64,000 nucleotides of DNA from a bacterium HR40 (GTDB lineage Bacteria > Pseudomonadota > Alphaproteobacteria > Geminicoccales > Geminicoccaceae), in contig BEIQ01000002.1 of assembly GCA_002898275.1 (NCBI GenBank), forward strand, positions 434,001 through 498,000, given 5' to 3'. How positions within the stretch are numbered: the stretch's first letter is position 1; the number at the start of each line of letters is the position of its first letter. Positions 1 to 64,000 of this stretch are shown piece after piece. The notes below the pieces were generated by a model, which did no database searches, was not told the DNA's origin, and worked only from the letters and a program-made list of their open reading frames with translations. The position numbers and the translations under genes were made by a program.

Positions 1-1728
<1,728 letters not shown>

Positions 1729-1807
1729 CTCGTCCTCCTCGATCTGTCCCCGCTTCGGGCGGACCTGGCCGCGCGGCCCGCACCGGCACCGCAGCGGCAC
1801 TGCCGTT

Positions 1808-1836
1808 CATGTGGGCATGACGGCCGGAGGTACAAG
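1808..1836 (-). promoter_or_regulatory. Possible heat-shock (sigma-32-type) promoter of clpB
   Basis: Read on the minus strand, CTTGTAC (-35 side, preceded by CTCTCGCCGCT) is followed after 14 bases by CCCACATG (-10 side). This resembles the sigma-32 pattern CTTGAA-N13-17-CCCCATNT with its C-rich upstream extension. It lies 80-108 bases upstream of clpB, a classical sigma-32 target. Two positions of each element deviate from the consensus, so this is a candidate only. Confidence 0.4.
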
Positions 1837-1882
1837 AGCGGCGAGAGGGGGGATTCGACCGTGGGTTGGGCAGGCCGCTGGC

Positions 1883-2740
1883 TCATCCCTCGTCCGGTCG
1901 CACCGGCACATTGTCGATGAGCCGCGTCCCGCCGAGATGGACGGCGGCGAGCAAGCGCCCCTCGCCTTCGCTCGCCCGCTCGAGCGGGGCGAGGGTTTCG
2001 GCGTGGCGCAATTCCACATACTCGACCCGCGTAAATCCCGCCTCCAGCAGGGCCTGCCGTGCCGCCTCGAGCTCGGCCGCGGCCTCGGCGCCGCGGGCGA
2101 GCCGTGCTGCCGTCTCGCGCAGGATGCGAAAGAGTGCCGGTGCGATCCGCCGTTCCTCGGCCGACAGATACGCGTTGCGCGACGACATGGCGAGACCGTC
2201 GGGCTCGCGCACCGTGGGATGTCCGACGATTTCGATGGGGAGATCGAGATCTCGGACGAGGCGACGGACCACCAGCAGCTGCTGATAGTCCTTTTCGCCG
2301 AAGACCGCGACGTCGGGCTGCACGCGGTTGAACAATTTGGTCACGACCGTCGCGACGCCGCGAAAGAAGTGCGGCCGGGTGATCCCACAGAGTCCCTCCG
2401 ACAGCCCTTCGACCGTGACCCAGGTGGCGTGGTCCGGGAAATACATGGTCTCGCGGGTGGGCAGATAGACGAGGTGGGTTCCCTCCCGCTCGAGCTTGGC
2501 GAGATCGCCCCGCTCGTCGCGCGGATAGCGCTCGAAGTCCTCGTGCGGAGCGAACTGGGTCGGATTGACGAAGATCGAAACCACCACCCGGTCGGCGAGT
2601 GCGAGGGCCCGGCGCACGAGGGCGAGATGGCCATCGTGCAGATATCCCATGGTGGGAACGAAACCGATCTTGAGGCCGTCGCCGCGCCAGAGGCCGATCT
2701 GCCGGCGCAGTTCCTCGAGGTCTCCGGTCGTCGCGATCAT
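1883..2740 (-). CDS. panC: Pantothenate synthetase PanC
   Basis: The 285-residue protein matches PanC in length and motifs. FVPTMGYLHDGH (about 27-38) carries the nucleotide-binding HIGH-type signature, FGEKDYQQL (near 148) binds ATP/pantoate, and MSSRN (near 185) is the KMSKS-like loop. In the family it condenses pantoate with beta-alanine at the expense of ATP, the last step of vitamin B5 synthesis, in the cytoplasm. The ATG follows the stop of the DHDPS-like gene by 4 bases, and a GGGGG run about 9 bases upstream can act as ribosome site, so the two are probably cotranscribed. No panB is visible. Confidence 0.97.
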   Translation of the reverse strand: MIATTGDLEELRRQIGLWRGDGLKIGFVPTMGYLHDGHLALVRRALALADRVVVSIFVNPTQFAPHEDFERYPRDERGDLAKLEREGTHLVYLPTRETMYFPDHATWVTVEGLSEGLCGITRPHFFRGVATVVTKLFNRVQPDVAVFGEKDYQQLLVVRRLVRDLDLPIEIVGHPTVREPDGLAMSSRNAYLSAEERRIAPALFRILRETAARLARGAEAAAELEAARQALLEAGFTRVEYVELRHAETLAPLERASEGEGRLLAAVHLGGTRLIDNVPVRPDEG

Positions 2741-2744
2741 CCCT

Positions 2745-3668
2745 CTAGGCCCCCACGGCTTGCGGCAGGGAAGCGAGCTCGAGCCCCAGGCCCTCGAGCT
2801 CGCGCCGGAGGGCTCTGGCGGCCGCAGGCTCGAGCTCGATCAGCGGCGGACGCACGCGCGCCCATGCCGGATCGTCCAGCACATCGGCAATCACCCCTTT
2901 GACGGCGGGGATCATCGGATGGCGAGCGAGAGCCGCGCGCACCGCCGCGAGTTGCCTCATCTCGCGCTCCGCTACCTCCTGGTCACCCCGGCAAAAGGCC
3001 TCGAACACCCGCCGGCTCAGGGCGCAGGCGAGATTGGCCGCAGCCGAGATGGTCCCAGCGCCACCGGCACGCAGATTGTCCAGGAGATGGCCGTCGGCAC
3101 CGGAGTAGATGGAAAGGCCCTCGAATTCGGCGATGAGGCCGCGGGTGTGCGGCCAATCGGCGGAGCTGTCCTTGATGCCCCGCAGGATTCCAGGAAAGCG
3201 CTCGCCGAGACGGGCAATCGTGCGCGCGGTGATGGGCACCGCCGTCATCTGCGGGAAGTGATAGAGGTAAAGCTCGAGGGACGGATCCGCGAGCCGTTCG
3301 ACGAACTCCGCAAAGGCCCGGAACACCCCCTCCTCGCTCACGTTTTTGTAGAAAAACGGCGGCAGGGCGAGTTGGCGACGCACGCCCACGGCGAGTCCGT
3401 GGCGGGCGAGGGCGAGCGTGTCGCCCAATGCACAGCAGCCGACGCCGAGAATGATCCGCTCTCCCGGAATGCCAGCCGCCAAAAGCGCCTCGAGAGCCGC
3501 CCGGCGCTCGGCCACGGTGAAAGAGTTCGCTTCCCCGGTGGTGCCAAAGAGGCCGATGCCGTGGCAGCCATGCGCCAGCAGCCAGCGGGCGTGCGCCGCG
3601 AGGCGCGCCGTATCGATCTCGCCCCGGGCATCGACGGGCGTGACGATGGCGGCATAGATCCCTTTCAT
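2745..3668 (-). CDS. Dihydrodipicolinate synthase (DapA/NAL) family lyase
   Basis: The 307-residue protein belongs to the class I aldolase family of DapA and N-acetylneuraminate lyase. It has the FGTTGE substrate loop at 41-46, the proton-relay tyrosine at Tyr136 and the Schiff-base lysine at Lys166 in GIKDSS. The HFPQMT stretch after Tyr136 lacks the arginine that true DapA uses for its second substrate, so a role outside lysine synthesis (a 2-keto-acid lyase) is more likely. The start is chosen at 3668, where an AGGAGGT ribosome site sits 9 bases upstream; the open frame extends further but into the ZIP gene. The exact substrate cannot be told. Confidence 0.88.
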   Translation of the reverse strand: MKGIYAAIVTPVDARGEIDTARLAAHARWLLAHGCHGIGLFGTTGEANSFTVAERRAALEALLAAGIPGERIILGVGCCALGDTLALARHGLAVGVRRQLALPPFFYKNVSEEGVFRAFAEFVERLADPSLELYLYHFPQMTAVPITARTIARLGERFPGILRGIKDSSADWPHTRGLIAEFEGLSIYSGADGHLLDNLRAGGAGTISAAANLACALSRRVFEAFCRGDQEVAEREMRQLAAVRAALARHPMIPAVKGVIADVLDDPAWARVRPPLIELEPAAARALRRELEGLGLELASLPQAVGA

Positions 3669-3685
3669 GACCGGCACACCTCCTG

Positions 3686-4432
3686 TCAGCGCAACACCGT
3701 TTCCTGGAAGAGGATGGTCACGATCGTCGACAAGGCGATGGCGAGCGCGAGCCCCGTTCGGCTGAGATCCGCCCGCGCTTCCGGGATGATCTCGGTGAAT
3801 GTCATCCAGAACATCGCCCCGGCAGCGAGGCCGAAGCCCACCGGCAAAAACGGCGCGAACCAGCTCACGAAGAGATAGGCCGGGACTGCCATGAGGGGCT
3901 GGGGCAGGCTCGAGAACACCGACCACCAAGCGGCCAGCCACACCGAGACGCCGCGCGGCACGAGGACGAGGCTGATGGCCAGCCCTTCCGGGATATTGTG
4001 GAAGGCGATGGCGCTCGAGATGAAGAGGCCGAGCTCTTTGCCGCCACCGAAAGAGACCCCGACTCCGACGCCTTCCGAAAACGAGTGCAGGGTCATCACT
4101 CCGACCACGAGCAACGCCTTGCGCGCATCCGCGCCAGCGAGGCTGCCGATCGACAGATGCTCGCGGCCATCCATCAAACCGTGGGTCCAGCGGATCGACA
4201 TCCAGCCGAGGGCGAGCCCGAGAAGGGTGCGAAGGCCGCTCACCTGTGCCCCTTCCACGAGGAGCGTCAAGCTCGCCGCGATCATGAGGCCGGCGGCCGT
4301 CGCGTTGGACACACCGAGCCAGCGCCGGCGCATCTCGCGCACGAAGAGGAATGGCAGGGCGCCGAGCCCGGTGGCCAACGCGGTGGCGAGTGCCGCGAGG
4401 AAAACGAGAGCGAGCTGCAGCGAGTCGATCAC
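3686..4432 (-). CDS. ZIP-family divalent metal transporter
   Basis: This hydrophobic protein of about 248 residues has some eight membrane segments and the two ZIP metal-site helices, HSFSEG (116-121) and HNIPEG (145-150). It should carry zinc, iron or a similar divalent cation across the inner membrane. The histidine-rich loop often found between helices 3 and 4 is reduced to a short stretch. Two GTG starts compete: 4453, right after the dehydrogenase stop, and 4432, preceded by GAGGGA at about 10 bases; I prefer 4432. It sits between an alcohol dehydrogenase and a DapA-like lyase in a leftward operon. Confidence 0.88.
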   Translation of the reverse strand: MIDSLQLALVFLAALATALATGLGALPFLFVREMRRRWLGVSNATAAGLMIAASLTLLVEGAQVSGLRTLLGLALGWMSIRWTHGLMDGREHLSIGSLAGADARKALLVVGVMTLHSFSEGVGVGVSFGGGKELGLFISSAIAFHNIPEGLAISLVLVPRGVSVWLAAWWSVFSSLPQPLMAVPAYLFVSWFAPFLPVGFGLAAGAMFWMTFTEIIPEARADLSRTGLALAIALSTIVTILFQETVLR

Positions 4433-4465
4433 CCGCGCGCTATCCCTCGACACGAGCTGGCGGGC

Positions 4466-5521
4466 TCACGGCACCAGCACCTGGCGGCCGATGACCCGGC
4501 CGGCGGCGAGATCGGCGAGCGCGGCGTTCACCTCCTCGAGGGGGCGCGTGCGCACCGGGATGAAGGGGACCTTGCCCGCCTGGGCGAGCCGCACCACCGC
4601 CTTGAGATCGTCGAGGGTGCCGACGTAGGAGCCCCGCAGGGTGAGGATGCGCAGCGGCAGCAAGGGCAACGGCAGCGCCAGCCGATCGCCATAGAGGCCG
4701 ACGACGACGAGGGTCCCACCCTTCTGGACGAGGCAGTCGAGACCGAACTGCGCCGTCTCCGGCCGACCGACGAAATCGATCGCCGCCGCACAACCGCCGC
4801 CCGTCCACTCTTTGACCTGCCGTACGGCTTGCGGATCGGCCGGGTCGAAGGCGGCCGCTGCTCCCGCCGCTAGCGCTCGCTCGCGCTTTGCCGGATCGAC
4901 ATCGGCCACGATCACGCGGCCGGGCACGGCATGGGGAGCGAGATGCAACGCGTTGGTCCCCACTCCACCGACCCCGATGAGCAGCAGCGTTTGGTCGGGA
5001 CGGGCGACACCCGTCTTGGCGAGCGCGCTCCAGGCGGTGATGCCGGAGCAGGCGTAGGTCGCCGCGACCTCGCGCGGAATGCCGTCGAAGGGCACGAGAT
5101 AGCGCGGGTGCGGCACGATCACGTGGTCGGCATAGCCGCCGTGGACCCAGGTGCCGATGATGCGCGGCTTCAGGCACAAGAGTTCGTCGCCACGCTGGCA
5201 GGCCTCGCAGCGACCGCAACCGATCCACGGATAGACCACATATTCCCGGCCCACCTCGACTCCCGAGGCTTCCGGACCGAGTCGCTCCACCCGGCCCACG
5301 ACCTCGTGGCCCATGGTAAAGGGAAGTTTCACCCCGCGCTCCTCGATGCGGATCTGCCGCCCACCGCCCAGATCGAAGTAGCCGGCGTGGATGTGCAAAT
5401 CGGAATGGCAGATGCCGCAGGCCGTCACCCGCACGAGCACCTCCGTGCCGGTCGGTTCCGGCGTCGGATATTCGTGAATCTCGAGCGGTTGGCCCCAGGC
5501 TACGATCTCGGCGCGACGCAC
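4466..5521 (-). CDS. Zinc-dependent alcohol dehydrogenase (MDR family)
   Basis: The 351-residue protein has the full MDR architecture. Catalytic zinc ligands are Cys38/His39 in CGICHSD and the GHE at 71-73. The structural zinc site uses Cys101, Cys104, Cys107 and Cys115. The NAD(P) loop GVGGVG is at 182-187. In the family it oxidises primary or secondary alcohols, or reduces aldehydes, in the cytoplasm. The GTG start is preceded by GAGGAGGGGGAG, a very strong ribosome site. It heads the leftward run ADH - ZIP - lyase - panC, and 142 bp separate it from the divergent gpt gene. The substrate is unknown. Confidence 0.93.
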   Translation of the reverse strand: MRRAEIVAWGQPLEIHEYPTPEPTGTEVLVRVTACGICHSDLHIHAGYFDLGGGRQIRIEERGVKLPFTMGHEVVGRVERLGPEASGVEVGREYVVYPWIGCGRCEACQRGDELLCLKPRIIGTWVHGGYADHVIVPHPRYLVPFDGIPREVAATYACSGITAWSALAKTGVARPDQTLLLIGVGGVGTNALHLAPHAVPGRVIVADVDPAKRERALAAGAAAAFDPADPQAVRQVKEWTGGGCAAAIDFVGRPETAQFGLDCLVQKGGTLVVVGLYGDRLALPLPLLPLRILTLRGSYVGTLDDLKAVVRLAQAGKVPFIPVRTRPLEEVNAALADLAAGRVIGRQVLVP

Positions 5522-5663
5522 GGCTCCCCCTCCTCGTGCCCCGTGAGTTCCGCTTTCCGTCTCTAGCGCACGGCGGCAGCCATGGCGAGAGCGGGCGAAA
5601 GGTCAGGCCATTGACAGCGAGGCGCCGGACGCGCACCTCGCCGGAGCAGGTCGGAGGCGGGCC

Positions 5664-6170
5664 GTGCCGCGCGAACCCGAACGCTATTTTCCGGTATCCT
5701 GGGAAGAGCTGCACCGCGACGCCAAGGCCCTCGCCTGGCGTCTGGCGGCGCTCGGGCCATGGAAGGGAATCGTGGCGATCACCCGAGGTGGCTTGGTGCC
5801 CGCCCACATCGTGGCGCGCGAACTCGATATCCGGCTCATCGACACGGTGTGCATCGCCTCCTACGAGGAGACGGTTCAGGGCGAGGCACGGGTCCTCAAG
5901 GCGGTGGCCGGGGACGGCGAGGGCTGGCTGGTGATCGACGATCTGGTCGATACCGGACGGACCGGTCGCATCGTGCGCGCCATGCTGCCGAAGGCGCATT
6001 TCGCGACCGTCTACGCCAAGCCGGAAGGCCGGCCGGTGGTCGACACCTTCGTCACCGAGGTGAGCCAGGACACCTGGATCCTCTTTCCGTGGGACCTCGA
6101 ATACCGTTACGCCGAGCCGATCGCGCGCCTGCGTCGCGATCCGCCGGGCAACCCCGGAGAACCTCGATGA
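5664..6170 (+). CDS. gpt: Xanthine(-guanine) phosphoribosyltransferase
   Basis: The 168-residue type I phosphoribosyltransferase carries the PRPP loop [11 protein letters not shown] at about 90-100 and a C-terminal FPWDLEY hood, as in the Gpt subgroup. In the family it salvages xanthine and guanine to XMP and GMP. The start is a GTG with GGAGG six bases upstream. Its TGA overlaps the ATG of the following M20 peptidase (ATGA), indicating translational coupling. Length and motifs fit Gpt well; hypoxanthine use cannot be excluded from sequence. Confidence 0.93.
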
Positions 6171-7564
6171 GCGACCCTTTGTTGCCGGTGCTCGCCGAGA
6201 TCGCTCGGCAGTTCGAAGCGAGTGTGGAGCGCCTCGCGGCTTTTCTGCGCATCCCGAGCATCGGCACCGATCCCGCCCACGATGCCGACACTCGGCGGGC
6301 CGCGGAATGGCTGGCGCGGGAGTTGCAAACGATCGGACTCGATGCGTCGGTGCGGCCGACCGGCGGCCACCCGATGGTGGTCGCCAAGGGCGGTGCGCCG
6401 GCAGGTCCGCGCGTGCTCTACTACGGTCACTACGATGTCCAGCCGCCCGATCCCCTCGAGCTCTGGCAAACTCCGCCCTTCGAACCCACGGTCGTCGCGG
6501 GTCCGCACGGTCCGCGGATCGTCGCCCGAGGTGCGGTCGACGACAAGGGTCAGCTTTTGACCTGGGTCGAGGCGATGCGCGCCTGGATGCGGGTGCACGG
6601 GACGCTCCCCGTGCCGATCACGGTCCTGGTGGAAGGGGAAGAGGAGAGCTCGAGCGTCCATCTCGAGCCCTTCATCGCGGCTCACCGGGAAGAGCTCGCG
6701 GCGGACATCGCCGTGGTCTCCGACACCAACATGCTGGCACCCGACCGGCCGGCCCTCACGTCGATGCTCCGCGGCATCGTCTACCTCGAGCTCACCCTCG
6801 AAGGCCCGAGCCGCGACCTGCATTCCGGCATGTACGGCGGCGCCGTCCCCAATCCGCTGAACCGGCTCGCCCAGCTTCTCGCCTCGCTGCACGATGCCCG
6901 CGGCAGGGTGGCGATCCCTGGCTTCTACGACCAGGTGCGACCCCTCGCCGAGGCCGACCGGGCGGCATGGCGCGCGCTGCCTTTCGATGAACGCGCCTTC
7001 CTCGCCGAGATCGGTCTCGAGGGTTCGGTGGGCGAAGAGGGTTTCTCGCTGCTCGAGCGCATTTGGGCCCGGCCGTGTCTCGACATCAACGGCATTTGGG
7101 GCGGCTATAGCGGTGCTGGCGCCAAGACGGTGATCCCGGCTCGCGCCCATGCCAAACTGAGCTGCCGACTGGTTCCCGATCAGGTGGCGACGCAGGTGCG
7201 GGATCTCCTGATCCGTAGCTTGCACGAGCGCTGTCCCGCCGATTGTCGGATCGCCATCAGGGATCTCGGCTGCGGCGACCCCATTCGGGTACCCACCGAT
7301 TCGCCGTTCGTGGCAGCTGCGCGCCGGGCGCTCGCGCGGGTCTTCGGGTGCGAACCGGCGATGATCGGCTGCGGCGGTTCCATCCCGGTGGTGGCGAGCC
7401 TGCGCAGGCTCCTCGGTCTCGACACGCTGCTCGTCGGCTTCGGGCTCGACGACGACCGAGTGCACAGTCCCAACGAGAAGTTCGAGCTCGTCTGCTATCG
7501 CCGCGGAATCGAGAGTCACGCCGCGCTACTCGCCGAATTCGCCCGCCTCGGCGGCCAGCCTTAG
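6167..7564 (+). CDS. M20-family dipeptidase / metallopeptidase
   Basis: The 465-residue protein is an M20 zinc peptidase of the dipeptidase type. HYD at 88-90 gives the first metal ligand, VDDKGQ at 124-129 the bridging aspartate, and EGEEES around 157-162 the catalytic base and ligand. The DLHSG motif of the dimerisation lid lies near residue 222. It probably cleaves small peptides or acylated amino acids in the cytoplasm; no signal peptide is visible. The ATG overlaps the stop of gpt by the ATGA arrangement. Its stop at 7564 overlaps the convergent flippase gene by 4 bases. Confidence 0.93.
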
Positions 7565-8865
7565 CCGCGCCCGAGAAGCCGGAGTAGCGTCGCCAGCAGC
7601 CACACCGTCTCGACGAGTCCGCCAGCCAGGCCCGCAATGCCGGCAGCGAGCAGACCGATCGCCGGCAGGAGCGGCAGAACGAGGGCCAATTGCACGAGCC
7701 GCGCCAGTGCCACGGTCCACAGCAGGGTTCCGGCACGGTCGCACAGCACGAGCAAGGGCGGAGCGGCGAGGGCCGCGCCGGCCAGCCACTGACGCAGCAC
7801 GAGCAGCGCGAGCACGTCCGCCGCCTCGCCGAACTCCGGGCCGGCCAAAACCTCCAAGAGCGGCGCGCCGGCGAGCAGGGCGAGGGGGAGCAGCGGCGAC
7901 GTCGCGGCGAGCAACCCGAGGCTCGCCCGCCGTACCAGCCGCGACAGCCGCCGCCGGTCGCTCTGTCGATGGAGCGCGGCGAGTTCGGGCTCGAGGGCGC
8001 GGCGGAAGGTCTCGGTCAGCCGCTCGAGGCCGCCTGCCACCTGCATCGCCAGCTGGAGCCGACCGGCTGCCAGCGGGTCGAGCAGGCTCCCCACCGCGAC
8101 CACGACCGCGCGGCTCGACAGGAGCCCCAAGGTGCCGCTCAGGTTGAGGGCGAACAGCGCCCGCCACAGCCCGCGCGGCGGCCGCAGCCCATGCGCCCAC
8201 GGCCGTCTCGGCCATGCGAGCAGGTCGGCGCGTTTCAGCGCAACGAGGGCCCACCACCAGGCGGTCGCGGTTTCCAAGAGGTGGGAAGACAGCCAGACGC
8301 CGGCAACGGCGGCGAGACCGCCTCCAGCGGCAACGACCACGAGCGTGCCGACCAGGCGCACCGCGGGCAGTACGAGGCGGTGCCAGGCGGCCAAATGGAA
8401 ACAGCCGAGCAGCCGGAGGAGCGCGAGCGGCGTCGCCGACAGCAGCAGGGCCACCGTCGGAAAGTACCAGCGTGCGAGAGCGACGGCGGGCTCCGGCCAG
8501 TCGAGCGCCGGTACCAGCAGCGCCACGCTGGCAGCAGCCGCGGCGAGGGCAGCGAGGGCTCCGGCCAGATCGGCGATGCCCACGGCCAGCAGCAGCGCCA
8601 CGAGCGACGCCCCGTCGCGACGGGCGACCGCCGACGACCCGTAGCGGATCAGGACCGGCCCGGCATTGAAGCGGAAGACGGCGGCGATCACGAGGGTGCC
8701 CGCGTGGACGAGGGCGAGCACGCCGAACTCCTCGCCGCCGAGGGTGCGCGCCGCGAGTGCGGTGGCGGCGAGGGCGAGCAACGCCGCCCCACCGCCGCCA
8801 GCGAGCAGCCACGCGGCGTTGCCGAGGCTCCGTCGTAGCGCCCCGGGAAGCCTCGATGGCGGCAT
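7561..8865 (-). CDS. Polysaccharide (Wzx-like) flippase, oligosaccharide translocase family
   Basis: The 434-residue, Leu/Ala-rich protein has about twelve to fourteen predicted membrane segments and the layout of the polysaccharide-synthesis/MATE-like flippases, which move lipid-linked glycan units across the inner membrane. The frame is open further upstream, but the residues before the ATG at 8865 are charged and unlike a membrane protein, so I start there. It is divergent from three glycosyltransferase genes, which supports export of the glycan they build. Sequence conservation within this family is low, so assignment rests on topology and context. Confidence 0.8.
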   Translation of the reverse strand: MPPSRLPGALRRSLGNAAWLLAGGGGAALLALAATALAARTLGGEEFGVLALVHAGTLVIAAVFRFNAGPVLIRYGSSAVARRDGASLVALLLAVGIADLAGALAALAAAAASVALLVPALDWPEPAVALARWYFPTVALLLSATPLALLRLLGCFHLAAWHRLVLPAVRLVGTLVVVAAGGGLAAVAGVWLSSHLLETATAWWWALVALKRADLLAWPRRPWAHGLRPPRGLWRALFALNLSGTLGLLSSRAVVVAVGSLLDPLAAGRLQLAMQVAGGLERLTETFRRALEPELAALHRQSDRRRLSRLVRRASLGLLAATSPLLPLALLAGAPLLEVLAGPEFGEAADVLALLVLRQWLAGAALAAPPLLVLCDRAGTLLWTVALARLVQLALVLPLLPAIGLLAAGIAGLAGGLVETVWLLATLLRLLGRG

Positions 8866-8921
8866 GATGGCGCCCCGAGTCCGGGTCCCGATCCCGAGCT
8901 GGGACGGCACAGCGGCGGCGA

Positions 8922-8939
8922 CCTTGACCGCGGTCAAGG
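8922..8939. promoter_or_regulatory. 18-bp perfect palindrome in the divergent flippase/glycosyltransferase promoter region
   Basis: CCTTGACCGCGGTCAAGG is a perfect inverted repeat 50 bases upstream of the first glycosyltransferase start and 57 bases upstream of the flippase start. Such symmetry in a 124-bp divergent spacer is what an operator for a dimeric regulator looks like. Its length and outer half-sites recall MerR-family operators, but no regulator gene is adjacent. Confidence 0.5.
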
Positions 8940-8989
8940 CGTCGAGCGCGCGGAGCTGTCGAGCTCGCTTCGGTCGTGCGAAGCTGGAC

Positions 8990-10168
8990 ATGAGGGTCGC
9001 GCTCTTCGTCTCGGCCGCATCCGGTGGCGGTACCCAGCGGCGCATCGGCTGGCTCGCGCCGACACTCGCGGCCTCGGGCCTGTCGTTGGATTTGGTGACC
9101 GCGGCCGCCGCGAGCGGGCCGTCGCCAGCGGGGGTGCGGTCCGTGGCCCTGGGCGTACGCGCCGCAGCCTGGCCGTGGATCGCTAGGCGCCGCGGCCTCT
9201 GGGTGCCGCTCGCGCTGCCCGCCCTCGTAGGCTATCTCGAGCGCGAACGACCGGATGTGCTGCTCGCGAGCTCTCTTCCAGCGAATCTGACAGCGATCGC
9301 CGCGGTAGCTTGCAGCCGCCATCGGCCGGGAGTGGTGCTCACCCTCAACCTGCATACCTCGGCCCGCCTCGCCGCCCTGGGTCTGCCTGGCAGGCTCCTC
9401 GGCCCGCTCGTGCGCAGCGCCTGGCGCCGGGCCGATGCCCTGGTCGCCATCTCGGCCGGAGTGGCGGAGGACGCGCGCAGCTTCCTCGCTCCACGCGTGC
9501 CGCCGCTGTACACCGTTTTCAACCCGATCGACGGCGCCGCGGTGCGGGCACGTGCCGCCGCCGAGCCAGCAGTCCCATTGCCGGAGCGCCGCCCCCTCGT
9601 CGTCGCGTGCGGCAAGCTCGAAGCGCAAAAGGACTTCCCTACCCTGCTTCGGGCCTTCGCCGACCTGCGCCGGGTCATGCCCGCGAGCCTCGTCATTCTC
9701 GGCGAGGGCAGTCAGAGGCGGCGGCTCGAACGGCTCGCGGCAGAGCTCGGCCTGGCCGAAGACGTCCGGTTCGCGGGCTGGCTCGACAATCCGTTCGCCG
9801 TCATGGCGCGTGCCGATCTTTTCGTCCACGCCTCGCGTTTCGAGGGCCTGAGCAATGTGCTGCTCGAGGCGCTCGCGCTCGGCCTGCCGATCGTCGCCAC
9901 GGACTGCCCGAGCGGACCGCGCGAACTCCTCGACCATGGCCGGTTCGGCCTCCTCGTACCGCCTCGCGATGCGCAGGCCCTCGCCGAGGGCATGCGGACC
10001 GTGCTCCTGCACCCGCCGGATCGCCAAGCTCTGCGCCGCCGGGCCGAGGAGTTCACGGTGGAGCGTGCGGCAGCGGGCTATCTCGCCGCCATCGTCCGTG
10101 CCGCCGGCCGGCGCGGGGCGACGAACCGGGCAGTTCTGCTCGGGCGAAGGGGAGTGCCGAGCGGGTGA
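8990..10168 (+). CDS. Glycosyltransferase, GT4 type (first of three)
   Basis: The 392-residue protein has the GT-B fold of family 4. The N-terminal half begins MRVALFVSAASGGGTQRR with a glycine-rich loop. The C-terminal Rossmann half has GKLEAQKDFPTLLRAF and the E-x7-E donor site in FEGLSNVLLEALALGLP. It should transfer a sugar from an activated nucleotide donor to a lipid-linked or oligosaccharide acceptor at the inner membrane. The frame is open back to 8666, but those residues overlap the flippase and lack GT similarity, so the ATG at 8990 is used. It is followed with stop-start overlap by a second glycosyltransferase. Confidence 0.9.
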   Translation: MRVALFVSAASGGGTQRRIGWLAPTLAASGLSLDLVTAAAASGPSPAGVRSVALGVRAAAWPWIARRRGLWVPLALPALVGYLERERPDVLLASSLPANLTAIAAVACSRHRPGVVLTLNLHTSARLAALGLPGRLLGPLVRSAWRRADALVAISAGVAEDARSFLAPRVPPLYTVFNPIDGAAVRARAAAEPAVPLPERRPLVVACGKLEAQKDFPTLLRAFADLRRVMPASLVILGEGSQRRRLERLAAELGLAEDVRFAGWLDNPFAVMARADLFVHASRFEGLSNVLLEALALGLPIVATDCPSGPRELLDHGRFGLLVPPRDAQALAEGMRTVLLHPPDRQALRRRAEEFTVERAAAGYLAAIVRAAGRRGATNRAVLLGRRGVPSG

Positions 10169-11358
10169 GGGTCGAGCGACTCGCCTTGCTCGTGCGCTCG
10201 CTCGAGGGCGGTGGCATGCAGCGCAACCTCGTCAATCTGGCGCGCGCTTTGCTCGCCCGAGGTTTCGCACTCGACGTGCTGACCGCCGACCCCTGCGGTC
10301 CCGCCCGCGGCGAGCTGCCAAGGGAAGCGAGAATCCACTCCCTCGTTTGCGGTCTCGGCCGCAGGGGTGCTTGGGCGCTCGCCCGATGCCTCCCCGAGGC
10401 CGGCATCTTGGACCGTCTCGCGCTGCGTTTCGGCCCCGTGCCCCGACTGGTAGGGGCGCTGCCCGATCTGCTGCGGCGACTGTCGGCTTTGGCCCCGGAT
10501 GCCCTGCTCGCCTTCGGTACCCAGGCCAACCTCGCGGCCCTCCTCGCCGCGACCCGGCTCCGCCAGCGACCGCGGATCGTCGCGAGCGAACACAATGTGA
10601 TGAGCCGGGTGCGCGATCTCGCGCCGCGCCATTTCCGTCGCCTCTACCCTGCACTCGCGCGACGCCTCTATCCCTCCGCCGACGCGGTGGTCGCGGTGTC
10701 CGCCGCGGTCGCCGACGACCTCGCACGGCTCACCGATCTCCCGCGCGAGCGGATCCGCATCGTCCCCAACCCCGTCGACCTCACCGCCATCGCCGCCGGA
10801 GCGACGGTCCCGCTGCCCGCCGACTGGCCGCCCGACCGGGACTTCCTGCTCGCCGTCGGCCGGCTGCACTGGCAGAAGGGCTTCGAGGCGGCGATCGCCG
10901 CCTTCGCCCGCCTCGCCGCCCAAAACCCGAAGCTCGATCTCGTGGTCCTCGGCGAGGGCCCGGAACGGGCGCGACTTCGGCACCTCGCGCGCGCCGCTGG
11001 GCTCGGCGGGCGGGTCCATCTGCGCGGTTTCGATCCCAACCCCTTCCGCTGGATGGCCCGTGCCCGAGCGCTGCTTCTCACTTCCCGCAGCGAGGGCTTC
11101 GGCCATGTGGTGGTCGAGGCCCTCGCCTGCGGTTGCCCGATCGTGGCCTTCGACTGTCCGGGCGCGATTCCTTTTATCCTCGCCGGCGGGCGCTATGGCG
11201 TGCTCGTCCCCGAGAACGACGTCGAGGCCATGGCCGCCGCGCTCGAGGTGCTCGCGCTTTCGCCGCCCGAGCGCGAGCTGCTGCGTGCCCGAGCGCGGGA
11301 TTTCGCCCTCGCCCCCGTCATCGACGACTATTGTGCGCTTTTGCGAGGAGTCGCGTGA
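10165..11358 (+). CDS. Glycosyltransferase, GT4 type (second of three)
   Basis: The 397-residue GT4 protein resembles its neighbours. It has the N-terminal SLEGGGMQRNLVNLA loop, the domain-linking VPNPVDL, GRLHWQKGFEAAI at the start of the donor domain and the E-x7-E site in SEGFGHVVVEALACGCP. The start is a GTG that overlaps the previous stop (GTGA) and has AAGGGGAG upstream, so translation is coupled. The donor sugar is not deducible. The three adjacent enzymes share order and motif wording and probably arose by tandem duplication followed by specialisation. Confidence 0.9.
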   Translation: MRVERLALLVRSLEGGGMQRNLVNLARALLARGFALDVLTADPCGPARGELPREARIHSLVCGLGRRGAWALARCLPEAGILDRLALRFGPVPRLVGALPDLLRRLSALAPDALLAFGTQANLAALLAATRLRQRPRIVASEHNVMSRVRDLAPRHFRRLYPALARRLYPSADAVVAVSAAVADDLARLTDLPRERIRIVPNPVDLTAIAAGATVPLPADWPPDRDFLLAVGRLHWQKGFEAAIAAFARLAAQNPKLDLVVLGEGPERARLRHLARAAGLGGRVHLRGFDPNPFRWMARARALLLTSRSEGFGHVVVEALACGCPIVAFDCPGAIPFILAGGRYGVLVPENDVEAMAAALEVLALSPPERELLRARARDFALAPVIDDYCALLRGVA

Positions 11359-11362
11359 CGCG

Positions 11363-12931
11363 ATGCCGACACCCGACGGTCGCGTGCCGACCAAGCACAT
11401 CGCCCTCTTCGTCTATGCCTTGAGCGGCGGCGGAGCGCAGCGCCGGGTGCTCACCCTGGCAAATGGCTTCGCCGAGCGGGGCCATGAGGTGGATCTCGTG
11501 GTCGTGCGCAGCGGTGGCGTGCTCGAAGCGAAGCTCCATCCGGCCGTCCGGCTGGTGGCCCTCGATCGCTCGGGGCGAGTCGACGGACGCGCGGTGGCCC
11601 TCGGGAGCCGTCGCGGCTTCCGCACCTTCGCGAGCATTCCCGCGCTCGCTCGTTATCTGCGGCGCAATCAGCCGGACGTGCTGCTGTCGGGGGCGTCGCA
11701 TGTCAATCTGGTGGCCGTCGCCGCCTGGAAGCTCGCCCGCCTGCCGATCGCTCTCGTGCTGCGGGCAAGCAACTATCCGAGCGGCAATCTGGCGGCCTTT
11801 CCGCCGGCGCAGCGACTCGTCCGCCTGTGGATGCGCGCCCTCGCGCGCCGTTTCTATCCGCTCGCCGACAAGGTGATCGCCGTCTCCCAGGGCGTAGCCG
11901 CCGAGCTGTCGGCGCTAACCGGACTCGATGCCGAGCGCCTCGAGGTGATCTACAATCCCGTGTTCGGCCCCGAGCTCGAGCGTCAGCTGGCGGAGCCCCT
12001 TCCGCCCCATGCCCTGCCGGAGGACGGTCCGCCCATCGTGCTCGGCTGCGGCACCTTCAAACCGCAGAAGGATTTCGCCACTCTGATCGACGCTTTTGCC
12101 CGGGTCGTGCGCCGGCTTCCAGCTCGTCTGGTGCTGCTGGGCGATGGGCCGCTGCGCCCTGCCCTCGAGGCCCGGGTCCGGGCCCTCGGACTCGCGGAAA
12201 GCGTGCGATTTCCGGGGTTCGTCCTCAATCCTCTGCCCTGGATGCGGCGGGCTTCGGTGTTCGTGCTGTCCTCCCTCTGGGAGGGCCTTCCCGGGGTGGT
12301 GATCGAGGCGCTGGCAGCCGGCTGTCCCGTGGTCGCGACCGACTGTCCGAGCGGCCCGCGCGAGATCCTCGCTGACGGCCGCTTCGGCCGCCTCGTACCA
12401 GTCGGCGATGCCGCCGCCCTCGCCGCCGCGATCCTCGACACCCTGGCCAATCCGCCCGATCCCGCAGGGCTTCGCGACCGGGCCCGCGCGTTCGCCGTGG
12501 ACACCGCGATCGACCGCTACCTGAGCGTGCTCGATGGCTGCATCCGCGCTCGCGTACCCGCTCGCCTCGCCCGCATTCCGCCCTGGCCGATTCGTCGGCC
12601 CCTCGCCGAGACCAGCGACGCCGGCATCGACTATGTGCTGGGCCGCCTCGCCATGAGCCGCGGCCAATTGTTCACGGAATTTCCCGGCAACGCGGCGCAC
12701 CGGCTGCGCCTCGCGGCGATGCTGCGGCGGCTCGGCATCGATCCCTCGTTAGCGGCGCAACGGAGCTGGACACGGCTGCGCGAGATGGACGCGCGCTGCA
12801 GCCGCTGCCTGACGGTCCGGAGCTGTCTGGCTTGGCTGGCTACCACCGGACACGCCGCCGCTCCTCCCGACTTTTGCCCCAACGCTCGGGCCCTCGCCGC
12901 TCTCGGCGCTTCCGCCACCGCTAGACGTTGA
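11363..12931 (+). CDS. Glycosyltransferase GT4 fused to a DUF6455-like cysteine domain
   Basis: The protein has 522 residues, some 120 more than its two GT4 neighbours. Residues 1-400 are a standard GT4 enzyme (ALSGGGAQRRVL loop, IYNPVF linker, GTFKPQKDF, E-x7-E in WEGLPGVVIEALAAGCP). A Pro/Arg linker follows. Residues about 430-515 look like the small DUF6455 family: a short helical region, then Cys479, Cys482, Cys488 and Cys505 in a C-x2-C-x5-C-x16-C pattern ending FCPNA. The frame is uninterrupted across the junction. Four such cysteines could bind zinc or an iron-sulfur cluster; that is inference. The end overlaps convergent ychF by 11 bases. Confidence 0.85.
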   Translation: MPTPDGRVPTKHIALFVYALSGGGAQRRVLTLANGFAERGHEVDLVVVRSGGVLEAKLHPAVRLVALDRSGRVDGRAVALGSRRGFRTFASIPALARYLRRNQPDVLLSGASHVNLVAVAAWKLARLPIALVLRASNYPSGNLAAFPPAQRLVRLWMRALARRFYPLADKVIAVSQGVAAELSALTGLDAERLEVIYNPVFGPELERQLAEPLPPHALPEDGPPIVLGCGTFKPQKDFATLIDAFARVVRRLPARLVLLGDGPLRPALEARVRALGLAESVRFPGFVLNPLPWMRRASVFVLSSLWEGLPGVVIEALAAGCPVVATDCPSGPREILADGRFGRLVPVGDAAALAAAILDTLANPPDPAGLRDRARAFAVDTAIDRYLSVLDGCIRARVPARLARIPPWPIRRPLAETSDAGIDYVLGRLAMSRGQLFTEFPGNAAHRLRLAAMLRRLGIDPSLAAQRSWTRLREMDARCSRCLTVRSCLAWLATTGHAAAPPDFCPNARALAALGASATARR

Positions 12932-14018
12932 AGCGGAAGTGGCAGACGTCGCCTTCCTGCATCACATAATCGCGACCCTCGAGCCGTAGCCGGCCGGCAT
13001 CTCGCGCTCCCGCCTCGCCACCGCAGGCGACATAGTCCTCGTAGGCGATCACCTCGGCGCAGATGAAGCCACGCTCGAAGTCGCTGTGGATGACGCCGGC
13101 AGCTTGCGGCGCACGGGCTCCCGCCGGTACCGTCCAGGCACGCGCCTCCTTGGGTCCGGCGGTGAAGAAGGTGAGGAGCCCGAGCAGCCGGTAGCCCTCG
13201 TGGATGACGCGGTCGAGGCCCGCTTCCTCGAGCCCCAGGGTCGCGAGATATTCCTCGCGCGAGGCGGCATCGAGCTGGGCGAGCTCGGCCTCGATGGCCG
13301 CCGACACGACCACCGCGCTGGCGCCCCGTGCCGCCGCCATGGCGACGACCCGCGAGCTCAGTTCGTTGCCCGAGGCCGCCGAGGCCTCGTCGACATTGGC
13401 GACATAGAGGACGGGCTTGGCCGTCAGCAGATGGAAGCTGCGCAACAGGGCGCGTTCCTCCTCGCCCAGCCCGAGCTGCCGCGCGGGTGTGCCCTCGGCC
13501 ATCGCCGGCAGGATCCGCTCGAGCAATTCGAGCCGCCGCTTCGCCTCCCGATCCTGACCGCGCGTCCGCTTGATCAGGGTTTCCCGCTGCCGCTCCAGGC
13601 TCTCGAGATCGGCGAGCAGCAATTCGGTGTCGACGAGCTCGGCGTCCGCCAAGGGATCGACCCGCCCCTCGACGTGGGTGACCTCGCCACCTTCGAAACA
13701 GCGCAGGACGTGGAGGATCGCGTCCACCTCTCGGATGGCCGCGAGAAAGCGGTTGCCGAGCCCTTCGCCGCGCGAGGCGCCGCGCACGAGGCCCGCAATG
13801 TCGCGCACCTCGAGCTGGGTCGGCACGATGCGCTCGGATCGGGCGAGCCGCGCCAACACCTCGAGCCGGGGGTCGGGTACCGGCACGCGGCCGATGTTGG
13901 GCTCGATGGTGCAGAAGGGGTAGTTGGCGGCAGCCGCCGCCGCGCTCTGGGTGATGGCGTTGAAGAGCGTGGACTTGCCGACGTTCGGCAGGCCGACAAT
14001 GCCGCAGCTGAAACCCAT
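12921..14018 (-). CDS. ychF: Ribosome-binding ATPase YchF (Obg family)
   Basis: The 365-residue protein is a complete YchF. It has the P-loop GLPNVGKST at about 8-16, DIAGLVRGAS as switch region, NVDE as the altered G4 motif that shifts preference to ATP, and a C-terminal TGS domain ending in the HFRFNV signature. In the family it is a cytoplasmic ATPase bound to the ribosome that dampens the oxidative-stress response. It is read leftward below the sugar-acid operon with a 95-bp gap, and its stop overlaps the tail of the third glycosyltransferase. Confidence 0.97.
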   Translation of the reverse strand: MGFSCGIVGLPNVGKSTLFNAITQSAAAAAANYPFCTIEPNIGRVPVPDPRLEVLARLARSERIVPTQLEVRDIAGLVRGASRGEGLGNRFLAAIREVDAILHVLRCFEGGEVTHVEGRVDPLADAELVDTELLLADLESLERQRETLIKRTRGQDREAKRRLELLERILPAMAEGTPARQLGLGEEERALLRSFHLLTAKPVLYVANVDEASAASGNELSSRVVAMAAARGASAVVVSAAIEAELAQLDAASREEYLATLGLEEAGLDRVIHEGYRLLGLLTFFTAGPKEARAWTVPAGARAPQAAGVIHSDFERGFICAEVIAYEDYVACGGEAGARDAGRLRLEGRDYVMQEGDVCHFRFNV

Positions 14019-14113
14019 AACCAGCCCGTGTCGGGGAAAGTGGGGAGGATCGAAGCCGTCCGTGCCGACGGCTGCACCCTAGATAGGCTTTGGCACGGGC
14101 CGATCCAGACGTC

Positions 14114-15439
14114 TCAGGTGGAATGCCGCCGCATGGTACGCCGCCGGTCGTACTCGTCGAGAAAGCGGTAGAGGGCGACCACGGCAGGAAGGAACCAGGG
14201 TGTGCCGCTATAGAACGGGCGGGTCGGGTGCGGTAAGCCGTCGAATGCGGTCTCGCCTTCCTCGCGACCGAGGATCTGCAGACCGAGCCTGCTGCCGAGC
14301 CAGCTCGCCAGTGCCACTCCCGAGCCGCAATAGCCGAGGGCATACCAAAGGCCTTCGTGGCGGCCGATGTGCGGCAGCTCGTCGAAGCTCCAAGCGACCG
14401 CGCCGCTCCAGAAGTGACTGATGCGGAAGGGTTCGAGATCGGGAAAGAGCTGACAGAGGCGGGCCCGGAGGCGTCCGGCCGCGACGATCGGGGCGATGGC
14501 CCGTGCCGACACGCGACCTCCGAAGAGGATCCGCTTGCCATCCGGCGACGGGCGAAAGTACCAAACGATGCGGCGGCGATCGCTGACCACCCGCCCGGTC
14601 GGAAAGAGCGACGCGACGAGTTCGGGTGGGAGCTCCTCGGTGGCGATCATGGAGCTCTCGACCGGCACCACCCGCCGCTGCAGCCAGGGCACGAGGTGGC
14701 CGGTATAGCCGTTGGTGGCGATCGCCACCTCGCGCGCGCGCAGCCGCCCGCGCGGGGTCTCGAGCAGAAAGCCGCCGCGATCGCGCTCGATCCGAGTGAC
14801 CGGCGCTCGGGCGACGATTCTGGCTCCCGCTGCGATCGCCCTTTCGAGAAGCCCGCGGTGATATTTCGCCGGATGCAGGGCAGCATGGCGGGGCAGAAGG
14901 AGGGCACCGAAATAGGCATCGGTGGCGAGCTCGCGCCGCTGTTCCGAACGCGGCACGAGCGCCACTTCTTCGCCCTCCGCCGCGAGCCTCCGGGCCTCCT
15001 CGGCGAGGATCCCGTAGTGCTCCGGGCTGTGGGCGGCGACGATCCGGCCGCAGCGGCGGAAATCGCAGGAAATCCCTTCGCCCTCCAGGCGCTGGGCGAG
15101 CCACTCGAGGGACTCCCGACCAGCGGCGCGAATCGCTCGCGCCCGTTCGCGTCCATAGCGCCGGGCCAGGTCCTCGAGCGAAGGTTTGATCCCGGTTCCG
15201 ACTTGGCCACCGTTCTTCGTGCTGCAGCCGCAGCCCGGTTCTCCCGCCTCGAGCACCACCGTCGTGCGCCCACCGCGGGCCGTCTCGAGAGCACAGTTGA
15301 GACCGGTATAGCCGCTTCCGACGATGGCGACATCCGCCCGTGGCGGCGGAGGTTCGAGGAACTCTGGCGCAGGCGGCAGATCCTCGTACCAAAACGGCCG
15401 AAGCGCGAGGTCGGAAAGCCGGGGATCCATGGCGCTCAC
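14114..15439 (-). CDS. FAD-dependent amine/amino-acid oxidase (DAO family)
   Basis: The 441-residue flavoprotein has the N-terminal FAD Rossmann motif VAIVGSGYTGLNCA (about 37-50), then STKNGGQVG, and the C-terminal IGRHEGLWYALGYCGSGVAL typical of DAO-fold oxidases. The length and the WYED-L-PPAPEF start resemble gamma-glutamylputrescine oxidase (PuuB-like). It could oxidise a secondary amine or an N-substituted amino acid. GTG at 15439 (GAGG eight bases upstream) or ATG at 15430 may start it; I keep the longer. It follows the Gfo/Idh gene by 22 bases and closes the leftward operon, so it may act in the same pathway. Confidence 0.88.
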   Translation of the reverse strand: MSAMDPRLSDLALRPFWYEDLPPAPEFLEPPPPRADVAIVGSGYTGLNCALETARGGRTTVVLEAGEPGCGCSTKNGGQVGTGIKPSLEDLARRYGRERARAIRAAGRESLEWLAQRLEGEGISCDFRRCGRIVAAHSPEHYGILAEEARRLAAEGEEVALVPRSEQRRELATDAYFGALLLPRHAALHPAKYHRGLLERAIAAGARIVARAPVTRIERDRGGFLLETPRGRLRAREVAIATNGYTGHLVPWLQRRVVPVESSMIATEELPPELVASLFPTGRVVSDRRRIVWYFRPSPDGKRILFGGRVSARAIAPIVAAGRLRARLCQLFPDLEPFRISHFWSGAVAWSFDELPHIGRHEGLWYALGYCGSGVALASWLGSRLGLQILGREEGETAFDGLPHPTRPFYSGTPWFLPAVVALYRFLDEYDRRRTMRRHST

Positions 15440-15461
15440 CGCGAGCGCCTCGGCTGGCCGG

Positions 15462-16601
15462 TCATCCGGCCCCTACCTCGTCGACCCTCGCCCAGCGACG
15501 TTCGCGAGCAGAGAGCTGGATCGCCGCGATGGTGCGTTGCACTTCCGCCGCTTCGCGAAAATCCGGATAGAAGGGCTCGCCGCCGGCGAGCGCGCGCAGG
15601 ATGTGCGCCGCCTCGATGGCCTTGATCTCGTTGAAGCCGAGCTGGTGCTGGGGAGCGGGCACGAAGGCGGCGTAGTCGGGATGGGCAGGACCAGCTGGGA
15701 TTTCCACGAAGCCCTGCCTTCCAGCTCGCCCGTCCCGCAGGAAGAGCCGCATTTCGTTCATACGCTCCATGTTGAGCACGATCGCCCCGCGCGTTCCAGT
15801 CACCTCGAAGGCGAGGTGCATCTTGCGCCCGGTCGCCGCCCAATTCGCCTCGAGGGTGCCGGTCGCCCCGTTGGCGAAGCGCACGAGCGCCCGCGCCTCG
15901 TCGTCGACTTCCACTTTGCGCCGCTCGCCGCTTCCGGGAGCTACCGGCCGTTCCGGCACGAGGGTTCGGAGGTCGGCCACCAGTTCCTCGATCGGGCCCA
16001 CGAGGAAGCGGGCCATGGCGATGATGTGGCTGCCCAGATCGGCCACCGCCCCGCCGCCGTTCGCCGGATCCAGGCGCCAGCTCCAGGGCACCTCGGGATC
16101 CGCCATATAGTCCTCGGCATGGATGCCCCGAAAGCGAGTCACTTCGCCGAGCTCGCCCGCGGCGACGATCTCGCGCGCCGTGCGCACGAGCGGGTTTTTG
16201 AGATAGTTGAAGCCGACGAAGGTGGGTACGCCGGCCGCTTCCGCTGCCTTCGCCATGGCCATGGCGGACGCCGCAGTCGGGGCGAGGGGCTTCTCGCACC
16301 ATACCGCCTTGCCAGCGGCGATCGCCGCCATGGCGATGGGCTCGTGCAGCACGTTCGGGGTGGTGATGGAGACGAGCTCGACCCCGGGATCGGCCACGAG
16401 CTCTCGCCAGTCGCCGGTCGACCGGCGAAAGCCGAAGGCTTCCGCCGCCCGGCGCGCAGTCGCAGGGTCGCGGTCGGCGAGGAGTTCGAGGCGCGGCCGC
16501 AGCGGCAGATCGAAGGCGACGGCAGCGATCGCCAAGGCGAGGGCATGGCTGCGCCCCATGAAGCCACTGCCGACGAGACCGACACCGATCTCCCGTTTCA
16601 A
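15462..16601 (-). CDS. Gfo/Idh/MocA-family NAD(P)-dependent oxidoreductase
   Basis: The 379-residue protein has the nucleotide loop GLVGSGFMGRSHA near the N-terminus, the conserved EKPLA motif near residue 100 and the GSHIIAMA helix of the substrate domain with its catalytic histidine. Members oxidise sugars, inositols or sugar acids. The start is a TTG: GGGGAGGA stands just upstream and the codon overlaps the stop of the preceding dehydrogenase (TTGA), which argues strongly for it. It lies in an operon with an HpcH-type aldolase, a 2-hydroxyacid dehydrogenase and a flavin oxidase. Confidence 0.92.
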   Translation of the reverse strand: MKREIGVGLVGSGFMGRSHALALAIAAVAFDLPLRPRLELLADRDPATARRAAEAFGFRRSTGDWRELVADPGVELVSITTPNVLHEPIAMAAIAAGKAVWCEKPLAPTAASAMAMAKAAEAAGVPTFVGFNYLKNPLVRTAREIVAAGELGEVTRFRGIHAEDYMADPEVPWSWRLDPANGGGAVADLGSHIIAMARFLVGPIEELVADLRTLVPERPVAPGSGERRKVEVDDEARALVRFANGATGTLEANWAATGRKMHLAFEVTGTRGAIVLNMERMNEMRLFLRDGRAGRQGFVEIPAGPAHPDYAAFVPAPQHQLGFNEIKAIEAAHILRALAGGEPFYPDFREAAEVQRTIAAIQLSARERRWARVDEVGAG

Positions 16602-17581
16602 GCTTCCTCCCCTGCGGCCGCGATCTCGCGATAATTGACGATCACCGCGGGATCGAGGCGGCCGTCCAGCACGTCCAGGACATTCCTGACCGACTCGGTC
16701 GCCATGCGGAGCGTGGCCTCGCGCGTCGACCCGGCAGCGTGCGGGCTCAGGACCACGTTCTCGAGAGCCAAGAGCGGATGGTCCGGTGGCGGCGGCTCCT
16801 CCGCGAACACGTCGAGCCCCGCACCGGCGAGTCGTCCGGAGCGCAAGGCGTCCACGAGCGCCGCTTCGTCGACGAGTCCGCCCCGGGCAGTATTGACGAG
16901 GAACGCCGAGGGTCGCATGCGGGCGAGCTCGCGCGCTCCGATGACGGGCGGGGCGTCCGGCGTGTGGGGCATATGCAGGCTCACGATGTCGGCCTCGCCG
17001 AGGGCCGATGCGAGATCGGCGACCGGTTCGACCCCGGCGGCCACCAGTTCGTCGACAGGACGCCAAGGGTCGTAGGCCGCGACCTTCATGCCGAAGGCGA
17101 TGGCCCGCCGAGCGACCTCGCTGCCGATGCGGCCGAAGCCGAGGAGCAACAGACGCTTGCCCCAGAGCTCGATGGCGGCGAAACGCTCGCGAAGTCCCCA
17201 GTTGCCCGCTCGCACCGCGCGGTCGTGCTCACGGCCCCGCTTGGCCAGCGCCAACATGAGAAAAAAGGCATGTTCGGCGACCGAAATACGGTTGGCGCTC
17301 GCCGTGATGGCGAGCGGGATCCTGCGCCGGTTCAGCACCTCGAGCGGGACATTGTCGTAACCCACGCCGTGCCGCGAAATCACCCGGAGACGGCTCGCCC
17401 TCTCGACGGCCTCCGGCGGAATGCGCGCGGTGCGGACGACGACCGCATCGGCCGCGGTCACGGCGCGACTCACCGCCTCCGGGCTGGGGTCCTCGAGAAG
17501 CTCGATCGCGATGTTCGGCCGAGCGCGCAGCAGCGCCAGGCCCTCCTCGCGGATGCGCCCCAGGATGGCGATGCGGAGCAT
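16598..17581 (-). CDS. D-isomer-specific 2-hydroxyacid dehydrogenase
   Basis: The 327-residue protein has the family's NAD site LLGFGRIGSEVARR and the three catalytic positions: Arg in NTARGGLVDE, Glu in DVFAEEPP and His in LSPHAAGST. In the family it interconverts a 2-keto acid and its D-2-hydroxy acid in the cytoplasm. I start at the ATG at 17581, preceded by GAGGTCC; the frame extends into the aldolase gene. The gap to the aldolase stop is 10 bases. With the neighbouring 2-keto-acid aldolase it suggests handling of hydroxypyruvate or glyoxylate-like products. Confidence 0.93.
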   Translation of the reverse strand: MLRIAILGRIREEGLALLRARPNIAIELLEDPSPEAVSRAVTAADAVVVRTARIPPEAVERASRLRVISRHGVGYDNVPLEVLNRRRIPLAITASANRISVAEHAFFLMLALAKRGREHDRAVRAGNWGLRERFAAIELWGKRLLLLGFGRIGSEVARRAIAFGMKVAAYDPWRPVDELVAAGVEPVADLASALGEADIVSLHMPHTPDAPPVIGARELARMRPSAFLVNTARGGLVDEAALVDALRSGRLAGAGLDVFAEEPPPPDHPLLALENVVLSPHAAGSTREATLRMATESVRNVLDVLDGRLDPAVIVNYREIAAAGEEA

Positions 17582-17591
17582 GCGCCGGACC

Positions 17592-18380
17592 TCAGTAGCC
17601 CGACACGCCGGACCCACCGGCCCCAGCGCGGAGCTCGGCCAGCAGTTCGCGGGTCTTCATGACCATGAGGCGGCCGTCCGAGAGCAGGCTCGTCATGTGA
17701 TAGCCGAGTTCCCACATGCGGCGGGCGAAGCCGGCCGAGAGGCAATGGATTCCGGCAAAGAGACCGCGGCCACGGACGGTCTCGAGGATGTGGGAGATGG
17801 CCTCGAGCATCGCCGGGTCCGTGGGATCGGCGCCCGGCCGGAAGCCGAGCGAGAGAGCGAGATCGGAAGGCCCGACATAGACGCCATCGAGACCGGGCAC
17901 GGAGAGGATGTCGTCGAGATGGTCGAGCGCCTTCTTGGTCTCGATCATGGCCAGGACCAGCACTTCCCTGTTGGCATGGTCGTGATAGTCGGCACCACCG
18001 TAGAGGGACGCCCGGATCGGTCCGAAGCTGCGCTGTCCGAGCGGCGGATAGCGACAGAAGGAGACGAGTTCCTCGGCCTCGGCGCGGCTGTTGACCATGG
18101 GGCAGATGACGCCATAGGCACCGGCGTCGAGCATCTTCATGACAATGCCCGCCTCGCGCCAGGGCACGCGCACGAGCGGCACCGCATCGGTGGTCGAAAT
18201 GGCCTGCAGCATCTGGACGGCGGTCTCGTAGTCGATGACGCCATGCTGCATGTCGACGGTCACGCTCTCGAAGCCCTGATGCGCCATGAGTTCGGCGGAA
18301 AAGGCGCTCGGTATGCCGAGCCAGGCGTTGACCGTACGACCGCCCTCCTTCCAGATCTGCCGCAGGCGGTTGGTGCGCAT
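17592..18380 (-). CDS. HpcH/HpaI-family class II aldolase
   Basis: The 262-residue protein fits the HpcH/HpaI/2-dehydro-3-deoxyglucarate aldolase family. It starts NRLRQIWKEGGRTVNAWLGIPS, has VDMQHG near the first strands, the metal-site region MIET and the GPSDLALSLG motif near residue 190. In the family it splits 2-keto-3-deoxy sugar acids or related 4-hydroxy-2-keto acids to pyruvate and an aldehyde with a divalent metal. It is the first gene of the leftward operon that continues with the 2-hydroxyacid dehydrogenase, the Gfo/Idh enzyme and the flavin oxidase. The open frame is longer upstream but unlike the family. Confidence 0.92.
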   Translation of the reverse strand: MRTNRLRQIWKEGGRTVNAWLGIPSAFSAELMAHQGFESVTVDMQHGVIDYETAVQMLQAISTTDAVPLVRVPWREAGIVMKMLDAGAYGVICPMVNSRAEAEELVSFCRYPPLGQRSFGPIRASLYGGADYHDHANREVLVLAMIETKKALDHLDDILSVPGLDGVYVGPSDLALSLGFRPGADPTDPAMLEAISHILETVRGRGLFAGIHCLSAGFARRMWELGYHMTSLLSDGRLMVMKTRELLAELRAGAGGSGVSGY

Positions 18381-18507
18381 CGACCGGGCCTCCCCACTTC
18401 CATGTCTCGGCGCGTGCTCTAGATCCTGAGCCCATCGCTGTCCAGTCGTGCCGCCCGCGGATCCGCCGGCGGGATCGTCGCGACCGGCGAACCCCGGAGA
18501 TTGCCCC

Positions 18508-19338
18508 ATGATTGCGAAGTCCGCGTCTGTCGCTCTCGCGCTGCTCTTGGCGGCACCGGCTCTGGCGGAAGAGTCGGCACCCGACCCGGTCGTGGCCGAG
18601 ATCAACGGCGAGCCCGTCTACATGAGCGAGGTCGCGCGGATCTACGAGGAGCTGCCGGAGCAGTACCGTCAGCTGCCGTTCGCCGCGATCGCCAAGCCCC
18701 TGCTCGAGCGGGCGATCGACGACCGCTTGTTGCAGGCCGAGGCGCAGCGTGCCGGCCTCGAGACGGATCCGGCGGTCCAGCGCGAGATCGAACGGGCGAA
18801 GGGACGGGTGTTGCGGACGGCTCTGCTGCAGCAGCTCGTCGATCGCGCGATGAGCGAGGACAATCTGCGCGCTACCTACGAGCGCATGAAGGCCGAACCG
18901 GAATTCGTCCAAGAACAGGTGTGCGCCAGTCACATCCTCCTCGAGAACGAGGCCGACGCCAAGGCCGTGATCGCCGAGCTCGACAAGGGAGCCGACTTCG
19001 GCGAGGTCGCCCGCGCGCGCTCGACCGAACCCGGCGGCAGCAAGGGCGGTGACATCGGCTGCTTTCCGCGCGGTTCGATGGTCCCCGAATTCGAAGCCGT
19101 GGCCTTTGCCCTGGAGCCCGGCACCTATACCAAGGAGCCGGTGCAAAGCCGGTTCGGCTGGCACGTGATTGCGGTGCGCGAGAAGAAAAAGGACGTGCCG
19201 AGCTTCGAGGCGGCGCAGGAGCAGGTGCGCGAGCGCGCGGCTCGGGACGCCATCGAAGCGCGGCTCGGCGAGGTGCGGGCGCAGGCGCAGATCGTCCGTC
19301 ACGACGAGGTGCTCGCCCGCGCCAGCGGACGCAACTGA
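18508..19338 (+). CDS. Periplasmic parvulin-type peptidyl-prolyl isomerase
   Basis: The 276-residue protein has an N-terminal signal peptide (MIAKS then a hydrophobic run ending ALAEES). A SurA/PrsA-like helical region follows with VVAEINGEPVYMSE. The rotamase domain spans about 130-230: QVCASHILL, GGDIGCFPRGSMVPEFE and the closing SRFGWHVIAV. It should act as a folding helper for exported proteins in the periplasm. The ATG at 18508 is used; upstream codons in frame precede the signal sequence without family likeness. It is followed at 25 bases by argJ, probably in one transcript with argJ and mutT. Confidence 0.93.
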   Translation: MIAKSASVALALLLAAPALAEESAPDPVVAEINGEPVYMSEVARIYEELPEQYRQLPFAAIAKPLLERAIDDRLLQAEAQRAGLETDPAVQREIERAKGRVLRTALLQQLVDRAMSEDNLRATYERMKAEPEFVQEQVCASHILLENEADAKAVIAELDKGADFGEVARARSTEPGGSKGGDIGCFPRGSMVPEFEAVAFALEPGTYTKEPVQSRFGWHVIAVREKKKDVPSFEAAQEQVRERAARDAIEARLGEVRAQAQIVRHDEVLARASGRN

Positions 19339-19363
19339 GCGGCAGCATCCGGGAGCCGCTGCC

Positions 19364-20599
19364 GTGCCCGGACATTTGCGATCGCCGCTCGCCCCGGCCC
19401 GCTTTCCCGAGCTGCCGGAGATTGCCGGCGCCCGCTTCGCCGTCGGCGAGGCTGGCATCCGCTATCGCGGCCGGCCCGATCTTGCGCTCGCCGCCCTGGA
19501 TCCCGGCACCACGGTGGCAGGTGTGTTCACCCGTTCGCAGGTGCCGGGCCATCCCGTCCTCTGGTGCCGTCGCATCCTGCCCCGCGGCCGCGCCCGGGCG
19601 CTCGTGGTGAATGCCGGCAACGCCAACGTCTTTCGCGGTCGCGAGGGCGACGAGGCGGTTCGGCTCAAGGCACAGAGCGTCGCCGAACTGCTCGGCTGCC
19701 GACCCGAGGACGTGTTCGTCGCCTCGACGGGAGTGATCGGCGAGCGGCTTCCGGTCGAAAAGATCACCGCTATTCTGCCGGATCTCGCCCGGAACCTGCG
19801 CGCCGATGCTCTCGCCGCGGTCGCTCGCGCCATCATGACCACCGACACCTTCCCCAAGGCGGCGGTGCGCAGCTGCGCGATGGGCGGGCATCGGCTGCGG
19901 CTCGTAGGGATCGCCAAGGGCTCGGGCATGATCGCACCCCAGATGGCGACCATGCTCGCCTTCCTGTTCACCGATGCGGCTATTCCCGCCCCGGTGCTGC
20001 AGGCCCTGCTCGTCTCCGCCTGCGAGCCCTCGTTCAACGCGATCACGGTCGATGGCGACACCTCCACCTCGGATACGCTGCTGCTCTTCGCCACGGGTCG
20101 TGCCGGCAACGCCCCGCCCGCTTCGCCCGAAGCGCCGGAGCTGGCCGGCTTTCGCGACGCGCTTCTGGATCTGTGCGTCGATCTCGCCACTCAGGTGGTG
20201 CGCGATGGCGAGGGAGCGCAAAAGTTCATCACCATCGAGGTGACAGGCGCCATCGACGCCGCTTCGGCGCGGCGTATCGGCCTGACCATCGCCAACTCGC
20301 CCCTCGTCAAAACGGCGATCGCCGGCGAGGATGCCAACTGGGGGCGGGTGGTGGCGGCTGTCGGCCGGGCAGGCGAGCCTGTGGACCTCGGACGGCTGTC
20401 GGTCGCGTTCGGCGGTCACTGGGTAGCCCGCGACGGTGGGGCCGTGCCCGGTCTGGACGAGGCGCCCATCGCGGCGCATCTCCGCGGCCGCGAGATCCAC
20501 ATCACGGTGGTGGTGGGAGACGGCCCCGGTCAGGCACGCGTGTGGACCTGCGATCTCACCCACGGCTACATCGACATCAATGGCAGCTACCGTAGCTGA
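19364..20599 (+). CDS. argJ: Bifunctional ornithine acetyltransferase / N-acetylglutamate synthase ArgJ
   Basis: The 411-residue precursor has the ArgJ self-cleavage site in IAPQMATMLAF near residue 190, where the Ala-Thr bond is cut and the Thr becomes the nucleophile of the beta chain. It also has VNAGNANVF, the STGVIGE loop and the C-terminal DLTHGYIDINGSY. In the family it recycles the acetyl group between acetylornithine and glutamate in arginine synthesis. The start is a GTG preceded by GGGAG, 25 bases after the parvulin gene. Its last 20 bases overlap the mutT start. Confidence 0.97.
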   Translation: MPGHLRSPLAPARFPELPEIAGARFAVGEAGIRYRGRPDLALAALDPGTTVAGVFTRSQVPGHPVLWCRRILPRGRARALVVNAGNANVFRGREGDEAVRLKAQSVAELLGCRPEDVFVASTGVIGERLPVEKITAILPDLARNLRADALAAVARAIMTTDTFPKAAVRSCAMGGHRLRLVGIAKGSGMIAPQMATMLAFLFTDAAIPAPVLQALLVSACEPSFNAITVDGDTSTSDTLLLFATGRAGNAPPASPEAPELAGFRDALLDLCVDLATQVVRDGEGAQKFITIEVTGAIDAASARRIGLTIANSPLVKTAIAGEDANWGRVVAAVGRAGEPVDLGRLSVAFGGHWVARDGGAVPGLDEAPIAAHLRGREIHITVVVGDGPGQARVWTCDLTHGYIDINGSYRS

Positions 20600-20993
20600 G
20601 CTCGTGCTGGTCGCTGCCTGCGCGCTCGTCGATACCGACGGCCGCGTGTTGGTGGCGCGCCGCCCGGAAGGCCGACCGATGGCCGGCCTCTGGGAGTTTC
20701 CGGGCGGCAAGGTCGAGCCGGGCGAGACGCCGGAGGCCTGTCTCGTGCGCGAACTCGAAGAGGAGCTCGGCATCCGCACGCAGGAGAGCTGTCTCGCGCC
20801 CTTCACCTTCGTGTCCTGGCGCTATCCCGACTTCCACCTGCTCATGCCGCTGTGGGTGTGCCGGGTCTGGCAGGGGATTCCCGAACCGCGGGAGGGCCAG
20901 GAGATCCGCTGGGTGCGCCCGGACGAGCTGGCCACATTGCCCATGCCACCGGCTGACCGGCCGCTCGTCGCCATGCTGCGCGACCTGCTCTGA
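20580..20993 (+). CDS. mutT: MutT-type Nudix pyrophosphohydrolase
   Basis: The 137-residue protein carries a complete Nudix box, GGKVEPGETPEACLVRELEEE at about 43-63, behind VAACALVDTDGRVLVARRPEG. In the family it hydrolyses 8-oxo-dGTP so that the oxidised base is not built into DNA. Two starts are possible: ATG at 20580 inside argJ or GTG at 20604 just after its stop. Neither has a clear ribosome site, so coupling to argJ translation is likely. Length and the SWRYPDFHLLMPLWVC strand fit MutT better than generic Nudix enzymes. Confidence 0.92.
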   Translation: MAATVAELVLVAACALVDTDGRVLVARRPEGRPMAGLWEFPGGKVEPGETPEACLVRELEEELGIRTQESCLAPFTFVSWRYPDFHLLMPLWVCRVWQGIPEPREGQEIRWVRPDELATLPMPPADRPLVAMLRDLL

Positions 20994-21008
20994 CGGTCCA
21001 GCCACGGC

Positions 21009-21935
21009 ATGCGCGCCATCCTCGACATCGCCCTACCGTTCTTCGCCATCGTCTTCATCGGCTTTGCGGCTCGTCGCGCGCGTTTGCTCGACGACGCGGC
21101 GGTCGCCGGCCTCAACACCTTCGTCCTCTATATCGCCCTGCCGCCCCTGCTGTTCGCCAAGGTGGCGACCGCCCCGCTCGACCGCCTGTTCGATCCGCGT
21201 TGGTTCGCCGCCTTCTATGGCGTCGGTCTCACCCTCTTTGCCGTCGTCTTCTTGGGCAGCCGAGCGGCTGGGGCGGAGCCGAGCCGAGCCGCCTTCCAGG
21301 CGCTCGCGAGCGTATGGACCAACTCCGGCTATATGGGGATCCCCCTCTTGCTCACCGCTTTCGGTGACCGGGCGGCGATCCCGGCCGTGCTCGCGCTGGT
21401 CTTCGACAATCTCATCACCGCTCCGCTCACCCTCGCCATCCTCGAGGGCCGAAGCGGGGGAAACCTTCGGCGAACGGCAAGCCAGGTGTTGCGCGGCCTT
21501 TCCCGCCATCCCCTGATCCTCGCCGTCGTACCCGGCTTCCTCCTGGCGCTCTCGGGCCTCGAGCTACCGCGGCCTCTTTTCGCCTTCACCGAACTTGCCG
21601 GGGCGGCAGCCGCGCCGGCAGCGCTGGTCGCCCTCGGCGCCTCGCTCGTGGGCGTGCCCCTGCGCGAGGCGGGCCGCGAGGTGGTGCTGCTCACGCTCGT
21701 CAAGCTGTTGGTCCACCCGGCGCTCACCGCCGTGGTGGTCTTCCGGCTGTTGCCCCTGCCGCCGGATCTGGCAGTGCCGACCGTGGTGACCACCGCCCTC
21801 CCGACCGGAGCCATGGTCTACGTGCTGGCGCAGCGCTATCGCGTGTTCGTCGATCGCGCTTCGACCATCGTTTTGACCACCCACCTGCTTTCCGTGGTCA
21901 CCCTGTCGCTGCTGCTCGCCCTTCTGACGGGTTGA
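21009..21935 (+). CDS. AEC (auxin efflux carrier) family transporter
   Basis: The 308-residue protein is hydrophobic throughout, with about ten membrane segments in two similar halves as in the AEC family. It opens with ILDIALPFFAIVFIGFAARRARLLDD and has the ALPTGAMVYVLAQRY stretch near the end, characteristic of bacterial malate/malonate-type and uncharacterised AEC carriers. It probably moves an organic acid or related anion across the inner membrane. It follows mutT by 15 bases in the same direction. The substrate is unknown. Confidence 0.9.
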   Translation: MRAILDIALPFFAIVFIGFAARRARLLDDAAVAGLNTFVLYIALPPLLFAKVATAPLDRLFDPRWFAAFYGVGLTLFAVVFLGSRAAGAEPSRAAFQALASVWTNSGYMGIPLLLTAFGDRAAIPAVLALVFDNLITAPLTLAILEGRSGGNLRRTASQVLRGLSRHPLILAVVPGFLLALSGLELPRPLFAFTELAGAAAAPAALVALGASLVGVPLREAGREVVLLTLVKLLVHPALTAVVVFRLLPLPPDLAVPTVVTTALPTGAMVYVLAQRYRVFVDRASTIVLTTHLLSVVTLSLLLALLTG

Positions 21936-21946
21936 GCCCTCGCGTC

Positions 21947-22387
21947 TCAGCGGCTCGCGATCCAAGCATCGCGCAAGACGCTCGTCTCCAGCTCGAGCTC
22001 GTCGAGGCGCATCTTCACCACGTCGCCGATGCTGACGATCCCGACGAGTCGCCCACCCTCGACCACCGGCAGGTGCCGCACCCGGAAACGGGTCATGACG
22101 TCCATGACGTGTCGCACGCTGTCGTCGGGTGTGCAGACCCGCACGCTGTGGGTCATGATGTCGGCGACCCGACGGTCTGGCCGCAGCAATTCCTCCCCCT
22201 CGGTCGCCAGCGCCCGCACGATATCGCGTTCGGAGAGGATGCCGTCGACATGCTCGCCGTCGTCGCTCACGACGAGCGCACCGATGCGCTCGAGCACGAG
22301 CTTGTGGAGGGCGGTGGCGACACTGACATCGCTGCGCACGGTGACCACTCGGCGACCCTTGCTCGCGAGAATGTCGGACACCCGCAC
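21947..22387 (-). CDS. Tandem CBS-domain protein
   Basis: The 146-residue protein consists of two CBS domains and little else: VSDILASKGRRVVTV to GILSERDIVRALA, and VADIMTHSVRVCTP to GIVSIGDVVKMRLDELE. Stand-alone pairs of this kind bind adenine nucleotides and act as energy sensors; the partner is unknown. The start is taken as the GTG at 22387 with GGGAG nine bases upstream; an ATG in frame lies at about 22432. It is convergent with the AEC carrier and divergent from the ABC binding protein. Confidence 0.9.
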   Translation of the reverse strand: MRVSDILASKGRRVVTVRSDVSVATALHKLVLERIGALVVSDDGEHVDGILSERDIVRALATEGEELLRPDRRVADIMTHSVRVCTPDDSVRHVMDVMTRFRVRHLPVVEGGRLVGIVSIGDVVKMRLDELELETSVLRDAWIASR

Positions 22388-22565
22388 GGCGCTACTCCCG
22401 CAACATCCGATTCCATGATGGCCTAGCATGCCGTGGCTGGCCGAGCCCGTCAACCACCGTTGCTCGCATCCCTCTCGTCGCCTCTGGCTGGACCTGCCCT
22501 GCTCGGAGCGCTTGATCCTGCAGCTCGCCTCCGCCACAAGTGAGGAAGGTGCGAGGCGGAGGGCC

Positions 22566-23780
22566 ATGCGCGCCATGCACCGGCGGGGATTCGTGCTGGG
22601 CGCGACCGCAGCCCTGGTCGCGACGCCTTGGCAGTCGTGCCGTGCTGCCCTCGATTTCGCGGCCATACGCGTCCGCGCGCGCGGCTCCACGGTCTATTTC
22701 TATGCTTGGGGTGGATCGCCCGAGATCAACCGCTACATCGCCTGGGTGGGCGAACGCGTAGGCGAGCTTTATGGCATTCGCCTCGTGCAGGTGAAGCTCG
22801 CCGACACGGCCGAGGCCGTGGCGATCTTGATCGCCGAGAAGGCGGCGGGCCGGGAAAGCGGCGGCAGCATCGATCTGCTGTGGATCAACGGCGAGAACTT
22901 CGCCGAAGCCCGGCGGCGCGACCTGCTGTTCGGCCCATTTGCCCAGGATCTGCCGAATTTCCGCTTGGTGGACGTCGCCGGCAAGCCGTCTACCGTCATC
23001 GACTCCACGCTCCCGACCGAGGGCTACGAGGCTCCTTGGGGTATGGCGCGCTTCGTCTTTTTCTGGGACAGCGCCGCGTTCCCCGAGCCCCCTCTATCGT
23101 TTCCCGCGCTCTTCGAGCGCATCCGCGCCCGGCCGGGCCGTTTCACCTATCCCGCACCACCGGATTTCGTCGGCTCCACCTTCCTCGAACACCTCCTCTA
23201 TGTCACCGGGATCCCGGCTCACCGGCTCCAGCGAGCGGTCGACGCGTCTTCCTTCGAAACCTGGACAGCCCCGCTGTTCGCCCTCCTCGACGACCTCCAT
23301 CCCCATTTCTGGCGGCGGGGACGGCAATTCCCGCTATCCCAGGGCCAACTGCACCAGCTCCTCGCCGATGGCGAGCTCGACTTCTCGATGTCCTTCAATC
23401 CGGCGGAGGCGGCCAATCTCGTCCTCGCCGGCTGGATGCCGGCAAGCGTGCGCACCTTCGTCCCCGCCGAGGGGACCATCGCCAACAGCCACTATCTCGC
23501 CATTCCCTGGAACGCCGCCAACCGCGACGGCGCCCTGTTGGTGGCGGATTTCCTGCTCTCACCCGAAGCCCAAGCGAAGAAGCTCGATCCCGCGGTGTGG
23601 GGAGACGGGACGGTGCTCGCCCTCGACCGGCTCGCGCCCGAGGAGCGCGCGCGTTTCGATTCCCTCCCGCGCCATCCCTCCATGCTGCCGCCCGATGTCC
23701 CCGCCCGCACGCTGTCCGAACCGCACCCGTCGTGGAAGGAACGGCTGGAACTCGGCTGGAAGCAGCGCTACGGCGCTTGA
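22566..23780 (+). CDS. ABC transporter substrate-binding protein (YnjB-like)
   Basis: The 404-residue protein starts with a signal peptide (MHRRGFVLGATAALVATPW) and then the bacterial type 1 extracellular-binding fold: VYFYAWGGSPEINRYIAWV, IDLLWINGENFAEARR, and a C-terminal WKERLELGW. Length and layout match YnjB of E. coli. The cysteine in WQSCRAAL could be a lipoprotein site but the context is weak. It is followed with no gap by a fused permease, so the two form one transport system for an unidentified solute. A second ATG nine bases downstream is possible. No ATPase gene follows. Confidence 0.85.
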   Translation: MRAMHRRGFVLGATAALVATPWQSCRAALDFAAIRVRARGSTVYFYAWGGSPEINRYIAWVGERVGELYGIRLVQVKLADTAEAVAILIAEKAAGRESGGSIDLLWINGENFAEARRRDLLFGPFAQDLPNFRLVDVAGKPSTVIDSTLPTEGYEAPWGMARFVFFWDSAAFPEPPLSFPALFERIRARPGRFTYPAPPDFVGSTFLEHLLYVTGIPAHRLQRAVDASSFETWTAPLFALLDDLHPHFWRRGRQFPLSQGQLHQLLADGELDFSMSFNPAEAANLVLAGWMPASVRTFVPAEGTIANSHYLAIPWNAANRDGALLVADFLLSPEAQAKKLDPAVWGDGTVLALDRLAPEERARFDSLPRHPSMLPPDVPARTLSEPHPSWKERLELGWKQRYGA

Positions 23781-25481
23781 ATGACCGCCTCGCCGGAATC
23801 GAAGGCCGTCTCGATCGCTGTCCTGCTTCTCGCGATCCCCGCTCTCGCGGGACTCGTGGCCACCCTGCTTCCGGCCTTCGGCGTGGCGCCGGGGTTCGGC
23901 GCTTACGGACCCGACCTCGCCCCTTGGCGACGACTCCTCGCCGAACCCGGGCTGCCGCGGGCCTTGCTCTCCGGCACCGGAGCCGGGCTGGCGTCGACGA
24001 TCCTCGCAGTCCTCGCCGCACATTTCATCCTCGCCCATCTCCACCTTTCGGGCCGGCTCGTGCGCCTCGCGCACGGGATCGCACCGCTGCTCGCCCTGCC
24101 ACATGCCGTCTTCGCCATCGGCTTCGCCTTCCTCGTCCAGCCCTCGGGCCTGCTGCTGCGGCTGATCTCTCCTTGGGCCACCGGCTTCGAGCAGCCCCCC
24201 GATTGGCGATTTCCCGGCGATCCCTGGACCATCTCCCTCACCCTCGGCCTCGCCCTGCGCGAAACGCCGTTTTTGCTCCTGGCAGGACTCGCCGTCCTCG
24301 CCCGCATGCCCACCGCCACCTATCTCGCGGTGGCTCGCAGCCTCGGGCACCAATGGGGGCGAGCTTGGCTCGCCGTGGTTTTGCCGCCGCTGCAGCGAGC
24401 CCTGAGGTTGCCTGCTCTGGCTGTGCTCGCCTACGGCTGCTCGGCGGTCGACATGGCCCTCGTGCTCGGGCCCTCCACGCCGCCAACCCTCGCCGTCCTC
24501 GTCGCCCGACTCGCCGTCGAGCCGGCCCCGGAGCTCCGCCACGCCGCTGCCGCGGGCGCTGTGTTGCAGCTCCTCGCCATCCTCCTCGCTGCGGCCGTTT
24601 TCCTCTTTCTCGAAAGGCTGCTGCTGCGGCTCGTCGCTCGGCGTTCGCGCAGCTCGCGGCGAGGCAAAGGGGAGGGCCGGGTATGGGCGAGCGGAGTGGC
24701 GATGACCATCGTCCCTGGGACGGGCCTGCTCGTCCTTTCCCAGCTGTTGCTGTGGTCGCTTGCCGGCTCCTGGCGTTTTCCGGCGCTGTTGCCCGACGCT
24801 CTCACCTTCGAACATTGGCGTCGGGCAAGTCCGCAGCTCGTGCCGGCGGCAACCACGAGCCTGCTGCTCGCTCTTCCGGTCGCAGCGGTGGCGGTGGCCG
24901 CGGCGGTCCCGCTGCTGCGGCGGCGCGACGCGACGGGCCATTACGGCCGCCTCCCGGCGGCCAGCGCGCTCCTGTGGCTTCCCCTCGTGCTGCCGCAGCT
25001 CGCCTTCCTGCCGGGCTTCCAGTTCCTCGCCCTGGTCTGCGGCATCGACGGCACCCTGACTGCGGTCGCGCTCGCCCATTTCGTCTTCGTGCTGCCCTAT
25101 GTCCTGCTGGTGGCGGCGGGGCCGTTCGCGGCGATGCCCGACCGTTACGGGGAAGTGGCACGGCTTCTCGGTAGCCGGCCGATCGGCGCGTTCCTGCGCG
25201 CCGAAGCGCCGCTACTGCTGCGCCCGCTCGCGGTGGCCTTCGCAGTTGGCGCCAGCGTGTCGATGGCGCTCTACCTGCCGACCCTCTTGCTGGGTGGCGG
25301 CCGCGTCGCCACCCTCTCCACCGAGACCATCGCCTTCACCCTGAGTGGCGACCGCCGACTGGCCGCTGCGACGGGGCTCCTGTTCGCCGTTTTGCCCGGG
25401 CTGCTCTTCCTCGTGCCGTTCCTCTTCGGCGCTCCGGGCGGGAAAGCGCGGCGCGCGGCCCACCGTCCCCGTTCCCTTTGA
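23781..25481 (+). CDS. ABC transporter permease, duplicated/fused (YnjC-like)
   Basis: The 566-residue protein contains two copies of a six-helix ABC permease (about 1-280 and 305-560), as in YnjC and other fused permeases. Each half has an EAA-like cytoplasmic loop: YLAVARSLGHQWGRAWLAVVLP in the first and YGEVARLLGSRPIGAFLRAEAP in the second. These loops dock an ATPase. The start codon directly follows the stop of the binding-protein gene. The next gene is hemN, so the expected ynjD-type ATPase is missing here and must be supplied from elsewhere. The stop overlaps the FNR box of hemN. Confidence 0.87.
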   Translation: MTASPESKAVSIAVLLLAIPALAGLVATLLPAFGVAPGFGAYGPDLAPWRRLLAEPGLPRALLSGTGAGLASTILAVLAAHFILAHLHLSGRLVRLAHGIAPLLALPHAVFAIGFAFLVQPSGLLLRLISPWATGFEQPPDWRFPGDPWTISLTLGLALRETPFLLLAGLAVLARMPTATYLAVARSLGHQWGRAWLAVVLPPLQRALRLPALAVLAYGCSAVDMALVLGPSTPPTLAVLVARLAVEPAPELRHAAAAGAVLQLLAILLAAAVFLFLERLLLRLVARRSRSSRRGKGEGRVWASGVAMTIVPGTGLLVLSQLLLWSLAGSWRFPALLPDALTFEHWRRASPQLVPAATTSLLLALPVAAVAVAAAVPLLRRRDATGHYGRLPAASALLWLPLVLPQLAFLPGFQFLALVCGIDGTLTAVALAHFVFVLPYVLLVAAGPFAAMPDRYGEVARLLGSRPIGAFLRAEAPLLLRPLAVAFAVGASVSMALYLPTLLLGGGRVATLSTETIAFTLSGDRRLAAATGLLFAVLPGLLFLVPFLFGAPGGKARRAAHRPRSL

Positions 25482-25491
25482 TCGAGATCAA
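25478..25491. promoter_or_regulatory. FNR/Anr-type box upstream of hemN
   Basis: TTGATCGAGATCAA matches the FNR consensus TTGAT-N4-ATCAA at all ten defined positions. It is centred about 63 bases upstream of the hemN start codon and overlaps the stop of the permease gene. hemN is a well-known FNR/Anr target, so oxygen-responsive activation is likely. Confidence 0.88.
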
Positions 25492-25547
25492 GGAAGGCCT
25501 CGGGGCCGGGGCTTGCATGGAGGCGAAGAGGACGAAGGATCCGGGCC

Positions 25548-26903
25548 GTGCGTGCCGAACTCGTCCGGCTGTTCGAGAACGACCGGGTGCCGCGCTATAC
25601 GAGTTACCCGACTGCGCCCCATTTCGGTCCGCAGGTGGATGCGGCCGTCTACGCCGACTGGCTCGCCACGCTCCCGGACGCGGAACCGGTGTCGCTCTAC
25701 GTCCATATCCCCTGGTGCCGGCAACTCTGCTGGTACTGTGGCTGCCACACTTTCGTCGCCGGGCGCGAGGAGCGCGCCTTCGCCTATCTCGACGATCTCC
25801 TGCGCGAGATCGATCTGGTGGCCGCCCGGCTACCGAGCGGGCTTGCCGTCTCGCACCTGCATTTCGGCGGCGGCACCCCACAGATCCTCGGGCCCGCCGG
25901 CCTCGTGCGCCTCAAGACGGCGATCGCGTCCCACTTCGCCTTCGCACCGGGTGCCGAGATCGCCATCGAACTCGATCCGCGCGGTGTCGACGACGAGCTC
26001 GCCGAGGGGCTCGCCGCGATCGGTGTCACCCGCGCCAGCCTCGGAGTGCAGACCCTCGATCCGCTGGTCCAAAGCGCGATCAACCGCGTGCAAGGGGCGG
26101 CGACCGTCGCGACCGCGGCCGGGGCCCTGCGCAGGGCAGGGATCCGGCAGCTCTCGGTCGACCTCCTCTACGGCCTGCCCCGCCAGAGCGAGGAGAGTGC
26201 GCGGGAGAGCGCTCGGCGTGTGCTCGAGCTCGTTGCCCCGGCACGGCTTGCGGTCTTCGGTTACGCCCATCTGCCCCAGATCAAGCGGCACCAGAGGCTG
26301 ATCGCCGCCGGCGAACTTCCGGGCGCAGCCGAGCGTGTGGCCCAGTTCGAGGCCGTCGCGGCGGTCCTCGAGCGAGCGGGCTATCTCCCCATCGGCCTCG
26401 ACCATTTCGCTCGCCCCGACGATTCCCTGGCCGAAGCCTCGCGCCAGCGCCGCCTGCGCCGCAACTTCCAGGGCTACACCACCGACACGGCCAACGTGCT
26501 CCTCGGGTTCGGCAGCTCCGCGATCGGCTGCCTACCGCAAGGCTATGTCCAGAATCTCGTCGACCTCCGCGCCTGGCGCGAAGCGGTGCGCGCACGGCGA
26601 CTGCCGGTGGCCCGTGGCCGGGCGCTGTCCGTCGAAGACCGGGCGCTGCGCGAGGTCATCGAGTCCATCATGTGCTACGGCGAGGTCGACCTCGCGGAAG
26701 TGGCAAGCCGCCACGGACTTCCCTTGTCGCGTCTGTCTCCCCATGGCGAGCGGATGTCGCGCGCCATGGCGCTCGGGCTGGTCGAGCGCAGAGGCACGCG
26801 CATCGCCGTCCCTGCCGCATACCGGCCGCTGTTGCGAGTGGTGGCAGCGGCCTTCGATCGCTATCTCGGAGCTGCACCCGCCCGCCACGCCGTGGCGGTC
26901 TGA
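25548..26903 (+). CDS. hemN: Oxygen-independent coproporphyrinogen III dehydrogenase HemN
   Basis: The 451-residue radical-SAM enzyme has YTSYPTAPHF near the N-terminus and the cluster motif HIPWCRQLCWYCGC at about 53-66, whose CxxxCxxC binds the 4Fe-4S cluster and whose fourth Cys is typical of HemN. The GGGTP SAM motif follows. The DLLYGLP strand and the YTT tunnel region are also conserved. In the family it converts coproporphyrinogen III to protoporphyrinogen IX without oxygen, in the cytoplasm. The GTG start lies 57 bases after a perfect FNR box, pointing to induction at low oxygen. Confidence 0.97.
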   Translation: MRAELVRLFENDRVPRYTSYPTAPHFGPQVDAAVYADWLATLPDAEPVSLYVHIPWCRQLCWYCGCHTFVAGREERAFAYLDDLLREIDLVAARLPSGLAVSHLHFGGGTPQILGPAGLVRLKTAIASHFAFAPGAEIAIELDPRGVDDELAEGLAAIGVTRASLGVQTLDPLVQSAINRVQGAATVATAAGALRRAGIRQLSVDLLYGLPRQSEESARESARRVLELVAPARLAVFGYAHLPQIKRHQRLIAAGELPGAAERVAQFEAVAAVLERAGYLPIGLDHFARPDDSLAEASRQRRLRRNFQGYTTDTANVLLGFGSSAIGCLPQGYVQNLVDLRAWREAVRARRLPVARGRALSVEDRALREVIESIMCYGEVDLAEVASRHGLPLSRLSPHGERMSRAMALGLVERRGTRIAVPAAYRPLLRVVAAAFDRYLGAAPARHAVAV

Positions 26904-26999
26904 CATCCCGGGATATGCAAGTGCGAGCGACCATCCGGCGCCCTGGTTGCCGTGCCTGGCGTTGCCTTTTAGCGTGAGCGCAGGATTGAGGATTGCGCC

Positions 27000-28976
27000 A
27001 TGTGCGGCTTCGCGGGCTTGCTGCGAGCGAGTCGAGGAGTGGACGCGGCCGAGGCGGAGCGGCTTGCGCGCAATATGGTGCGCCGGCTGCGGCATCGCGG
27101 GCCTGACGACGAGGGGGTCTGGATCGAGGCCGAAGCGGGCTTTGCCGTCGGTTTCCGGCGGCTCGCGGTGATCGATCTTTCGCCCGCCGGTCATCAACCG
27201 ATGCGTTCGCCCTGCGGCCGCTATGTGCTCGCCTACAATGGCGAAATCTACAATGCGCCGGAGCTGCGCGCCGATCTCGAACGCGAGGGGGTGCGTTTCG
27301 TCGGCCGTTCCGACACCGAGGTCCTGCTCGCCCATCTGGCGCGCTTCGGCATCGACGCGACTCTCCCGCGGCTGGTAGGCATGTTCGCCTTTGCCTTCTT
27401 CGACCGCGTTCTGCGCGAGCTGTGGCTCGTGCGCGACCGTCTCGGCATCAAGCCCCTGGTCTACGGCCAGATCGGCGATCAGCTCCTCTTCGCCTCCGAG
27501 ATCGGCGCGCTCTTCGCGCACCCGGCTTTCGCGCCCTGCGTCGATCGCGAGGCGCTCGCCCTCTATCTGCGCTTCGGCTACGTCCCAGCCCCACGCTCGA
27601 TCTACCACGGGATCCACAAACTGCCTCCGGGCCATCTGCTGCGCGTCGATCGCAGCGGCCGCGCTACCCTGGAGCGCTGGTGGGATCTCGAGCGGGTGTG
27701 CGAAGCGGCAGCCGAACCGGCGATGTTCCGGAACGAGGACGAGGCGCTCGATGCGTTCGAGGCGTTGCTCGCCGATGCGGTCGCCCGCGAGATGGTCGCC
27801 GACGTGCCGCTCGGCATCTTCCTTTCGGGGGGAATCGACAGTTCCCTGGTAGCCGCCCTGGCGGCACGGCGGGCAGGCGAGCCGGTGCGCACGTTTACCA
27901 TCGGCTTCGACGATCCCGCCTTCGACGAACGGCCACACGCCCGCGAGGTGGCGCGCATCATCGGGGCGGAACACAGCGAGCGCTGTCTCAAGGTGGAGGA
28001 CGCGCTGGCGATCGTACCGCGGCTCGCCGCTCTCTTCGACGAGCCGTTCGCCGACGCCTCGGCGATCCCGACGAGCCTGCTCTGCCGGCGGGCGCGGGAG
28101 GAGGTGACCGTCGCGCTCTCGGGCGATGGAGGCGACGAGCTTTTTGCCGGCTATACCCGCTATGCCGACACGCAGAGGATCCTCGCTCTCCGCGGTCGGC
28201 TCCCCAGGTTCCTGCGCCACTGGCTGCCGCCCCTCCTCGAGCGGCTCGCCGAAGCGCGATGGGCCCGGGAAGCGGCTTCCGCCCTGCCGCCGCTCGGCCG
28301 GCTCAAGCCCGGCGACCGCATCGCCAAGCTGTGCGAGGTGATGGATGCGCCCGCCGAGAGGGTGATGCGTGCCGTCATCGCCCATCACGCGCGCCCTTCG
28401 CGCCTGCTCGCCGGGATCTCGGAGCCGCTCGAGGAGCCTTGGCGGGGTGGCCTGGCGCCGCAGCTCGGCGGGCTTCCCGAGCGGCTGCAGCTCGCCGATA
28501 TGCTGACCTATCTGCCGGACGATATCTTGACCAAAGTCGACCGCGCCAGCATGGCGGTAGGGCTCGAGGTCCGGGTGCCGATCCTCGACCATCGGGTCGT
28601 CGAGTTCGTTTGGCGCCTGCCGCGCGAACTCCGCCAGCGCGACGGTAAACCCAAGCACCTTCTGCGCCGCCTGCTCGCCCGCTACCTCCCGGAACGGCTG
28701 TTCGAACGGCGCAAACACGGATTTTCGGTGCCGATGCATCGCTGGTTGCGCGGTCCCCTCGACGGTTGGATCCGCGAACTGGTGACCCCTGGTCGGCTCC
28801 ACGATGCTGGCCCGTTCGACCCGGTTTTCGTGCGACGCCTCTTCGACGAGCATCGATCCGGTCGGGTCGACCGGCGGTTCGAGCTCTGGAACCTGCTCGC
28901 CTATCTCGCCTGGTTCCGCTTTCGCATCGAACGGCCCATGCTGCCGGCGGAAGAGGTGGCGAGCGTTTCCGCGTAA
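27000..28976 (+). CDS. asnB: Asparagine synthetase, glutamine-hydrolysing
   Basis: The 658-residue protein has an N-terminal glutaminase domain that begins with the catalytic Cys2 (MCGFAGLL), RHRGPDDEG and YNGEIYN. The synthetase domain has the pyrophosphate loop SGGIDSS near 277, FTIGFDD and SGDGGDELFAGY. In the family it amidates aspartate, though long AsnB forms also sit in polysaccharide and exosortase loci and amidate other acids. It stands alone, 96 bases after hemN, with TTGAGGATTG as ribosome site. The glycan genes of this window lie 14 kb away, so a general asparagine role is the simplest reading. Confidence 0.93.
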   Translation: MCGFAGLLRASRGVDAAEAERLARNMVRRLRHRGPDDEGVWIEAEAGFAVGFRRLAVIDLSPAGHQPMRSPCGRYVLAYNGEIYNAPELRADLEREGVRFVGRSDTEVLLAHLARFGIDATLPRLVGMFAFAFFDRVLRELWLVRDRLGIKPLVYGQIGDQLLFASEIGALFAHPAFAPCVDREALALYLRFGYVPAPRSIYHGIHKLPPGHLLRVDRSGRATLERWWDLERVCEAAAEPAMFRNEDEALDAFEALLADAVAREMVADVPLGIFLSGGIDSSLVAALAARRAGEPVRTFTIGFDDPAFDERPHAREVARIIGAEHSERCLKVEDALAIVPRLAALFDEPFADASAIPTSLLCRRAREEVTVALSGDGGDELFAGYTRYADTQRILALRGRLPRFLRHWLPPLLERLAEARWAREAASALPPLGRLKPGDRIAKLCEVMDAPAERVMRAVIAHHARPSRLLAGISEPLEEPWRGGLAPQLGGLPERLQLADMLTYLPDDILTKVDRASMAVGLEVRVPILDHRVVEFVWRLPRELRQRDGKPKHLLRRLLARYLPERLFERRKHGFSVPMHRWLRGPLDGWIRELVTPGRLHDAGPFDPVFVRRLFDEHRSGRVDRRFELWNLLAYLAWFRFRIERPMLPAEEVASVSA

Positions 28977-28979
28977 CGC

Positions 28980-29471
28980 TCATGTGCCGGCATCCGCTGA
29001 CCGTTCGGAGCTTTCGGCGAGCCGGCGCTCGAGGGCTTCGAGCAAGGGCAACTGGCCCGGCAAGATGCGCTGGCGCGCCTCCTCGAGCGCGAACCAGGAA
29101 GCACGGTCGACTTCCGGAAAGCGGGCAGTTCGACCCGAGTGCGGAGGCCATTCGAGCTCGAAGCTGTCGCTTTGCAGCTCGGTCGGGTCGAAATCGCCCC
29201 GAAACGCGAAGGCCTGGACGATCTTGCCGCTCGGCTGCCGCACCTCCCCCAAATCGACATAGGGGCCTTGCGGGACGAATCCGGTCTCCTCGCGGAACTC
29301 GCGAATGGCTGCGGCGAGGGGTTCCTCGTCGGGCTCGGCCTCGCCCTTTGGAATCGACCAGACGCCGAACTCGCGCCCGATATAGAAGGGTCCTCCCGGA
29401 TGGACCAACATCACTTCGATTCGCCCGTCGCGCCAACGCCACGGCAGAAGCCCGTAGCTCCGGCGGGTCAT
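28980..29471 (-). CDS. Nudix hydrolase
   Basis: The 163-residue protein has SYGLLPWRWRDGRIEVMLVHPGG at the start and a Nudix box at about 44-66 (GEAEPDEEPLAAAIREFREETG). It resembles the diadenosine-polyphosphate-type predicted phosphohydrolases. The start at 29471 is supported by GAGGAGG upstream; the frame extends 76 codons further without family likeness. It ends 3 bases after the asparagine synthetase stop, convergently, and is divergent from the GYD gene across a 263-bp spacer in which I see no clear site. Confidence 0.9.
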   Translation of the reverse strand: MTRRSYGLLPWRWRDGRIEVMLVHPGGPFYIGREFGVWSIPKGEAEPDEEPLAAAIREFREETGFVPQGPYVDLGEVRQPSGKIVQAFAFRGDFDPTELQSDSFELEWPPHSGRTARFPEVDRASWFALEEARQRILPGQLPLLEALERRLAESSERSADAGT

Positions 29472-29734
29472 GCGCGGATACCTCCTCGGTAGCGAACCCG
29501 GTCGCTCGACACCGGAAGAGGGGCGGTCGCGCCCACGCCGCGTCGAGCGAGAGGCCGTGCGGCCGATGGTCGACGACGGCTGCGCGGGCGGCGGCGCCCA
29601 CCCGGCGAGGATTCCGCCCCTCCCCTCGCCCTTCCGGGTGACGATCGTGGAGCGGAGCGCGGCGGCGTCCCTTCCGGGATCGCCCGCCCATGCCCACATA
29701 GGAAAGGACCCGAGATTTCGATAGGGAGGGAGAG

Positions 29735-30028
29735 ATGCCCGTCTACGTGCAACTGCTGCGCTGGACCGACAAGGGCGTGGCGGACGTCAAGCAGTCCCCC
29801 AATCGCCTCGATGCGGCCAAGGCGATGCTGCAGCAGATGGGCGGCCGTTTCCGGGATTTCTACATGACTATGGGGGAATACGATATGGTCGCCATCGTCG
29901 AGGCCCCCGATGACGAGACTTTGGCGCTCTTCGCCCTGCGCGTCAGCGCGCTCGGCAATGTCCGCACCACCACCCTCAAGGCCTTCGAAGAGGGCGAGTT
30001 CCGCCGGCTGGTGGCGAAGGTGCCGTGA
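29735..30028 (+). CDS. GYD-domain protein
   Basis: This 97-residue protein spans one GYD domain: VYVQLLRWTDKGVADVK, the signature GEYDMVAIVEAPDDE near 48-62 and a C-terminal TTTLKAFEEGEF. The family folds like dimeric alpha-beta barrel proteins; its biochemical role is not established. The ATG has GGGAGGGAGAG directly upstream. It is convergent with otnC, from which 13 bases separate it. Confidence 0.9.
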   Translation: MPVYVQLLRWTDKGVADVKQSPNRLDAAKAMLQQMGGRFRDFYMTMGEYDMVAIVEAPDDETLALFALRVSALGNVRTTTLKAFEEGEFRRLVAKVP

Positions 30029-30041
30029 GGCGGGTGGACCG

Positions 30042-30674
30042 TCAGTCGGGAAAACGGCGGCGCAGCTCCTCGACCGCGGCGGTGCTGAGGAGCCGCACCG
30101 GCCGATCGCGCAGGATGAGATAGAGCTTCGCCGTCGCCTCGAGTTCCTCGATCGCGTAGACCGCGCTCTCGAGGTCGCGACCGGCCACCACCGGCCCGTG
30201 ATTGGCGAGCAGCACGGCCCGGTGGCGATCGGCAAGGCCCTCGACCGCCAGACCGAGGGCCGGATCGCCCGGCGGATAGTAGGGGACGAGCGGCAGCCTG
30301 CCGACCCGCATGACATAGTAGGCGGTGAGGGGCGGTAGCACGTCCTCGGGATCGATATCGGCCAGGCAGCTCACCGCCACCGACCAAGTCGAGTGCAGGT
30401 GGACCACCGCCCGAGCCTCGGAGCGCTTGCGGTACATGCCCAGGTGCAGAAACGTCTCCTTGGTCGGGGGATCGCCGGCGAGGTGACGGCCTTCCGCATC
30501 GAGGCGCGAGAGGCGGGCCGGATCGAGATCGCCCAGAGAGACATTGGTCGGGGTGGCGAGGAAACCATCCTCGAGCCGCACGCTGATATTGCCGGAACTG
30601 CCGAAGGTGAGGCCGCGCAAAAACAGCGAACGGCCAAGCTCGCAGATGCGTTCCCGCAAACGCGTCTCGTTCAC
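30042..30674 (-). CDS. otnC: 3-oxo-tetronate 4-phosphate decarboxylase (class II aldolase family)
   Basis: The 210-residue protein is a class II aldolase/adducin-fold enzyme. The phosphate loop is GSSGNISVR near 26-34, the metal histidines are in VHLHSTWS near 92-99, and NHGPVV lies near 157. Beside a four-carbon acid sugar kinase it is best read as OtnC, which in the family decarboxylates 3-oxo-tetronate 4-phosphate to a triose phosphate. The GTG start overlaps the otnK stop (GTGA). The epimerase OtnI and the dehydrogenase of the published pathway are not in the window. Confidence 0.88.
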   Translation of the reverse strand: MNETRLRERICELGRSLFLRGLTFGSSGNISVRLEDGFLATPTNVSLGDLDPARLSRLDAEGRHLAGDPPTKETFLHLGMYRKRSEARAVVHLHSTWSVAVSCLADIDPEDVLPPLTAYYVMRVGRLPLVPYYPPGDPALGLAVEGLADRHRAVLLANHGPVVAGRDLESAVYAIEELEATAKLYLILRDRPVRLLSTAAVEELRRRFPD

Positions 30675-31933
30675 GGCATCACCCGAAACGCCTTGAGGAA
30701 GAAATCGGGAGCTCCGAAATTCCCGCTCTTGAGGGCGAGAGCGAGATGGGGCTCGTCCAGGGTGACGGTGGCCGGGACTCCAGGATCGATCGCCGGCCCG
30801 ATCCGCAGGGCGCGGATGCCGAGCGCCTCGACCACCGCACCCGAGGTCTCGCCACCTGCCACCACCAGTCGCCGCGTTCCCTCCCGCACGAGGGCGGTGG
30901 CGATGGCCGCCAGCGCCTGCTCGACGAGCGCCCCCGCCCGCTCGCGTCCGAGGCTCTCCTGCACGCGGGCGACCTCTTCCGGCGGCGCACTCGCGTAAAC
31001 CAGGACCGGCCCCTGGGCGAGGTGCGGACGCGCCCAGGCCATGACTCGCTCGAGATCGAGGCCCCGCGCGAGCTCGAGGGGATCGAGCCGGAGCGCCGGG
31101 TGACGACGCTGGAAGACCGCGACCTGCTCGAGAGTGGCCGCGGAACAGGAGCCGGCGAGCACGGCTTCATAGCCCGCGACCGGGGGTAATCGGTCCGCAT
31201 CGGAACGCTCGGGCAGAAGGCCGGCGGCGCGGAAATTCTCGGGGAGTCCCATGGCGACACCGGAGCCGCCGGTGATCAGCGAGAAGTCGCGGCAAGCGCG
31301 ACCGATCGCCCGCAGGTGCGCATCCTCGAGCGCGTCGACGAGGACGTGGGCGACGCCCTCGTCCCGTAGCCGCGCGAGGTGCGCGCGGATCGCCTCCGGC
31401 CCGCGGCTCACCACGCCATAGTCGGCCAATCCCACTCTGCGCCGCGTCTGGCGGCCGAGCCAACGTACGAGGTTCGAGTCGGTCATCGGGGTGAGCGGAT
31501 GATGGCGCATATGGGTGTCGGAGAGCAACCGGTCTCCGACGAAGAGGTGACCCTTGTAGAGGGTCCGGCCGTTCTCGGGAAAGGCCGGGCAGTAGATCGT
31601 CTGCGGGATTCCGAGCGCATCGAGCAATCCCTCGGCCACCGGGCCGATGTTGCCCTCGGGCGTGCTGTCGAAGGTCGAACAATATTTGAAGAAGAACTGC
31701 CGGCAGCCGGCCCGCCTCAACCAGACGAGGGCGGCGAGCGACGCCTCCAGAGCAGCGGCCACCGGTGCGGTACGGCTCTTGAGGGCGACCGTCAGCGCAT
31801 CGGCGTCCGGCACCGGATAGCCTGCCGGTGGCACGCCCACCATCTGGACGGCCCGCATGCCGTTGCGCACGAGCATGCTGCAGAGGTCGGTGGCACCGGT
31901 GAAGTCGTCGGCAATCGCTCCGAGAAGTGGCAT
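30671..31933 (-). CDS. otnK: 3-oxo-tetronate kinase (four-carbon acid sugar kinase family)
   Basis: The 420-residue protein has the DUF1537-type architecture: the substrate domain starts GAIADDFTGATDLCSMLV, with KYCSTFDSTPEGNIGP near 83-98, and the nucleotide domain has VAGGETSGAVVEALG near 360. In the family it phosphorylates a four-carbon keto acid at O4. Gene order kinase then aldolase with a 4-base overlap matches otnK-otnC. The ATG is preceded by GGGGGAGGA. It would feed tetronate carbon into glycolysis. Confidence 0.93.
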   Translation of the reverse strand: MPLLGAIADDFTGATDLCSMLVRNGMRAVQMVGVPPAGYPVPDADALTVALKSRTAPVAAALEASLAALVWLRRAGCRQFFFKYCSTFDSTPEGNIGPVAEGLLDALGIPQTIYCPAFPENGRTLYKGHLFVGDRLLSDTHMRHHPLTPMTDSNLVRWLGRQTRRRVGLADYGVVSRGPEAIRAHLARLRDEGVAHVLVDALEDAHLRAIGRACRDFSLITGGSGVAMGLPENFRAAGLLPERSDADRLPPVAGYEAVLAGSCSAATLEQVAVFQRRHPALRLDPLELARGLDLERVMAWARPHLAQGPVLVYASAPPEEVARVQESLGRERAGALVEQALAAIATALVREGTRRLVVAGGETSGAVVEALGIRALRIGPAIDPGVPATVTLDEPHLALALKSGNFGAPDFFLKAFRVMP

Positions 31934-31995
31934 TTCTGCGTCCTCCCCCGGGACCGCTTAGCGCGAGCTGCCTCGGTCGTCGAGGCGGCGGCCCG

Positions 31996-33360
31996 TCATT
32001 CCGGGATCTCGAGGCCGTGACGCGCGAGTGCCTCGCGCTGCCGCTGGGCCAGGACGGCGGCATCGAAGTCGCCGATGAGATCGACGAAGATGCGGTGCCA
32101 GTTCACTTCTGCCCGCAGGTGCAGGAACACGGCGCCGAGCCCGATGGCGGCACGGTCCAGGAAGACGAACTCGCGCGGCGGGGTGATCCCACCGAGCTCG
32201 CGCAACCTTCGATGCACCCGCAGCGCCACCTCGCGCCCGTATCGCGAACTCGCGCTCTCGTCGATGAGCCGCGGCCGATCGTCCATCAGAGGGCCATAGA
32301 GATAGGCCGCCCATTCGTTGAGGATCTCGAGGACTTCAGGATCGAGCCGTTCGAACCCCCATTTGCGGTAGGCTTCCACCGCAAGATCCTCGTCGCCGGT
32401 CAAAAGAGCCCGGTAGAGGTCGATGACGGCCTCCACCACCCGCGGGGCGAACACCCGCACGCAGCCGAAATCCATGAGATTGAGACCGAGGTCGTCGCGG
32501 ACGGTGTAGTTGCCGAGGTGCGGATCGCCGTGGATCACGCCGTAGCCGTAGAAGGGCACGTACCAGGCGCGGAACATGCGCATGGCCAGCGCGTTGCGCA
32601 CCTCTTGCGGAGCGTCGCGGAACGCCAGCAAGGGCCGGCCCTCGAGCCAGGTCATGGTGAGCAGCCGCCCGGTCGAGAGGGTGGGGATCGGCTCGGGCAC
32701 CGAGATGGCGGGCTCGTTCGCCAGCATCTCGCGATAGAGCGCCATGTGGCGCGCCTCGCGGCGATAGTCGATTTCCTCCCGCAGTCGTGCGGCGATCTCC
32801 TCGTAGATGCGGGAAGGGTCGAGAGCGCGTTCGTAGCGACGGTAAAGGGAGAAGAAGAGGCGCAGCTGGGCGAGATCCGCTTCGACGGCGGCCTCGATGT
32901 CGGGATATTGGAGCTTGCAGGCGACGATCCGCCCGTCGGCGAGCACGGCGCGATGCACCTGGCCGAGGGAGGCAGCGGCGGCCGGCTCCAGGGGAAAGTC
33001 GCGAAAGTGGCGCTGCCAGTCGCGACCGAGCTCGGCCTCCATGCGTCGGCGCACGAACGGCCGGCCCATGGGCGGGGCCTGGCTCTGCAACTGGGCGAGC
33101 TCGGCGGCATAGTCGGCAGGCAAGGCGTCGGGAATGGTGGCGAGCATCTGCGCCACCTTCATGAGCGGCCCCTTGAGACCGCCCAGAGCCGCGCGCAGGC
33201 TGCGGGCGTGGTCGGCGTCGAACAGCGAGTCGCCGCGCAAGCGGCGCGAGGCGACCCGGGCGGCCTCGGCGGCGAGCGTCGAAGAGACGCGAGCATACCG
33301 TCCGAGCCGCGCGGCAAGCCGGTTCTCGCTGGTGCCGCCGATCACCGGATCGCCGCTCAC
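31996..33360 (-). CDS. ABC1/UbiB-family atypical kinase
   Basis: The 454-residue protein has the ABC1 hallmarks: the KxGQ-like LKGPLMKVAQMLA near 62-74, the alanine-rich loop PAAAASLGQVHRA near 128-140, VACKLQYPDIEAA, HGDPHLGNY and DFGCV as metal and catalytic motifs. Members bind or hydrolyse ATP and support ubiquinone synthesis; it lacks the C-terminal membrane pair of UbiB itself, so it is called only at family level. The GTG start overlaps the pepF stop (GTGA). Confidence 0.92.
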   Translation of the reverse strand: MSGDPVIGGTSENRLAARLGRYARVSSTLAAEAARVASRRLRGDSLFDADHARSLRAALGGLKGPLMKVAQMLATIPDALPADYAAELAQLQSQAPPMGRPFVRRRMEAELGRDWQRHFRDFPLEPAAAASLGQVHRAVLADGRIVACKLQYPDIEAAVEADLAQLRLFFSLYRRYERALDPSRIYEEIAARLREEIDYRREARHMALYREMLANEPAISVPEPIPTLSTGRLLTMTWLEGRPLLAFRDAPQEVRNALAMRMFRAWYVPFYGYGVIHGDPHLGNYTVRDDLGLNLMDFGCVRVFAPRVVEAVIDLYRALLTGDEDLAVEAYRKWGFERLDPEVLEILNEWAAYLYGPLMDDRPRLIDESASSRYGREVALRVHRRLRELGGITPPREFVFLDRAAIGLGAVFLHLRAEVNWHRIFVDLIGDFDAAVLAQRQREALARHGLEIPE

Positions 33361-35186
33361 CCCGCCGGCTCCAGGCTCGCCTCGAGCTCGTCGATGTGGC
33401 GCTCGATCACCGCGAGACCTCGCCGCCAGAAAGCCGGATCGCGCGCATCGAGCCCAAAGGGTGCGAGCAGTTCGTCGTAGCGCAACGTGCCGCCCGCTTC
33501 GAGCAACGTCACATATTTTTCCGCAAACCCTCGCGGCTGTTCGCGGTAGACGTCGTAGAGGGCATTGACCAGGCATTCGCCGAAGGCGTAGGCGTAAACG
33601 TAGAACGGGGTGTGGACGAAGTGGGGGATGTAGCTCCACCACACCCGATATTCGTCGCGGAAGGTAAAAGCCGGCCCGAGGCTCTCGCCCTGCACCCGCA
33701 TCCAGATGTCGCCGATCTCTTCGGGTGTCAGCTCCGCCTGCCGGCGCCGGTCGTGCAGCTCGATCTCGAAATCGCAGAAGGCGATCTGGCGGATCACCGT
33801 GTTGATCTGGTCCTCGATCTTGGAGGCGAGCAGCACCCGGCGGGCCGTCGGGTCGCGCTCGGCGGCGAGCAGCGCCTCGAAGGTCAGCTGTTCGCCGAAC
33901 ACCGAAGCGGTCTCGGCCAGGGTGAGGGGCGTGCCGGACATGAGATAGCCCTGCCGGGCCGCCAGCACTTGGTGCACCCCGTGGCCGAGCTCGTGGGCGA
34001 GGGTCATGATGTCCCGATTGCGGCCGAGATAGTTGAGCAGCACATAGGGATGGGCCGAGGGCACGGTGGGGTGGCAATAGGCCCCGCTGTCCTTCCCCGG
34101 ACGTGGCGGGGCGTCGATCCACCGACGGCTGAAGAAGGGCTCGAGGATCGCGGCGAGCCGCGGCGAGAAGCGGTCGTAGGCGGCGAGCACGATCTCCTTG
34201 GCCTCGACCCAGCTTCGCCGACGATCGGGATCCTCGGGCAGCGGCGCATTGCGGTCCCAGTATTCGAGCCGATCGAGCCCCATCCAGCGCGCCTTGAGGC
34301 GGTAATAGCGGTGCGAGATGCGCGGATAGGCATCGCGGACGGCAGCCATCAACGCGTCCACCACCTCGTCCTCGACCTGGTTGGCGAGATTGCGGGCGGA
34401 GATGGGACGCGGGAACTTCCGCCAGCTGTCCTCGAGGTGTTTGTCCTTGGCGATGGTGTTGAGGATGCGGGCGAACAGCCGCACGTGCCGTCCCAGCACC
34501 TCGCTGATGGCGGCGGCAGCGCGCCGGCGCTCGTCGCGGTCGCGGCTCTGCAAGCGGTCGAAGATCTCGGCGGTGGTGAGCTCGCGGCCATCGAAGGGAA
34601 AACGGAGCGCCGCCGCGGTGTCGTCGAACAGCCGTACCCAGGCCGCTCGGCCGGTGACCGACTTCTCGTGCAGCACCCGCTCGATGTCATCGGGCAACTG
34701 GTGGGGCCGGAACAGGCGAACCTCGCGGATCCACGGCCGGTAGCGGGAGAGGAGGGCCGAGCCGGCGATCTTGCGCTCGAGCTCCCCGTCTTCGATGCGG
34801 TTGAGCTCGAGGGTGACGAACAGCAACCGGGTCGAGATCTCGGTGACCCGCTCCCGCACCCCCTGGTAAAAGCGGCCGATGCGGTCGTCCTCGCGGTTGA
34901 TCGAGGCGAGGAGCGAGGCGTAGGAGTGGATCCGGCCGAGGCGCTCCTCGACCGCCTCGTAGGCGACGATCAGCCGGCCGAGGGCATCGCCGTCGAGGTC
35001 GGCGAGCCGGCCCGCATAGTCACGCTCGAGCCGCTCCGCCTCGCTCGCAGCCGCCTCGAGATCGGCGGCGAGCCGCGGATCCTCGGGCGAGGCATAGAGA
35101 TCGGAGAGGTCCCAGATCGGGAGGGTCTCCGCATCGTCGGTGACCAGGGCCGCACCACTGCCGCCCGCGAAATCCGTAAATCCCAT
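33357..35186 (-). CDS. pepF: Oligoendopeptidase F-type M3 metallopeptidase
   Basis: The 609-residue protein is a PepF-like M3 peptidase. It has IWDLSDLYAS at the start, a long helical domain, the zinc motif HELGHGVH near 395 with the downstream glutamate in LAETASVFGEQ, and the conserved PHFVHTPFYVYAYAFG. In the family it degrades short peptides in the cytoplasm. I start at the ATG at 35186; the open frame continues to 35504 but over the divergent ligase gene. It is coupled to the downstream ABC1 kinase by a 4-base overlap. Confidence 0.93.
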   Translation of the reverse strand: MGFTDFAGGSGAALVTDDAETLPIWDLSDLYASPEDPRLAADLEAAASEAERLERDYAGRLADLDGDALGRLIVAYEAVEERLGRIHSYASLLASINREDDRIGRFYQGVRERVTEISTRLLFVTLELNRIEDGELERKIAGSALLSRYRPWIREVRLFRPHQLPDDIERVLHEKSVTGRAAWVRLFDDTAAALRFPFDGRELTTAEIFDRLQSRDRDERRRAAAAISEVLGRHVRLFARILNTIAKDKHLEDSWRKFPRPISARNLANQVEDEVVDALMAAVRDAYPRISHRYYRLKARWMGLDRLEYWDRNAPLPEDPDRRRSWVEAKEIVLAAYDRFSPRLAAILEPFFSRRWIDAPPRPGKDSGAYCHPTVPSAHPYVLLNYLGRNRDIMTLAHELGHGVHQVLAARQGYLMSGTPLTLAETASVFGEQLTFEALLAAERDPTARRVLLASKIEDQINTVIRQIAFCDFEIELHDRRRQAELTPEEIGDIWMRVQGESLGPAFTFRDEYRVWWSYIPHFVHTPFYVYAYAFGECLVNALYDVYREQPRGFAEKYVTLLEAGGTLRYDELLAPFGLDARDPAFWRRGLAVIERHIDELEASLEPAG

Positions 35187-35275
35187 GGACGTTCTCCACT
35201 CCCTTGGCAACCGATATAAGGACGCCGTCCGGCGGTTCCAGGCAAAGGCTCCGCGCCACCCCAGGGGAGGGAGCG

Positions 35276-37072
35276 ATGGCGGATGCGGATCTCGGGCGCA
35301 ATCTCGTGGAGATGGCCATGCGGTCGGCGGCACGACGCCCCGAGGCGCCCTGTTTGTGGGCCAAGCGGGACGGGGGGTGGCAGGCGTGGAGCTGGGCACG
35401 GGTCGCTGCCGAATCGGCGGCGATCGCTCGCTGGCTGCGGGCCCATGGGATCGAGCCCGGCGATCGCGTGGTCCTGCTGTCGGAGAACCGGCCGGAATGG
35501 GCAATCGCCGACCTCGCGATCATGCAGGCCGGCGCCATCACCGTGCCCGCCTACACGACCAATCCACCCGCCGACCATGCCTATCTCCTGAACCACAGCG
35601 AGGCCCGGGGGGTCATTTGCTCGACTCCGAGCCTGGCCCGACGCCTGTTGCCGGCCCTCGCCGAGGCCCCGACGGTGGCTACCGTGCTCTTCATCGAGCC
35701 GCAGCCCACCCTTCCTTCGGGGCCTCAGGTGGGCTTTTGGGACAGCGCCCTCGCCGAGGCCGCTGCCCTCCCCCCGACAGGAGAGGAAGAGCGGCTCGAG
35801 AAGCACGATGTCGCCTGTTTCATCTATACCTCGGGCACAGGGGGGCGTCCCAAGGGGGTCATGCTCACCCATGGCAACATCATGAGCAATATCGCCGGCG
35901 CCATCCGGCTGCTCGAACGGATCGGACTCGAGGACGAGGTGTTCCTGTCTTTCCTCCCGCTGTCCCATGCCTACGAGCACACCGCCGGTCTGCACTTCCC
36001 CCTCGCCATTGGAGCCCAGATCTGGTACGCGGAAGGGGTCGAACATTTGGCCGCCAACCTGCTCGACGCCCGCCCCACCATCCTCACCTGCGTGCCGCGG
36101 CTGCTCGAGGTGATGCGGGAGCGCATGCTCCAGCAAGTGGAACGGCAAGGCGGCCTGCGCGCCAAGCTCTTCCATCTGGCGCTCGAGCTCGGCCGTCGCC
36201 GCTACGAGCAAGGGCGCCTGCTACCCCATCTTCTCCCCGCCGATCTCCTGCTCGACCGCCTCGTGCGTCGCCGCGTCGCCGAGCGCTTCGGCGGCCGACT
36301 GAAGGCTCTGGTCTCGGGGGGCGCTGCCCTCAAATACGAGGTAGGTTTGTTCTTCGTCGCGCTCGGCGTCCCGCTTCTGCAAGGCTACGGCCAGACCGAG
36401 GCGAGTCCGGTGATTTCCTGCAATCCGCCGGGCGCCTGCCGCATCGACACGGTCGGACCGCCGCTCGAGGGCGTGGAGGTGCGGATCGGCGCCGATGGCG
36501 AGATTCTGGTGCGCGGCCCCAATGTGATGAAAGGCTATTGGAAGGACGAGGTGGCGACACAACAGGCGCTGCGCGACGGCTGGCTGCACACCGGCGATGT
36601 CGGCGCCCTCGACCCCGATGGTTATCTGCGCATCACCGACCGCAAGAAGGATATCCTCGTGCTCTCGGGCGGCGAGAACGTGTCGCCCCAGCGGGTCGAA
36701 GGTCTTCTCGTCTATCAACCGGAGATCGCCCAGGCGGTGATCTTCGGCGACCAGCGGCCCTATGTCGTGGCCCTGATCGTACCCGACGCGCGTTTCGCCG
36801 AGGAGTTCGCGAAGCGGCGGGGATGGACCGGCGGACTCGAGGAGATCGGTGAGAATGCGGAATTCCGCGCAGCCATCGCAGCCGCCGTCGAGCGCGCCAA
36901 CGCCCAATTGTCGCCGTTCGAACGGGTGCGCCGCTTCGCCATTCTCAAACGGCCGCTGACCATCGAGGAGGGCCTGATGACGCCGACCCTCAAGATCCGC
37001 CGTCACCTGGTCCTGCAGCAATACCGAGCGGTCCTCGACGGCCTCTATGACACGCGAGGCTCGGCGGTCTGA
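35276..37072 (+). CDS. Long-chain acyl-CoA synthetase (AMP-forming)
   Basis: The 598-residue ligase has the ANL-family motifs: the phosphate loop YTSGTGGRPKGVMLTHGN near 184-201, YGQTEASPV near 368, the hinge region HTGDVGALDPDGYLRITDRKKD, and a C-terminal lysine in TPTLKIRRH. It belongs to the FadD/FAA group that activates long-chain fatty acids to acyl-CoA at the inner membrane. The start is the ATG at 35276 with GGGGAGGGAG upstream. It is divergent from pepF across 89 bp. A hairpin follows the stop at 17 bases. Confidence 0.95.
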   Translation: MADADLGRNLVEMAMRSAARRPEAPCLWAKRDGGWQAWSWARVAAESAAIARWLRAHGIEPGDRVVLLSENRPEWAIADLAIMQAGAITVPAYTTNPPADHAYLLNHSEARGVICSTPSLARRLLPALAEAPTVATVLFIEPQPTLPSGPQVGFWDSALAEAAALPPTGEEERLEKHDVACFIYTSGTGGRPKGVMLTHGNIMSNIAGAIRLLERIGLEDEVFLSFLPLSHAYEHTAGLHFPLAIGAQIWYAEGVEHLAANLLDARPTILTCVPRLLEVMRERMLQQVERQGGLRAKLFHLALELGRRRYEQGRLLPHLLPADLLLDRLVRRRVAERFGGRLKALVSGGAALKYEVGLFFVALGVPLLQGYGQTEASPVISCNPPGACRIDTVGPPLEGVEVRIGADGEILVRGPNVMKGYWKDEVATQQALRDGWLHTGDVGALDPDGYLRITDRKKDILVLSGGENVSPQRVEGLLVYQPEIAQAVIFGDQRPYVVALIVPDARFAEEFAKRRGWTGGLEEIGENAEFRAAIAAAVERANAQLSPFERVRRFAILKRPLTIEEGLMTPTLKIRRHLVLQQYRAVLDGLYDTRGSAV

Positions 37073-37088
37073 AGCCTCGCTCGGAAAC

Positions 37089-37120
37089 GCCGGAGGCCGC
37101 TTGCAGGAGCGGCCTCCGGC
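37089..37120. terminator. Strong hairpin between the acyl-CoA ligase and parB (candidate terminator)
   Basis: GCCGGAGGCCGCT and its exact reverse complement form a 13-bp stem with a six-base loop, 17 bases after the ligase stop. No T-run follows on either strand, so intrinsic termination is uncertain. A second, smaller hairpin (7-bp stem, 37170-37186) lies nearer to parB. The rest of this 190-bp convergent spacer shows nothing else. Confidence 0.55.
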
Positions 37121-37262
37121 CTGGAGATGGGCACAAGGACACGGGGTTTATGGGCAGCGGGTGGCAGGCCCCGGCGGTGCGCCGGGCACCGTGCCGTCTT
37201 CCTGCACTCTCTTCGGCGCCATCATCCTCGCAACATCTGCGGGCTGTCAACCAGAAATACTA

Positions 37263-38137
37263 CTATCCTTGGGATTGTTCACCCTCTGGCTGGCCGCCGA
37301 GCCGCCGGGCGAGGGCCTCGAGCTGTTCCGGAGAACTATAGCGGATGGTTACGGTGCCACCGCCACCTCGGCTGCGGATCCGGACAGCGAGACCGAGGGT
37401 GCGCGACAATTCGCGGGCGAACGCCTCGATGTCGGGATCGGCGTCGGGCGAGCGCCGCGAGCGCCTGCCGATGGCCGCATCGCGCACGAGGGCTTCGGTT
37501 TGGCGGACGTTGAGGCCACGCTCCACCACCAGCCGTGCCAACGCCTCCGGATCGGGAGCGGTGAGCAGGGCGCGGGCGTGCCCGGCGGACAGCCGACCCT
37601 CTTCGAGCATCTTCCGCACCCCCGCGGGCAACTGGAGCAGCCGCAGGGTGTTGGCGATGTGACTGCGGCTCCGACCGACGGCCTCGGCGATCTCCTCCTG
37701 GGTGCGTCCGAAGTCGCGCACGAGGCGAGCGTAGGCCTCCGCTTCCTCCAGGGGCGAGAGATCTTCGCGCTGGAGGTTCTCGACCAGGGCGAGCTCCAGC
37801 ACCTGCCGGTCGTCGAGGTCTCGGACCACCACCGGCAGGTCCGCGAGGCCCGCGCGTTGCGCCGCCCGCCAGCGGCGTTCGCCCGCGACGATCTCGTAGC
37901 CGGCCGCGAGTCCGCGCGCCGGGCGCACCACCAGCGGTTGCAGCACGCCGTGCTCGCGGATGGAGGCCGCTAGTGCCTCGAGCTCCTCTTCCGGGAACTG
38001 ACGGCGGGGCTGGAGCGGCGAGGGTTCGAGATATTCGATGGGGACACGCTGGGCGGACTCGCGAGCGGGCGGCGGAGCGCTCTCGCCGAGCAACGCCCCG
38101 AGCCCCATGCCGAGGCCGCGTCGACGGCTAGCGCTCA

Positions 38138-38138
<1 letters not shown>
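37263..38138 (-). CDS. parB: Chromosome-partitioning protein ParB
   Basis: The 291-residue protein has the ParB order of domains: an N-terminal ParA-contact stretch ([13 protein letters not shown]), the CTP-binding domain with PLVVRP and [13 protein letters not shown] near 86-98, [16 protein letters not shown], the helix-turn-helix ([22 protein letters not shown]) and a C-terminal dimerisation part with [14 protein letters not shown]. It clamps on DNA at parS and segregates the origin region. It follows parA with a one-base TGATG overlap. Two parS-like sites lie 1.4 and 3.3 kb upstream. Confidence 0.97.
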
Positions 38139-38921
<783 letters not shown>

Positions 38922-38944
<23 letters not shown>

Positions 38945-39569
38945 GTCTCACCTCGCGTAGCACGAGAATCCAACCTTCCGCTGTGAGGCTCGGAACACGT
39001 TCGACGATCATTGTCCAGGAGCGCAGGGCCTCGGTCAATTCCGTATCCACCTCGGCACCCTTTGGGAAGACGCCGATTGCACCCGCGGCGAGGAACGGTT
39101 CGGCGAGACGGAGAAGGCGTGGCAGAGGGGCGAGGGCCCGGGCGGTCACGACGTCGACCGGAAAGGGCTGGAGCTCCTCGATGCGCTTCGGGTGCACGCG
39201 GACTCCAGCGGCAGCCGAGACTCGCGCCGCCTCGCGCAGGAACGCGGCTTTGCGACGGTCGGCCTCGACCAGATGCACCTCCGGCATCCCGAGGATGGCG
39301 AGCACCAGCCCGGGAAAGCCGCCACCGCTTCCGAGATCGACGAGGCGGCGCGCGCCGGGCGGCAGGAGCGGGAGGAGCTGGGCGGAGTCGAGGATGTGGC
39401 GGCGCCACAGCTGCGGCAGGGTGGAGGGCGCGACGATGTTGATGCGTCGCTGCCAGCGGACGAGGAGATCGGCGAAGACTTGCAAGCGAAGCAGGGTTTC
39501 ACGTGAAACGCCCAAGCGGAGGAGGGCTTCCACCACCTCCTCAGGCGGCGGGCTGGCTTCGTCGGACAT
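38922..39569 (-). CDS. rsmG: 16S rRNA (guanine-527-N7)-methyltransferase RsmG
   Basis: The 215-residue protein has the SAM loop [17 protein letters not shown] near 76-92, [12 protein letters not shown] before it, and [12 protein letters not shown] after it, all RsmG signatures. In the family it methylates G527 in the 530 loop of 16S rRNA; its loss confers low-level streptomycin resistance in other bacteria. The codons for GVSRET near residue 20 contain a parS-like palindrome. The start overlaps mnmG by 29 bases and the end overlaps parA by 23. Confidence 0.96.
39495..39510. promoter_or_regulatory. parS-like site within rsmG
   Basis: GGTTTCACGTGAAACG contains the 14-bp core palindrome of parS and matches the widespread consensus TGTTTCACGTGAAACA at 14 of 16 positions. 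It lies in the coding region of rsmG, 1.4 kb from parB. ParB loading sites are commonly within genes near the origin. Confidence 0.85.
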
Positions 39570-41397
39570 AGCGATAGAGGAGAGTGAGCGCTGCCGGCGT
39601 CATCCCCGGCAAGCGCGCTGCCGCACCGAGACTCGCTGGCCGCGCCCGCTCCAGGAGCTCGCGCACCTCGCGGCTGAGCCCCGAGATGCCCGCATAGTCC
39701 AGATCGCTCGGCAGGCGCATGGCCTCGTCGCGCCGAAAGGCTTCGATGTCGGCGCGCTGGCGCGCCAGATAGGCGGCGTAGCGGGCGTCGATCTCCACCT
39801 GCTCCACCACTTCCGGCGGGAACTGGCCGAGCTCCGGCCAGATGCGACAGAGATCGGCGAAGCCCACCTGCGGCAGGCCGAGGAGCTCCCGTCCGTTGCG
39901 CCGCCGACCGTCGCGGTTGATGGTCACTCCGTGGCGTGCCGCCTCGTCGGGGGTCGCCGAGCGCTCCTCCAGCATCCGGGTGAGTCGCTCGATCGCCTCG
40001 CGCTTGCGCCGCAGCACCGCCAGCCTGGCCTCGCCCACGCACCCCACCGCCGCGCCGCGCTCGGTGAGCCGGAGATCGGCATTGTCCGCCCGCAGCGACA
40101 ACCGGTATTCGGCACGCGAGGTGAACATCCGGTAGGGCTCGATGACCCCGCGGGTGACCAGATCGTCGATCATCACCCCGATGAAGGCATCGGCCCGATC
40201 CAGCACGAAGCTGCGCCCTCCACCGCCAGCCCGCAGAGCGGCGTTGATGCCGGCGACGATCCCTTGGCCTGCCGCCTCTTCGTAGCCGGTCGTCCCGTTG
40301 ATCTGACCCGCCAGGAAGAGCCCCGGCAAGCGCCGCACTTCCAGCGTCGGCGTCAACTCGCGCGGATCGACATAATCGTACTCGATGGCATAGCCCGGCC
40401 GCAACAGCTCGGCTCGCTCCAGCCCCGGCAACAACCGCACGAGCCGCTCCTGCAGCTCGCGCGGGAGCGCGGTGGACAGGCCGTTCGGATAGACGGTGGG
40501 ATCGTCGTAGCCCTCCGGCTCGAGGAAGATCTGGTGACGCGGTCGATCGGCAAATCGCACCACTTTGTCCTCGATCGACGGGCAGTAGCGCACGCCGGTC
40601 GCCCGGATCTGCCCCGAATACATGGGTGCGCGATGGAGATGGGCGCGGATGAGCGCGTGCGCCGCCTCGTTCGTCCACGTGATCCAGCAGTCGCGCTGCG
40701 GGCGGTCGATCCGCGCCGTGAGGAACGAAAACGGCGGCGGCGGCTCGTCGCCCGGTTGCCGGTCGAGACCGTGCACATCGATGGTGCGCCCGTCCAATCG
40801 CGGAGGCGTCCCGGTCTTGAGCCGCCCCATGCGCAGCCCCATCGCCGCGAGCCGCTCCGCCAGGCGCACGGCCGGCCGATCGCCAAGTCGCCCGGCGGGC
40901 CACCGCTCCTCTCCCAGATGGATGACCCCGCGCAAAAACGTCCCTGTCGTCAGCACCACGGCTGCGGCCCCGATCGTTTCGCCTCCCACCGCGACACCGC
41001 AGCACCGGCCGTCCACCACCACGAGGTCCTCGACTTCCCCCTCGCGCAACGTCAGTCCCGGCTGCCCCTCCAGCAATTCCCGTACCGCCGCGGCGTACAG
41101 GCGGCGGTCGGCTTGGGCGCGCGGTGCCTGCACCGCCGGACCCTTGCTCCGATTGAGGACGCGGAACTGGATGCCGCCGCGATCGATGGCCCGCCCCATG
41201 ATCCCGTCGAGGGCATCGACCTCTCGCACCAAATGGCCGCGTCCCAGCCCGCCGATCGCGGGGTTGCAGGACATGGCGCCGATGGTCGCGAGGCGCTGGG
41301 TGACCAGCAGAGTGCGCGCCCCCATGCGCGCGGCCGCCGCCGCCGCCTCGGTTCCGGCATGGCCGCCGCCGACCACGATCACGTCATATTTCGTCAT
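39541..41397 (-). CDS. mnmG: tRNA uridine-34 5-carboxymethylaminomethyl modification enzyme MnmG (GidA)
   Basis: The 618-residue flavoprotein has the N-terminal FAD motif [55 protein letters not shown] and the C-terminal [16 protein letters not shown] region of GidA. With MnmE it builds the cmnm5 group on the wobble uridine of several tRNAs. MnmE lies 67 bases upstream and the intervening gap carries a parS-like palindrome. The stop overlaps rsmG, so the block mnmE-mnmG-rsmG-parA-parB is probably one transcript or closely coupled. Confidence 0.97.
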
Positions 41398-41444
41398 GCT
41401 GCCGCTTTTTCCCGCGCCACTCCTTCGTTCGATCCTGCCCTCGT

Positions 41445-41460
41445 CGTTTCACGTGAAACA
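41445..41460. promoter_or_regulatory. parS-like site between mnmE and mnmG
   Basis: CGTTTCACGTGAAACA matches the parS consensus at 15 of 16 positions and is the better of the two copies in the window. It lies in the 67-bp spacer between mnmE and mnmG, 3.3 kb upstream of parB. Confidence 0.9.
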
Positions 41461-41464
41461 GCCC

Positions 41465-42784
41465 TCATTTGCCGATGCAGAATCGGGCGAAAATCTGGTC
41501 CAGAACCTGCTCGACATCGACCCTGCCGCTGATCCGTCCGAGCGCCCGTGCCGCCAGCCGGAGGTCCTCGGCGAGCAGCGCCAGCTCCGACGCGCCGCGC
41601 GCCCGCGCCAGCGCCCTTGCCGTCTCCTCGAGCGCCTCCCGATGCCGCGCACGGGTAATCACTGCCTCGCTCCCGGTCCCGACGAGCTCGCGCACGCGGC
41701 AGCCGAGCGCCCCGACCAGCTCCTCGATCCCCTCGCCCGTGGCGCAGGAGATGGCAATTCCGCCGCGCGGCAGCTGCCGCGGCCGCACGAGGTCGATCTT
41801 GTTGACGACCAGCAGGCTATCGGGCTGCGGCTCCGGCCATTTCCCCTCGTCCTCCGCCTCCACCAGCCACAGCCGCAAATCCGCTGTCTCCGCTCGCAGC
41901 CGCGCCCGCCGTACCCCTTCCGCCTCGATCGGATCCGCCGTCTCCCGCAGACCCGCGGTATCGAGCAGCGTCACCGGCAAGCCGTCGAGCTCCAGCGCCA
42001 CCTCCAAGACGTCCCGAGTCGTCCCCGGCACCGGCGTCACGATCGCCACATCCCGCCCTGCCAGCCGATTGACGAGGCTCGATTTGCCGACATTGGGCGG
42101 CCCGGTCACCGCGACCACCAGTCCCGCCCGCAATCGCTCGCCCCGCCGATCGTCGTCGAGCGTCGCCCGGATTTCCCCTTCGAGAGCGGCCAGCTCTTCC
42201 TCGATCCGCCTCCCGAGCCGCGCCGCGACGTCGCCCTCTTCCGCGGCGAAATCGATTTCCGCCTCCACTTCGGCGACCACCGCCACGAGCCGCGCCCGCC
42301 AGTCCTCGACGCGCTTGCCCAACGCTCCCTCGAGCTGTCGCAGCGCCAACCGCGCCTGGGCGCGCGTCGTCGCCTCCACGAGGTCGGCCACCGCTTCGGC
42401 CTCGCTGAGGTCCAGCCGCCCGTTGAGAAACGCCCGCCGGGTGAACTCCCCCGGTTCGGCGAGGCGCAGACCCGGAATCCGCGCCAAAGCCTCGAGCAGC
42501 GCCCGCAGCACCGCGGTCCCGCCGTGATGGTGAATCTCCGCCAGATCCTCGCCCGTATAGCTCCGTGGCCCGGGGAAGAACAGGACGAGCCCGCGGTCGA
42601 TCGCTTCGCCGCTCTCCGGATCCCGCAGCCGCCGCAGGACCGCGCGCCGCGCCTCGGGCGGCGGCCGGCCCGTCAGCGCTCGGATCGCTCGGGCGCAGGC
42701 CGGGCCCGAGATCCGGAGCACGCCGATCGCCGCCCGTCCCGCTGCCGTCGCCGGCGCGTAGATGGTCGCGCCGGCGCCCTCCAT
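41465..42784 (-). CDS. mnmE: tRNA modification GTPase MnmE (TrmE)
   Basis: The 439-residue protein has the folate-binding N-terminal domain (TIYAPATAAGRAAIGVLRISGP), the FLNGRLDLSEAEAVADLVEA helix, the G domain with GPPNVGKSSL near 215 and DTAGLRET, NKIDL as G4, and a C-terminal end FCIGK with the catalytic cysteine of the CxGK motif. It works with MnmG on wobble uridines. The start at 42784 gives the normal family length; the frame extends further without likeness. It follows the DUF6489 gene by 2 bases. Confidence 0.97.
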   Translation of the reverse strand: MEGAGATIYAPATAAGRAAIGVLRISGPACARAIRALTGRPPPEARRAVLRRLRDPESGEAIDRGLVLFFPGPRSYTGEDLAEIHHHGGTAVLRALLEALARIPGLRLAEPGEFTRRAFLNGRLDLSEAEAVADLVEATTRAQARLALRQLEGALGKRVEDWRARLVAVVAEVEAEIDFAAEEGDVAARLGRRIEEELAALEGEIRATLDDDRRGERLRAGLVVAVTGPPNVGKSSLVNRLAGRDVAIVTPVPGTTRDVLEVALELDGLPVTLLDTAGLRETADPIEAEGVRRARLRAETADLRLWLVEAEDEGKWPEPQPDSLLVVNKIDLVRPRQLPRGGIAISCATGEGIEELVGALGCRVRELVGTGSEAVITRARHREALEETARALARARGASELALLAEDLRLAARALGRISGRVDVEQVLDQIFARFCIGK

Positions 42785-42786
42785 GC

Positions 42787-43080
42787 TCAGCCCTTGCGTC
42801 GCCCCTCCTTCGCCCCGCTGCCGCTTTCCGGCTTCGGCGCTCCCGTCCCGACGGCTGATGCCGCCAGCTGCATCCAGAAGTTCTGCCACTGCTCGAGCCC
42901 CTTCGTCCCGAACGGCAGCCACTGCTCCATGAGCCGCGCCGCGTCCATGCTGCGCAGCCCCTCGACGAGCCGCTCGCGCAGGATCTCGACGAGCTCGCTC
43001 TGCATCGGCCCGATATCGGGAAGCCCGAGGAATCGCCGGGCCTCCTCGGGTGTGCAGTCGACCTCGATGTGAATCTTCAT
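42787..43080 (-). CDS. DUF6489-like small protein
   Basis: This 97-residue protein opens MKIHIEVDCTPEEARRFLGLPD, as in the DUF6489 family found mainly in Alphaproteobacteria. A helical middle (LVEILRERLVEGLRSMD) is followed by a Gly/Lys-rich basic tail (EGRRKG). The family's function is unknown; the WLPFGTKGLEQWQNFW stretch suggests an amphipathic, perhaps phasin-like, helix (inference). The ATG has GGAGGGAAGG directly upstream. It heads the leftward mnmE-mnmG-rsmG-parAB run and is divergent from the TRAP genes. Confidence 0.82.
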   Translation of the reverse strand: MKIHIEVDCTPEEARRFLGLPDIGPMQSELVEILRERLVEGLRSMDAARLMEQWLPFGTKGLEQWQNFWMQLAASAVGTGAPKPESGSGAKEGRRKG

Positions 43081-43208
43081 CCTTCCCTCCAGGCTGCCAA
43101 CCCCGATCGTCTCGCTACCGCGGCCCTCCCCCCTCACGCCACCCGCTTGCGATCCCCACGACTCCTCGCCTAAAGACCAGGCGCCGTCACGACAACGGGA
43201 GGTGTCGC

Positions 43209-44189
43209 ATGCGCTCCTTCGCCTTGGGCCTGACCTCGGCCCTCGTCCTCGCCTCGCTCGATGCCCACGCCCTCACCCTCAAGGCCTCGCACCAATGGCC
43301 GACCGGCGACGTGCGGGACGAGATGGTCCAGATTGTGGCGCGCGAAGTCGCCGCCGCCAATGTCGGCCTCGACATCCGAGTCTATCCCGGCGCCTCCCTC
43401 GTCAAACCCCAGGAGCAATGGCCAGCCCTGGTCAAGGGCCAGATCGACATCTCCGCTTTCCCGCTGGATTACGCCGCTGGCCGCCATCCCGAGTTCAGTG
43501 CCACCCTCATGCCCGGCCTGGTGCGCAATCACGAGCGCGCCAAACGCCTCAACGACTCCGAATTCATGAAGCGGATCAAGGCGATCATCGACGAGGCGGG
43601 CGTGGTGGTGCTGTCCGATGCCTGGCTCGCCGGCGCCTTCGCCTCGCGCAAGGGCTGCATCCGCGGGCCGGAAACGGTCAAGGGCCTGGTGATGCGCGCC
43701 GCCGGGCCGATGTTCGAGGAAATGCTGGCCGCCGCCGGGGCCTCCATTTCCTCGATGCCGAGCTCGGAGATCTATACCGCCATGCAGACCGGCGTGCTCG
43801 ATGCGACCAACACCAGCTCGGGCAGCTTCGTGTCCTATCGCCTTTACGAAGTTGTCAAGTGCCTGACCGCGCCCGGCGCGAATGCCTTGTGGTTCATGTA
43901 CGAACCCATCCTCATGTCGAAGCAGACCTGGGAGAAACTCGACGACGCCCAGCGCGCAGCCTTGCTCGCTGCCGGCCAAAAGGCCGAAGACTACTTCTAC
44001 GAGCAAGCGAAGAAAATCGACGAGGAGATGATCGACACGTTCCGCAAGGCCGGTGTCGAAGTCATCGAGATGAGCCCTGAAGACTACGACGCCTGGATCA
44101 AGGTAGCCAAGGCGAGCTCCTACGTGAAGTTCGCCGAGAAAGTCAAGGGCGGGAAAGAGCTGATCGACCTGGCCCTCGCCGTCGACTGA
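43209..44189 (+). CDS. dctP: TRAP transporter solute-binding protein (DctP family)
   Basis: The 326-residue protein has a signal peptide (MRSFALGLTSALVLASLDAHA) and the DctP fold: LTLKASHQWPTGDVRDEM at the mature end and GLVMRAAGPMFEEMLAAAGA with the conserved arginine that binds the carboxylate of the ligand. It captures an organic acid in the periplasm and delivers it to the DctQM membrane pair encoded just downstream. The ATG at 43209 directly begins the signal peptide; upstream codons in frame do not fit. The ligand is unknown. Confidence 0.93.
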   Translation: MRSFALGLTSALVLASLDAHALTLKASHQWPTGDVRDEMVQIVAREVAAANVGLDIRVYPGASLVKPQEQWPALVKGQIDISAFPLDYAAGRHPEFSATLMPGLVRNHERAKRLNDSEFMKRIKAIIDEAGVVVLSDAWLAGAFASRKGCIRGPETVKGLVMRAAGPMFEEMLAAAGASISSMPSSEIYTAMQTGVLDATNTSSGSFVSYRLYEVVKCLTAPGANALWFMYEPILMSKQTWEKLDDAQRAALLAAGQKAEDYFYEQAKKIDEEMIDTFRKAGVEVIEMSPEDYDAWIKVAKASSYVKFAEKVKGGKELIDLALAVD

Positions 44190-44196
44190 CGAGCGC

Positions 44197-44223
44197 GCGG
44201 GCGGTTCCCTGGGAACCGCCCGC
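44197..44223 (+). terminator. Hairpin between dctP and dctQ (probable attenuator / mRNA stabiliser)
   Basis: GCGGGCGGTTCC and its exact reverse complement form a 12-bp stem with a three-base loop, 8 bases after the dctP stop. No T-run follows. Such hairpins between binding-protein and membrane genes usually lower read-through or protect the upstream mRNA, giving more binding protein than permease. Confidence 0.6.
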
Positions 44224-44264
44224 CCCATCCCCGACCTTCGACGACCGTGCGGGGAGCGTCGTTC

Positions 44265-44777
44265 GTGCGCAGCGTCTTCCGGATCGTGCACGCTCTCTCA
44301 AACGCCTTCGGCCTTCTCGCCGCCTTGCTCCTCGCTGCGGCGGTCCTCGTCGTCTGTCAAATGGTGGTCTGGCGCTATGCCCTGTCCGCCTCCACCGTGT
44401 GGCAGACCGAGTTCGTCACCTATTCGATCGTGGCGTCGACGTTTCTCGGCGCCCCCTATGTGCTGCGAACCGGGGGGCATGTGAACGTCGACCTCCTGCC
44501 GCTCTTTCTCCGCGGTCGCCCCCGCCGTCTTCTCCTCGCCCTCGCCCATCTCTTGGGCCTCGCCTTCTGCCTCGTGCTGTTCTGGCAGACCACGCGTTAC
44601 TGGTGGGAAGCTTGGAGCGAGGGCTGGACCACCCAGACGGTATGGGCCCTGCCGCTCTGGATCCCGCTGTTGCCGCTGCCGTTGTCCTTCGCTCTGTTGA
44701 CCCTCGAGTACCTCGGTCTCCTCCTCCTGCCGACCCCGACTCCGCCTTCTCCCCCCGCCGCAGGGAGCCACCCTTGA
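44265..44777 (+). CDS. dctQ: TRAP transporter small permease (DctQ family)
   Basis: The 170-residue protein has four membrane helices, as DctQ subunits do, with the family motif VWQTEFVTYSIVASTFLGAPYVLRTGGHVNVDLL around 45-80. It pairs with the large DctM subunit in sodium- or proton-driven uptake. GTG at 44265 has GGGGAG eight bases upstream and is preferred over GTG at 44247. A Pro-rich tail (PTPTPPSPPAAG) ends the protein. The TGA overlaps the TTG start of dctM. Confidence 0.9.
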   Translation: MRSVFRIVHALSNAFGLLAALLLAAAVLVVCQMVVWRYALSASTVWQTEFVTYSIVASTFLGAPYVLRTGGHVNVDLLPLFLRGRPRRLLLALAHLLGLAFCLVLFWQTTRYWWEAWSEGWTTQTVWALPLWIPLLPLPLSFALLTLEYLGLLLLPTPTPPSPPAAGSHP

Positions 44778-46093
44778 GCCCGCTTCTCATCGGTCTCCTC
44801 GTCGGCCTCGTCACCGTCGTGGTGCTCGCGACCGGCGTGCCCATTGCCTTCGGTCTCGGTATTACCGCCGTCCTGTTCCTCGTCCTGTTCGACGGCGTCG
44901 AGGCGCTTTCCTTCACCGCCGAGACCATGTTCGCCGCCTTGTCCGAGTTCACCTTGGTATCGATTCCGATGTTCATTCTCATGGGGGCCGCGGTCGCGAG
45001 CTCGCCCGCTGGCCGCGACCTCTATCTCGCTCTCGACCGCTGGCTGTGGCGGGTGCCCGGTGGCCTGGTGATCGCCAATCTCGGCGCCTGCTCGCTGTTC
45101 GCCGCCCTTTCCGGCAGTTCCCCGGCCACCTGCGCTGCCATCGGCAAGATGGGCATCCCCGAGATGCGCAGCCGCGGCGTTCCCGACGCCTTGGCCACCG
45201 GTGCCATCGCCGCCGGCGGGACGCTCGGCATCCTGATCCCGCCGAGTGTCACCATGATCGTCTACGGCATTGCCACCGGCACCTCGATCGGCCGCTTGTT
45301 CCTCGCTGGCGTGGTGCCTGGACTCCTGCTCACCGCCCTGTTCATCGCCTGGGCGCTCTGGGTGTCCCATCGCCACGGCGCCGTCCGTCCCCGGGCCCAC
45401 GGCTTCACCCTGCGCGAGAAGCTCGAAGTCCTGCCGCGCGTCCTCCCCTTTCTGCTCATCGTCATCGCCCTGCTCTGGACCCTCTACGGCGGGGTCGCCA
45501 CACCTTCCGAAGCGGCTGGAGTCGGTGCCGCCCTCTGCCTGGCGTTCGCGGTTGCGATCTATCGGATCACCGACCGCGAGCGCTTGTGGGCGATTCTCCG
45601 CGACAGCACGCGCGAATCCGTCATGATCATGTTGATCATCGCCGCGGCCGACCTCTACTCCTACATGCTCTCCAGCCTCTTCGTGACGCAATCCCTCGCC
45701 CAGTGGATCGCCACCCTCGAGGTCAACCGCTGGTTCCTCTTGGCGATCCTCAACGTTTTCCTGCTGATCGCCGGCTGTTTTTTGCCTCCGGTGGCGATCA
45801 TCCTGATGACCGCCCCTGTTCTCATGCCCCTCGTCACCCAAGCCGGCTTCGATCCCTACTGGTTCGGAGTCATCCTCACCATCAACATGGAGATCGGCCT
45901 GATCACCCCACCTGTCGGCCTCAATCTCTATGTCATCAACGGCATCGCTCCCGACGTCCCGCTGCCCGTCGTCCTCCGCGGCGCTCTGCCCTTCGTGCTG
46001 CTGATGATCCTCGGCATCGTCATCCTCTGCCTCTTTCCGGGGCTCGCCACCTGGCTTCCCGACCTCCTCATGGGGCCCGGCGCACGCGCCTGA
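44774..46093 (+). CDS. dctM: TRAP transporter large permease (DctM family)
   Basis: The 439-residue protein has about twelve membrane segments and DctM landmarks: GVPIAFGLGITAVLFL, SIPMFILMGAAVASSPAG, SLFAALSGSSPATCAAIGKMGIPEM and LITPPVGLNLYVINGIAPDVPL. It forms the transport path of the TRAP system. The start is a TTG that overlaps the dctQ stop (TTGA) and has CAGGGAGCC upstream, so the two subunits are translationally coupled. It converges on polA with 10 bases between them. Confidence 0.94.
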   Translation: MSPLLIGLLVGLVTVVVLATGVPIAFGLGITAVLFLVLFDGVEALSFTAETMFAALSEFTLVSIPMFILMGAAVASSPAGRDLYLALDRWLWRVPGGLVIANLGACSLFAALSGSSPATCAAIGKMGIPEMRSRGVPDALATGAIAAGGTLGILIPPSVTMIVYGIATGTSIGRLFLAGVVPGLLLTALFIAWALWVSHRHGAVRPRAHGFTLREKLEVLPRVLPFLLIVIALLWTLYGGVATPSEAAGVGAALCLAFAVAIYRITDRERLWAILRDSTRESVMIMLIIAAADLYSYMLSSLFVTQSLAQWIATLEVNRWFLLAILNVFLLIAGCFLPPVAIILMTAPVLMPLVTQAGFDPYWFGVILTINMEIGLITPPVGLNLYVINGIAPDVPLPVVLRGALPFVLLMILGIVILCLFPGLATWLPDLLMGPGARA

Positions 46094-46103
46094 ACTCGGC
46101 ACG

Positions 46104-48872
46104 TCAGTGGGCTTCCCCCCAGTTGCGACCCCAGCCGAGCTCCACCTCGAGCGGCACCGACAGCCGGGCCGCGCTTTCCATCGTCTCGCGCACCAGGCTC
46201 GCGGTGGTTTCGATCTCCGCCTCCGGAACCTCGAGGACCAGCTCGTCGTGCACCTGGAGGAGCATCCGCGCCCTCAGCCCGTGTCGGCGCAACCGGCGTT
46301 CGACGCGGATCATCGCTCGCTTCATGATGTCCGCTGCCGTACCCTGGATGGGGGCGTTGATCGCCTGACGCTCGGCGGCGTTGCGCCGCGACGGCACCCG
46401 ATGGTTGATGTCGGCGATGAAGCACCGGCGCCCCCAAATCGTCGTGACGAACCCCTGCTGGCGAGCCAGCTGTACCGTTCGTTCCATATAGGCCCGGATC
46501 TCGGGATAGCGGCGGAAATAGGCCTCGATGTAGTCTCGCGCCTTCTCCTGCGGTATCCCCAGCCTCTGCGCCAATCCCCACGCGCCGATGCCATAGACGA
46601 TGCCGTAATTGATGACCTTGGCGGCGCGTCTCAACTCGTAGTCCACTTCGTCCACCGGCACGCCGAACATCGACGACGCCGCCGCGGCGTGGACGTCCAG
46701 GCCCTTGGCGAAGGCCTCCTTGAGGGCCGGCACCTCGGCGACGTGCGCCAGGACGCGCAATTCGATCTGCGAATAGTCGCCCGACAGCAGGACGTGTCCG
46801 TCCTCGGGAATAAAGGCGGCGCGGATTTTCCGCCCTTCCTCGGTGCGAATCGGAATGTTCTGCAGATTGGGATCGCTCGAACTCAATCGTCCCGTCGACG
46901 TCGCTGCCAAATTGAACGATGTATGAACCCGGCCCGTCGCCGGATCGACCTGCTCGATCAGCGCCTCGCAGTAGGTCCGCAGCAGCTTCTGCAACTGCCG
47001 CCACTCGAGGATCACCCGCGGCAACTCGTGCCCTTGGGCGGCCAGATCCTCGAGCACATCGGCTCCAGTCGACAACGCCCCGGTGGACGTGCGGCGGCCG
47101 CCCTCGAACTTGAGTTCGCCGAACAGCACCTCGCCCAGCTGCTTGGGCGAGCCGAGATTGAAGTGCCGCCCGGCAAGCGCCCAAGCCCTCTGCTCGAGTT
47201 CGGCCATCCGCTCGGTGAATTCCCCCGCGAGCCGCCTCAGCCGCTCCTTGTCGACCTTGATGCCGATGCGCTCCATCGCCGCTACGATGGGCACGAGTGG
47301 TCGATCCAACGTTTCGTACACGGTCGCCACATGTTCGCCGATCACTCCCGATCGCAGCGCCTTCCACAGCCGCAGCGTGACCTCGGCATCCTCCGCGCCA
47401 TAGGCCACCGCGCGCTCGATCGGTACGCGATCGAAGGTGATCTGCTTCGCGCCACGCCCGCATACCGCCTCGTAAGGCATCGTCTCGTAGCCGAGATAGC
47501 GACGGGATAGCTCGTCGAGGCCGTGACCGTGGCTCGTTCCATTGATCGCGTAGGAAAGGAGCATGGTGTCGGCGATCGGCGTCACCGCCACCCCGTGACG
47601 GCCGAGGATCGCCAGATCGAATTTGAAATTGTGGCCGATCTTCAGCACCGACGGGTCACCGAGCACGGGCCCGAGCTCGGCGAGCACCGCCTCGAGGTCG
47701 AGCTGGCCGTCGCGGCGGTTGCCGAATTCGTCGACATGGGCGAGCGGAAGGTAGAATCCCTCGCCTTCGTCGACGGCGAGGGCCATGCCGACGATCCTGG
47801 CTTTCTCGACCGCCAAGGAATCGGTCTCGAGATCGATCGCCAGGACACCCCGCTCGACCGCCCGCTGGAGGATGGCCCGCAGCGCGGCCAGCTCGCAAAC
47901 CCGCTCGAAGCGCGGGCCACGCGCCCCAGCACCCGCGGTGCGCGCCGCCTCCGCTTCTTCCGCCACCTCCTCGAGCCGCGCCACCAGCGACCGAAAGCCG
48001 TTTTCCCGGAAGAAGGCCAACAGCCGTTTGGGATCGGGCTCCCGACGCGCCAAGGTCGCGGGATCCACGGGAAGCGGAATGTCCTCCGCCAGTCCGACGA
48101 GGGCGTAGGAGAGCCGAGCGTTGTCGGCGTGCTGTTCGAGCGCCGCGCGCCGCTTCGGCTGCTTCACCGCATCGAGATGAGCGAGCAGCTCCTCGAGCGA
48201 ACCGAACTCCTCGATCAGTTGGGCTGCCGTCTTGATGCCGATCCCCGGTACACCCGGCACATTGTCCGACGGATCGCCCGCGAGCGCCAGGACGTCGCGC
48301 AGCCGCTGCGGGCCCACGCCGAACCGCTCCTTGACTTCCTCGGGTCCGATCGGCCGGTTCTTGACGGGATCCCACATGGCGATCCCATCGCCGACCAGCT
48401 GCATCAGATCCTTGTCGGAGCTCACGATCACCACCTCGCGGCCGGCGGCGCGCGCCCGGCGCGCGAGGGAGGCGATGACATCGTCGGCCTCGTAGCCCTC
48501 GATCTCGACGATCGGCAAGCCGAACGCCTCTGCCGCCTGCCGTACGAGCGGGAACTGAACGGCCATCTCGGCAGGAGGGGCCTCGCGCTGCGCCTTGTAG
48601 GCCTCGTAGACTCTCTCCCGGAAACTCGGCTTCCCGGTGTCGAAGACGACGACGATGGCGTCCTCGGGGTTTTCCTGCATCAGCTTGAGGAGCATGTTGC
48701 AGAAGCCGTAGACGGCCTGAATCGGCGTGCCGTCCGGCCGGGTCATCGGGGGAAGGGCGAAAAACGCCCGATACACGTAGCCCGACGCATCGACGATCAG
48801 CAGCCGCGACCGGCCTGCCGCCTTCTCTCCCTCCTGCCGCTCCTCCGCCGCCGTTTCCCGCTCTGCCGTCAT
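46104..48872 (-). CDS. polA: DNA polymerase I
   Basis: The 922-residue protein is a full three-domain Pol I. The N-terminal flap nuclease has LLIVDASGYVYRAFFALP, EADDVIASLA and GDPSDNVPG. The proofreading domain is intact: LAIDLETDSL, HNFKFD and YGAEDAEVT carry the metal acids and tyrosine. The polymerase has DYSQIELRVLAH and QVHDELVLEV. In the O-helix, Tyr756 occupies the place of E. coli Phe762 (INYG for INFG; both lie 166 residues from the C-terminus). In the family it fills gaps and removes RNA primers. It is convergent with dctM. Confidence 0.98.
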   Translation of the reverse strand: MTAERETAAEERQEGEKAAGRSRLLIVDASGYVYRAFFALPPMTRPDGTPIQAVYGFCNMLLKLMQENPEDAIVVVFDTGKPSFRERVYEAYKAQREAPPAEMAVQFPLVRQAAEAFGLPIVEIEGYEADDVIASLARRARAAGREVVIVSSDKDLMQLVGDGIAMWDPVKNRPIGPEEVKERFGVGPQRLRDVLALAGDPSDNVPGVPGIGIKTAAQLIEEFGSLEELLAHLDAVKQPKRRAALEQHADNARLSYALVGLAEDIPLPVDPATLARREPDPKRLLAFFRENGFRSLVARLEEVAEEAEAARTAGAGARGPRFERVCELAALRAILQRAVERGVLAIDLETDSLAVEKARIVGMALAVDEGEGFYLPLAHVDEFGNRRDGQLDLEAVLAELGPVLGDPSVLKIGHNFKFDLAILGRHGVAVTPIADTMLLSYAINGTSHGHGLDELSRRYLGYETMPYEAVCGRGAKQITFDRVPIERAVAYGAEDAEVTLRLWKALRSGVIGEHVATVYETLDRPLVPIVAAMERIGIKVDKERLRRLAGEFTERMAELEQRAWALAGRHFNLGSPKQLGEVLFGELKFEGGRRTSTGALSTGADVLEDLAAQGHELPRVILEWRQLQKLLRTYCEALIEQVDPATGRVHTSFNLAATSTGRLSSSDPNLQNIPIRTEEGRKIRAAFIPEDGHVLLSGDYSQIELRVLAHVAEVPALKEAFAKGLDVHAAAASSMFGVPVDEVDYELRRAAKVINYGIVYGIGAWGLAQRLGIPQEKARDYIEAYFRRYPEIRAYMERTVQLARQQGFVTTIWGRRCFIADINHRVPSRRNAAERQAINAPIQGTAADIMKRAMIRVERRLRRHGLRARMLLQVHDELVLEVPEAEIETTASLVRETMESAARLSVPLEVELGWGRNWGEAH

Positions 48873-49029
48873 CTCCGTTTCCGTCCGCCCACTCCCGCCG
48901 ATGCCGACACTAGTGGCGGGCCGCCCCCTGTCGAGAGGTCTTCATCCCCGCCTTGAGTCCCGCGCCGTTGTCCGGCTAAGGACCCTCCCAGCGCCGACCG
49001 CAAACATCCACGGACCAACGAGGACGGCC

Positions 49030-49281
49030 TTGCCACGCATTACCCTCTCCACTGTTCTGCGCCTCCTCCTGGCCTCTTTGCTCGTCGGTGCCCCGCTCGC
49101 CCTGCTCGGCTTCACTCCGCAGGAGCTCCTCGACGGGCTGCGGGGCCTGATCGCCGCCCTCATCGCTGACTTCCGCGGCTGGCTGTCCTTCGCCCTGACC
49201 AGCCTCCTTCTCGGCGCCCTCGTGGTGGTGCCGATCTGGCTGGTCTCGCGCCTCTGGCAGCTGCTCAAGCGCCGGAGTTGA
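49030..49281 (+). CDS. DUF6460-like small membrane protein
   Basis: This protein of 83 residues has two membrane helices (TVLRLLLASLLVGAPLALLGF and FALTSLLLGALVVVPIWLVS) linked by PQELLDGLRGLIAALIADFRGW, the pattern of the small alphaproteobacterial DUF6460 family. The start is a TTG at 49030 with GAGGA upstream; codons further upstream in frame are arginine-rich and lack likeness. Function is unknown. It is divergent from polA across 157 bp and ends just before the candidate RNA gene. Confidence 0.75.
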   Translation: MPRITLSTVLRLLLASLLVGAPLALLGFTPQELLDGLRGLIAALIADFRGWLSFALTSLLLGALVVVPIWLVSRLWQLLKRRS

Positions 49282-49366
49282 GCGTCCGCCGGCAGCTCCG
49301 CCGGTCGCGCGGATCCTGCGACCGCCTGCCGCAGCTGCTGCCCATGCTGCGATGCAATAAAGACCC

Positions 49367-49393
49367 TTGACCTTTGCTGCACTGCGGCATAAA
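49367..49393 (+). promoter_or_regulatory. Candidate housekeeping promoter of the structured RNA
   Basis: TTGACC and CATAAA (four of six -10 positions) stand 15 bases apart in the gene-free stretch after 49281, the most promoter-like pair in that spacer. Two CTGC-N3-GC motifs (49347-49358 and 49377-49386) flank the -35 element; similar CTGC-N3-GCAG repeats bind the polyester regulator PhaR in other Alphaproteobacteria, but this link is speculative. Confidence 0.35.
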
Positions 49394-49399
49394 TCGGGG

Positions 49400-49569
49400 C
49401 CGCGAGCACGGATGGAGCCGGTCGCCACGGAGCCGCCTCGAGGGCCGCCCGCCACGGCAAAAGCTCCATCCCTTGCCGAGAGTTTCCCGGAAAGCCTCCC
49501 TGAACCGCCGGTCCCTTCGAGGGATCGGAACTTGCCCCGGAAGTCCTCGGACCTCCGGGGCGTTTTTTT
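49400..49569 (+). ncRNA. Candidate structured small RNA, about 170 nt
   Basis: A promoter-like pair upstream and an intrinsic terminator at the end bound a transcript with no credible reading frame. Inside it GGATGGAGC (49410-49418) pairs perfectly with GCTCCATCC (49463-49471), and TCCCT-TCG-AGGGA (49512-49524) forms a tight hairpin before the terminator stem. I do not recognise a known RNA class. It could also be a long 3' untranslated region of the small membrane protein gene ending at 49281. Confidence 0.45.
49534..49569 (+). terminator. Rho-independent terminator
   Basis: GCCCCGGAAGTCC pairs with GGACCTCCGGGGC (one A-C mismatch, two-base loop) and is followed by GTTTTTTT. This is the clearest intrinsic terminator in the window. 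It ends 6 bases before the stop codon of the convergent 94-residue gene. Confidence 0.88.
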
Positions 49570-49575
49570 CGCGCT

Positions 49576-49860
49576 TCACACCCGCGCGAAACCCTCTTGC
49601 AGGGCGTCGAGTTTCATATCGTGCCTGAGCGCCAGGCGCGCCACGGCCATTTGCTCCGCCCACTGTTCCGCCGTCAACTCCCACTCGGCCAGTTCCCGAG
49701 GGTCTGCGTCCTCGGGCCGATGCGGCCGGAACACCCAGGCCGGACCTTGGTCATATTTGTGGCGAACGAAGGAACCGAGCGGCAGCAGTTCCTCCGCTAG
49801 CCGATCGGGATTCTCGGCCAGCGCCTGTCGGATTTCCGCCAGCGTTACGAGGGGCGTCAT
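49576..49860 (-). CDS. Small conserved-looking protein of unknown function
   Basis: The 94-residue product is acidic and soluble. It has a helical start (LAEIRQALAENPDRLAEELLP), a central VRHKYDQGPAWVFRPHRPEDADP and a helical end with ELTAEQWAEQMAVARLALRHD. I do not recognise a family. It is read leftward after the isoaspartyl-methyltransferase-like gene with a 99-base gap. Its ribosome site is present twice because of a 15-bp tandem repeat directly before the ATG. The well-placed site and ordinary composition argue for a real gene. Confidence 0.7.
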   Translation of the reverse strand: MTPLVTLAEIRQALAENPDRLAEELLPLGSFVRHKYDQGPAWVFRPHRPEDADPRELAEWELTAEQWAEQMAVARLALRHDMKLDALQEGFARV

Positions 49861-49861
49861 C

Positions 49862-49891
49862 TCTTCCTCCCTTCTCTCTTCCTCCCTTCTC
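49862..49891 (-). repeat. 15-bp tandem duplication carrying two ribosome-binding sites
   Basis: Two perfect head-to-tail copies of GAGAAGGGAGGAAGA (minus strand) stand immediately upstream of the ATG at 49860. Each copy holds GGGAGGA. Only the inner one has usable spacing to the start codon; the outer may act as a standby site. Confidence 0.8.
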
Positions 49892-49959
49892 CCTCGGCCA
49901 CGGCGTCGACCTGGTCTCCTCGCGCTCCTCGACGAGATGACGGAGGCCGCCCGCAGCCG

Positions 49960-50709
49960 TCACGTCCGCTCGCCGCCCTGGAGCGGCGAAAACCGTACCG
50001 GCAGCACGCGCCGCAAGCGCAATCGCCCGCTCGCCTCCTTGCGCCCTACCGAGAGCCACTGCTCGGCCATGGTCGAGCCAACGGGTGCTACCAGTCGTCC
50101 GCCGGTCGCCAGCTGAGTGACGAGGGGCTCGGGCGGCGCCGACACCGCCTCCTTGACGAGGATGACGTCGAATGGCGCCTCTTCCGGCCAGCCATAGAAC
50201 CCATCCCCCTCCCGCACCTCGACATTGGTCACCCCGAGCGCGGCCAGACGCCCGCGCGCCCACTCCGCCAGCTCTGGGAGGAGCTCCACGCTATAGACCC
50301 GCCGCGCCAACCGCGCGGCGAGCGCCGCCTGGTATCCGACATCGGTACCGGTCTCGAACACTCGATCCTGTTCCCGGATCTCGCCAAGATGCAGCATGAG
50401 GGCGGCGATGAAGGGGGCTGCGAGGTTCTGCTCGGGATGTACCGGCAGCGGCTGGGGAGCGTAGGCATAGGGCCAAAGCGGCTCGGGGAGAAAGAGGTGA
50501 CGCGGGACCTCCCGCATCGCCGCGAGGACCCGCGGATCGAGCTCGCCGATGCCGGTCTCGTCCGCGACCATCGCTGCCTCGAGCTGCACCATGCGCACCA
50601 TGGCCGCGCGTTGCTCGGCGAAGTCCGCCGTCTCGATCGCAGCTCCTGCCGGCGAGACCAGTAGCCATGCGGGAAGGCCGAGGATCCTCCGCCGCGTGAC
50701 GCCCTGCAC
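49960..50709 (-). CDS. Exported protein-L-isoaspartate O-methyltransferase-like protein
   Basis: The 249-residue protein has a Pcm-like methyltransferase core: REVPRHLFLPEPLWPYAY, YAPQPLPV, then motif I ETGTDVGYQAALAARLARRVYSVEL. Two features are odd. It begins with a signal-like segment (VTRRRILGLPAWLLVSPAGA, near a Tat pattern). Its SAM loop reads GTDVGYQ where Pcm has GTGSGYQ. It may therefore repair or bind exported proteins, or have lost activity. GTG at 50709 with GGGAG upstream is chosen; the frame is open to 50775. It lies in a leftward run below rtcA. Confidence 0.75.
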   Translation of the reverse strand: MQGVTRRRILGLPAWLLVSPAGAAIETADFAEQRAAMVRMVQLEAAMVADETGIGELDPRVLAAMREVPRHLFLPEPLWPYAYAPQPLPVHPEQNLAAPFIAALMLHLGEIREQDRVFETGTDVGYQAALAARLARRVYSVELLPELAEWARGRLAALGVTNVEVREGDGFYGWPEEAPFDVILVKEAVSAPPEPLVTQLATGGRLVAPVGSTMAEQWLSVGRKEASGRLRLRRVLPVRFSPLQGGERT

Positions 50710-50794
50710 CCTGCCGCTCCCATGCCGCACTCGCACCCCGACGCTCAGGGTGCCACAGCCCTTGCCGCGACGCAAACGCCGCTTTCGGCCCCAT

Positions 50795-51880
50795 TCACGC
50801 TTCGCCCTCCGCCGGCTCGACCTTCACCGCGACGGTCTTTTCCTCGCTGTCGATGCGCACCGCGGCGAGGCCGAAGAGGCGCAACAGCTCGGCCTGCGTG
50901 CGGAGATGGGCGGTCGCGCAGTCGGTGGTGAAACGCGACGAACCGCGCGCGAACGCGAGCGGCAGGAGGATTTGGTCGGCGAGCCAGCGGTCGAGCGCCG
51001 CACCGCTTTGCCGGTGCGCGCGAAACAGCGTCACCGCTTCCTCGGCGACCTGTTCCGAGGGCTTTCCCGGTGCTCCGAAACCGGTGAAACCGCCATAGCC
51101 GCCTTCGTAGCAGGCGGCCACGAAGGTGACGGCCCCGGGGGAGGCGGCTCGTACCCGCCTCGGCTCCACCGCGGCGGCAATGCCCTCTTTGGCGAGCAGG
51201 GAACGCGCGCGGTCGGCCATGCGTTGCGGAATATGGGCCGGCAGGGAGGCCGCGATCGCCCGCACCTCCACCGTCGACAGTGCACCGCTGTGCAGGCGCT
51301 CGAGCGACCGGGGCGGCCCGTTCCCTTCGAGCTCGGCACGGATTCGCCCGCCGCCCCGCGGGTAGAAGCCGTACGACTCGAGGACGAGGCCGACCTTCAA
51401 GCCGAGGGCGCAAAGTGCCGGTGCCCAGACCCGTTCGAGGTAGTCGAAACATGGACTGGCCGGCAGGTGGGTGCCGCCTTCGACCACCACGTTCGAGCGC
51501 CCGCGCGCCAGCAGCAGCGGTAACGCCACCGTCTGCAAGACGAGAGGGGCGGAGCCGGCACTGCCGCCCGCGCGCGCCTCGGCCACATCGAAGGCGTAAC
51601 GCCCCGCTGCGACCGCATGTCGCGGCGCGAACAGCAGCCTTTCCGAGCCGAGCCGATCGCCTTCGAGCTCGGCACCACAGAGGGCTGCCGCCGCCCGCAC
51701 CGCAGTCAGATGCTGTGCCTGCAAGCCCGGGTTCGGTCGCCTGGCGCGAATGTTGACGATCTCCGTCGCCACCCCGCACACCGCCGCGATGGCCACCGAG
51801 CTGCGGACGATCTGTCCACCGCCTTCGCCGAACGCCCCATCCACGCGGACAATCCTGGCCATGCTCCGATCCGCCCTCAT
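50795..51880 (-). CDS. rtcA: RNA 3'-terminal phosphate cyclase RtcA
   Basis: The 361-residue protein has the RtcA signatures: VDGAFGEGGGQIVRSSVAIA at the start, RARRPNPGLQAQHL, EGGTHLPASPCFDYLERVW, PRGGG and, near the C-terminus, a histidine in DCATAHLRTQ at the place of the catalytic nucleotidylated residue. In the family it converts RNA 3'-phosphates to 2',3'-cyclic phosphates with ATP. ATG at 51880 has GGGAGG ten bases upstream; a second ATG at 51862 is possible. No rtcB ligase or rtcR regulator gene is nearby, so it is an orphan here. Confidence 0.95.
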   Translation of the reverse strand: MRADRSMARIVRVDGAFGEGGGQIVRSSVAIAAVCGVATEIVNIRARRPNPGLQAQHLTAVRAAAALCGAELEGDRLGSERLLFAPRHAVAAGRYAFDVAEARAGGSAGSAPLVLQTVALPLLLARGRSNVVVEGGTHLPASPCFDYLERVWAPALCALGLKVGLVLESYGFYPRGGGRIRAELEGNGPPRSLERLHSGALSTVEVRAIAASLPAHIPQRMADRARSLLAKEGIAAAVEPRRVRAASPGAVTFVAACYEGGYGGFTGFGAPGKPSEQVAEEAVTLFRAHRQSGAALDRWLADQILLPLAFARGSSRFTTDCATAHLRTQAELLRLFGLAAVRIDSEEKTVAVKVEPAEGEA

Positions 51881-51987
51881 CTCGCGCCGCCCTCCCGTCC
51901 TGCGGGTCGAGGGCCTCCTCCGTTCGGCGGTTCCCCCACCCTCTGCCCCGTGCTAAGAACCTCGGTGCTGGCCCGGCACGGACCGCC

Positions 51988-52668
51988 ATGGCGAACCGCC
52001 CTTTTCCACCCTTCGCCGCCGTTCTCGAGAGCGTGGTCATGCGCCACGGTCCCTCGGCGATCACCGACGGCCTGCCGCGGCCGCTCCCACCCGAGGAGCT
52101 CCGCGCGCTTCCCGACCACCGCTACCTTTCCGCCATGTCGCAGCGGATCTTTCGCGCCGGTCTCAAGCACAGCGTCGTCGATGCCAAGTGGCCGGCCTTC
52201 GAAGAGGCGTTTTCCGGCTTCGAACCCGCGCTCTGCGCGCGGATCTCCGACGAGCGCCTCGAGGACATGTTGGCCGATCGCCGGCTCATCCGCCATCTCG
52301 GCAAACTCCGGGCGGTGCGCGAGAACGCCCGAGCGATCCTGGAGATCGCCGCCATCCACGGGAGTTTCGGCCACTGGCTCGCGGCCTGGTCCGCCGACGA
52401 TTGTGTCGGCCTGTGGGAGGAGCTCGCCCGCCGTTTCAGTCAGCTCGGCGGCAATTCGGCACCTTACTTCTTGCGGATGGTCGGACGCGACACCTTTATC
52501 CCGACCGATGCCGTATTGCGGGGCCTCGCGCAATTCGCCGACCTCGACGCCGAGGCCAAGAGCGCCCAGGGCAGGCGCGCCATGCAAGAGGTCTTTCTCG
52601 CCTGGCGACAGGAGACCGGCCGTCCCTTCTGCGAACTCAGCAAGCTCCTGGCCATGGCGGTGGACTAG
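51988..52668 (+). CDS. DNA-3-methyladenine glycosylase I (Tag)-like protein
   Basis: The 226-residue protein resembles the core of Tag: MSQRIFRAGLKHSVVDAKWPAFEEAFSGFEP aligns with the Tag helices that follow the substrate pocket, and LIRHLGKLRAVRENARAIL matches IIRHRGKIQAIIGNARA of the E. coli enzyme. The N-terminal and C-terminal cysteine/histidine zinc ligands of true Tag are absent. It is probably a base-excision glycosylase or a DNA-binding relative. It is followed at 4 bases by a short conserved gene and then trmJ, all rightward. Confidence 0.8.
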   Translation: MANRPFPPFAAVLESVVMRHGPSAITDGLPRPLPPEELRALPDHRYLSAMSQRIFRAGLKHSVVDAKWPAFEEAFSGFEPALCARISDERLEDMLADRRLIRHLGKLRAVRENARAILEIAAIHGSFGHWLAAWSADDCVGLWEELARRFSQLGGNSAPYFLRMVGRDTFIPTDAVLRGLAQFADLDAEAKSAQGRRAMQEVFLAWRQETGRPFCELSKLLAMAVD

Positions 52669-52672
52669 TCCC

Positions 52673-53023
52673 ATGATGCCTCAGCCCCGTCGCGCAGCCA
52701 ATCCGAAGAACCTCAATTCGCTGCAACTGCGCACCCTCGCCGTGCTGCAGTTGCTGGCCCGGGATCCCGCGTGGAGCGGACCGCCGGACGCCGCGGGCGA
52801 TGTGGCGATCCGCGGCTTGCCGCAACCGCATGGCGACCATTTCCACATCGCGGGCGGCGTCGTCTCGGCCCGCGACGCCTCCGGGCTGCGCAATCCCAAC
52901 GTCCTTGCGGCGCTCGCCCGCAAGGGTCTGCTGCGCGCGACGGCCGAGGGCCTGGTAACCCTCACCGCCGAAGGTCTCGCCTACGACACCGGCCTCGGTC
53001 GCCTCCTCCAGCCCTCGGAATGA
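52673..53023 (+). CDS. Conserved protein of unknown function downstream of the Tag-like gene
   Basis: The 116-residue protein begins MMPQPRRAANPKNLNSLQLRTLAVLQLLARDP and has GLPQPHGDHFHIAGGVVSARDASGLRNPNVLAALARKGL in the middle. The ordered helices and a HGDHFH segment suggest a small winged-helix-like fold with possible metal ligands, but no function can be assigned. ATGs at 52673 and 52676 are both possible. The stop overlaps the trmJ start (ATGA), so this gene, the Tag-like gene and trmJ look like one transcription unit. Confidence 0.8.
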   Translation: MMPQPRRAANPKNLNSLQLRTLAVLQLLARDPAWSGPPDAAGDVAIRGLPQPHGDHFHIAGGVVSARDASGLRNPNVLAALARKGLLRATAEGLVTLTAEGLAYDTGLGRLLQPSE

Positions 53024-53841
53024 AGCTCACCGCCAAGGCCCGACGGGCCACGCAGGATCTGGCACCCGGGCCGATCGTGATCCTTTCACGGCCGCAACTC
53101 GGCGAAAACGTCGGCTTGGTCGCTCGCGCCATGCTGAACTTCGGGCTCCTCGAGCTGCGACTCGTCGCTCCCCGTTTCGGCTGGCCCAACGCCAAGGCGG
53201 TGGCTGCTTGCGCTGGCGCCTACGAGGTGCTCAACCGGCTCGCCATTTTCGATACCCTCGATGCGGCGATCGCCGATCTCCACTTGCTTCTCGCGACCAC
53301 CGCGCGGCCGCGGGATCTCGACAAGCCCGTTCTGGATCCGCAGACAGCAGCCGCCCGTGCGGCCGCGGCGATGGCCGCCCACAGTCGGGTGGGATTGCTG
53401 TTCGGCCCCGAGCGCACCGGGCTCACCAACGAGGAGATCGCCCTCGCTGACGCGGTGGTGACGATCCCGACCCACCCCGCCTTCGCCTCTCTCAACGTCG
53501 CCCAGGCGGTGTTGATCCTCGCCTATGAATGGTTCCACAGCGCGAAGCCGGAGGGCCGGGAGCCGGCCGCCACCGCCTTCGAGCGACCGGCGAGCAAGGG
53601 AGAGCTGCGATGCTTCCTCGATCATCTCCTGCGCGAACTCGACGCCGCCGGTTTCTTCCGCAGCACCACCAGCCGCGAGAGCCTGGTGCGCGCGATCGAG
53701 CTCCTGTTCACCCGGCGGCTTCCCACCTCGGCCGAGCTCAACCTCCTGCACGGCATCGTCGAGCGTCTCGCTCATGCCCGCAGGAGTGCCAGGGACCCGG
53801 GATCGGGCAGCGAGGAGGGCGGCGACAGCCGGCCGGTTTGA
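53020..53841 (+). CDS. trmJ: tRNA/rRNA 2'-O-methyltransferase TrmJ (SPOUT family)
   Basis: The 273-residue protein has the three SPOUT motifs: [19 protein letters not shown] near 29-47, [14 protein letters not shown] near 127-140 and [15 protein letters not shown] near 160-174, ordered as in TrmJ (TrMet Xm32). A C-terminal helical extension is present, as in the longer TrmJ proteins. In the family it methylates the ribose of position 32 in tRNA anticodon loops. The ATG overlaps the preceding stop (ATGA). It lies 91 bases before rpsD. Confidence 0.93.
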
Positions 53842-53932
53842 CATCCGCGCTGCCGCGCGTATATCTCGCGCGATCTCGCGGAGCGGCCACCGCGGCCGCT
53901 GTTTTCTCCTGGACTGCCCGATTCGAGGACCG

Positions 53933-54547
53933 ATGACCAAGCGCATCACGGCCAAGTACAAGATCTGCCGCCGCCTCGGGGTCAACCTCTGGGGGCGCGC
54001 CAAGAATCCCCTCGCTCGCCGCGACTACGGACCCGGCGAACACGGCCAGAAGCGGCGCAAGCTGTCGCCCTACGGCCTGCAGTTGCAAGCCAAGCAAAAG
54101 CTCAAGGGCTATTATGCCAACATGACGGAACGCCAGTTCCGGCGACTCTACGAGCTTGCCAGCCGGATGCGCGGCGACAGTGCGGAAAACCTCATCGGCC
54201 TGCTCGAGCGACGGCTGGATGCCGTGGTCTACCGCGTCAATTTCGCCCCCACCATGTGGGCGGCCCGCCAGCTCATCAATCACGGCCACGTCACCGTCAA
54301 TGGTCGGCGGGTCAACATTCCGAGCTACCTCCTGCGCGAGGGCGATGTCGTCGAGATCCGCGAGCGTTCCAAGAACCATCCGATGGTGCTCGAGAGCGTG
54401 CAGCGCCCGGAGCGCGAGGTCCCCGATTACCTCTCGGTCGATTACAAGGCCCTTCGCGCCCAGTTCCTGCGCGTGCCGAAGCTCGCCGAGGTACCCTATC
54501 CCGTGCAGATGGAACCCAACCTCGTCATCGAATACTACTCTCGTTGA
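53933..54547 (+). CDS. rpsD: 30S ribosomal protein S4
   Basis: The 204-residue protein is a complete S4 of the type without the zinc site: [16 protein letters not shown] and [26 protein letters not shown], then the S4 domain [40 protein letters not shown]. In the family it starts 30S assembly by binding the 5' domain of 16S rRNA. The ATG at 53933 gives the usual length. It is monocistronic by position; its 3' end overlaps the convergent PL5 lyase gene by 23 bases. Confidence 0.98.
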
Positions 54548-55772
54548 CGGGAGCGGCGAGCGCCGTCGGCCGGTAGAAGAAACAGCTGGTATTCCCGCCG
54601 CTGTACTCGTCGATCATCGGCCGGAACTCTGGCTCGAAGCGGGCGAGTACGGAAGCCAGACGCTGGCTCTCCTCCCGCTCTGGAAAGCGGGCCATGTAGA
54701 TCTCCGCCCAAGCCATGTAATGCCTACCGTGACCGCGGCGTTTGAGAAAGCCCAAATCCTGGACCAGCCAGTTGGATGACGGTCCGGGATTGACGTTTTG
54801 TTGCGCGTAGGGCCACACCAATTTCGGGTCGGCAATCGCATCGAGCAGGAACTGTACGGCACGGTGGATGTCGCGCTCGCCGACCCGGTAGTCCCAGAGG
54901 TCGATGCCTTGCACTTCGGCGATTTGGGCGATGGTGACGAGGGACGCGATGGCGTGTCGCTGGTACCAGAGGGCGCGCGCCCCCCGCATGGTCTCGAGCG
55001 GTAGGCTGCCGTCCGGCCGCATGTCGACGATCGCTCGACGGTAAACGGCGACGGCGGTTTCGACGAGACCGGGATCGCCGACCAGCGCGCCCCAGGCGAT
55101 GAGCACGCTCGCGGCGAGATAGGCATGATTGTTGCGGGCGCTGATATCCTCGGAGCGCAGCCGAATGCGGTATTCCCGGGTGCGGGCGACGAGACCGGCG
55201 AGCCAGTCGTCGATGAGCGCCCGCGTCTCGGCTGGCACTTCCGGATCGTCGCGCACCACCAGGCCGTAGGCGACGATCGTCGGCAGCAGGGTGCGTTCCA
55301 CCACATAGTGGCTCGCCGGGTCATCCGCCTCGAGCTTGGTGAGCGCCCTCCCGTCGGCCCAGCGGCGCAGGAGTCCCACGAGAGCCGCCTTGGCCTCGCC
55401 GTCGCCGGTCCCGAAGGCATCGGCAGCCGCCCGCATGACCGCCCAGGCGAAAGGTTCGCTCTTCTCGTCGCCGCCGTAGCCCTCGACCCGGCGCACCGTC
55501 GTCCGCGCCCGATAGGAAGGCCATGTCGACTCCTGGGCGCCACACAGTTGCTCGCGCGCCCCGGGCTCGAGACGGCGCAACTGTGCGAGCCGCTCGTCGC
55601 GGACGAAGAGGACCTCGCCCGGATGCGCCAGGGTGAAGGCCAGTCGGGGTTCGGCCGCCGTCGCGTTGACCGCCCCCAACAGACATGCGAGAAGTCCAGC
55701 CTGAAGCCTGGGTCCCAGCGGAAACAGCGCCTTGAACGTCGCTTTCGTCCTCGGCACGGGCCTGCTCTTCAT
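54525..55772 (-). CDS. Alginate lyase family (PL5-type) exported polysaccharide lyase
   Basis: The 415-residue protein has a signal peptide (a basic start, then [20 protein letters not shown]) and an alpha-toroid lyase fold. The PL5 active-site motif NNHAYLAA lies near residue 215 with RHAIASLV downstream, matching NNHxYW and the histidine/tyrosine region of AlgL. It should cleave a uronic-acid polymer in the periplasm by beta-elimination. No alginate-synthesis genes are in the window, so a related polyuronate may be the substrate. ATG at 55772 lies inside the start of the divergent DUF3108-like gene, so one of the two starts may be misplaced. Confidence 0.85.
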
Positions 55773-56670
55773 CCTCGAGGCGGCCGACGCCCGTTCCTGT
55801 TGTCTCGCCGACGGCGCCGACACACGCCGGTCCTGTCTCCACACCTACACGATGCGCTTTGGCAGCGCTACCGTTGCGCGCATGCGCCTTTCCGTGGACA
55901 CTTCGCCCGATGGATCGGTCGCGGCCGAACTCCTGCTCGAGCCCGACGGGTACGGAGCGCTCCTCGGCGGGATCGACCGTATGCGGATGACGGCCGAACT
56001 GGTGCAGATCGACGGCACGCCGAAGCCACGCCTGTTCACCGTACGCTATGACAAACCGGACCGCTACCGTGACATCCGCATGCGCTTCGATCCCCGAACC
56101 GGCGCCTTGCTCGATTTCTCCTACGACAATAACGGCCGGCCGGCGGCGAGCGAGGTTCCAGAGGCACTGCGCCGGGATGCCATGGATCCCCTGACCGCCT
56201 TCTTCCAGCTGCGTCGCTGGGCCGAGGATCCTGGCAGACGGCCGGGGGAAAGCACCACCCTCGCGGTTTTCGAGGGACGAAAGCGGCTCGATGTCGTCCT
56301 GCACTTCCTCGGCAGCGATGCGCAGGGACGGCTACGGCTCCGTGCCCGGCTCCTCGGCCGATTCGGTTTCGACGATGGTCTCGGCTTTGTCGAGACCGAA
56401 CGCAATCCTGGGCCGATCTGGCTCGACGTCGTCGCTCACTCCGGACCTTGCGGGGCGCCGGAGAGCGTGGTCAGCAGCCGCGGTCTCCTCCGGCCGTCCC
56501 TGCTCCTCGTCTCGAGCCTCAGGCAGCCTCGGAGAAGGCGATGCCCTTCTCGCGCAACAGCTGCTGCAGCTCGCCCGACTCGTACATCTCGCGCACGATG
56601 TCGAAGCCGCCCACGAGCTCGCCCTTCACGTAGAGCTGCGGAAAGGTGGGCCAGTTGGCGAACTCCTTGA
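55732..56670 (+). CDS. DUF3108-like periplasmic protein (end overlaps grxD)
   Basis: The protein has an N-terminal signal-like segment ([20 protein letters not shown]). A beta-rich body follows with [20 protein letters not shown] and [27 protein letters not shown], the pattern of the DUF3108 family of periplasmic proteins of unknown role. The TTG start has a weak ribosome site and overlaps the divergent lyase start by 41 bases. The frame runs on to 56670, so the last 50 residues, rich in Arg and Pro, are antisense to grxD. This could be a true overlap or an error near 56500. Confidence 0.6.
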
Positions 56671-56857
56671 GGCCCTGCCGCAACTCCATGTCCTCGAGGA
56701 CATTGTAGGAGCGGAACTGGACCCCGAGTCGAGAGAGCACCTGGACCACGCCGGCCGAGAAGCCGCACTGCGGAAACACCGGCGTGCCCTTCATGTAGAG
56801 CACCACATCGTCGCTCTCGATCTGCCGGCGTATGCGCTCGAACACCGGGTTGCTCAT
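56519..56857 (-). CDS. grxD: Monothiol glutaredoxin GrxD (CGFS type)
   Basis: The 112-residue protein has the KGTP(V/Q)FPQCGFS active site, with Cys31 in the CGFS motif, [19 protein letters not shown] binding glutathione, and the usual C-terminal helix. In the family the dimer holds a 2Fe-2S cluster with two glutathiones and passes it on in iron-sulfur biogenesis, often with BolA as partner. bolA directly precedes it with a 4-base overlap, as in many Alphaproteobacteria. It ends within the antisense tail of the DUF3108-like gene. Confidence 0.97.
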
Positions 56858-57117
56858 GACGTTCTGTCCTCCGCGGATGGAATGGGATCGGGCGCGCTCG
56901 TGGTCAGCGCCAGGGCGTGGAGTTGGCCGCCGAGCCGCTCGCCGAGCGCCCGATAGACCATCTGGTGTTGCTGCAAACGGCTCTTGCCCCGGAACGCGGC
57001 ACTCACGATGCGCGCCCGGTAGTGATCGCCGTCACCGGCGAGATCCTCGATCTCGACGATGGCGTCGGGAAAGGCCTCGAGGATGACCTTCTCGAGCTCG
57101 GCCGCCGTCATCGGCAT
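56854..57117 (-). CDS. bolA: BolA family protein
   Basis: The 87-residue protein has the BolA fold with [48 protein letters not shown], including the conserved histidine of the QHQMVY motif that ligates the shared 2Fe-2S cluster with the glutaredoxin. It probably works with GrxD in iron sensing or cluster delivery. ATG at 57117 has GGGAGG seven bases upstream; a second ATG is two codons later. It follows purL by 27 bases and overlaps grxD by 4. Confidence 0.95.
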
Positions 57118-57144
57118 GCCCGCACCTCCCGCTTTCCCGGCCTC

Positions 57145-59346
57145 TCATCCCTCCATGTAGCGTGGGAACCACGCCTCGTGTGCCCGACGCAGAACCGCAA
57201 GCGATATGGGCCGGGCGTCACCCAGGATCAACGCGTCGCCCCCGGTGTCACCGATTTCCACCATCGGCACACCGGCCGCAGCCGCTCGGCGCGCCAGCTC
57301 GCCGACCGTGTGGGGTGCCACGGCGAGCAGATAGCGAGCTTGGTCCTCGCCGAACAACCAAGCGTTCCGCAAACCGACCCGAGGGGGTAGATGGATCCGG
57401 GCCCCGCCGCCCGAGGCGAGACACATTTCCGCGACCGCCACTGCGAGTCCGCCATCCGACAGGTCGTGGCAGGCGCGCACCAGCCCGGCCGCGATGCAGC
57501 CGCGCACGAAGTCGGCATGGCGACGCTCGGCCGCGAGATCGACGGGTGGTGGCGCCCCGGCCTCGAGTCCGAAGAGCTCGCGCAAGAACAGCGAGCACCC
57601 GAGCCAGCCGACGGTGTCGCCGACGAGCAGCAATCTCAGACCCTCCTCCGACCAGGCAATACCCACCATGCGGTCGAGATCCTCGACGAGCCCGAGGCCT
57701 CCCACCTGCGGGGTGGGCAGGATGGCGCGCCCCATGGTCTCGTTGTAGAGGGAGACGTTGCCGGAGACCACGGGGTAGTCGAGGGCCCGACAGGCCTCGC
57801 TCATGCCCTCGATCGCGGCGACGAGCTGGCCCATGATCGCCGGCCGCTCGGGATTGCCGAAATTGAGGCAGTTGGTGATGGCGAGGGGCCGCGCCCCGAC
57901 CGCCGTCAAATTGCGATAGCTCTCCGCGACCGCCTGGCAGCCGCCCGTTCGCGGATCCGCGGCGCAGTAGCGGGGGGTGCAGTCGGTGGTCAGGGCGAGA
58001 CCCCGGTTGCTGCCGTGGATGCGCACGACCGCGGCATCGCCCCCTGGCCGCTGGACCGTGTCGGCCATCACCATGTAGTCGTACTGTTCGTAGATCCAAC
58101 GTCGGCTCGCCAGATCGGGAGAGCCCAAAAGACGCAAGAGCGCCTCGTCGGCGGCAATCCGATCGACACGCTCGTCGGGATCGTAGGGGGCGGCCGGCGC
58201 CGGGAGCTCGAAGGGACGGTCGTAGACGGGCGAGGCGCCGCTCACCGCAGCGACCGGCACATCCACCACCGTGCGGCCGCCATGCCGCGCCACCAGCCGC
58301 CCGCTCCCGGTGACCTTGCCGATCACCGCGAAGTCCAGATCCCATTTGGCGAAGATCCGACGCGCCTGGTCTTCGCGACCCTCCCGCAGGACGAGCAGCA
58401 TGCGCTCCTGGCTTTCCGACAGCATGATCTCGTAGGCCGTCATACCCTCCTCGCGCAGCGGAACCGCATCGAGATCGAGCTCGATGCCGGTCCCACCCCG
58501 CGCCGCCATTTCGCAGGAGGAGGAGGTGAGGCCGGCGGCACCCATGTCCTGGATGGCGACGACGCAATCGGAGGCCATGAGTTCGAGACAGGCCTCGATG
58601 AGGAGCTTTTCGGTGAAGGGATCGCCCACTTGCACCGTCGGACGCTTCTCCTCGCTGCGCTCGTCGAATTCGGCCGAGGCCATGGTGGCACCGTGGATGC
58701 CATCGCGGCCGGTCTTGGCTCCGACATAGACCACGGGATTGCCCACTCCGGCGGCGCGGGCGTAGAAGACGCGATCGGCTGGGGCGATGCCGACGCACAT
58801 GACATTGACGAGGATGTTGCCGTCGTAGGCTCGGTGGAAGGTGGTCTCGCCTCCGACCGTCGGCACGCCGACGCAGTTGCCATAGCCTCCGATCCCGGCG
58901 ACCACGCCGCTCACCAGCCAGCGCGTGCGAGGATGGGCGGGATCCCCGAAACGCAGGGCGTCGAGCAGGGCGACCGGACGCGCGCCCATGGTGAAGACGT
59001 CGCGCAGGATACCCCCGACTCCAGTCGCGGCACCCTGATAGGGCTCGATGAAACTCGGATGGTTATGGCTTTCCATCTTGAAGACGGCGGCCAGCCCGTC
59101 GCCGATGTCGACGACCCCGGCGTTCTCGCCCGGCCCGCAGATCACCCAGGGTGCGGTGGTCGGAAACTTGGCGAGATGCGTTTTCGACGACTTGTAGGAG
59201 CAGTGCTCGCTCCACATCACCGCGAAAATGCCGAGCTCGACGAGATTGGGCTCGCGCCCGAGGATCTCGAGGATGCGCGCGTATTCCTCGGCGGTGAGCC
59301 CGTGCTCGGCGACGAGCTCCGGGGTGATCCGAACCTCTCCGTTCAT
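57145..59346 (-). CDS. purL: Phosphoribosylformylglycinamidine synthase, large subunit PurL
   Basis: The 733-residue protein is the small (SmPurL) form that needs PurS and PurQ. The family motifs are EHCSYKSSK with catalytic His48, [25 protein letters not shown] and SGNVSLYNE. In the family it amidates FGAR with ATP and ammonia from PurQ. The ATG at 59346 overlaps the purQ stop by 4 bases. The open frame is longer upstream but antisense-like over purQ. The order purC-purS-purQ-purL-bolA-grxD is a common alphaproteobacterial arrangement. Confidence 0.98.
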
Positions 59347-60014
59347 GCGACGAGAGCCGACAAAAGAGAGCGGAACAGGGGGATGCCGTCGGTGCCGCCG
59401 AGCTTCGGATCGCAGGCACGTTCGGGATGCGGCATCATGCCGAGCACATTGCGGCGGGCATTGAGGACGCCCGCGATCCCGCGCGCCGAACCGTTGGGAT
59501 TGTCGAGGTAGCGGAAGGCGATGCGGTCTTCGGCTTCGAGGCGGTCGAGGGTTTCGACATCCGCCACATAGTTGCCGTCGTGATGCGCCACCGGTAGGCG
59601 GATGCGGGCTCTTGCCGGGTAGGCACAGGTGAAGGGGGAGGCGGTGGTGGCCACCTCGAGCTCCACCTCCCGACAGACGAAGGCGAGACCGACGTTGCGG
59701 ATGAGCGCACCGGGCAGCAGGCCGGCCTCGGTCAGGATCTGGAAGCCGTTGCAGATGCCGAGCACCGCCACCCCGCGCTCGGCCGCGCGAATCACGGCGC
59801 GCAGGATCGGCGAACGCGCGGCGATGGCTCCCGGCCGCAGATAATCCCCGTAGGAAAATCCGCCGGGAATGCCGACGACATCGACCGGCGGCAGCTCGCT
59901 GTCGGCATGCCACACCCGCAGCACCGGCCGACCGAACACTGCCTCCATGGCGACGGCGAGATCGCGATCGCAGTTGGAGCCGGGAAAGGTGACGACGGCG
60001 GCGCGCATCGGCAT
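59343..60014 (-). CDS. purQ: Phosphoribosylformylglycinamidine synthase, glutaminase subunit PurQ
   Basis: The 223-residue class I glutamine amidotransferase has [10 protein letters not shown] near 51-60, the nucleophile Cys88 in GICNGFQ, and HPE in PHPERACD near 199 with its catalytic histidine and glutamate. It hands ammonia to PurL. The start ATG is tied to the purS stop in a TGATG overlap; a second ATG lies two codons later. It overlaps purL by 4 bases at its end. Confidence 0.98.
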
Positions 60015-60256
60015 CAGTCCCCGAGGCTCACCTCGTAGGTCTCGATCACCGGATTGGCGAGCAGCCGGTCGCACATCTCCCGTACCTGCCGCTCCGCCTC
60101 GGCACGATCGGAGGTCGCGAGCTCCAGTTCGATGATCTTCGCCCGTGCCACCGAACGGACGTCGCGGTAGCCGAGACTGGCGAGCGCTCGGGCGATCGCC
60201 CGCGCCTCTGGATCGAGCACGCCGGGCCGATAGCGGATGCGGACCTGAGCGATCAC
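60014..60256 (-). CDS. purS: Phosphoribosylformylglycinamidine synthase subunit PurS
   Basis: The 80-residue protein has [26 protein letters not shown] and VIETYEVSL, as in PurS, the bridging dimer that joins PurQ to SmPurL. The GTG start overlaps the purC stop (GTGA), so it is coupled. It is one of the smallest genes in the window but its place between purC and purQ is conserved. Confidence 0.96.
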
Positions 60257-61020
60257 TGCAGCGTCTCCGGACCTTTGAGGTCGCGCGGGCCGGCCTCCGG
60301 CAAAATGCCGAGCCGGCGGGCGATCTCCGCATAGCCTTCCTGGAGATTGCCGAGATCGTGCCGAAACAGATCCTTGTCGTAGCGCTGGTTGGTGCGGCTG
60401 TCCCACACCCGCATATTGTCCGGACTGAGCTCGTCCGCGAGCACGATGCGCATCTCGTCGTTCTCGTCCCACAACCGGCCGAACTCCACCTTGAAGTCGA
60501 TGAGCTTGAGCCCGACGCCGGTGAAGAGACCGCACAGAAAATCGTTGATCCTGAGCGACATGTTCAAAATCTCGTCGATCTCCTGGTACGTCGCCCAGCC
60601 GAACGCAGTGATGTGCTCCTCGGTGACCATCGGATCGCCCAACTCGTCGGACTTGTAGTAATACTCGACGATAGAGCGGGGAAGCAGGGTTCCTTCCTCC
60701 ATGCGAAAACGCTTGGAAAACGATCCTGCTGCATAGTTCCGCACTACCACCTCGATCGGTATGATTTCCACTTCGCGAATCAGCTGTTCGCGCATATTGA
60801 GCCGTCGAATAAAATGTGTCGGTATACCGATTTCTCCGAGTTTCAGCATGAGATACTCGGAAATCCGGTTGTTCAAAACCCCTTTTCCCGTGATGACCGC
60901 ATGCTTCTGGCGGTTGAACGCGGTAGCGTCGTCCTTGAAGTATTGGATCAGCGTACCGGGTTCCGGGCCCTCGAACAGGACCTTCGCCTTGCCCTCGTAC
61001 ACCCGTCGTCGTCGGGCCAT
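60253..61020 (-). CDS. purC: Phosphoribosylaminoimidazole-succinocarboxamide synthase PurC
   Basis: The 255-residue protein has the SAICAR-synthetase signatures YEGKAKVLF near the start, the [17 protein letters not shown] segment near 103-119, DFKVEFGR near 190 and [12 protein letters not shown]. In the family it ligates aspartate to CAIR with ATP. The ATG at 61020 is used; a longer frame to 61065 lacks likeness. Bases about 60541-60900 are near 50% GC with A/T-ending codons, far below the rest of the window, while the protein itself is ordinary. It heads the leftward pur operon. Confidence 0.97.
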
Positions 61021-61144
61021 TTCTTCGCCTGCTCCCGGATAGGAAAGAACGCCGCGCGCCGGCACGGACCGGCGCGCCTGCCGGGCGCCGCGAGATATAG
61101 GTGACGCCCCCTCGCCTCACAATGCGCCCCCTCGTCCGGAGCGG

Positions 61145-61630
61145 TCAGAAGTCGAGGGTCACCACCACGGTGTCGGAATAGAGCCCCGGCGAGACCTTCT
61201 GTCCGCCGGCGACGACGCCATAGATCGTGAACACGACAGACGAGCTGCTGCCGAGGGACGCCCGCATCGCCTGCCGGCCGGTGCCGAGGAGGGTGCGCAA
61301 ATTCGGGTCCTGATACAGCTGGTAGCTGAGCTTTTCGCCGTTCTCGCCGGTCATCTGCCGCTTCGCCACATTCCCCGAACCCCCGCCGTCGACGTGTAGG
61401 CTCACCGTGCCGACCGGACAGTTGTCCACCAGGATGTCGGTCTGCGCCACCACCGGGCTGCTCTGCCCCGCGATGTAGGTGCCGAAATCGAGCGCCGCGT
61501 CGCGCACGGTGCAGCCGGTTTGCACTTCCACGCGCACGGAAAGCTGGCTCGAGGTAATGGCCGCCATCGCCGGAGAGGCCAGGAAGAACCCGAGGGCGAC
61601 GGCGAACGGGCACAGGAAAGACTGGCGCAT
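61145..61630 (-). CDS. Spore-coat-protein-U (SCPU) domain protein
   Basis: The 161-residue protein has a signal peptide (LCPFAVALGFFLASPAMAA) and an Ig-like SCPU/Csu-type domain: VRVEVQTGCTVRDAALDFGTYIAG and the C-terminal VTLDF strand, with Cys at the start and near residue 78 likely paired. Domains of this kind form the subunits of Csu-type surface fibres assembled by a chaperone and usher. Here no chaperone or usher gene is in the window, so it may be a free periplasmic or surface protein. The ATG at 61630 begins the signal peptide. Confidence 0.82.
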   Translation of the reverse strand: MRQSFLCPFAVALGFFLASPAMAAITSSQLSVRVEVQTGCTVRDAALDFGTYIAGQSSPVVAQTDILVDNCPVGTVSLHVDGGGSGNVAKRQMTGENGEKLSYQLYQDPNLRTLLGTGRQAMRASLGSSSSVVFTIYGVVAGGQKVSPGLYSDTVVVTLDF

Positions 61631-61700
61631 GACGACCCCGCCATCTGAAGAGTGGCACTCTGCCACGTCCGAGCCCGAAGCCTACGGCCGCTTCCTGAAT

Positions 61701-61710
61701 TTAACGTTAA
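61701..61710. promoter_or_regulatory. AT-rich palindrome upstream of the SCPU gene
   Basis: TTAACGTTAA is a perfect palindrome flanked by TTCCT (61692-61696) and AGGAA (61719-61723), which are reverse complements. It lies 71-80 bases upstream of the SCPU start in the most AT-rich bit of the spacer to the TolC-type gene. It may be part of a promoter or operator. Confidence 0.3.
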
Positions 61711-61768
61711 CGCCGTTTAGGAATGCTTTCCAGAGCGGGGATGGGTCCCCGGCGCCGGGCGAGCGGTC

Positions 61769-63118
61769 TCATTCGGTCCCGAACAAGCGGGTGCGCTGCC
61801 GCTCGTAGTGCGAGGCCGGATCGTAGAGCTCCACCGCGAGGCCGAGGTTCGCCGCGCCGAGCTCGCCCAGCGCCGCGGCGAGACGATAGCTCGCGACCAC
61901 CCGATCGCTCCGGGCGCGCACCAGGCTCACCTGCGAGTCGAACAGCTCCTGCTCGGCATCGAGCACATCGAGCACCGTGCGGGTGCCGACGAGGGCCTCC
62001 TGACGCACGCCCTCGAGCGCGATCGAGCTCGCGCGCACCTGGGCTTCGAAGGCCGTCATCGCGGCGCCCGCTGCGCGAAGGGCTTCCCAGGCCGCCGCGA
62101 CCTGGCGCTGCACCTCGCGCGTCGTCGCATCGAGATCGCGCTGCCGTTGCGTCACTGTCTGCCGCGCCTGCCGGACGCGGGAGTAGTCCGCCCCGCCCTG
62201 ATAGAGGGGCACCGTCACCTGGAGTCCCACTGCCGCCCGCCGCTGCCAGTCGACGCTCACGGTGGGTTCGCGGGCGTAACCGGCATCCGCGACGACATCG
62301 ACACTGGGCCGCAACCCTGCTTCGGCTTCTCGCACTGCCGCCTGCGCGGCAGCGAGATCGAAGCGTGCCGCCACCACTGAGGGATGATTCGCCGCCCGGG
62401 CGAGGGCCTCCTCCAGGGTCTGCGGCAGGTTCGGGTAAGATTCGGGATCGGCGAGGGAGGCAGCCGGATCGGCCCCCACGACGCGGCGGAACTCGGCGGT
62501 CGAGGCGGCGAGACCGGCAAGGGCCGACTCGATGTCGGCCTGCGCTCGGGCGAGCCTCGCCTCGGCCTGGGCGACGTCGGTGCGCGAGACCTCGCCTACC
62601 GCAAAACGATCGCGGGTCGCCTGCAGCTGGCGGGCGATGCGGTCGCGGTTGTTGCGCGCGAATTCCAGGACCGCCCGATCGCGCCAAGTGGCACTGTAGG
62701 CTTCGACCGCCGCGAGCAGCACCTGTTGTTCGCTGGCGGCGAGCCGGCCGCGCTCGGCGAGCACCTGCTGTTCGGCGCGCTCCACCGCCGCTGTGGTGGC
62801 GCCGCCGGCATAGAGGTTCTGGCGCAAGGTCAGGGCGAGACTGCCACCGCGGCGGTCGAGATCGCCGAGATCGGTCTGCCCGGCCACCGCCTCGCCGCTG
62901 CCATCCACCGATATCCGCGGCCGAAAGCCGGCGAGCGCCTGGGGCACGTTCTCGTCGACAGCCCGCAATCGGGCGCGGGCGGCATCGAGTTCCGGATTGT
63001 CGCGATAGGTGCGCTCGAGCGCCTGGCGGAGGTCGCCCACCGACTCCGCTGCCAATGGTGCAGCCAGACCCGATCCCAAGACCGCGCCGACGACGAGCGC
63101 CGTGGTGATCCGTCGCAT
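61769..63118 (-). CDS. tolC: TolC-family outer-membrane channel protein
   Basis: The 449-residue protein has a signal peptide (RRITTALVVGAVLGSGLAAPLAA) and the repeated OEP layout: long helices with DLRQALERTYRDNPELDAARARLRA, LRQNLYAGG, then the second half with VTVPLYQGGADYSRVRQARQ and VLDVLDAEQELFDSQVSLVRA. Trimers of such proteins form the periplasm-spanning outlet for type I secretion or drug efflux. No ABC exporter or membrane-fusion gene is adjacent, so it may serve several pumps, as TolC does. The SCPU gene follows it leftward with a 138-bp spacer. Confidence 0.94.
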   Translation of the reverse strand: MRRITTALVVGAVLGSGLAAPLAAESVGDLRQALERTYRDNPELDAARARLRAVDENVPQALAGFRPRISVDGSGEAVAGQTDLGDLDRRGGSLALTLRQNLYAGGATTAAVERAEQQVLAERGRLAASEQQVLLAAVEAYSATWRDRAVLEFARNNRDRIARQLQATRDRFAVGEVSRTDVAQAEARLARAQADIESALAGLAASTAEFRRVVGADPAASLADPESYPNLPQTLEEALARAANHPSVVAARFDLAAAQAAVREAEAGLRPSVDVVADAGYAREPTVSVDWQRRAAVGLQVTVPLYQGGADYSRVRQARQTVTQRQRDLDATTREVQRQVAAAWEALRAAGAAMTAFEAQVRASSIALEGVRQEALVGTRTVLDVLDAEQELFDSQVSLVRARSDRVVASYRLAAALGELGAANLGLAVELYDPASHYERQRTRLFGTE

Positions 63119-63245
63119 CGGCCTCTCCCCCTCATTCCCTTCGCCGCGTCGCTCGACATGCTATCATCGGCAGAATGTCCGGTCGCCGCCGCCTGGCGTC
63201 GCAGTCGAGGCTCCAAGCCCGCTCTCTTCCGCGCGTCAACGCGCC

Positions 63246-63980
63246 TCACGGCCAAGCGCAGGACTCGACAGCCAGGCGCGCGTAACCGCGTCGTTCGTCC
63301 GGTTGCACGAGGATCCGGTACTCGCGCCCTGCCACCACGACGGTGCGAGCGAGCGGCAGGATCCCCGTCATCTCGAAGCGTTCGCCGGCCACCGACACCA
63401 TGTCCAGGCGTACGGGACCTGCCGCATCGTACCAGGCCTGGGGCCGTCCCTCCGCATCGCGCGCCGGCTCGCCCGAAAGCCGCAGCGTAATCCGACCGTC
63501 GGCGAGGCTGACATGGTTGCGGCGGTCGCGCACCAGCGGCACCGCCACCCACACCCGCGGCGGTTCCGCCTCCGGTCGGCAGTCGCGCTCCCGCGAGATG
63601 GCGGCGAGCACAGAAGCCAGGCGCTCCACCGGTACACCGGCGCGCCGCTTTTCCTGGAGGAGCTCGACGAGCCGCTGGATCTCGGCGTTGGGAAGCCGCT
63701 GCGCGAGTTCGGCCTCGAGCTCGCGGTTGCGCGCTTCGAGGACCTCCACCCGCGCCAGCGCCTCGACCAGACGCTGGGTGCGTTCGCGGTCGAGCGCCTC
63801 GAGTCGGCCATTTTCCGCCCGCAACCGCCCATTGTCGAGTTCCAGCTGGGCACGTCCTGCCTCGTAGGCGCCATAGACCGCGGCAGCGACCGCCGGCAAG
63901 GTCAGGGCGAGGACGAGCAGTCGCCGGCGGGCACGCTGGCGCGTGCGGGCGCGGCCGAGAGAGCCCAGGGGAGCGAGCAT
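63246..63980 (-). CDS. Membrane-anchored coiled-coil protein of unknown function
   Basis: The 244-residue protein has an Arg-rich start (RTRQRARRRLL), one membrane helix (LVLALTLPAVAAAVYGAYEAG), then a coiled coil with LRAENGRLEALDRERTQRLVEAL and ARNRELEAELAQRLP, and a soluble C-terminal domain with WYDAAGPVRLDMVSVAGERFEMTG. I do not recognise a family; the layout recalls polysaccharide-export or cell-envelope scaffold proteins. It is upstream of tolC with a 127-bp gap and the same direction. The C-terminal half carries one cysteine near each end (RDCRPEAE and VESCAWP), perhaps paired. Confidence 0.75.
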   Translation of the reverse strand: MLAPLGSLGRARTRQRARRRLLVLALTLPAVAAAVYGAYEAGRAQLELDNGRLRAENGRLEALDRERTQRLVEALARVEVLEARNRELEAELAQRLPNAEIQRLVELLQEKRRAGVPVERLASVLAAISRERDCRPEAEPPRVWVAVPLVRDRRNHVSLADGRITLRLSGEPARDAEGRPQAWYDAAGPVRLDMVSVAGERFEMTGILPLARTVVVAGREYRILVQPDERRGYARLAVESCAWP

Positions 63981-64000
63981 CACCCGTTGTCGTGCCTGTC

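Follow-up and report, generated by a model that had tools for sequence, protein, structure and literature searches.

The stretch 49400-49569 of the window (that is, of the whole 64,000-nucleotide piece of DNA analyzed here) raises the question whether it encodes a structured small RNA (sRNA), as a first-pass annotation had proposed, and, if so, what controls this RNA and to which known regulators it compares. The location given at that time is borne out by ORF and domain calls: a small membrane-protein gene lies upstream and a convergent ORF downstream, with polA and genes for protein-L-isoaspartate methyltransferase and RNA 3'-phosphate cyclase as further neighbors. The family name used here for the host, probably Geminicoccaceae, derives from comparing polA, which is up to 75% identical to MAGs labeled Alphaproteobacteria and 58-66% identical to Geminicoccaceae MAGs. 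The features of the locus are as follows (type C genes are the window sRNA gene and its three counterparts in relatives):

46104-48872, minus strand: polA
49033-49281, plus strand: upstream neighbor, 82-aa small protein with DUF6460 (PF20061, 2.2e-8)
49342-49362, no strand: distal PhaR-like operator CCATGCTGCGATGCAATAAAG, 5' of the -35 element; 18.2 bits, second-best 21-mer of the 64-kb window
49367-49372, plus strand: -35 element TTGACC (the corresponding hexamers of the three relatives are TTGACA, TTGACT and TTGCTG)
49372-49392, no strand: proximal PhaR-like operator CTTTGCTGCACTGCGGCATAA, between -35 and -10; top-scoring 21-mer of the whole 64 kb at 23.4 bits
49388-49395, plus strand: -10 region CATAAATC (in the relatives CATAGATC, CATATCC and CTATAATT)
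49403-49569, plus strand: putative small RNA of about 167 nt, 5' end placed from the promoter; fold z -2.8 (49400-49569); 3' module in three relatives
49410-49471, plus strand: 5' hairpin domain closed by GGATGGAGC/GCTCCATCC, from the fold; the relatives' 5' hairpins are of other sequence
49480-49506, plus strand: near-invariant core GAGTTTCCCGGAAAGCCTCCCTGAACC, in 4/4 type C genes
49508-49528, plus strand: hairpin 2, 9 pairs; two-sided changes in 2/9 pairs; 88.2% of cells pair
49534-49569, plus strand: intrinsic terminator, 11 pairs plus T7, from the fold; 4/11 pairs changed on both sides
49576-49860, minus strand: convergent 94-aa ORF without a family (ORF list, domain search)

The structural elements on which the sRNA proposal rested are all present. 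The 9-bp long-range helix joins GGATGGAGC (49410-49418) to GCTCCATCC (49463-49471), CCGGTCCCTTCGAGGGATCGG (49508-49528) contains the TCCCT/AGGGA hairpin, which folding extends to nine pairs, and the strong terminator consists of a GCCCCGG...CCGGGGC stem (49534-49561) followed by seven T residues (49563-49569). All three are part of the minimum free energy fold of 49400-49569, which reaches -82.4 kcal/mol, compared to -69.1 +/- 4.75 kcal/mol for dinucleotide shuffles (z = -2.8; 2/200 shuffles as good). A terminator pattern scan of 48500-50500 returned four sites, compared to 1.3 expected (sd 1.3), and one of them overlaps the sRNA terminator. Inside the near-invariant core lies a stretch resembling an anti-Shine-Dalgarno (anti-SD) sequence, GCCTCCCTGA (49494-49503). 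The 5' boundary of the RNA would fall near 49401-49404. The earlier statement that the stretch holds no plausible reading frame also stands: the sole ATG of the transcript (49412) has no good ribosome-binding site, the transcripts of the three relatives are without any ATG (by eye), and the 3' alignment of the type C genes has frame-breaking gaps. GTG and TTG frames occur in the stretch, as everywhere in GC-rich DNA of this kind.

Searching 60 genomes, the own one among them, at the DNA level gave three clear matches besides the window's own gene, in genomes G028, G014 and G021, all of genus g15. The matching part is confined to the 3' module (49477-49569), which holds the near-invariant core and, 3' of it, the two hairpins; the core has one extra C in G014 and lacks one A in G021. 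The 5' parts of the four genes form hairpins of differing sequence and are poorly alignable among each other. In the two 3' hairpins (hairpin 2 and terminator) 93.6% of cells pair (n = 4 sequences), and a check for compensatory changes found 6/20 pairs changed on both sides, a number reached in 3/500 shuffles of these four sequences. Shifting the partner strands abolishes pairing in these hairpins, and further pair types are not above shuffles (139/500). A covariance model, R1, built from the four type C genes themselves, recovered only those four in 31 family genomes (86.4-106.9 bits; next match 29.2 bits). Type C is hence found in the own genome and 3/4 g15 genomes, and is absent from G026 (89% complete) and from 26 other family genomes. 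Among 289 genomes of the class, a sample with three family genomes, none of them g15, the own genome alone passes 1e-4.

The flanking genes do not travel with the sRNA: the DUF6460 protein and the 94-aa protein gave no tblastn match (1e-4) beyond the window's own locus in a search that included the loci of the three relatives. A link to polA was rejected as well. In enterobacteria, Spot 42 is linked to polA; the relatives' copies of the present sRNA lie on contigs other than polA's (G028 gave no polA match). Because the 3' module is kept without the flanking genes, shows paired changes and follows an operator-bearing promoter, a free-standing structured sRNA gene is the best reading. The proposal of a structured small RNA is thus supported by a predicted promoter of its own, a conserved 3' module and compensatory changes in two hairpins, and the stretch is very probably a real sRNA gene, whose transcription is predicted from its sequence.

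The promoter-like pair, in turn, was confirmed in part. Both elements are present (TTGACC at 49367-49372, CATAAATC at 49388-49395), 86-114 nt 3' of the membrane-protein gene's stop at 49281, but they match only partially: the strict sigma-70 rule is not satisfied, and a strict scan of 48500-50500 returned no promoter-like site. The pair is accepted mainly because the relatives keep it and because PhaR-like sites sit on it. These sites were scored with a palindromised matrix built from 18 of the 20 sites in rows marked ‘Efficient’ in EMSA, two of the four exoH sites being omitted (PMC12542648). The matrix represents Sinorhizobium, i.e., another bacterium than the host, and binding was shown there per promoter, not per site. 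The motif in the sRNA promoter also fits the S. meliloti PhaR consensus WNWD2NYGCRNYGCRNH2WNW, as given there (PMC12542648). After the two operators, the third-best score in the 64-kb window, outside the sRNA promoter, is 11.4 bits. Weak sites at 56758-56778 (11.4 bits) and 1128-1148 (10.8 bits) are within shuffle range. In 16 Mb of Markov sequence, two positions scored at least 18.2 bits and none scored at least 23.4 bits, and 0/200 permuted matrices reached 18.2 bits in the sRNA promoter. The three relatives carry sites of 15.7, 14.7 and 14.4 bits, so that 4/4 type C genes score at least 14.4 bits.

In the family, the same matrix gave a site of at least 17 bits anywhere in the locus at 25/30 phasin loci, compared to 1/30 polA loci (the window's own) and 2/30 phaR loci. 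Two PhaR-like sites (29.1 and 19.5 bits) precede the start of the own phasin gene by 16-88 nt. A PhaR gene is present in the own genome (147.6 bits, cut-off 109.45; L135) and, counting it, in 30/31 family genomes; a phasin is present in 29/31. The family genome G029 gave no PhaR match, yet has a 13.2-bit site on its SorX-like gene. The arrangement of the two operators has precedents in S. meliloti: PhaR sites flank the -35 element of phaP1 and phaP2 (PMC12542648, available part), and the control of mmgR depends on a dyad between -35 and -10 (review, PMC8401924, available part). Judged from these matches, the sRNA is likely controlled by PhaR through two candidate operators, on which PhaR is predicted to bind.

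The own genome bears two further sRNAs. Type A is a canonical MmgR (36 bits, GUUUCCUCCCUA), located just 3' of an inositol monophosphatase gene (suhB); among the canonical MmgR genes of the collected loci, 0/12 have a PhaR site of at least 12 bits, and one reaches 11.1 bits. Two canonical MmgR genes stand in tandem at G020:C7:20243-20573 (L038; RF00519 scores 42.6 and 40.3 bits), in a genome whose best type B match, at 29 bits, is not a clear one. The type B sRNA resembles SorX, has TTTAGCCTCCCTGATC, and stays below threshold for both RF02784 and RF00519. With its own covariance model, R2, type B scores at least 60 bits in 29/31 family genomes and falls short of this in G010 (46.7) and G020 (29); the own copy (L316) is flanked by genes for a LysR-type regulator and a pyridoxamine-oxidase-like protein. 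Among the 289 class genomes, 137 have an R2 match at E <= 1e-4 and 84 reach 45 bits; the former number overcounts type B, because R2 matches under about 40 bits can be MmgR (e.g., a type A gene at G025:C134, 39.4 bits).

Several observations on type B and its allies stand on their own. Three type B genes occur in tandem at G011:C126:58969-59696 (L071, L315), with PhaR-like sites of their own (17.6, 21.4 and 10.6 bits). In the type B alignment (16 sequences, columns 37-42/146-151), TCTGGG, in the first hairpin's loop, is complementary to CCCAGA immediately 5' of the seed; 4/6 pairs of the resulting helix are changed on both sides, and in a swap test own partners paired no better overall (-11.1 vs. 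-11.2 kcal/mol swapped). The interaction is perhaps a pseudoknot or a long-range closing helix that gates the seed. Outside the family (L340-L366), a SorX-like sRNA with ACGTCTCCCAGACGTGAAGCCTCCCTGTT and a terminator is widespread, which scored under the SorX threshold in 20/20 loci tested. An upstream PhaR-like palindrome of 15-27 bits was found at 8/27 scanned SorX-like loci (27.0 bits in L357, 20.0 in L356), although some of these palindromes (L360, L361) may reflect a hairpin of the RNA rather than a PhaR site. One of these loci, L341, contains at 49-116 (minus strand) an int-alpA RNA (RF02996; 50.9 bits, gathering score 35.8).

Within the family, the question is which of these sRNAs bears the PhaR operator. 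Where type B copies score at least 60 bits, 24/29 genomes have a PhaR site of at least 10 bits at the locus scanned, which is essentially the best one per genome. The five loci without such a site are those of the own genome (-5.4), G026, G014 and G028 (-5.7, -5.7 and -7.8), and G013 (6.6), the last keeping the TGCGTTGCA core. In the type B alignment, the operator of the own genome is replaced and the adjoining sequence aligns; G014 and G026 have a different promoter, and G028 is not in the alignment. G021 has type C and has kept the type B operator (15.7 bits), and G026 has neither type C nor the type B operator. From these scores, the type B operator is kept in 1/5 genomes of g1 and g15 and in 23/24 elsewhere (Fisher p = 0.001, kinship ignored); type C with an operator is found in 4/5 genomes of g1 and g15 and in 0/26 others. 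The idea that types B and C exclude each other by genome was rejected: according to R2, the own genome and g15 also possess type B, and it is the operator that differs.

The polA tree, which has rows for 28/31 family genomes and two outside rows (G002 and G012 being broken or partial and G028 without a polA match), places the window genome and three g15 genomes in one clade (support 100/99), with g2 as sister. On this tree the simplest course would be that type C arose at the root of g1 plus g15 and that g1 and part of g15 later lost the type B operator. In the own clade, PhaR control thus appears to have passed from the older SorX-like sRNA to type C. Tentatively, and with somewhat less than even confidence, we further suggest that selection maintains PhaR control over some anti-SD sRNA even as one such sRNA replaces another: MmgR in rhizobia, a SorX-like sRNA in most Geminicoccaceae-type genomes, and a new, unrelated-looking sRNA in the own clade, where the SorX-like operator would have been lost afterwards, apparently more than once. 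If true, the network link would outlast the RNA that carries it, and the operator missing from the older SorX-like gene would be a natural case of rewiring at sRNA promoters. Should further sRNAs with PhaR-type operators hold in another alphaproteobacterial family, this would indicate a recurrent design in the control of carbon storage.

As for the function of the sRNA, its core suggests that it acts as an anti-SD repressor, a role we regard as moderately probable; it would repress the translation of target mRNAs, possibly with the use of Hfq. The perfect 10-nt complement of the core, TCAGGGAGGC, occurs five times in the genome, compared to 11 times for the reversed control; two occurrences are sRNA genes, and the other three are inside ORFs, with no gene starting shortly downstream. 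The phasin mRNA found no support as a target: the pairing energy of its start region (SD GGAGGC) is -15.6 kcal/mol, a value matched or bettered by 72% of 39 control start regions chosen with a crude start picker. The corresponding proportions of controls are 82%, 41% and 69% when the phasins of G014, G028 and G021 are used.

The gene anatomy, the conservation of the 3' module with paired changes, the operator matches at the sRNA and phasin genes, the PhaR gene, and the operator's absence from the own SorX-like gene are direct observations, and the following model is built upon them. PhaR is a sensor of the stored carbon polymer: as polyhydroxybutyrate (PHB) builds up, it moves from DNA to the polymer granules. 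In the model it would sit on two operators flanking the -35 element and repress the sRNA promoter until PHB synthesis titrates it away, and this titration would derepress phasin and sRNA together. The RNA of about 167 nt would then expose its GCCUCCCUGA stretch, which could pair with the Shine-Dalgarno regions of carbon-storage or carbon-use mRNAs and block their translation. The outcome would be a brake on the PHB response, and in the own clade the sRNA would replace, as the PhaR-controlled element, a SorX-like sRNA that is older and shares the GCCUCCCUGA core. On balance we favor this model of a free-standing, PhaR-repressed anti-SD sRNA that brakes the PHB response and has succeeded the SorX-like sRNA as the one under PhaR control.

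Other explanations of the locus differ in what they concede. The transcript might belong to the upstream DUF6460 membrane-protein gene, as its 3' UTR or as an sRNA derived from that UTR; this gene is encoded on the same strand, ends at 49281, and is separated from the sRNA by no plus-strand terminator-like site in the pattern scan. SorX, among the nearest known types, is itself a 3'-UTR-derived sRNA. This origin is nevertheless improbable for the window RNA, which has its own -35/-10 pair with two operator matches, and whose copies in relatives adjoin other genes: DUF6460 is found at no other collected locus, and the G021 region (L192) shares no neighbor, among the genes listed, with those of G028 and G014 (L190, L191). 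That the stretch is a chance structure in GC-rich DNA, and no gene at all, is a thought prompted by the small number of sequences (four) and the moderate fold z of -2.8; it is very improbable in view of the near-invariant core, the compensatory changes and the operator matches, which lie far beyond chance.

Two further explanations accept the gene and concern its kinship. The window sRNA could be a diverged member of the alphaR8/MmgR group, with which it has in common a CCUCCCU-type anti-SD stretch, a terminator and, going by the available part of the review on S. meliloti (PMC8401924), the AniA/PhaR dyad between -35 and -10, along with a weak match to RF00519 (19.0 bits). We consider such membership unlikely: the match remains under 41 bits and leaves the GUUUcCUCCCU region of the model largely unmatched, the window RNA having AAGCCUCCCU, and the same genome has a better MmgR (36 bits, GUUUCCUCCCUA) at suhB. 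Type C could, alternatively, be a divergent paralogue of type B that kept operator and seed and changed its body, instead of an independent invention, a view that concerns the origin only and is compatible with the favored model. Types B and C share AGCCTCCCTGA; in both, a PhaR-like site lies upstream and the 5' part is long and structured, and the two coexist in four genomes. However, the own type C gene falls short of E 0.1 with the type B model (that of G021 reaches it, at 18.2 bits), the type C model finds no type B locus at E 0.1, and hairpin 2 is without a type B counterpart, which makes descent from type B possible but doubtful. The free-standing, PhaR-repressed sRNA gene remains the reading with which we compare known systems.

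The first-pass annotation knew of no RNA family that matches, and a comparison of the whole window with Rfam agrees, as none reaches its gathering score. The best sub-threshold match of the stretch is RF02837, anti-hemB (26.2 bits, threshold 49.5); RF00519, MmgR, lies at 19.0 bits (threshold 41), and BjrC80, sX13 and ncS037 are other sub-threshold matches. RF02784, SorX (gathering score 46.6), is not among the matches of the stretch up to E 10. In the openly licensed literature, as far as its text was available, we found no PhaR-controlled sRNA besides MmgR, and no paper that treats Geminicoccaceae and small RNA jointly.

Anti-hemB of Burkholderia resembles the window RNA in CCUCCCUG and in terminator shape, but the score is well under 49.5 bits and the first stem of the model is largely unpaired in the window RNA. 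The CCUCCCUG core is likewise common to SorX of Rhodobacter and to the type B sRNAs, and most family copies of type B also have a PhaR-like site and a long 5' domain; unlike in type C, hairpin 2 and GTTTCCCGGAAA are missing from the type B alignment. As with SisA-D, the alphaR8 sRNAs of Caulobacter with their sponge CrfA, several sibling anti-SD sRNAs with separate promoters are found per genome (PMC12559287, available part). SisA-D, however, have the canonical 10-mer, and the word PhaR is absent from that paper. The hallmark of alphaR8 RNAs described there is the 10-mer UUUCCUCCCU 3' of a weak hairpin (PMC12559287); it is absent from the window sRNA, which reads AAAGCCTCCCT, and occurs in L043 of the own genome instead.

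The closest functional parallel is MmgR of S. meliloti (alphaR8; RF00519 ‘suhB’), which has an anti-SD-like CCUCCCU stretch, an intrinsic terminator and a PHB context, all of which have counterparts here; a Rho-independent terminator, in particular, is a feature of MmgR and alphaR8 that the window sRNA possesses. MmgR is also repressed by PhaR (AniA) via a dyad between -35 and -10, going by the available parts of PMC8401924 and PMC12542648, whereas the corresponding site here is a predicted one. The window RNA differs from MmgR in its length (about 167 vs. 77 nt), its extra hairpin, its two operator matches and in having AAGCCUCCCUGAACC where MmgR has UUUCCUCCCU, and its genome bears a separate canonical MmgR without a PhaR site. 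By analogy, the best reading is that the window sRNA would work like MmgR, yet stands outside the MmgR family by score and 10-mer, though not by its terminator, and outside the SorX family as well.
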